This document shows, one piece after another, positions 1 through 38,181 of a stretch of DNA of 38,181 bases. The position numbers and the translations under genes were made by a program. The DNA comes from Paraglomus occultum (taxonomy: Eukaryota > Glomeromycota > Glomeromycetes > Paraglomerales > Paraglomeraceae), in assembly GCA_910592205.1 (NCBI GenBank), contig CAJVPJ010000166.1:1-38181 (forward strand), given 5' to 3'. The stretch's first letter is position 1. Every line of letters starts with the position of its first letter. The notes under the pieces are model-generated. The model did no database searches. It was not told the DNA's origin and worked only from the letters and a program-made list of their open reading frames with translations.

Positions 1-893
1 TACCGTTGTTGGTGACACCTATCGTTCCGCAGCAAATTCAGAGAGGAATACGTCATCTTAGGCTCTTGATCCTCACACACACCATACGCAACTAGAGCAA
101 GTATTAATACGTCTCAACAATGCAAGATAAACATTTATTTTGAAGATACTAATGATTATGGTAAATCAGATGAAATGACTTTGGATCCACCTTTAAAGCT
201 TCAGAAACCTATAAAAAAAATTCTTAAAATTACCCTCAAAAAATTAATCTGCCAAAATTATTAAAAAATGGTTGGAGAACGAAATGTATAAATCTTACAA
301 CTCGAAATTTAGTCGTATAAAACAATAATTATTCGTTTAAGTTTTTGACTGTCTTGAAACATGACGCTTTGCAAATTTTATTTGATTGTTAATACATAAG
401 AACAAGTATTAGTATGTTTATCAATTTAAGTAAATTCAAAATTCTTTTTGTTTATTCTGTTTTGGCTTCGTTTTTCAGTCTATTTGTTTCACCATTTTTT
501 TCGTATATCTGATATTACATTAATGAAAATGAATTAGATTACATTTTACTATCTCATTACTATTATAGCAGAAGTCATTTAATTACATTGAACAAACAAA
601 CTAGTAAATAAATAAAGTAAATAACATTCCCTACATATAAATAATACCTTATGTCATTTAATGACTGCCTTTATTAACTAAACTTTACAGTACAGCGGTA
701 AGTGTGACTCGCCGTGTCTGTTTTCTGATATTGCAGCGAATTTCTATTATATGAGTGAATGATATTCTACAAGTTCTTACCGCCGGGCGAAAATAAAAGG
801 TATATTATCTTGCTATACAAAAGTTCACTTGATCTAGCTCATGGCATAAAAGACTACAAATACATATCTATATCCAAGCTACAATACAGTCTA
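1..893. other. Left-edge AT-rich stretch, no gene recognised
   Basis: This holds only short open stretches. One plus-strand frame from about position 113 to the TAA near 263 is open and rich in Lys and Ile, but it has no splice context or similarity that I recognise. Part of the right end is presumably the 3' untranslated region of the minus-strand flavoprotein gene that stops at 894. Confidence 0.4.
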
Positions 894-3375
894 TCATATT
901 AAATTCTGAACACAAAAGACATTTGAAGGATCGAGAGTTCTAATAATTACAAGTAGTAGTAGGGATGAGTGAAAATGGAGGGGTGTGCATGCAATTTGTG
1001 TGCATCTTGATGATTGAGTGATTGATAACTTACTTTTTGATACTCTTAAGTACAGCCAAAGAAGTCTAAATAGAAAAATGATATTTAGAATAAACATCAA
1101 ACACATCAAAATCATTTCGTCCTCTTAATGTACCTCCGATGACGACTCGATAAACATCTCCTTCTTCCTCTTTCCAATGCCTGTTGTATGATGAGAGACT
1201 GATCCACGTAACTTTAATATCTCAACCATAGCTGCTTGCTCAACGCGTAGTAAAGCACCAAGTGGGTCAGGCAAATTCCAGAAATTGAATCCATACATAA
1301 ATGTCAGACTTACACCTGTGTCATAACTGATTTGATAGAAATTGAAACAAATATAATCATTACGAGTAAGTCTATTATATTGTGCGGATGAAGAAATTTA
1401 GGCTTGCCAATAATTTGATTAAACCAACAGTTTTCTTTTCTTCAAAAACTGAACAAGACGAACAAGTACATCCATTGTCTCCGCACATGACTCGTGGGTT
1501 GATAAGGATTACCAGTCGTACCATATCAGACCAAGAAAGAGTTCCTATTTCTATGCGAATCAATCACGGATTCACGTACACTGTGTCCACTCTGACAGCT
1601 ACCCATGGGCTGGCCTTCGCACTCTGAGCTCTGCAAGTTGCCTTTATTGTGTTCTTTACATTCTCAGAAAGTTCTTGAACGTGAGACCACGATATAGTAG
1701 TATCAAGAGAGTCAGAAATCACATAATAATCCATAAGAAAGTCGCGCAGGTATGGCAATGTCTACAAGAAATAAACATTGAGTATGGTGTGCCTACTGTG
1801 TCACAAACAATAACCTTCCTTACCTGAGACATACTGAACACACGATCGCCAATCTCCCAACCACCATCAACTCCACCAAATTTCTCTGCCACACCAATCA
1901 CTCTCTGTTCATAGACTTGAAGTTTTCCCACATCTTCACTTTCAACGATAATAGCAGCCAAACACATTTTCCCTCTCACTAAATTTTTTACCTTCTTCCA
2001 ATAATACCTCTTTATTACTTCTTTGAAGATGCTAGTGAGATTAGGCGATTGGGTATTGAATGCTTGAACTAAATCCAATCCCACCTCATCCACCATTCGC
2101 GCACCCACGAGTTTTACAATGTTCTTTTGAGTAATTTCTCTCAGAAAAAAAAGACCAGTCTGGAATGTGGGGAAATAGAGAGAAATGACACGACGGTGAG
2201 GAGTGAGACGATAAATCTTGAGCGTGAGAGAAGTTATCACACCCAGCGTGCCTTCTGAGCCGAGAAATATGTGTAATAAAGATGGACCAGCAGTAGTTGG
2301 AGGTGGCGGAGTAGTAAATGCATGCTGGACTGTGCCTTGGTGTTTAATATGAAGAAAGTAACTTTTTTTTTCCTGATCAAATTGGCGATCTATAAAAATT
2401 ATCACCTACCTGCAGGTGTGACTATCTGGATCTCTATTATACTTTTAGTAAAATCATAAAACTTCTTCTTAATTCCAGAAGAACGTCTTGCCGCTAGGCT
2501 TCCAAGAGTACTAAATTCAACCTGCAACGAAAAAAAATTCCATTGAGAAATCATTCCATCATTCCTTTAGAAGATGTTTTCCATGCACTTACACTTTCAG
2601 CTTCCCAACCAAGAGTAAATCCGTCTTTCCTCAACTCCTTTTCTAGATCTTTTGCAACAGCACCCGCCTCGACTGTAACAAACATATTCTCCTTGCTCAA
2701 TCCTAACATCCTGTTCATCTGTCTCATATCGAGCACTACAATCATCCTACGATCATCTTCAATAGGACATTCTAAGGCATTAACATCATTTGATCCACCA
2801 CCATATGGAATCAACCCAACGTTGTAATTCTGAGAAGCACAAACGATAGTTTCAACTTGTTCGTGAGATTCGGGCCAGATTACAGCATCGGGAAGGGGGA
2901 CAATATTCGAATAACGGAGTCGGTAAATGTCTGAGGTACTGCGACCGTGTCCGTGACACAGGCGATCCTGTTCAGAGAAGGAGATTTGAATTCCGTAAGG
3001 TTTAATCATGTCATAGAATTCGTGATTTACCACTGGACTATGAATACTCGGCATAGTCGGTTGCGAGGGTAACGTTGTCTTTAAGTTGATACGGAGCGTC
3101 TGCTCTAACCAAGGTCGCAGATCATGAAACTCTTTCGAGCTATATTTCGAGTAGCGAAATCCAGTTAGGGAAGCCGTGCCTTTGTCATCAAATTCAAAGT
3201 AAGTATCACGATAACCATGACCATTCCATTTTATCTCAGAGTTAGTGCGGACTATGAGCGTTTCGCTCGGAGAGAGAGTGCGCCGTTCGGAAGTGGAAGA
3301 AGAGGAATGAGGGGATAAGTGTTCAACGAGTAATTGTAATCGTTGAGCTGCATTAGGTGGAGATCCTTCATACAT
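894..3375 (-). CDS. Alkylglycerone-phosphate (alkyl-DHAP) synthase-like FAD enzyme, peroxisomal
   Basis: Seven exons, in coding order 3375-2593, 2521-2410, 2335-1824, 1761-1580, 1326-1134, 1065-1034, 939-894, give 619 residues (human AGPS has 658). The family makes the ether bond of ether lipids, exchanging acyl for alkyl on DHAP in peroxisomes. Residues 12-20, RLQLLVEHL, match the PTS2 rule R-L-x5-H-L at the same place as in animal AGPS. Family landmarks follow in order: KWNGHGY, LIPYGGGS, VEAGA, EFSTLG, FLGSEGTLGVIT, an Arg in GARMVD, YLRDFLMDYY, YDTG and the terminal LDPSNVF. Oddities: the Tyr that is catalytic in animal AGPS aligns with Thr538; the triple His is His575-His576-Thr-Thr; and the usual GGW before the STRASG-like stretch reads GSL. 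The fold and origin are clear. Whether it still makes alkyl-DHAP is not. The 253-bp intron 1327-1579 is longer than the others. Confidence 0.88.
3362..3375 (-). promoter_or_regulatory. Start context of the flavoprotein gene
   Basis: The ATG at 3373-3375 is chosen because it puts the PTS2 nonapeptide eleven residues from the N terminus, as PTS2 signals require, and because the frame is open from there through the first 261 codons. Confidence 0.6.
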
Positions 3376-3919
3376 AAGTTAAGGTGGGAAGTAAGAAAGA
3401 ATCCGCAATAGAATGGGCAGAGAAGAGATGGGATAGTAATAGATATGCGCGCGAACCAAATTTCAGGGGTTAATTTGTTAAGCCACAACCCATTTGAACA
3501 ATCCATACCCAAGGAGCGATATAAGACGTAAATAAAATTATACGAGTTTCACCAATAAACGGCATCTAATCAACGCGTCTGTTGAAATAAACGCGTGCAC
3601 TCACACAAAAAAAAAAGATCAGAGGACAACGAAATGCGTATGATTATTTAGAAAGAGGTCAATTTGTATCAAATCTGGAGACACTGATAGTTTCATTCAA
3701 AACATAATTCATCATGTTTCACGCCTCAAATGCTGCGGTACATCCGGTATTAGAGGTTACAGTAAAAAGTGTAGTCAAAGATTGAATATTTATTACATAT
3801 TAAGACATTCAATACTTTTTATAATAATTTTTCTATAAGACCCCTATATAATGTTCTATCAATAGAACTCGGAACGTGCTCACCCACAAATTACTCGCCT
3901 CTATCACACATTTCTTCTC
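3376..3919. other. Intergenic spacer, no gene
   Basis: This lies between the tail-to-head minus-strand genes. It must hold the 3' region of eIF3i and the promoter of the flavoprotein gene. A minus-strand open stretch runs upstream of 3375 but shows no family similarity. I see no repeat or RNA gene. Confidence 0.5.
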
Positions 3920-5390
3920 TCAAGCACCAATATGCTGAAACTCAGGGTATGTAAACTTGAAATAATCTTCATCAAAATGATGTACTCTGATATATCCATC
4001 TTCTCCACCCGAGGAAAAGCTTTTACCGTCTGGGTGTACCGCAATCGTATTTATAGGTCCAAAGTGGCCTTTGACTCTTCCTACCTCCTCCTCCAATATT
4101 TTGTGCCAGAACCTACACTCAAACTTCCCTTGTCTCATCGAAGTAGTAGTCACTTGCATGGCATCTTGACCACCCCCAACGATTATAAAATCCTGGATTG
4201 GAGTGATGGATGCAGAGTTCAACGGACAGTCCGTTACGTATTTCTTGAGAGGATTGAGAGTGTTGGATTCAAACAGTTGAGCCGACTTATCCTTGGAGGA
4301 TGTTGCGAAATAAGTACGATCTGGGGACATTTGAAGATCAGTGATCACATCGGAATGGGGATGCTTAGATGTTAGCTTTTCGCCAGTCTGGTTTATTATA
4401 TGAGAAAATCCCGGTGTAAAAAGGACGTCCGATTCGACGCGAACAGCCGCACATAATTAGAAACCGCATTAGATATAATGCCGTGTATATGAGTCAAAAT
4501 CATACATTATTCATTCACATACCTTCCAATCATATTGAGAAATCATTCCATCCTTATGACCAATAATAATATATTTGTTAAGATATCCCCAAGCAGCAAC
4601 CATAGCCTTCGTCGGTTCAGGACTAATTACAAAAGGCTCATCCTGCTCTACAAATATACAAAGAACAAAATCATAATCAGCGTCTGTGTTCAAATTTGAC
4701 ACCAAATTCATGTCCAAACAAACATACCCCCTGCCTCAAGCACAGAGTCTATTTTCAAAATAGCCACGGCTCCCTGGTATCCCATTTGCTGTTCAGTAAC
4801 GGCCAACGCCATTGTATCATCCTCAGAGAACGCGACTCTTTTCACAGCAGTGTGAAACTCCCAGGTATGCAAACATTTGCCTGTTCGCACATCCCAGAGT
4901 TTTGCTGTGTTGTCTGCCGAGCCTGACAATAGTAGTTTACTTGCGGCTATGCAAGTGGGTTAGATCAAATCAAAAACGGGAGTTAAAGAAGTAATAGTCT
5001 GAAAGTATTGGTAAATACGAGACGTATGTTGTGAGGTAGAATGAAAAGTAAGTGCAAGTCACCCATGGGAAAGAATAATACGCGATATTTGTATCCAAAC
5101 GCCATAAAAGGATACAGTTCACATCAACTGTCCAAACAGCCCCGACATGACCGTTATAAGTTCCCAATCGTTCACCGTTATGCGAAAACCATACGTTGAC
5201 AACATGATCTTTTGCTGCTGAAAAGAGAAGATCGCCTTCGCGGTTGTATTTAATTTGCGTGAGCGAACGAGTGTGCCCTTGTAATAAGATAGGCCTCTAA
5301 AATGGTGAATTTTTGAAATGAAGTAAATAAAGGTCAAGTTAGTGATGTGAACCGCGGTCTACTCAAAAACCTATGTAACTGACATACCAT
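3920..5390 (-). CDS. TIF34: Eukaryotic translation initiation factor 3 subunit I (WD40)
   Basis: Five exons: 5390-5388, 5296-5116, 4946-4728, 4647-4523, 4387-3920, giving 331 residues (human eIF3i 325). eIF3i is a WD40 propeller subunit of eIF3 that helps load the 43S complex onto mRNA in the cytosol. The match runs end to end: [18 protein letters not shown] at the start, [71 protein letters not shown], and [20 protein letters not shown] near the end. The first coding exon is the ATG alone, followed directly by a gtatgt donor; exon 2 then begins with AGG, so the protein starts Met-Arg-Pro. All junctions keep frame. The extended C-terminal tail after [12 protein letters not shown] is slightly longer than in human. 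Confidence 0.93.
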
Positions 5391-6386
5391 AACGAAAATA
5401 ATTTAAGTGTACGCTTGTCCACAACAAAGAAAGAAAATTTTTATAATAATTTCTGCAGATCATTGCCACTCAGTCCTACCTATTTTAATTTCCCCAACTT
5501 CATATTTTGTTGTAGACTTACTACTTTTTTTTTTCAATAACATGAAAACTTGACTAAATAATCTTTTGACTAGCTTACGGTAATATGATCTTTTGTTTTG
5601 CAGCAGCCAGATATATAGAAATTAGAACATATTTTAGCGGTATCGCTTTCGCAATGATCCATATTTATCAAGCGTTCGAAAAAAATTGAATAGGGTCCGA
5701 AATAAGTGCGTACATGGGAACGTCAAAGACTGAATTAAAGCTGTCTTTTACAATAATTAATTTATACAGATGTCTGCAACAGCCATCCGAACTGAATTAT
5801 CGAAATATCATAAGTATTAAATAATAACAGTTAACTGAGAAATTATTGCATTCACTCCAGAATGTTACACGGGACCATATTTATATTTACGGAAACAATG
5901 ATGACAGTCGTATACTTTGTTATCAAATAATACAAAAATGTGTCCGCTTTTTGTCATTCAATATGCAAACACGCGTCTTTTCATACACATACGTATTATT
6001 CAGACGCTTCTCTCCATTGCGCATGCATTGCTTCACAACACCTCTCCTTCTTCAAAGTACAAATACAGTATTATTCTATAAAAGCTAAATATACAATGAA
6101 TGATTCTTACCTTCACGCATGTACGACGCAAACAAGTTATCAAACAACGAACTTTTAACACTCACCAACGACGCATTTATCGTTACTGGCTAACGTACTC
6201 GGATATTTTTGAGCTGCTAATAGTAATATCGACTTAGCCGGGAGGGGTTCTATTCCCTTACACATAAAATAGTCTTTCCCCAATTAGAAAAAAACTGTAC
6301 ATACGTCGCTTCACAACAACCTCTCCTCCTTAAACACGGTAAATGCGCAACAAACAACCTTTTGCCGCCATATCACATTACATACA
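5391..6386. other. Gene-poor stretch upstream of eIF3i
   Basis: This contains the eIF3i promoter and 5' leader. Two loosely similar stretches around 6025-6060 and 6304-6340 share a cttcacaacanctctcct-like core and may be remnants of a duplicated repeat. No coding frame here resembles a protein I know. Confidence 0.4.
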
Positions 6387-6388
6387 TA

Positions 6389-7075
6389 CAGTCTCCGACA
6401 AAAAAATGGCGGACGTTTTTTTTTATATTACCACATAACTTATATTAAACACCAATGCTACATATTTTATTATTAAATCAATAACTTGTTTGACCTCATT
6501 CAGCGTCAATACATGCTTTAATCCGGTTTCGCATGCTATGAGTGCATCGGTAATACATTATTATCAAGATTAGTCATTCTTGTCCAACTATATAAAAAAA
6601 TTCTTTTTGCAAAACCTTTTATTTTTCATTACCATATACTTAGTCATCCTCTCAACGTTTTTCTTCAAAATGGTCATACATTTTCGGTATGGTTCCTATC
6701 GGGGCTGTACGAAGGCCAAGGAAAAACTCGTCAGGGAAGGCGGTTTTCCAGATCATTTCAATCATTGCGCAAAGTGCGTTTCAGGTCATTGTCCTGTTGA
6801 AAGACCAGTTACAACAATGCAACACATCTGCATTATTATATTAATGTTTATTTATAATGTAAATAACGGCTCAGGTTTCAGTCAATAAATTTCTTCCTTG
6901 GCGCAGATCGTTATCCAAACGTCGATGCTTCACCACAGGGACGACATGTTTTGCGTTGCAGGGCCCATGCGTAAATGAAATTGAATCAACATTTAAATAG
7001 TCGTTGCATCGGAAAAAGCACTTTTCGCCAATTTTATCGTGCATGTTTACGTGCCCAATCAAAAAAAAAAACAAA
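6389..7075 (-). mobile_element. Tc1/mariner transposon relic with decayed transposase
   Basis: The left end, CAGTCTCCGACAAAAAAATG from 6389, follows a TA dinucleotide (6387-6388), as Tc1/mariner termini do. Reading the minus strand, broken transposase pieces follow family order: FQQDNDLKRT near 6800 (the second catalytic Asp region), PWPSYSPD near 6698-6721 followed by a degraded NPIENVW motif, and a C-terminal MRNRIKACIDAE near 6500-6540. Several stops and frame breaks separate the pieces, so the element is dead. The matching right terminal repeat was not found downstream; the right border (about 7075) is approximate. Confidence 0.75.
6497..6810 (-). pseudogene. Tc1-family DDE transposase pseudogene, C-terminal part
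   Basis: This is the recognisable coding core of the relic above. The DNxPxH and SPDxNPIEN motifs of Tc1 transposases can be read, with TGA stops interrupting the frame between them and after the SPD motif. The plus-strand open frame across 6580-6888 is its shadow and shows no family signal of its own. Confidence 0.7.
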
Positions 7076-7674
7076 ACTTTCCGTGGAATAACAGGAGACT
7101 ATTGAGCTCACGGCGTATAGTCTGTTCACTAACCTCAAGTTAAGGTTATTTTCTTCAACTTTGCTTTAAGTTGCTTGCTGTAGTAAAATACTTGGGTGTA
7201 AAATTTTCAATACGGCAGGTCAACAACCAGAAAAATGATTATCAAAAATTTGCCTGTTTGGCAATAGTATCATCACCGCCATATGGCGATTAGATTCTCA
7301 TTATTATTATCTATACTATATTTATTTATTCTACGTATTTTTGATATATCAATAAAGGTGGCTGAATTATCATGTAATTTTGTGTGATAAATTTTCTTTG
7401 ATAAAATTTTTCAGACTATATTTATCGAACATAGTAATAGTATAGACATGCTGGAAAATTAAATCACATGCTTACACGATGTCGGTAGTACATCCCGAAA
7501 TAGACCCGTTCTTCTCCATCACCGAAATCGAACCATCCCGCCATCAGTGATCAAATCAGTCCTATAGAATAACGCATTATCAATTGTCTCATCTTGATTG
7601 TTGGTTAAATAAAGATTTTTCGCGTGTAAAATATCAATCATGATTATTTTTTGTATCAATTAAATACATAAAAA
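7076..7674. other. AT-rich stretch without a recognisable gene
   Basis: This lies between the Tc1 relic and the coiled-coil ORF. It contains no frame I can support and no clear terminal repeats. Confidence 0.4.
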
Positions 7675-7929
7675 ATGGAATCATTGAGAGAACTTAGGAA
7701 GGATAATGATAATGTTATAACTGAGAACATCAAACTTGAGGCTGAGAACATAAAATTAAAACAATCTTTAGAAGAGCATGAATCCAGATTTATGAAACTG
7801 GAACAGAATGATAAAAATACTGCTGTTGAAAATGCTGAGCTTAAAGCTAGAGTTACGAAATTAGAACGGAAGCAATCGCACACCGATGATGCCAAGGAAG
7901 TCTTAGCACGAAATGCACTCAGAATCTGA
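7675..7929 (+). CDS. Short coiled-coil protein of an AMF-abundant hypothetical family, probably truncated
   Basis: The ORF encodes 84 residues starting MESLRELRKDND. It is almost wholly a predicted coiled coil built on imperfect heptads of the type ENIKLKQSLEEHE, FMKLEQNDK and ENAELKARVTKLERKQ. This wording is what I know from a very large family of hypothetical proteins in Rhizophagus and related arbuscular mycorrhizal fungi, in which such an N-terminal coiled coil is normally followed by a longer Ser/Thr-rich or DNA-binding-like part. Here it stops after VLARNALRI, so it looks like a truncated copy rather than a full gene. It has no intron and stands in transposon-rich sequence. Function is unknown. 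Confidence 0.5.
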   Translation: MESLRELRKDNDNVITENIKLEAENIKLKQSLEEHESRFMKLEQNDKNTAVENAELKARVTKLERKQSHTDDAKEVLARNALRI

Positions 7930-8234
7930 TTGTGTCTGTCATGATGTGATGGTCTTATTTTTTTGCGAAACATTGGTACAATTAAATGGATGGATTCGCA
8001 ATGGCATTGATAAAAATCCGGTAGTTCTTCAACATTCCGAAACTCCTATTATGGAAAACAGAAAATGTCACAGGAAGCCAAATATAAACTGAAAGGAAGA
8101 TGTGGCATGAATTAGGCTTCTTCTTTACTACTAACTACAGTAGTGATGCGCTGTCGTAATGAAGAATCACATGACATACTTGAACATACTTTACTGAGAT
8201 CAAGTTGACTATGTAAAATACGTTTAACTGTTTT
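7930..8234. other. Spacer with no supported gene
   Basis: No frame or repeat that I can support. It may be decayed continuation of the coiled-coil copy on one side or of the minus-strand ORF on the other. Confidence 0.35.
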
Positions 8235-8342
8235 TTAAAGGTCCTCCTCTGTTTTATGTAAATTCTCATTTAGTAGTTCTTCACCAATTTGCAAAATTTC
8301 TGAGGGTAAAGCTTGGCGAGAGGACTTCTGAGTGGGAGCCAT
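8235..8342 (-). pseudogene. Small minus-strand coding relic of unknown family
   Basis: An open frame of 35 residues starts MAPTQKSSRQALPSEILQ and ends at a TAA at 8235-8237. Upstream on the same strand, other frames read ALSEHTIYRW, which looks like the helix of a DNA-binding domain. Together these suggest the N-terminal part of a decayed mobile-element protein, but I cannot name the family. Confidence 0.3.
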
Positions 8343-9480
8343 TTTTAATCCTCTCATCCAATCCATCTGTAAATTGTATGTTCAGACAGTGCATTGAGTC
8401 CCTTGTCAACCCTCAACTTTGATAATTTTTTTTTGCAAATCGGCCATTTTCCCAGCTAGCAAAGATGTAGCAACATTGATGGAAATTTTCCATATGTTTT
8501 AGGGTACAAATTAAAATCAAATTGTATTGAGATAAAAATATATTGTCAGACACCCTACGTATATTACGTTATTACGAATAAAAAATTTTTGCAGAGTAAA
8601 TAATAATGTGGAATTCAAATAACGAAACAAGTATGTTAGTGCTAAGAATTGTGGTTAAATAAAATCTAAGTTACGTGTGATTAAATTTACAGTCATTTAC
8701 AAACCTCCGCTTCGGGCTTTATCTTCCCATTCTGCCTCAGCGCGCATTTTAAAATTTCATTGTTGAGGGTTAAATAGCTATTTTAAGGTTTTTTTTATAT
8801 TTTAATCTGCGTAGCAGGAATTGGGGTGGAGTAGGAGATGCGTACGCATTTTTTCGAATTAAAAGTAGCAAAATTGCGAGGATATTATACATTGTTATGT
8901 TCTTCCCAGCTATTTTATAAAGCATCTCCACTGTTAAGAACTCCCGGTTTGCGGATCGCGATTACAGCGATGAAAATAATGAATAAAAAAATATCAGATG
9001 TATGAGTGGCATTTCGCAGTGAATAAATTAATTATTCGATTAGTTGTTTGATTGTTATATCGCGCAATGGAAATTTTATTAAGGACAAACCTGCGAGTTT
9101 AACCTTAGCAAATGCACGTTTTATATCAGTAGTTTGTAAAGGCGATCAGCGGAGCCGGCACAGCCAATGTATCTTAATTTCACAAAACAAAAATGAATTA
9201 GCTTAGTTTCTTGCGCATCTCATGAGTATGCCTTCTCATAACACAAATTATTCTTGCAAAAAAAAAGTGAAAAGTTTACTAAAAAAATTTTAAAAACTTT
9301 TAGTTAAGGCTAAATTAAGAGAAATTATCACAACAAAAATACAAAACTAACAGAACAACAAAGAAATTGGTAAATAATAATTACGTTGTAAAGGAGGTAA
9401 AACTAATTAATGCAGCGTTGACGCGACTGCTTATCGAGTTAACGCAAAATGTTCACGTGTCCCATTCCAATTAACAGGTA
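8343..9480. other. AT-rich gene-poor stretch
   Basis: No coding frame, RNA gene or terminal repeat that I can support. Confidence 0.4.
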
Positions 9481-9508
9481 AGTAAGATTTACCGCGTAGA
9501 GTATATTG

Positions 9509-9601
9509 CCATGATAAAGCAGTACGCGAACAAATTGATCACGTTCTCGACGAAGGCAAAATTATCGGTAACGGCCTTAATGGCACGATGAGCATGGTAT
9601 A
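9509..9601 (+). pseudogene. Short coding-like fragment upstream of a transposon relic
   Basis: A frame reads YCHDKAVREQIDHVLDEGKI and continues to NGLNGTMSMV before a TAA. The composition looks coding, and it lies about 330 bp upstream of the 9926 fragment on the same strand, so the two may derive from one decayed element. No family recognised. Confidence 0.25.
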
Positions 9602-9925
9602 AAGATCTAAAGCGGTGTCTAAGACTGTAAAAGCATTTCTCTTGTTTGTTATATTATTTCTTTTAAGAAAACATCCATGTCAAAAAAACAACGAACAGCG
9701 CTTGCGCTTGCCCCCAAAAAGGAGCTGTGTCAGAAAAAAGACAGCAATTGCAAACTGTAAGCAAGTTACATAAAAGTATTATGCAGAAAAGAAGACATTA
9801 TTCATGATTATATTCAATCTTGAAATAAATTTGATCGCCATAATAAAATCAACAATTTTTATTGGATATTCGTATTGATTAAAATCACGTAATAGTAATA
9901 TATCACTTACTTTCGAATCTTTCAG

Positions 9926-10099
9926 ATTATCGAAGAAATTTTGCGGAACGGAGACTTCGTTAAAGTAAATTTCACTGTGTATTATGAAAGTATCGAATTA
10001 AATTTTATGATACCTGGACATACTAAATTCAAGTGTGATGGTAGTTTCGGACTGACTAATATGACGGTAGATTGCGTAGATCATATTGTGAGTCTGTGA
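9926..10099 (+). pseudogene. Transposon-derived protein fragment with a PGHTKF motif
   Basis: The open frame starts after a cttttcag-like acceptor and runs 57 codons to TGA. It contains ESIELNFMIPGHTKFKCDGS and then VDCVDHIV. The F(M/I)(V/I)PGHTK..D..FG pattern followed by a V(D/G)C-type stretch is one I associate with DDE-type proteins of repetitive elements in animals and fungi. Further downstream, broken frames (QYYENSKGF, then PGVVKALLVAN near 10240) continue the same reading with stops, as expected for decay. Not a functional gene. Confidence 0.45.
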
Positions 10100-12016
10100 A
10101 GAATTAAGTACATCGGGATTAAACAAAGCCCAGTATTATGAAAACAGCAAAGGCTTTTAATACTTAGATCTTAATTCTGTGTTGAAAATATTTTTAAGAA
10201 ATTGAGCCGTTTGCAAAAATATCTTTGAACAACCTGGAGTTGTCAAAGCTCTGCTGGTTGCTAATGGTTCGTATACTGAATTAATTTATTGAAAACCAGA
10301 AAAGCAACCATATTTGAAATTATCAGAGATTAAATTTTTTTTCCCATTCTAGTACTGATTCCTCCTCCCATTTGTCAGAGATGAATTCAAAGATATTATT
10401 ATTACTTGTCCCAAGCCAGTACAAAATGTAATTAAGTAATTTTATATCAAAACAAAAAGTCTAAATAAACTTTGTCTCTGTTAATATTAATTAATCATTA
10501 TTACTTTAATAAATAAAATAACAACATGCGTTCTGTAACCAACTATCCAGTAAAAAAATTTTTCCTAATAAATAATTCTCAAGTTTGCTAGTTAGTATAA
10601 TAAAACATCCACCCTTGGTAGTATTATAGTATGACCTCATTGCACAGCCAATCACTATTCCGCAAATATATCCCGTGATAAAACTTGACCTAAAAATTGT
10701 ATTAGTATCCAACTTTGGTAACGGTATAACGCAATTTTACAATTCAAAAAACGAAGTTCGACTGTATTTTCCGGTGCAAAACAAGTTTTTCGATGTGTAC
10801 ATACCCCCGAACCAAGTATTGAGTGATTCATGCTTTAAAAAAATCTATTCCCAGCGTTACAAAATCCTTCTTTATAGCCATTGGTAGATCGTAATGGAGA
10901 TTAAGCTATTAAAAAGAAGGTTCGAAGGCGCTAATTCTCGCATATAATTGTTTTGCAGATATTATACTATACCGCCCTACTTCCATATTGGGTCTACATA
11001 ATATAATTCATAATACGCTGTGTAACGAAAAAAGCGATTTTTGCTAATAATAATAAGACCCTTACTTTGCTTTACCAAATAATAAATGGATTGCTTTATG
11101 TTAACAACATTCTACCAACCCAGCTTTAACTGCTGAGGCACAACATGCGTGTTGATAACTGCATTAACAACAGGATAATGACGTAATATTAAAGCAATTG
11201 ATTGACTAGCACATGGTTTTCAACATAACAAAATTTGTAGCAAATAGTTAGGACAAAGTCGAAAGACAGATGTCGAAGATTTAACGCATTTTTTAATTGA
11301 GCAATTTTTATCAAAACAGTAATTTTTGCAGTCCATGAAAAATGTATTAGTATATGATTAATTATTGAAAAAAAAAAAATAATAATAATTCTGTACTGAA
11401 ATTTTTACAGTTAATAAAATACCCTTCGAGGCTTTTCTCACATCATGCTTGTTCAGATTTTTCACCGCCTTTTTTTCGTTACATTGTCTAAATAGTGTTG
11501 CACGATTAACCGGCTTGGTTCTCTAGCAGCCCAAAGATTAATTATGTTTGAGAATGAGTTTATAAGAAAGATAAGTGGAACATAAATTAGTGTACAAAAA
11601 TTAAAAGATTATTGTTATGAGAAAAAGCCTAACCTTCCCGTTTGTAATAATGAGGGAAGACAGGATATCTTGAAAATATAGAGTCATTTTATCTTGTGAT
11701 GGAAAGTAGTGTCATTTGTCGTTTATTCCAATAACAGCTTATATAATTTTTTCGCACCGCCAGTTTGTCAAAGAGGTTGCTACTTATACTCTATTATGTA
11801 TATGCCTGTCCCGTCAAATTCATATTTGTGCATTGATAGACTTTTTCAAATGAATATCATTCAAGTAGCTAAAATATCACAAGGAAGCAAACGATCATCC
11901 CAACATAAACATATTGTTTTTTGGATTTATATAAAGTTACACTCGGGTTAATCTGATTGAACTTCAAAGTAATCATTCTTATTTACCTCCCATATATATA
12001 CAGACAAATATAATAA
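10100..12016. other. Gene-poor AT-rich stretch
   Basis: Probably decayed transposon sequence at its left end (see the 9926 fragment). Open frames at 10675-10887 and 11709-11951 have no recognisable motifs and AT-driven composition; I do not support them as genes. Confidence 0.4.
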
Positions 12017-12223
12017 ATGTCACATGATTTTTATTTACGCGAACATCTGAACGAATACTTTGAAGATTTAACTTGGGAACACAAATGCAAGTTGGGTTGG
12101 AAATTACCAACGGACTGACATTTACATAAACTTGACAATATTCACAAAGAGTTGGTAATTATTTCGTTATCATCATCGAAGTGCGCTGATAATCATAGAT
12201 TGATAAATCGTTTGGGTAAATGA
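12017..12223 (+). pseudogene. Coding-like frame with an internal TGA, unknown family
   Basis: From ATG 12017 the frame reads MSHDFYLREHLNEYFEDLTW, then 13 more residues to a TGA at 12116-12118. It continues in the same frame as HLHKLDNIHKELVIISLSSS and on to a second TGA at 12221-12223. The composition is protein-like on both sides of the first TGA. It may be a pseudogene with one nonsense codon, or a fragment from a TGA=Trp genome like the one at the right end of the window. A neighbouring frame (12225 onward) is also open for about 40 codons, which weakens any single interpretation. Confidence 0.3.
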
Positions 12224-12353
12224 TATTGGAACTGTAAACGCTGCTGAGCAAATTTTATACAGACGCTCTGCGTCTCGATTTATTTCTCCTCCAATGACTT
12301 TATATTTGAAGCTGATTAAGCAAAATTCTTGCCTTAGGCCCTCGTTCTAGAAC

Positions 12354-13222
12354 TATTCAAAGCAAACCAATATATAGAATTCGCAACACACATTGAATTT
12401 CAACTATAGAACTAAATTTCTCAATTTTGGCAGAGCTGTAACTCGATTTACTCAAACCAATCGTGTCCGTATATAATGTAAAGCTCTGTTGCAAGATAAT
12501 CTTAATTACGCTAAATGTAAACTTTCTTATTATGACAAAGCTGATTTCGTACGCAAAGGCGGCGAAAGATAAACTATCAGCCTATGTTTCTTCTGACCAG
12601 AAGTATAATTGAGCGAGCATAGCTTGGCTAGTTCCAATGCAGACTTGACTGCTATTAGTTAAACGTTATCGGCTAGTTTGTTGTTAATGAAATTAATTTT
12701 TAAAAGAATATTGCTCACAGTATTATGCGTGTATGTAACGAGATTAATGAGGACTAGAAGCGCAGAAATAAAATAAACGTGGTATTAAGGGACAACATTA
12801 TCAATTGCGACTCGAATGCGAAACCCACCGATTCTTAACTGCTTGTTTAACTTGCCCATCCAAAACTGCTGGGAAATGACCAGATGTCAGTAATAAGAAT
12901 GTATTACTTACTTTAACCTCCTTCATTTAAAACCTTCTTTATAAGGACACTAATTACTACTGAATGTATAGGAGGTGGGGAAACCCTTCATATAGTCATT
13001 TCTTTCCTGTCAGCGTGGGGTCATTATTATTATAATCTTTTTTAGTATACTAAATCTTGCAACCCCACTTTTGCTCATAGTAATTGATTTTCACCAAAAT
13101 TTGGCATTTGTGTAACTTCCAAGCGGATCGAAAAGTCGTTTTATATTTTAGTGTCCGAATGCAAACTTGATTGTATCTTATAATCAAACCTATCATTTAT
13201 GCACCCATAGAATCAAAAAAAA
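12354..13222. other. Kexin upstream region
   Basis: No gene seen. It must contain the kexin promoter and 5' leader. A run of A precedes the start codon. Confidence 0.45.
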
Positions 13223-16200
13223 ATGTCACTAATAGAGAGAAGACTGTTGTCGTATATATTGGTCCTGCTTGTATTACTACTCGTCACTAGTCAATCGGCG
13301 CAACCAACTAAAAGAGATTACAACAACAAATATTATTACGCAATAGAAGTGTTAGATGACTCGTTTGTCACTCCACAGGAAATAGCTTCATTGCTGGACA
13401 TTGAATGGGAAGGGCAAATAGGGGAGTTGATCAACCACCATCTATTTAGCTCATTTAAACAAGTAAACGAATTTCCCTCAAGACGCTCGGTTGAGTATGA
13501 TCGCGTACTCGACAAGTTCAACACGCTAAAGCAAAAACGATCATATGCATTAAACGGTCTAAGTAAGCGAGATCAGTCTGCAATTGACAGCATAATAGCT
13601 ATTGATAAACAAGTGTTGCGAAAGCGACATAAACGATGGCCCATACCGCCCCCCGTTTCCAAGCCGAATGAAGACGAAAAGACGGAATTTTCTTTGTTAG
13701 GAATAGAGGATCCTGGATTTAACCAGCAATGGCATTTGGTACGTATAGAATACAGCAAAGTTCAATAATATGACGTTGCATACTGAACCCGAATGTGTTT
13801 TTAATGAAAGCATAATCCGATTGAACACAATGATCTGAATCTGACGGACGTGTGGAAGGAGGGTAAATTATGAAAGTTTGCTTTAATCCGAATTCTCATT
13901 ATCGACTATCCGATTATCACCCTGATATGCTTTTTGTTTCTCAACTATACAGGAATCACGGGGAAAGATGTCGTAGTAGCTCTCGTTGATGATGGTCTCG
14001 ACATGAACAGCGAAGACTTGGCACCCAATTATGTATTATCAACTACAGGAATTTTGATCTTTTTATTCACATCCGTTTATCTCGATCTCTAATTAAACTC
14101 TTTTCTTGCTTCTAGTTTGCGGAAGGCTCATGGGATTTTAATGACAATAACCCGGTTCCTTCACCAAAGTTGAGTGAGGATACACATGGAACTCGATGTG
14201 CTGGAGAAATTGCTGCCGTAAGGAATGACGTCTGTGGTGTTGGCGTTGCTTTCGATGCGAAAGTATCCGGTAGGGCTTAAATGTTACATAATGAAGATTG
14301 ATATTATCGTAGTGTTGTTACTACTATCCACGTCATGACTTTCAATTCTCTATTTGCATTATAATTATAATTTTAATCCTTAAAAAGTAGTCTCGTTCCT
14401 TTATTTAATGTTGCGTGATTGTTCTAATTTATTTAATAGGCATCCGCATCCTATCCAAAGAAATTTCCGATGTTGATGAAGCTGCCGCTCTCAATTATGA
14501 ATTCCATAAAAATCACATCTATTCATGTAGCTGGGGTCCTTCTGACGATGGTAGATCAGCGGAAGCGCCTGAAGGACTCATTCTGAAAGCCCTTATCAAT
14601 GGCATTAACAATGGAAGAAAGGGCAAAGGAAGCATCTTCGTGTTTGCTTCCGGAAATGGAGCCGGAAGCGAGGATAATTGTAACTATGATGGATACACGA
14701 ATAGTATTTATACGATTACTGTTGGTTCTGTAGACAGAATGGGATTGCATCCTTTCTACTCGGAACAATGTTCTGCTATGCTTGTTACTACTTATAGCAG
14801 TGGAAGCGGAAGTTTTATTGTAAGCCTTGACTAACAGACGTGTACACGACTGCAAACCTTTTATTCGTAACATGATGCTCACAATCTCTTTGTTTGTATT
14901 CCAGTTTACAACGGATGTAGGAAAACGTGAATGTACAGGGAGACATGGAGGCACATCAGCGGCTGCTCCCATAGCCGCAGGAGTCTTCTCTCTCGTTCTT
15001 TCCATTCGCCCTGATCTTACATGGCGAGACATGCAATACCTAAGCCTCACTTCTGCCATTCCCTTCAATAAGGAAGACGCTGACTGGTCGATAACGGCAG
15101 CTGGTCGTCCATACAGTTATAAATTCGGCTACGGCAAACTGGATGCGTATGCAATAATACAAAAAGCAAAGACGTTTAAAAACCTTAACCCGCAAGCTAA
15201 CCTTACGATGCCTACTATTACGGTTAATAAAAAAATTCCTCATGATGATGTCGGCATATCGAGCAGTATAAAAATTACGCAGGAGATTTTGGATACTGTT
15301 ACGCTAGGAAGGCTGGAACATGTGACCGTCACTGTAAATATTGAACATCAGAAGAGAGGAAACATTCTAGTGGATTTGACCAGTCCGAACAAAATTGTTT
15401 CCAATTTGGGACAAGCGAGGAAGTATGATGCTCATCAGAATGGATTGTCTAACTGGACTTTTATGAGCGTAAAACACTGGTAAGTTGCCGTAAGAGTATA
15501 ATCTGCCTTTGATTACGCTACATAATAATGTATTTGTTTTCTTGCTGTTCTAACTACTCTATTCATCTTCGTGTATTGTATTACCTATGCTCGTTAAAGG
15601 GATGAAAATCCAATTGGTGAATGGACTCTCCAAGTTCGCGACACTAAGGAACCCGAATTCTGGGGCGTTTTTATTGATTGGCGTATAACATTCCATGGCG
15701 AACAAATAAAGGCTGAAGATGTCGAGATAGCTCCGCCAACACCATTCCAAACCAAGCCTTCCTACGCGAATGACCAACAATCAACGACATCAAATGACAT
15801 GTCAAGCACAGCTTCTACCGAACAAACATCATCAACACAAGTATCGGAGACAACAACATCTTCAACTATAACATCCGATTCATCAGTCCCTATATATCCA
15901 ACTTGGGTAGATGGCACAACAAGCAAAACCGACGCTGTTTTAGAAACAGGTTCCGCATCGTCGCCTTCGTCACCGTTAGCATCTACTCCCTCCACTATAT
16001 ATGCTGTTTTCGGCACTCTTGCAGCAGTCGTTATTGTTGTTGCTATTGGAGCTGTGGTCTACTTTAAGAAAGACATATTTCCGGCTCGATCTGTGCACAA
16101 TAAATTCTTTTCCCGCGATACATATGAATTTTCCGTACTCGCGCCACCTAACCTATCAAATAACGACGATGCGTCAGTACCCTTGCGATCAGGGGACAAA

Positions 16201-16422
16201 TATTTTATGACGTCTCGGGAACTGTTTGAAGCATTTGGTGACAGCGATTTAGAAGATGATGGTGACGAATTTGGTGAAAAGGAGATTGGAGACGAACACG
16301 AGAATATATATACTGAACAATACCATGACAATATTGAGGAGAGCAGCAGTGGAAGTCATGATAGGAACAATATTGATGAAAATGCAGATGTTGAGGACAG
16401 AGATAGACAAGACGAAAATTAG
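13223..16422 (+). CDS. KEX2: Kexin, Kex2-type proprotein convertase
   Basis: Seven exons (13223-13738, 13811-13862, 13953-14032, 14116-14269, 14440-14819, 14905-15479, 15600-16422) give 859 residues. Kexin is a Golgi membrane serine protease that cleaves secretory precursors after Lys-Arg and Arg-Arg. Order: signal segment about 8-22; propeptide ending in RKRHKR (cleavage after Arg138) before WPIPPP; subtilisin domain with Asp202 (VDDGLD), His240 (HGTR), oxyanion Asn340 (ASGNG) and Ser412 (GGTSAAAP); P domain with HVTVTVNI and WTFMSVKHW; Ser/Thr-rich stalk; membrane helix about 719-741; and an acidic cytosolic tail. The tail carries DTYEF (Tyr761), matching the TYEF of the yeast Kex2 tail that works in trans-Golgi retention. 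The split codons agree at each of the six introns. All catalytic residues are intact, so the enzyme should be active. Confidence 0.96.
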
Positions 16423-16724
16423 GTTAATTTCAAATTACTAACAGTCAATGGGATATGGAACTAGTAGCCAGAAAAGCGAAATTTAAAACAAAGAATTGTT
16501 TGAACTTTCGGTAATTTGTTTTGTTTTGCCTTTTTTTTTTTTTTTTTAATTTATTTTTGTAATTTGTTATAAAATAGATTTAAAATCATCGTTCGACTTG
16601 TAAAGTGGCAAGAATTTATATGAACTTTTGAACGCAATTCTTTAGAAGGAACTATGCAGAGATTCTCTAATTTGTAAAGAGCCCATATTCATTCAATCTT
16701 ATCAATAAATCAATACTACACCTG
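16423..16724. other. 3' region of kexin with a poly-T tract
   Basis: Non-coding. A run of about 17 T lies near 16531-16547, and AATAAA-like sequence near 16704 could serve polyadenylation of the kexin transcript. Confidence 0.4.
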
Positions 16725-17227
16725 TCAATTCTTAGCTTCATGTATAATATTGTGCGACATTTTCATTTTTCCTATTCCGTTCATTATATAGTCTGTTAAT
16801 TGATGTGTCAAAAATCCTAGGAATGCCGAATCCTTTGGCATTTTACTTATTCGACAGAGCAGGGAGTCTGGTGATTTAGTAGAGAAGAGCAATATGTGTG
16901 GATATGCAGTTGAGTACATTACAAATGGAGAGATAAACATGTGCGCATCGATCCAGAAATTGCGCATAATTGATATTCGAGTAGAGGACATGAGTCTGGG
17001 TATTGTCTTATCATTATTTTTGAATAATACATATCGTATATCTATATTCGATATCAACAAATTACAAGGACATACCTTTAAACTGTTATCGTCTGTATTC
17101 ATGTTTCTACTACTAAAGTTACCAGATTGTTCACAAAATCTAAAGCGTATTGTTCATTAAGGTACTCGGAATCCTTGATATGACAGACCGCATGGTTGGA
17201 TCTGAAACGTCTTGCCAACGACTGTTG
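16725..17227 (-). other. Possible exons of an unrecognised minus-strand gene
   Basis: Two minus-strand open pieces have protein-like composition. The upper one (17227-17099) includes SLARRFRSNHAVCHIKDSEY and YALDFVNNL, then a good donor (CTG|gtaact). The lower one ends at TGA 16725-16727 and includes FLTHQLTDYIMNGIGKMKMS. They could be exons of one small gene just downstream of DNMT1, but I could not find a start or a fully in-frame splice path, and I recognise no family. Confidence 0.2.
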
Positions 17228-17360
17228 TTAATATTGACTTTGCCACTATTAGAACACTGCCATTTGCATGTTTATTACAAATTTATCGTCGTAACTAGTT
17301 TCGTTGTCCGGTTAATGTATCCACTAAACGTTAATGGCGACGATCTGATTTTAATGTATT

Positions 17361-20300
17361 TTATTTGTCTGCAAACAATACGTAAACCAATTCCATCGCC
17401 AGAGCATACGCAAGAGGTGGAGGAACAGCGTTGCCTATCTGACGATAACAATCTCTCATGTTGTTCCTGTCACTGTGAAATATGAAATGATCTGGGAAAC
17501 CTTGAGCACGAGCACATTCTCGGACCGTGAGAATACGTCTCTGATTTGGATGAATCACAGTCTTTTGCAAATAACAAGAGAAAATGCCGTTGTTAGCAAT
17601 TTCGTAATTACTTATACGAAGACATACGTTATACGTGGAAACTATACTCACGCCTGTCTTGCCCATAGGGTTGACATCTGTCAGTGCAGTTGAGAAATGT
17701 TTGTTGAAATCTAATCTACCGTAGAGACCTTTCCACCCACCATGTCTACTAGCCGCCGAATTGGGATTACTTAAGCACCACGGTCTCAACTTCTCAGGTA
17801 AGTCTACATATAAATATAATTAACATATATTGTTTCCTCTCAGTACATAAGCTATTATGCACATACCATGGTGATCAGCCCCAGGAAAGAGCGGTACACG
17901 AACGACTCTTTCGACAGTAATACTATTGAATGGTCTAGTTACATGATTCCATAGTTCCTTAGCCTCCTTCCGACATTGTCGCTGAAATTCTGAGAGTGGT
18001 GGCGATTTATATATCATAGTCATATCACCAACCCATCCTATCGTGTTAACATGTAACCTCTTCCACCTTGGTTTCTCCTTTTTCTCCTTTTCCGTCGGTG
18101 GATATATTTCATGTGGATTAATGTATTCGAATTCAGGTAGATCATCAATAGCATCTCCAACTGTAATGGCTGCGTGAGGTGCTCTTCCACCCGTCCTCTT
18201 AACATAACTGAAACTCTTTCCATTCGGCATGCTTACATTTACGGATCCATTGAATAAGAAACAAGTAATAGGCTGAGGAAAATCGGGTAACTTTGATCCG
18301 ATCTTCACACCCCAAAAGAATAAACGTCGCCTGCTCTGAGGCACTCCATAGTGTCCTGCTTGGTGAACGCCAAATCGTGTCTGATAGCCCATAGCAGTTA
18401 GAGCACGAAGTATAAATTTTACAACGCCCATATTTATACCCCCTTTTATTTTAGTACGGCCATCCTGCTCACCCCCTAAACGGAACGCTAGCATTCCGCG
18501 AACGTTCTCAAGGAGGAAGTATTCTGGACGATAGTAATCCACATACGATAGAGCGGTTGCGACAAGCGAGTTCTTTATGTCATCAGCTTTTTTCCATCTA
18601 TTAACTCCACTAAATCCTTGGCTAACGAAAAAGAAGGAAAAAAACTTCATTAACTTTTGAGCAGAATTTATCGAAGCAAATTCCTATATTTACCATGGTG
18701 GACCACAATAAATAAAATCGACGTCTCCCGGAGCTGGCATACTCGGGATTTTGCTGCCTGATAAATCAAGCAAGTCTTCTGGAATTTCTTTCCGATCATG
18801 TTCGGCAATTGCACGCTGCAAAAGACGATTAGCGCACTGGTTATATGTAATAGCATCCGGATTATTCTCCCTAAAATGCAAATAATTAGATACAATAATT
18901 AGCAGACTTCTTCGCATATGTCATATACATTTTTAGATACTCAGTACTCACTTGAACGTTAAAGCAGCGCTTGCAGAGAGTTCAATGGCCCATTTCGTAG
19001 TCACAACTCCAGTTTTATCCATTCCAATAGTAATACCGCCGCATCCTGAAAATATATCCATCGCTTTTAATTTCTTGTTCGTTTTCTGAGTATGCTTTAT
19101 AAATTTCTTAAACTTCAGCATATGCTCTGCACGCTTTTCGCGACATTTGCTACATACGGGAAAGCTATCTTTTCCTATACTTTCCATATTTTCAGCATCC
19201 AATATCTTAGTTGTCTTTGCGCATACATAAAATGTATCCGGCTCATCTTTATAGGCGTCCAAATCATCAATGTCATCGTAATGCGCTATCCAACATACTC
19301 CCTCCAGACTATCAACGGTAACAACACGCAGTTCATCAGTGAAATAAAGTTTGCGCGCATCTCGTACTTCTCGTATTGGTTCCGTTTGGGCTCTGTTCTT
19401 GTGCTTAAGCTTGATAATATCGTCATATCTGCCAAGGCGTCTGACAACTAGTTTAGCATATGCTGGTTTCAGTTTGTTATCGGTTTTTCCTTTCAAATTT
19501 GACGTCGTTAATCTAGCAATATTCTCTTTATTCCCCACGTCCAACAACACCTCTGCTATCTGCCCGATATCATATGGTGTTTCTGTGTTACTTGTATTTA
19601 AAAATACAAAGTCATTTACGTGATATTCTCGATTTTTGCACTTGATGCCGTCCTGAATGTTATTTCCTATCCATCTTGGCACGCTATTAAATTCTTCATC
19701 CATTCCTTTTTCACATGAACGACAACGTTCATTATCTTCGCAATGTACAAAAACAAAATCATTGTTCTCGTGTGATTTTACGTCTTCAAATACAGCATAT
19801 TCTTCATCATACCAAAAACGATAAAAGTAGATCGCATCATTGGATTGTGTCGATCCCGATTCCTTCTGATCGAGACATTTGACTTTGGCTTTGCTTAATA
19901 TATGTTCCAACAGTCTATCAGAGCAACTATTCAATAAGAATAGTTCTCTCGTGTCAGCAAGTTCTTCAAGCACGGTATCCCTACCATGTATAAAAAATCT
20001 TGCATGGAATAGTTTATTTCGTGAACTATCTTCGAACATATACATTATTTTAGCAAACACTGGTTCCTTCGTTCTATCGTTCCTGACATATACGATATCT
20101 CCAGAATGGAATAATTCTCCATTGATTATGCCTGAATCATAATAAACACGTAATTTATTACGCGCTATCGGAGTACCCATCCATTGTATGTCGCGAGTGT
20201 TGTGATCATCCACTACCAGAGGGCCTACATCAACTGACATCATTTGTTCCTCGTCAGAATTGGGGGCCGTTGATTGTATAACTGTTATTGAATCACGTGC

Positions 20301-21441
20301 GAATAGACCCCCGGTTAAGTTCTTGATAAAAGGCGTAACGCATATTTGACTGGTTTTCTCAGTGCCGAACTTTATATTACAGTTAGCTCTTCGTTCCATT
20401 ACTTCATTCTGAATAGTGTTATTGGATTTGTTTGACTTCATCATCCTTCTTAGCGTATTATATAACGGACAATCAGCCAATTCAGGTATACACTGTTGGT
20501 TGAGCCATTCGGTACACTCACTGATTATAAAATCTAAATTATCTTTGATGTCTTGTGCGGTGAAGTGACTTGTACAGTTACTTTCGCTTGCTGATGAAGA
20601 GTTATTGTTGAGTTTGTGGGAGATAAATTCATCGTACGTGGTTGATGTATCAGTCGCCATGGAGAGAATGACCTTGTTGGTGAGTTTGACTCGTTTGAAT
20701 AAAGAATCAAAGTACTGTATATATTCGGGTGCTGGATTAAGAAGCTTATACCATGCAAACTGAGTACGTAGCCATACTTCACTACAAAAGAAAGAGAAAC
20801 GGATGAAACAACACGCACGCCTATTGTCTCTAATTTAATCTTATATACTTATTCTTGTACCAATATGAGCATTACCTTTGTTCATCTTCGGTGTATTCAA
20901 TCTGATAGCAGAATATAAAACTTAATTGAACTCTGTCATAGTCGTCTTTTTCTTTTTCGTCGTCATCATCATCATATTCTTCTTCTTCATCTCCTTCCCA
21001 GATAGGTTTGACTATCCCTGATACTCTCATATCAGTATCTCCCGTGTCGTGTTCTTCAATACAGATGATTTTGTTATTTCGTGCCAAGTCGTACGCAACA
21101 AAATCATCGATAGTGCGGCATCTGATAGTCTCTCTCCCACATTCATCCATCTGTTCAACAGGGTCTTCTCCGACTAACTCGAATTTCTCGTCTTCTTCTA
21201 TTTCATTCGGTTTAAGAGTATAATAGCCATGAAGAAATTCTAATAAAGATTGAAAGCCTTAATAATGACGTGAATTCTCAAGACGTCTGGTGGCGTATTA
21301 GGGTTTGAGATTTTATACGTACTATTCTCTACGTTTTTCTGTTTTAGACTCTTCTTCTTCGTGTGCTGCTCTGTAGTTTGGCTTTTCGTTTTTTCGCTTT
21401 CTTGTATTATTTGCAAGTGAGCTTGAACTTTCGGGAGACAT
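17361..21441 (-). CDS. DNA (cytosine-5) methyltransferase, DNMT1 class
   Basis: Exons 21441-21333, 21257-20876, 20781-18952, 18870-18694, 18621-17867, 17803-17652, 17561-17361 give 1201 residues. DNMT1 copies CpG methylation onto new strands after replication in the nucleus. Order: a basic N terminus (RKRKNEKP); an RFTS domain ([38 protein letters not shown]); two BAH domains (about [11 protein letters not shown] and YHVNDFVFL); then the catalytic domain with motif I DIFSGCGG (about 739), motif IV GPPCQGFSG with nucleophile Cys833, motif VI ENVRG, motif VIII QSRRR, a target-recognition region with [10 protein letters not shown], motif [13 protein letters not shown] and motif [13 protein letters not shown] see no CXXC zinc finger between RFTS and BAH. 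The first exon is the weak point: an alternative frame with donor AATA|gtacgt at 21322 would change the N terminus. Everything from residue 38 on is firm. Confidence 0.94.
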
Positions 21442-21770
21442 TGTATTGACACTCTACGTATTATATCACGTCGCGAGTTTATATCCCGTTTACATGACGC
21501 GTACGCTGGCATGATGATCACATCATCCAATTGATTACATAGAAATGTTCTGGTCTGTATACGTAATCCAGAATAGGCACATTGTCTTACATCCGATTAA
21601 GAGCGCACGTTATTATTATTATTATTATTATGCTTCAAAAGGCGCAACCCAAATTTGATTTAGTGCAAAATCAGAGATGATAGTAAGTATTGAGAACTGA
21701 AAACAACAATCCATTCGTAGTGACAGTATTGTCCTATCCTTCTGTAAATGTGTAGGAATAACAATATACA
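21442..21770. other. Upstream region of DNMT1
   Basis: Holds the presumed DNMT1 promoter and an ATT microsatellite. No gene seen. Confidence 0.45.
21611..21631. repeat. (TTA/ATT)n microsatellite, seven units
   Basis: Seven uninterrupted trinucleotide units are visible directly. Confidence 0.9.
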
Positions 21771-21799
21771 ATGTCTGTTTACCTTCTCATTAAGAAAGT

Positions 21800-22041
21800 G
21801 TTAAAGACTTATATCTGCAAAAAGATGCAAAACTTGTTAAGGAATGTGTGGGAGAGGGAGATACTAGTTGGATTGTCCAAGTGTACCTACAAGAAAATAT
21901 TCCGGAATACTGGATGGCTGTCCAACAGTCCAGGCTTAATCCCATTGAAAATGTCCCGGGTAATTTAAAAAGAAATGTGAGAAGAGAATGCCCTGAAATC
22001 TCGCGGATTTTACAAAGGACGAGTGACAGAATATTTAACTA
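21800..22041 (+). pseudogene. Tc1/mariner transposase C-terminal relic
   Basis: The frame reads LQKDAKLVKECV, then WMAVQQSRLNPIENVPGNLK and RNVRRECPE, ending at a TAA near 22040. The family motif W..QSPDLNPIENVWG.LKR is clear, but SPD has become SR, the W of ENVW is P, and no upstream DDE part or terminal repeat is visible. It is a fragment of a different copy from the relic at 6.5 kb and lies on the opposite strand. Confidence 0.75.
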
Positions 22042-24345
22042 ATCTTGTCCAGACATTGTTAGAGTGAACTCAAGAGAAATAGTTAATACTAACTTATTTT
22101 TAATAAAATCTGTGAGGTTCAGCCATTCTTGAATTGCTGGTCGTAATGTCAATATGATTTTTGATTCTGGATAATTTTGTAACGCAATTTCTTTGCTGAA
22201 ACTTGCTAAATTCTCAACCTTGAATCAATATTGTATTAAAACTTGTACACCTAATGGCCATGTAACCTCAGATACATAGACATGATTTTATCTAACAGAT
22301 GTTATCTGACCATTTCACACTTTGGGGGTAGCACACATACTGACTATTTGTACTCAATGAGCAAAAAGCCTTTTTGCCCATATCGTAAACTAACTTCAGT
22401 AGGGTATAATAACTAATTAGTATACGTGGTTATACCTGATAAGATGTATCATGATATTGTTACAATGGTGGTGGTAAAAAGGAATTGTATTAGTCTTATA
22501 AGTTTATCTTGCAGTAAGCACAATCTATCCGGTCCAGGTTGGGATTGTCTCTTTATCTTTTACTTTGCATGAGTCATTACGCCGTCTTTCGTGAATAGAA
22601 GTATCCAAGTTAAACTTGGACTTTATAACGGACGCATTGCCTCATTGTGCCATAAAGAATCTGGCGCTCATTTACCAAAACGTACGTTATGACATTGCAA
22701 GTGCAGCATGCAACCCACTTATATGATCCTTCCAGAATATGCCGAAGATTTCAACGTCCAGCAGGATATGCAACTGTATTTCTCGGTTTTCAAAAAGATA
22801 GGCAAGCGTTATCTTACTTGACTCCCCTAACAGGATGATACTTTATCATCAAGTGTCAGATATGTCAACTGCCTTACATTTCCACACCTGAGCGATGTCT
22901 ATGACTCAACGCATCGCGTATCATAACTACATACCATATTAGGCATCAATGCGCAAAAATTCGCGCACCATAATTATCCGCGGTTTATTATAAACCAGCA
23001 CTGATGTACTCACTTCAAATATCAATCACAAATGCAATAGATATCGCCAAAACAATACATTATTTAAAGTAAAATAAAACCAAATCTGCAATTTTCATCA
23101 GTAACACTACGAAATGCTTACATTCACTCTTTGGAGTATTAATTGCCTATTATAAGTAGCATAATTTGTAATGGACTGGCGTAATAATATGAGAGCCATT
23201 ATTCAATAAAACTATAACAAACTGTAGCGAACTAAATTGACTCACCGGATTTAAAAGTTGTGGAACGTTTATACGAAAAAGACTAACTGGATTCAACGTT
23301 TTCATTTAACCAAATGAAGTTTGCAATATACAATATGTTTGGCGAAAGCAAGGCCTTGCTGTTTTTACGATAAGAAATTTCTACCTTCGAATAACAAACC
23401 CGTAGGGGGAAAACAAGAGTGACGATTCAACGATGGCAAGAATATAAGAAAAAAGGCAATAACAGTGAAACTGAAAATTTAATGTTGATAACAGTGTTGA
23501 AATCATATTAGCAAAGAAAATAGAGAACTTAAACGCTGACCATAAAATAGATTATATCATAAATGGCTTTGGAAACCAAGTATTTCTCCAATAATATCAT
23601 TCTGGTGCTCATAGTATTCATGTTTTCAAGAGTGCACATTCTATAAACGAAACAATAAAAGTAGTGTCAACAAGCCAAAGACTATAAAAACGATAAATCA
23701 CTCGGTCAGCGGAGGGTCTTGACGAGAAGTTTTTACGCAGTAAACTTTTATATTTTATTGTTATATAAGTGCCATTCCGGTGTTGCCCATCTTATTGTCA
23801 ACAAAAATGGTTTCCGGAGTTATAGTCAGACATTTGTATGACATTACCAATTTGTTAAGGTTAACCCAGCAACTTTATTCTGAGCGGCACGGAGCATGTC
23901 ATTATACATTGTCTTCCTCATTTTATTTGTTTTGATATATGATAATGATAATACTTACATATATTATTGCTTGTTCACCCAATCAGGTGTTACAATAGTT
24001 ATGCTCTTATTGCTATTGCCAATATTTACTTCACAAGAAGCTCGACCATTATTATGAAAATCCCGCAAATAAAAACTATTAATAGAACAAGAAGGGTCAA
24101 TGCAAGTAACAAATCAAGACACAACAATAAGTTTTACGATGTCCCCCAATATATAAGTATACCCAGAATTGCGCGTTTACAGGTGAACTGGACATCTCGT
24201 ATACCAGATATTAAGTAGTCTGTGGCATTATTCGACATTTGAGTAAAAGGTAGAAAAAAAATCGCATCTTTTGTTTATGAGATCGACATATATAGTTGTG
24301 ATACACTCGAAAATGCAGGCTTATTCTTCTCACTCGACCTCTTAA
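22042..24345. other. Long gene-poor stretch upstream of the SS18-like gene
   Basis: No gene that I can support. The ORF at 23967-24218 has no motif I recognise. Around 22520-22800 one plus-strand frame is open apart from TGA codons, but without family signal. The right end must include the promoter of the SS18-like gene. Confidence 0.4.
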
Positions 24346-26597
24346 ATGAACAATCCAAACAGTCTCCAACCTCCCTTCACAAACTTATACCTAACTTCGG
24401 GCCAAGTGTCTCAATATGATGCACAATATCCCTGGCTTTCTGCAGATCAGACGGTCTCGTCTGTCGGGCAGACTATTGCACCCGTACAAGTGCAATACAA
24501 GTCAGATCAAACAGCAACATACGTTACCCCACAGAGCTTGAGTGTAGACGGTGCGAATAGCAGTGTTGTCGGATAATGGAATATGAGCTTTTTTTATTTG
24601 CTTAATAGAGGGACTAATAGAAACAATGAACGCTAATGCAGGTGCCAGTATGACTGGAGCTGCAAACGGGAATATAGTTGCTGATTTGAATGGAGATATA
24701 GATGCAAAAATCGGAAATCAAGTTTCAGCAGTAACGAATGCAAATGTTAATAGGTCGATTGAACACGGTTGGTTATTTTTGTGCTGGTTTGTCATATTCA
24801 GAAAATGGAGAGAATACAATCGGATAAACTAATTGTTTCGTTACCTTGGTTATTTAGAATTTACGCAGAGATGTGTACAAGCGGTGAGATTATTTGGGGA
24901 TGCTGGCAGTTTCGAGAACATTTGTATCTAATTTCATTTTGGTTCATTCAGTTACTCGACGTAAACAAAGAGATAATTCGTATATTAATAGAATATCAAG
25001 AACATAATTGGGTAAATGAAAATGAGTTTACGCTGTAAGTGTTATATTTAGCTGAATAGTGTGATCGTGCTGACGAGGTATGAGTGAGAGTGTTAACTAA
25101 ATTTTGTTCATTTAAGATACAAGATGCGACTTCAATCGAACCTTTCATATTTGGCAACTGTGGCTGATCAGTATAGCCATCCACAGGGAGTAAGACATCC
25201 ATAGATATTTACGCTGGCACTGTTCTTTGCAGACAGTTCATTACTGACAATCGCAACCTTATGCTATTACTTCTAAGGGTGCAAAAACAAAAACCGAACC
25301 CGATTTTAGTTTATTGCCACAATCAAAATCAGCTAACCCTATGAGATTGAACGCACTCCTGCAGAGAGCTGCTCAAATATATGCACAATTTAAAGCGATC
25401 CAGAATACGGCTGGTCCTTCGGTTCCCTCAAGCAATCCACCTGAGACGGCAAGTGACCCAACTTCGTTACAACAATTTAAGGCGGCAAATGGTCAACACA
25501 ACGGAGCTGGTATGGTATATGATATTAATTAAAAGTATTAGAGACAGTTACAAACGGCACAATTACAACACAACTCTCTTTTAACAGCTCAGGTACAATT
25601 ACCTCAACGAAATCCACGCCTGCAACAACAGCTTCAGTCACAGATGCAATCACAGCAGCCGCGTCAGCAACCAACCAAAGTATCTCCGTCATTAAATAAT
25701 GCTCAATTACAACAACAACAACAGCAGCAGCAACAACAGCAACAACAACAGCAACAACAACAACAACAACAACAATCACAACCGCAACAACAACAACAAC
25801 AATCACAACAACCACCGCAACCACAACAACAACCGCAACAACAACCACAACCGCAACAACAACCGTCACAACAACAATCATCACAACAACCGTCACAACA
25901 ACAACAAGCACTACAGCAACTACAACAATCATCACCTCAGTCACAACCGCAACAATCACAACAGCAACAGCAGCAGCTAGACTTACATACACCTCCTCAG
26001 CAACAACTCTCTTCTCAATCACATCTTTCTCCACAACATCTGCCTGCACAACAACAGCAACTGTCACCATCACAATCAACGCAACGAATTCAATCCCTTC
26101 TTCCCACGGTTATGTCTGCTAACTTCACCTCTCCGTCTGTAATTAATTCTGTTATTCCCGATTATGCGACAATGACTACTGTCGCTGATAATTCATACCA
26201 AGGCCTGCCTTCTCTTGTCGGCATGAACAACGTTCCATCATTCACATCATCTAACACACAAGTGCAAAACATGGCTTTTCCGTCACTGTTGGGGATGAAT
26301 GACACATTTAATGCCCAGCAGTTGCAACAGTTGCAAAATATGGGATTTAATGGGTATATCGGAGGAAATAATAGCATTTCTGGAAACGGCTTTGTAAATC
26401 CTTCCAATGTTTATGGAGTCATGAGATACGGCAACAATGGATTTGGCAATGGGCTGATGGCCAGTAACGCAATGGCTGGCGGAACGGTTACTAATTTGAA
26501 TGGCAATGGTATCATTCAGAATATAGGAAATGGCGGAAACGCAATGGGTAACGGGTTAGGTTTGCAAGGGATGATTAATCAGGATGGGAGTGTTTAG
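24346..26597 (+). CDS. SS18/SSXT-family protein, putative SWI/SNF-associated coactivator
   Basis: Proposed exons 24346-24562, 24609-24767, 24858-24883, 24952-25034, 25117-25189, 25278-25509, 25588-26597 give about 599 residues. The last five junctions are well supported by phase and splice signals; the first two (24562/24609 and 24767/24858) are tentative. Residues about 127-180 form an SSXT domain: FTQRCVQALLDVNKEIIRIL, then IEYQEHN, then YKMRLQSNLSYLATVADQYS, matching the SS18 pattern of (I/V)QKxLDxNxxLI...YQ...LHxNLxYLAxIAD. After it comes a helix-like LLQRAAQIYAQF segment, a poly-Gln/Pro region and an Asn/Gly/Met-rich tail, the same plan as human SS18 and plant GIF proteins. These act as nuclear coactivators; SS18 is a subunit of SWI/SNF (BAF) complexes. 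A role in fungal SWI/SNF is inference. Confidence 0.78.
25705..25980 (+). repeat. CAA/CAG-rich tract encoding poly-Gln
   Basis: This is a nearly pure CAA/CAG array, interrupted by CCG, CCA and TCA codons, inside the last exon of the SS18-like gene. It encodes an uninterrupted run of more than 20 Gln followed by Gln blocks split by Pro and Ser. The antisense Val-rich open frame and the Asn-rich frame over it are by-products of the repeat. Confidence 0.9.
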
Positions 26598-26889
26598 GTT
26601 GGGACAGAAGAGCTGCGAAAGCGTAAGTAGATAAAAGAGAACGTAGTTGCAGTGACGAATGGGGAGGTGGAACGACGAATTAAGCGGGATGGCATGACCG
26701 AAATATGTTATGTGTTGAAAATGAAGTATCTCAACAACAACAACCTGTAAAGCCGAGAAAATGGTGTAACTTCCATAAATTGGAGCAAGTGCTAGGATAC
26801 TTTATTATTTAAATAATATACTCTTAATGTCAATTTAAAACTAATTAATCAGTAAGTCATCTGTGCCTTATACACTTTGATCTGTTTTA

Positions 26890-27657
26890 TCAATTGGTCT
26901 CGATGGCTTTAATTATTTCAGCTTCAATATCATCGTCGACTGGATGGCCATGCCAAAAGACAACATTATTTACCAATACAAATGCCTTTGGAATTCCCGG
27001 TGCATTACTCGGGACGTACAACGCTGCAAAGTACAATATCGATCAGCAAAATGGAACGACAAATATAAGACTTGAATCCGATTGTAAATTTATTGTACCT
27101 TCTCTAGCGGCCAAGTTTACGTCGATAGCGACGTTATAACTCATTTTATCGCCCATTTCAGCAACAAATTGCTTTACTTTCTGTGAATCGCGAACTCTGA
27201 GAATAATTATACAAATTCATCAAGCAAGACTAGGAGAAAGATACTAACGTCATAATCCTTCTCTCTAGTAACTCCAACAACCGTGACTCCACGATTTTTG
27301 TATTTTTCACCTAATTCAGACAAATGTGGTATTCTAGCGCAATAAAAAGATTTGAATATCTTCGAGTCTTTCATCTATAGAATGCACCGATCACGAAACT
27401 CACGATTCCCTGCAAGGCCAACACCATGAAGCCTACAAAACAACTTATAAGATGAAAATTCTTATCTTGACTCTTTCAAAAATACTCGTCTCTATTATCC
27501 CATTATTACTCATACGGAAAGATTAGTTTACACATACCCAGAATTCCACCACATAGATCCTTTTCTCTCCTGCTTGTGGTACTTCGCCCAACACCGTGGG
27601 AGTCCCTTTAATAAATAAGAGGTCGTCTATTAGCGGGCAGACGCTTCCAACAGACAT
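26890..27657 (-). CDS. Thioredoxin-like (redoxin) protein with a CWPC site
   Basis: Five exons: 27657-27538, 27432-27404, 27333-27245, 27194-27099, 27023-26890; 155 residues. The start MSVGSVCPLIDDL is followed by RIYVVEFWASWCWPCRESIP, a thioredoxin fold with active-site Cys44-Trp-Pro-Cys47; then GVTVVGVTREKD, FVAEMGDKMSYNVAIDVN, the cis-Pro region APGIPKAFVLV, and WHGHP near the end. This pattern is that of small TlpA/redoxin-like cytosolic proteins common in fungi and bacteria; the usual CGPC is CWPC here. It likely reduces or rearranges disulphides; the partner is unknown. The donor of exon 3 (GTTA|gtatct) is less certain than the others because gttagt four bases earlier also fits. The gene is convergent with the SS18-like gene, with about 290 bp between stop codons. 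Confidence 0.87.
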
Positions 27658-29893
27658 CTCTTGCGATGGGAAACTTTTCGTTCTTCTTTGTCACAGGGTT
27701 AGTCATGGGTTTCGTTCACGTGATTGTGTCATACTTGTTTTCAAAATACCGAGTGCGTGCAGTTTAATTGGGTGTATTCATACAGAGAAAACCACTATAT
27801 AACGTTTAACGCCTGATTTGACCCAAGAATAACATTTAATTTTATCAGGTCGTTGCAAGTTAAATTCGATTTGTCCGTGTTCAGACTTGAAATACTCGGA
27901 TCGTTGCAGTTATGGTTTACTTTTTTGAGCACAAGTCGCCAAAACATAATATTGCAAGCATTGGGTACTGTATTAATGAATTAAAATTGATTTGGAAAGT
28001 GAATGACAGCCCTGAAATAGCAGTCGTGAGCACCAGTACGACATTGAAATTGTATACGCATTTTTTAATTCAACATAAAAACTCTCCAGAGATGTAGGGA
28101 GAAAAAAGTGACAAAGCACAGGTCAATATTTTAACCAATAAGTATCAAAATCACGTAAATTTGTTATACTCTCCTTCCCGCATTATTGCGTCTCACATTT
28201 TCAGTCCCAAGAGCATGCATGTACGGAGGATTCCTAAGTAAAAATATTTCTTACGCAAATACTTTTACAGATTATTTGGTAACTCAAAGGAAAACAATGT
28301 CGGAGCTTAACTTTTACGTAATTTTAAATGTTGCAATTCACGTTTACATGTATCGAATATCAATGTATAATATTGACATACAGTACATAATGCACTTGTA
28401 ACGTATCAGAAATTAAAATGTGATCTTTTGAATTAATTTATAACCGTGACTCGGTTGAAGCTTCGTGGTTCTTGCATTCGCGATTTTGCCGATCAATTAG
28501 TCCATGGCTTTATTAATAAAACAACTAATGAAGAATCTTTTTTCATCAAAAGCTCTATTGTATATACTATGTAAGTCACAACAAATTCTGTACTATTATA
28601 AAAATAATTGGTTGTGTTTTTCGAAAAAAATGGTGATATATTTAGTCCTGTCATCGTCTGACGCTGTACTTTGATAAAGTGGCAGTATTTATGTTATACA
28701 CAAAATTTTATGTGTAGATTGTATAGATAACCGCGAACAATTTCTTTCCTACGATAACTGATCAAAATTTTTTAAAAGTACAACTAATTAGCTTCAAAAT
28801 AATGCAAATTTATTGTGACTTGCATAGTAAATACGTGCAATAAAACTCTTTAAAGAAAAGGATTTTTCATATGTCTTACTAATTGGTCGGCAAACTCAGG
28901 AAATTACGCTGTGTACGTGGGTGGCCGAAAAGTTCTGGTCGTAGATTTTTATCTCAACAACTGCCCAGTATATTTAAAAACCAAGTCTATAGTTTCAAGC
29001 CCGAGGTTCAAATAGACAGCTGAAAAGAAGTACGTTTGTCGGCTATATCCTAAATCAATTGGAAAAATAGTCGTGATTAGAAAAAATGAAAATAACTAAT
29101 CCATCATAGAAATTAGGAATGACATTGAAAATTTCTCTGAACATGCTATATGACAAACCCTAATAACTTGCAAAATTTCAACGCAATTCAATGTACAAAC
29201 GCTCGGCATTTGATTTTAAAATGTTGCAAATTACTCCATATGCATTGTAACCTTATGAATATAATTTTTATAAATTCCTATTTCCATACATTTCTAAGCA
29301 ATTTACGTAATGTTTTTGCCTTTAGTTTGCTCAAAAACTTCTTTAGAAACTGCATAGAGTTTGCATTAATTGCGGTATTAGATCGGAATATAACCGTTAC
29401 CTATCACGAGAAACTTTTATTCACAACGAAGTGCTCGCTAAAGCGCCCCTTTTTATCTATACATGCAGAGGAAGAGAACAAAAGCTGATAGAGTGAGGCT
29501 ATTGGGGAGATGGGGAAATATATCTATTTTTTGAGGTAAGAATGATTGACTGTATTTTATTGGGAAATATAACCGTTACTATAGTATTAGTAATGACGCG
29601 ACGCGTGTGATGATCCTTACGCGTAATCAGGTGTAACACGAAAAATATGTTTTATATTAACATCGCTTTCCTCAATTCCATGTTGCAAAAACTGATGAAA
29701 CGTCAATACTATACTCTGTTTATAAAAAGACCTTTGAGCAACTTTATTATTATAATAGATGTTCGTGCGTTTGCCTAGCCCTTTAGCCAACATTCCTGTT
29801 AGGTAGAGAGTTATCGCGGGATAGGCTCAGCTTTTAAAAATATCCATCGCAAACCTCTGGCACTGCTGTTATTAGAGTAGTCGGAACCTACTT
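27658..29893. other. Gene-poor AT-rich stretch
   Basis: No coding frame with recognisable motifs. ORFs at 27912-28097, 28186-28401 and 29150-29488 are AT-driven and unsupported. Confidence 0.4.
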
Positions 29894-30539
29894 TTGAAAA
29901 AAGTCGAAAATGATCACTTTATTCTATCATGGACACTAACCGAATTGCTGCGTAGCAAATTCTTTGACATGTTATGTGATCGCGTCTGGTTTGGACTAGG
30001 ATGGGCTGGAGTCGAATATGCAGACATGAAACGCAACAAACAACATGTAGCAGATTTTTTGAACCAAGAAAACGATACTTTTGTGTATGGAAGTATTGAT
30101 CGAAATATACGATGGGAGGTATGCAGAGCCATTTAATATTATACTTTTTATTAATACCAACCGCAAATGCTTTTGTGTCATAGAGCAGGTGTGATTTGCA
30201 CGTGTTGATATAAGTTCTAGCATTGAATGTTCTGACAACCTTCCATAATCATAGTCATGCTCTCTTTACCACTAGTCTCTCCCACAAGCTTCGCGCCTCG
30301 AACTTTGTCAAACGCGAGGCGCCTTTGTTCGTACTTATACCTCTACGAGTTCAGAGTCAACAACTATCACACTTGCAGAGGAGTCTATCGCACCATACAA
30401 TGTTGAGCCACCGTCGCTTGAAGTGATAAAGAAAGAGGCAGTCGAATTATGCAAGCAAATAGGAGGATGGAAACCACTGCGGACAGTCTGTATAGATCAG
30501 AGGTTTTTGCACCGGAGAGGCGAGTTATTCATCAACTAG
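29894..30539 (+). CDS. Putative two-exon gene of unknown function
   Basis: Exon 1 (29894-30118) ends GAG|gtatgc. Exon 2 (30276-30539) starts after ccactag and stops at TAG 30537-30539. Both are phase 0, giving 162 residues. Exon 1 contains WFGLGWAGVEYADMKRNKQH and NDTFVYGSIDRNIRWE; exon 2 contains GAFVRTYTSTSS, ESIAPYNVEPPSLEVIKKEA and GGWKPLRTVCIDQR. The second half has strong coding character (Glu/Lys/Pro balance, long open frame in AT-rich DNA). I do not recognise the family. The true start may lie at a later Met (for example in DMLCDRVW) or in an upstream exon. Transposon ends follow within about 110 bp, so it may also be a decaying gene. Confidence 0.35.
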
Positions 30540-30648
30540 TTGCTCGGATTGTTTATCAGGGGTCGGCTTGGAAGCTATCGCTACATCACGTTTCAGCAAT
30601 TCTGGCCACATTAAGTAACTATGTGACACTAATTACGAACTGATACAC

Positions 30649-30704
30649 AGTGAAACTCGATAAGTCGGCCAACTGGGTTTGACCTCTAATGGCCAACTTA
30701 TCGA
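30649..30704 (+). mobile_element. End of a Tigger/pogo-type element with an internal fold-back
   Basis: CAGTGAAACTCGATAAGTCG begins at 30649 and resembles pogo/Tigger termini (CAGT.AAACTCGA). Within it, CTCGATAAGTCGGCCA and TGGCCAACTTATCGAG form a 16-bp inverted repeat with one mismatch around an 18-nt centre. No partner terminus was seen nearby, so this is a solo end or a small fold-back element. Confidence 0.55.
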
Positions 30705-30967
30705 GAATCACGTGATTAAGTCTTTAATTAATCCTTTTTATTTTAATAATAACTAGTGTATAACCTGTCACTTTGTTGACAGTGTGGTTATTTTATATTT
30801 TACATTTATACTTTTATTTCACTAACATTATCCATAATCATAATAATAAAAGTGTTAGGCGTCGCGGTTGTAAACAAAGAAATGATGAACATGTGATGGA
30901 TAATTTTGTAACACGAATATGCAATGTCCGTCCCCGCAGCATCCAGTTTTTTTAAATTATATATAGA

Positions 30968-31503
30968 TAATAATAATAATAATTACGAAATTTCTGGTAA
31001 TAAAGATTCAGGTGCAAACTTTTCAGCCTCCCCCAGGACGCCCTCATACTGCGTTTGCGCGGACTTCGCCCACGTACAGATACAGTCAAAGCTCGAAAAA
31101 CCGATAGCTTTTTTCCGAAATATCGGTTTCTCGAATTACGATAGACGTGTTAATTTGCACTGCCAAAAAATATCGGATTATCGAATTCATCGGTTTTACG
31201 AGTAAAATTTTATTATGCGTGTTTTGGGAATTGAAAAAAGTATCGATTTCGGTTTTCGAGCTTTGACTGTATCTTCTAATGAGACATGTTATTTATCAAC
31301 GCAAATCAGCAAGAGAAGTAGCACGAGATCCCTCTACTAATACTTTCTTAACTGTTGAGCATACTGATAAAGAAACTGATAACAGTAGTAGGAATGATGA
31401 GCGAGCGGAAACTAACAACTTCAAAGTTCTGCGGACAAAAAGCCATGGGTCTCAATGGATAAATTCGGTAATATTACAGGTCTATCAAAATCGATACACA
31501 TGA
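30968..31503 (+). pseudogene. Open frame split by a MITE
   Basis: The left part (30968-31080) reads through FQPPPGRPHTAFARTSPTYR. The right part (31272-31503) continues LLMRHVIYQRKSAREVARDP and on to KSHGSQWINSV. Joining the flanks across one TA of the MITE keeps a single open frame, with the codon TAT at the join. The product is not recognised. It could be an exon or a chance frame; the length without stops in such AT-rich DNA favours coding origin. Confidence 0.35.
31083..31269. mobile_element. 187-bp MITE with Tigger/pogo-like terminal repeats and TA duplication
   Basis: The ends are CAGTCAAAGCTCGAAAA and its exact reverse complement (17 bp perfect, then imperfect pairing including a CCGA core), flanked by TA at 31081-31082 and 31270-31271. 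It contains no coding frame. The termini and TA target resemble Tigger/pogo-type elements of the Tc1/mariner superfamily. Confidence 0.88.
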
Positions 31504-31569
31504 CCAACCACAAACGAAACGTTACCGCATTGTTTATCAAACTTTGACCAAAGACAACTATTTCACAGC

Positions 31570-32444
<875 letters not shown>

Positions 32445-32739
32445 GAATGACGAAACATAATTCTAGTTCGTACCCAGTCGGCATGATTTGAGAGTCTAGA
32501 AAGACTTTTTATTTAGACATTATTTATGGTTCTTCAACCAGTTTAAATTTACTAGTAGCTGCGTATACCGATTACAAATTGTCTTGATGTACAGATACTA
32601 CACAGGATGACAAATAGACTGTTGTATTTGAGTTAGGTTGATAAATTGTTTTCAACGGGTTTCTGCAATGAAGAAAAGCGCATATTAGTTTTTTTTTCGA
32701 GTTATCAAGGTTAGACTGCTCAAGTTTACAAGTGAGTGG

Positions 32740-33040
32740 TCAGCTAACCAGTTCACCCTGTTTTCCTCCCTCCCACTTGGCGTATTTCAATCCTTGCTCG
32801 TCTCGCTTTTGTGCTATAAGACGTTGTTCTTCCTTTAATGCATTGCGGACAGTTCGAGCACATATTTGAACGTACCGTAGATAACTAAATGTGAAAACGC
32901 AACTATGTATTAATTTGGGACGTAATATGTACAGAACTTGTCCGTTGTTTTTTTCAAACTACCACGATACTGGTGGGACATTGTTCTAACAATCATTTAT
33001 GAACCAACCTTATACCAGCTGCTTTCCAAGCGAACGTCAT
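32740..33040 (-). CDS. ATP15: Mitochondrial ATP synthase subunit epsilon
   Basis: Two exons, 33040-33009 and 32884-32740, with a 124-bp intron, give 58 residues. The protein starts MTFAWKAAGISYLRYVQICA and continues RTVRNALKEEQRL, then KYAKWEGGKQGELVS. This matches the short epsilon subunit of the F1 central stalk (human [20 protein letters not shown]; yeast Atp15 61 residues): W-(R/K)-x-A-G-I/L-S-Y-x-x-Y near the N terminus and the conserved (V/A)R.ALK. It acts in the mitochondrial matrix as part of F1. The split Ser11 codon (AG|T) fits both splice sites. The gene is far too short and interrupted to show as a long ORF. It converges with UBC13 (about 295 bp between stops) and diverges from the AAGAB-like gene. 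Confidence 0.92.
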
Positions 33041-33658
33041 GTTTATCTGGAGAGATCGATATGGCTTACAACAAAAAGAAGATTATTTGTGTTGCACATT
33101 AAATAGATTTATTATGAAATTAATGTACCCCAATATTATTGGTCTGGGTAATTTGATTAGTCCCCCAATTTTTCTTACTTCGGTCTTGTGTTTTCTCTCT
33201 TTATCTTTGGTTGTCTCGACAGCATCGGTTTAAATCGCAAGAAAGACAAATTTCACTAGACACACAATAAGGTTTCGTTTTATATAGCATATATATGCAT
33301 GGTGTATTCTCGGACCGGCTTGCCCTTTGATCACATCTTCATATGTTCTATTGTAACTTGCGTTCTTCTCTAATGGTATCTACTGACGCTCTCTTATATT
33401 ATGCCAACCTTCTTATAAGTCTCATTGTTTTATGGAAAGGTTTGGTTTGTGATTAATACCACTTGGGAAAGGGACAATATAATTATTATGGGGTCGCAAA
33501 AAATTTTGATTTAGGGTATGACCCCTGCGAGTGTATTTAATGTTGATGTCAACCCCTGAAATGTGATGTCACATGCTATGAAGATGTATCCAAAAATTGT
33601 CCGTAATAGTAAAGAGCTTTTTTGTTTATAAACATGGAAGAATTCTGTTAAAGCCAAG
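33041..33658. promoter_or_regulatory. Probable bidirectional promoter region between ATP15 and the AAGAB-like gene
   Basis: The two genes start back to back with 618 bp between start codons. A TATA-rich stretch lies near 33284-33298. No transcription-factor site can be assigned by eye. Confidence 0.4.
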
Positions 33659-35028
33659 ATGTCTGGGCATTTACGCAACAAAATCCTCGTTCTTGGTCGC
33701 CGTGGTGTGGGAAAGCTTTCTCTTGTAAAAAGTAATTGCTTATTCAATGCCCAGAAACCTTTTCGTTTTCGTTTCCATTCATTGTTTGATCAATTGATTT
33801 TAGAAATTCTGGAATTAACTTCGCAAGAGTTTCGAGCTCATGAACCAAATAATCATTCTGGTCTAAAAGTTCCATGGAATATTACAACAAGATATTACGT
33901 CGCGGACGTTCTTTTTTGGATTGAGGAAACTGATGATGTTAATCAACAAATCCTCGATGAGTATATGGACGAAGAGAACGGTATTGGGCGTGTAGTGGAT
34001 GCAATAATCTTTGTCTTTCAAAAAGATAAGGTTGTTCTTATATGGATGGTGCACACCTTCGAAACTAAAGTCCTTCGAATGACCAGTCGTTTACACGCAA
34101 GTACTGATTTGTGTTTTAAATACGTACAGCCTACAAGTTTTGATGATATAAAGATGTTTCTGCCGTTTTTCCAGAAATATGAGCCTTCGATACTGCTTGC
34201 TGTTGGTTCTGGCACTTCTGTGCTGGATCCTGAAGATAATGTGTATAATTCCTGGTGTTTGAGTAATGGATTTGAGTACATTGATTTGGAAGTAAGTCCA
34301 TCAGTTTCTGATGGTAGGCATATGTTACTTGTCCACAAAACCGTCGTCCATCACGAAATAAGTCTCTGAGCTTAATATCATGCATGTGATTGCAATAGAG
34401 TCCGCAGGATTGATGCGGATACTTGAAGCTTTACAGTCACACGTTTGGGATGGATTTCAAAGGATACAGCAGAATGAAATAAGAGACAACGAGGCTTATT
34501 TGGATTCTAACGCCGAGACAGGTCAGTTTATAGCAATGTTGATAGACTTAAGCGTTATGGTTACATGATGTTGTTTAAAAGAAACCTTATTGCCACAGAT
34601 CCAAGACGTTTTATCCAAGATATGAATCCATTATCCCTTAATCAGAATGCTGATGAAAACGTTGAATTATTTGGAGATAGTAAGTTTGTTTAAGCTTTCT
34701 CTCCTTTCGTATGTTTGTAGTTTTCAGTGGTTTATATGCATTCTTTCAGTTCTTCCAACCGAAGCTGAACTTGACTTAATACGTGAGCAACTCTTTGGAG
34801 ATCTTGATGATGATGATGGCTTAGATAGGGTTCTTACGCGGTTGCACAGTTTGAGAGGTATTTTTTCGTTTTAACAATATGATGGAATACATGTACCCAA
34901 CTGTCTATTAATATCTATAACGTGTCGTGTTTGTAGAACGAGGACAGTCTCTTCCTGATGATGAACGGAGAAGGTTAGCAGCAAGTGTAGCTTGGTCTTT
35001 TGGAATGCAGTTCGGCGGTTTGAGGTAA
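33659..35028 (+). CDS. AAGAB/p34 (Irc6)-like adaptin-binding, Rab-like protein
   Basis: Seven exons (33659-33731, 33804-34030, 34130-34291, 34401-34521, 34599-34679, 34750-34857, 34937-35028) give 287 residues (human AAGAB 315). The family binds the alpha and gamma adaptins of AP-2 and AP-1 and assists adaptor assembly in clathrin traffic; yeast Irc6 is the counterpart. Visible: MSGHLRNKILVLGRRGVGKL, a P-loop-like GTPase start; LKVPWNITTRYYVADV; AIIFVF in the Rab-like core; ILLAVGSGTS; GFEYIDLE; then RILEALQSHVWDGF and an acidic C-terminal helix region (EAELDLIREQLFGDLDDDD) ending DDERRRLAASVAWSFGMQFG, as in the family. The first two introns lack in-frame stops, so naive translation reads through them; the spliced version matches the family better. 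The exon 4 acceptor (atagag|TCC) is the least certain. Confidence 0.85.
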
Positions 35029-36989
35029 CAGGGGACTACTGACAACACAGCGAAATTGTTGTATAGTACTTTTCGTAGTAATATTATCTCTTGTAATATG
35101 TAATTGAGTCGTCTATGGATTTGAAATAAATGCGACGACCATAACACGTTACTCTCTTAGTTGGTCTAGTGAAGAAAACATCATTGATAGGTATATATTT
35201 CGTTATGTTGGGGGCCGGTTTTTGGATCATTATAAGATATAAGGAGATATTTTTGGAGATTTTCGGGAATTAAATATTCTTGAAGATTTTCAATTTCGGT
35301 TGAAACTTATTTTGGTTTACTATACAAAACCAAAGTCCGAGTTTATTTCTATATTTATTTGATGAAGGAGGCAGCCGAGGAAAACATGACGAAGGAGCAA
35401 AAGCATGATAAAATTTTTTGGTTACTTCGACCTATTTAAGTCACTGTTGCTTCAAAATTTTTACTATTACCTATCTATTCTGGACAAACGCGTGTTTGTT
35501 TAATATGTATAATGAATCAATTATAATTAATGATTGTAAGAGTACCTATGGCTAAAAGGGATTGTTGGTAATATTCCGGAGAATATTAATTATAAACGTA
35601 CAAACAATCAAAGCATACTATCCTGCTGAAACAGATGGCCCTTACCATTGAATTCCTTATTTATTATCAAAGACACTAGATGTTTTTTCCAGTGTCTGTA
35701 TGTAATCTAATCTACTTATTTTACCTCACCTTTACCAATCTTTTACCTGAAAACTCACGTTTACAATACTAAATCTAGTGCCAGAGTCCTTCCGTCAAAT
35801 ATTGTAGTTTTGCTTTTCACAGTCCAGTTTCTTTCTTAATGCACCATATTCTCTTTGCTGATAACTAAGGAGGTTAACACGTAAGAAAAAATTTTCATTG
35901 TGAGCAAATTTCTTAGTACAAACTTCGATACTGGTTTTTTCAATAATAATAAATTCTTTTTCATTTGCTCGGCAAAAATTTCCTGTTTTTGTTAATGTAC
36001 TTTATGATGGTACGAGAGACGGTTGTTCTATGAACTGTGGTTGATCATCATTCAGTTAAGCTAGCAGGCGTTAAATGATTTATATATTTAATGTTCTTAT
36101 GTTTACTTACAAAAACACACGTGTCTGGCCAAAGCAAGATTACGTGTATTAATATTAACAGATTAAATTTTGGATTACGATTTTGTGCAATTTATAAATT
36201 TGGGATGTGAAATACTTTTGCCCGGGCATTGATTTATAGTAAATTATAAAGAATTGCAATATTGATGTAATTACGTTTCTTTAAAAACACATCGACCAAT
36301 TTGCCTTACTATTACGATCTTTTGTTAAATTGTTTGATTGTCGTACGATTCATTATTCCGCCGATTGCCTTAGCTGTCTACAGTTGTCATCTGCGGATTT
36401 GTTGAAGCGATGGCTATTTAGAAAATTGCGTAACGTTGGAGCTTTGATAAAAAGGATTGTAAGTTAGGTAACCACAAAGAATAGAATCATTGATTTGAAT
36501 CGATGCAATGATTCAAAACAACAATTGGATGATTGAGCAAAGAACAAAACGATTGAATATTTGAATTTGTTGATAGTCAAAACAATTGGGTTTGCCAAAA
36601 AAAACATATGGTGAGTCACTTCAAAAGTAAATGGAACATTAGACGTTATTAGAGACACTAATTTTTCTTTTATTAATATTATTCATATTTGTTATTCGTA
36701 AATTTGATTGGACGACTTTCCCTATAGTGCATGGATGCCCTTAAATGTCGTGACTTAGACTTATATATAAAGTAGACAGTAATATGGGGCAGACTGCAAC
36801 AAAACCAGACAAAGTGAACATTCTATAAATGTGGGACTGTTTATGGTGTGGCTGTAAAATTAACCAGTGTGACTCACGATGTTTTGCCTTGTTAATTTTA
36901 ATGCTCCCTTTATCATACCAATGGGATGATTATAACAATAAACCATAACAGGATTAATATAGGATTATCTCTATATATAAAAATATTAA
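35029..36989. other. AT-rich stretch with no supported gene
   Basis: Only short AT-driven frames. The part near 35200-35440 has repeat-like wording (a GA-rich stretch around 35366-35405), but I cannot show a second copy within the window. Confidence 0.4.
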
Positions 36990-37250
36990 TATGAAACTAA
37001 TTTACATCAAATCCACTATGGAACCCAAGAATTACAGCACCATAGAAGTATTTTAAAGAAAGCTCAAGGAGAAAAAATTGCTCCCTAGGTTTTAAAATCA
37101 ACAATACTAATACTCAAACACTCCAGGCATATCTAGATCAAGAAAAATTACATATGAGATTTATCCAGAAGAAAGGAAATTATAACTAATAAATGAACAT
37201 TAACACCAACTTATGATGAACCAAAAAAGAAAAGAAGACTGGCAGAATAA
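36990..37250 (+). pseudogene. Mollicute-code protein fragment, frame-broken, TGA read as Trp
   Basis: Three overlapping plus-strand pieces join by single-base frame slips. The first (36990-37088) includes HYGTQELQHHRSILKKAQGE. The second (37088 to about 37146) includes KINNTNTQTLQAYLDQEK. The third starts ITYEIYPEERKL and, after one more slip, reads ITNKWTLTPTYDEP and KKKRRLAE to TAA 37248-37250. The Trp in ITNKW is a TGA (37194-37196). Lys/Glu-rich, AT-biased wording and TGA at a Trp-like position suggest origin from a genome using translation table 4. No family recognised. Confidence 0.45.
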
Positions 37251-37265
37251 ACAATCAAACCATTA

Positions 37266-37325
37266 TTAATTATCCTCCTCATCCTCATCCTCTTCTTCTA
37301 GTTCAGCAGGGGAGTTTCATCATTG
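37266..37325 (-). pseudogene. Acidic C-terminal fragment with tandem TGA read as Trp
   Basis: The minus strand reads Q-W-W-N-S-P-A-E-L-E-E-E-D-E-D-E-E-D-N and then TAA, where both Trp are TGA (37320-37322 and 37317-37319). An acidic tail of this kind is common at bacterial protein ends (for example single-stranded DNA-binding proteins), but the ending here does not match the SSB tip. Another minus-strand frame just upstream reads FSAWAAGGGIRLLL with TGA as Trp. Confidence 0.35.
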
Positions 37326-37362
37326 AGCCAGGAGTTTTCTTTTCCAGCTCAACCAAGACTAC

Positions 37363-37819
37363 TTAGTAATAAACGAATTCCTCCTCCAGCTGCTCAAGCA
37401 GAAAAATTATTAATTTTCAGAAACCTTCTTGTTTATTATCCTCAAAAGGCTTTTCATATCGCTTCTTGCCATGATTTTGTCCACCTAACTTTTCTGCATA
37501 GTACTTAATGATTCCTTCTTCAGTAAATTCTTTCCCATCTCCATATTTAGATTTATCTAGCCTTTTGTCACCATCTTTGTAATCTTCCATCTCTTTCAAA
37601 ATTTGTTTTTGGAGATTACTATCTGCCTTGATTTCCTGTAAATATAAAGCAATAGTCTCTACCACTATTTCAGGGTCTCAAGTAAAGAATCAATCTAATC
37701 AATCTTGATTTTTATCCTTGGGATCAGGAAGATCATAAATATCATCAATTAACTCTAGTTTTTTAGCTAAAGTTTCTTTACAGTATTTAATTATGTTAGT
37801 AGTGTTGATTTTAGCTCCT
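37363..37819 (-). pseudogene. Bacterial (mollicute-code) ORF with in-frame TGA codons
   Basis: From about 37819 the minus strand reads GAKINTTNIIKYCKETLAKK, then LIDDIYDLPDPKDKNQD, then W-L-D-W-F-F-T-W-D-P-E where the three Trp are TGA at 37699-37701, 37690-37692 and 37678-37680. It continues IVVETIALYLQEIKADSN, MEDYKDGDKRLDKSKYGDGK and IIKYYAEKLGGQNHGKK to a TGA at 37417-37419, which could again be Trp before TAA 37363-37365. It is open for about 150 codons apart from TGA. Three TGA codons within 24 nt in an otherwise uninterrupted, protein-like frame are best explained by translation table 4. Function unknown; no intron signals needed. Confidence 0.6.
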
Positions 37820-38100
37820 TTACAATAACTTTATCAGCCAATTTTTTAATTTCATCAGCCTTGATTTTAAAATCAATATTTTGTGAATAAGCAAATCATT
37901 TTTAGTTAGATCACTAAACACATTAGTTTTGACTCCTAAGGCTGCTTTTAGTTCCATTGGAAGAATTCTCTTTTCAGGAGGAGTTGGACCATGCTTAATA
38001 TAGTGAGTGAGTTGATCTAACTCATTTTGTTCCACCAGATCTAATCCCCTTCCCACTGATACTGATTCTAAAGAATCTTTGATTTCACTTAAATAATTTC
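37820..38100 (-). pseudogene. Upstream part of the same mollicute-like coding region, frame-shifted
   Basis: The minus strand reads ARTVRNYLSEIKDSLESVSV, GRGLDLVEQNELDQLTHYIK, HGPTPPEKRILPMELKAALG and FSDLTK in one frame. It then slips to WFAYSQNIDFKIKADEIKKL (Trp again a TGA) and ADKVIVK, and slips once more into the frame of the 37819 fragment. The three pieces read smoothly as one protein of bacterial character, so this is a pseudogene with at least two frameshifts. The family is not recognised. Confidence 0.5.
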
Positions 38101-38110
38101 TTACTGTTCT

Positions 38111-38181
38111 GGCCCAAATTCAAATCCGGCCCGATCCACAATCGGGCCAGCCCGTTGTGCAATTTTGCTACGGGCTGGCCC
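38111..38181. repeat. GGGCC-rich fold-back repeat at the window edge
   Basis: GGCCCGAT (38128-38135) and ATCGGGCC (38141-38148) pair across a 5-nt loop. GGGCCAGCCCG (38144-38154) is the exact reverse complement of CGGGCTGGCCC (38171-38181). Its G+C content contrasts sharply with the AT-rich surroundings. It may be the end of an interspersed repeat that continues beyond the window. Confidence 0.7.

Follow-up and report, generated by a model that had tools for sequence, protein, structure and literature searches.

Putative terminal-inverted-repeat transposons with genes in a Mollicutes-type code on fungal contigs of Paraglomus occultum

The stretch of the Paraglomus occultum assembly analysed here, 38,181 nucleotides of contig CAJVPJ010000166.1 (the window), carries genes for EIF3I, a proprotein-convertase P-domain protein, a DNMT1-type protein and a FAD-binding protein. 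Toward its right-hand end lie the following features:

36785..36819, plus strand: terminal inverted repeat (TIR), outer 35 bases, at the left boundary of the element; an exact match to the TIR pattern, with flanks that differ outside it
36991..37250, plus strand: small ORF (MKLIYIKSTMEPKNYS..PKKKRRLAE), broken, situated within the long terminal repeat region; in the window copy a first stop comes after 21 residues
37266..38106, minus strand: putative cargo gene in which TGA is Trp, encoding a helical protein of which the C-terminal part is left, frame-broken and with its 5' side cut off, delimited by BLAST and tblastn to copies and by database relatives
37363..37830, minus strand: frame first described, 155 codons open under translation table 4, with 4 TGA and no TAA or TAG

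The preliminary description had reported a minus-strand frame of about 150 codons that stays open if TGA is read as Trp, and the frame is indeed present at the length listed above. Taken alone, such an open frame is weak evidence. In 60 first-order Markov simulations of the window, long table-4 frames (155 codons or more, three TGAs or more) numbered 3.0 on average (maximum 8), against 11 in the window itself; frames with three TGAs as tightly clustered as here numbered 0.12 on average (maximum 1), against 2. What makes the frame more than chance is homology among copies, which also shows that the gene extends past the open frame, with frame breaks, to about 37266-38106 and a stop codon at 37266-37268. 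Three of the four TGAs fall within the motif W-L-D-W-F-F-T-W, and all three had been taken for Trp codons. This holds for the first two, where TGA recurs across copies; the third is Arg or Gln in most copies, L010 being another with TGA, and in the window this TGA probably arose by later mutation and does not go back to an ancestral Trp.

We compared the window with copies elsewhere in its own assembly (32.3 Mb, 1408 contigs). A 922-base query found 25 matches, the window itself counted, and we examined 20 copy places (L009-L028). Similarity to the window begins at 36779-36782 and reaches at most 38106-38110; its left limit is the terminal sequence, beyond which the flanks of the copies differ. 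The 35-base TIR has 304 matches in the assembly (151 + 153) at up to three mismatches, and the reversed pattern, used as a control, has none (0 + 0). In L026 the repeat stands at both ends, inverted, and encloses a 1310-base element, as expected of a TIR DNA transposon; on these inverted repeats we dropped the idea of a LINE-like element with one sharp and one ragged end. A second element, of 1653 bases (L044:1328-2980, contig C170), also has both TIRs in inverted orientation; the sequence between them bears no relation to the cargo gene, which shows that elements differ in internal type. A TA stands at each flank of both elements. On contig C174 (L073, C174:27200-36100), facing TIRs with 419-base inverted ends lie 8.24 kb apart and enclose a DUF7869 gene, two further frames with TGA as Trp and a kinase-like frame written with TGG. 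We considered this pair as a complete 8.24-kb element and rejected the idea on the TGG-written frame inside it and on the lack of a duplication common to both flanks; it may represent two insertions.

If the cargo gene is a gene in which TGA means Trp, then TGA should stand at conserved Trp sites with TGG as its synonym, and this is the pattern that the copies display. The first Trp site of D-W-L-D-W is TGA in 15 of 17 aligned copies (TGT in L021 and TAC in L026; of the two alignments of L027 the better-matching one is counted, the other giving TGG), and the second is TGA in 14 of 15 (TAT in L026). Over the Trp columns of 21 sequences we counted 86 TGA and 14 TGG, with the remainder scattered, and 5450 non-Trp codons contain 38 TGA, 31 TAA and 9 TAG, a pattern as in decaying copies. 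Near-intact frames exist as well: 401 codons with 14 TGA in L017 and 325 with 10 in L016, both free of TAA and TAG. L050 has a long frame of 305 codons in which the only stops are 5 TGA. That TGG changed to TGA separately in each copy was rejected, as TGA stands at the same sites across copies and constraint (see below) exceeds that in neutral simulations.

A 584-residue read-through of L009, used as query for database relatives, matched 10 proteins. Those from ENA contigs of 1.5-2 kb (P0004-P0007), which were seen as proteins and not as contig DNA, have W wherever they span one of the TGA sites. Gene models from Funneliformis, Dentiscutata and Ambispora assemblies are missing the segments around the TGA sites, and a profile search yielded further models, from Diversispora eburnea and Funneliformis geosporum; judging by these gaps, the models P0008-P0013, P0019, P0020 and P0022 (Funneliformis, Dentiscutata, Ambispora, Diversispora) seem to carry false introns at TGA codons. 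The final residue of P0021 is W, and at this place L016, L017, L027 and L028 show a TGA followed by TAG, a hint that the ENA proteins were translated from TGA. One relative, P0006, finds 40 matches in the P. occultum assembly, many of them broken by TAA or TAG. The cargo protein is mostly helical and ends in a membrane-anchor-like stretch, WW and an acidic tail. The AlphaFold model of P0006 is likewise mostly helical, with a mean pLDDT of 59.6, insufficient for searching by fold. Sequence searches of Pfam, NCBIfam and PDB with the cargo proteins gave no convincing match, and two genome-contig scans and one viral-contig scan gave no confirmed relative, these scans using Trp-containing patterns that may miss TGA-coded genes.

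Elsewhere in the assembly the same terminal repeats border a further gene. Inward from the TIR of L041 lie a broken small ORF, a second frame with TGA as its only stop (262 codons, 7 TGA) and a gene for a DUF7869 protein. Contig C1 (146 kb; L052) again has a DUF7869 protein inward of a TIR, which is at 101060, in a frame open for 588 codons with 4 TGA and 1 TGG; the left TIR of this copy was looked for and not found. A 220-residue piece of the L041 protein has at least 152 matches in the assembly, from the best 150 of 399 candidates scored. The DUF7869 family has 44 matches there, of which 36 contain one or more TGAs and 22 have a single TGA as their sole stop; 14 control genomes have no match. 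By its position and copy number we regard the DUF7869 protein as a putative transposase; the literature searched holds no mention of DUF7869. Of the five Trp columns in nine copies, four contain TGA in some copies and TGG in others, and the fifth is TGA in all eight copies that cover it. The piece in the window is, as judged from sequence, part of a large transposon family whose putative transposase gene likewise has TGA as Trp, a context absent from the preliminary description.

The small ORF of the terminal repeats has at least 150 matches in the assembly, taken from the best 150 of 336 candidates scored. Across 117 pairs its median dN/dS is 0.13; among these pairs three places are counted twice (L018/L065, L016/L066, L064/L073). 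Among 32 rows examined, 11 of the 14 distinct full-length small ORFs end in a P[R/K]KK[R/K/Q][R/K] tail; tails such as PRKKRKL and PKKKKRL presumably resemble a classical nuclear-localisation signal.

The cargo gene and the putative transposase both bear marks of constraint. In-frame differences from the window copy amount to 0.163 at first, 0.131 at second and 0.252 at third codon positions, and the non-cargo remainder of the aligned element differs by 0.122, less than any cargo codon position. An excess at third positions appears in 103 of 105 copy pairs. Cargo dN/dS has a median of 0.45 (range 0.21-0.87, 97 pairs), whereas two neutral simulations gave medians of 0.78 and 0.82; these control for bias of the pipeline and not for true divergence, and they give 0.29-0.34 difference per codon position, more than the input mutation rate, as frame breaks misalign codons. 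For the putative transposase, dN/dS is 0.07-0.12 at a dS of 0.44-0.59 among the four best copies (L041, L046, L047, L048) and 0.07-0.38 over 28 computable pairs, with dS saturated in eight L052 pairs. Together with the TGA/TGG swaps, the third-position excess and these ratios suggest that the element genes diverged under selection as genes with TGA as Trp, with decay afterwards. Decay of the nuclear copies is apparent from their indels, 293 of 425 of which are not multiples of three.

Coding with TGA as Trp and insertion into fungal contigs are both well supported by these comparisons, and the piece in the window is best explained as a truncated copy of a TIR DNA transposon, in the Mollicutes code, in a fungal chromosome. 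Mollicutes-type coding next to fungal nuclear genes, as had been proposed, is therefore supported, and as to direction we favour transfer toward the fungal nucleus. We consider it probable, with real room for doubt, that a transposon family written in the code of an endosymbiont has inserted repeatedly into the fungal nuclear genome. Such a family would carry the DUF7869 transposase, the terminal-repeat small ORF with its Lys/Arg-rich tail and endosymbiont-type passenger genes with C-terminal membrane-anchor-like ends. As constraint on TGA-bearing genes needs TGA to be read as Trp, the natural translator would be the endosymbiont, and the constraint would act during expression there. The transposase, made by the bacterium, would cut and paste the element once bacterial DNA gets into the nucleus. 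Low dN/dS between copies on different contigs suggests that the nuclear copies are repeated arrivals, which would decay after insertion, as in the window. More tentatively, a eukaryote-type DNA transposon with TGA as Trp might reside in the endosymbiont and shuttle symbiont genes to the nucleus, aided by the small proteins of its terminal repeats.

The main rival to repeated insertion is that a TIR transposon took up endosymbiont genes once and then amplified within the nucleus, with dead passengers. A single capture of this kind would fit the one 3'-side architecture common to the copies, the same loss of the membrane-anchor region in several of them (the window, L014 and P0005 share LEEEFFYY ends), the near-identity of L010 and L018 with their little codon-position bias, and the many broken copies. 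We nonetheless think it rather unlikely as the whole explanation, as the near-universal third-position excess, a cargo dN/dS far below the neutral control, the low dN/dS of the putative transposase and its synonymous TGA/TGG swaps require that copies on different contigs diverged under selection with TGA as Trp. A mixture of nuclear amplification with repeated arrivals is likely.

An endosymbiont-type sequence is present in the same assembly. We read about 21 of the 79 kb of contig C16, as four pieces and one search locus (L051, L053, L068, L069, L070). This contig is gene-dense, has a GC content of 30-35% and long frames with TGA as Trp, and carries phage-type integrase, N6/N4 methylase, Prim-Pol, AIG1, LRR and PemK genes; it looks like a Mollicutes-type endosymbiont chromosome. 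Among its genes is a relative of the second cargo gene, a frame of 361 codons (31% identity, E 9e-7). The small ORF, too, has a relative there (63% identity), which is without the P[R/K]KK[R/K/Q][R/K] tail and lies directly before a PemK/MazF-type gene. The two (L068:2747-3656, C16:51246-52155) form a possible toxin-antitoxin pair, and given this position the transposon's small ORF may derive from an antitoxin, with the C16 ORF as its likely source. Neither TIR nor putative transposase was seen in the part of C16 read, which counts against the repeated insertion that we favour; C16 is also absent from the 100 listed zero-mismatch TIR places (of the 304) and from the listed transposase places, and in a comparison with two C16 pieces and one locus neither the window's cargo gene nor the putative transposase gave a convincing match. 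By an AIG1 search only, C1324, C1244 and C877 may be further endosymbiont-type contigs. Separately, a PemK/MazF-type fragment (PF02452, E 8.5e-8) lies beside a cargo-gene copy at L025:1014-1169 (contig C31).

If the copies are nuclear inserts, then their flanks should hold host genes in the standard code, as is found in the window and on C8, C581, C1227 and C1. The eukaryote-type genes on these copy-bearing contigs include an M16 peptidase (C8), a kinase (C581) and DUF726 (C1227), and on C1 the putative transposase has a TCP-1/cpn60 (CCT-type) gene on one side and Rax2 and SH3 domains on the other. It is improbable, then, that the pattern is an assembly artefact, with endosymbiont contigs joined to fungal ones or bacterial contigs taken for fungal. 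Such an error is conceivable in an assembly that contains C16 and for a copy at a contig end, as in the window, and endosymbiont contigs and contamination in Glomeromycotina assemblies are documented in the available portions of two sources (PMC10507103, PMC11423566). A plain join, as the preliminary description had allowed, is however a misfit to similarity that begins at a terminal repeat bounding many copies with different flanks, and an artefact of either kind is hard to reconcile with copies inside long contigs with eukaryote-type genes (C8, C1).

Translation of TGA as Trp by the fungus itself, in these particular genes, would explain the constraint without a bacterium. The EIF3I frame of the window, however, ends in TGA at position 323 of 324 of the profile, which makes it very likely that the fungus uses TGA as a stop, and relatives in the same code lie on a bacterial-type contig; we regard such nuclear recoding as very improbable. 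The confirmed fungal frames contain 45 TGG, which show only that TGG is used, as these frames were picked as open in the standard code. Fungal mitochondria also read TGA as Trp, and mitochondrial or mitochondrial-plasmid DNA had been suggested on that ground; this is the least credible origin, as no mitochondrial gene was seen in the loci read and relatives of two other element genes lie on the endosymbiont-type contig, beside phage-type integrase, N6/N4 methylase, PemK and AIG1 genes.

Several known systems share features with this family. Wolbachia-type nuclear inserts in insects (see also PMC12092117) are likewise bacterial endosymbiont DNA in a host nuclear genome; those are chance fragments, whereas the element here is a TIR-bounded mobile family with its own putative transposase and many places. 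Gene transfer has been reported between the same kind of partners, Mollicutes-related endobacteria and Glomeromycotina (PMC10507103, PMC5982333, both in part). The reported direction is from fungus to bacterium, and PMC5982333 places the donors of bacterial genes in R. irregularis outside the known endobacteria of this group; here, in contrast, transfer would run from bacterium to fungus, by transposon. With cut-and-paste TIR DNA transposons of eukaryotes the family has in common its terminal inverted repeats, high copy number and a transposase-like gene, and it differs from them in its Mollicutes code, bacterial-type cargo and DUF7869 protein. Fungal Starship transposons also carry passenger genes and are implicated in horizontal transfer (PMC11623301, in part); unlike those giant elements, the ones here are small, have TIRs and have a different putative transposase.

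We met with no account of transposons in a symbiont's code within a fungal nucleus in the literature searched (including PMC10507103, PMC11423566, PMC5982333 and PMC10386755), of which the coverage is incomplete and partly by excerpt, so that novelty is unproven. If the favoured reading of repeated insertion is true, then an endosymbiont's own transposon would keep a path permanently open by which bacterial DNA reaches the host nucleus. The genetic code of the symbiont would serve as a built-in tag of direction, by which fresh arrivals could be separated from nuclear amplification and endosymbiotic gene flow could be counted and dated. There would also be a warning for annotation, as fungal gene models may cut false introns at the TGA codons of these elements.

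Some smaller observations concern the sequence around the elements. ARAGORN predicted no tRNA, either in the window or in the 30 loci scanned, and an Rfam search of 34000-38181 gave no match. At the contig end, the truncated element adjoins a GC-rich palindromic sequence (GGGCTGGCCC / GGGCCAGCCC) in window positions 38107-38181. Short repeats of the type TCGGTGAAATGATTGTCGG occur at two unrelated places, L010:2000-2204 and about 3824-3990 of L017, where they sit between the cargo copy and the TIR.
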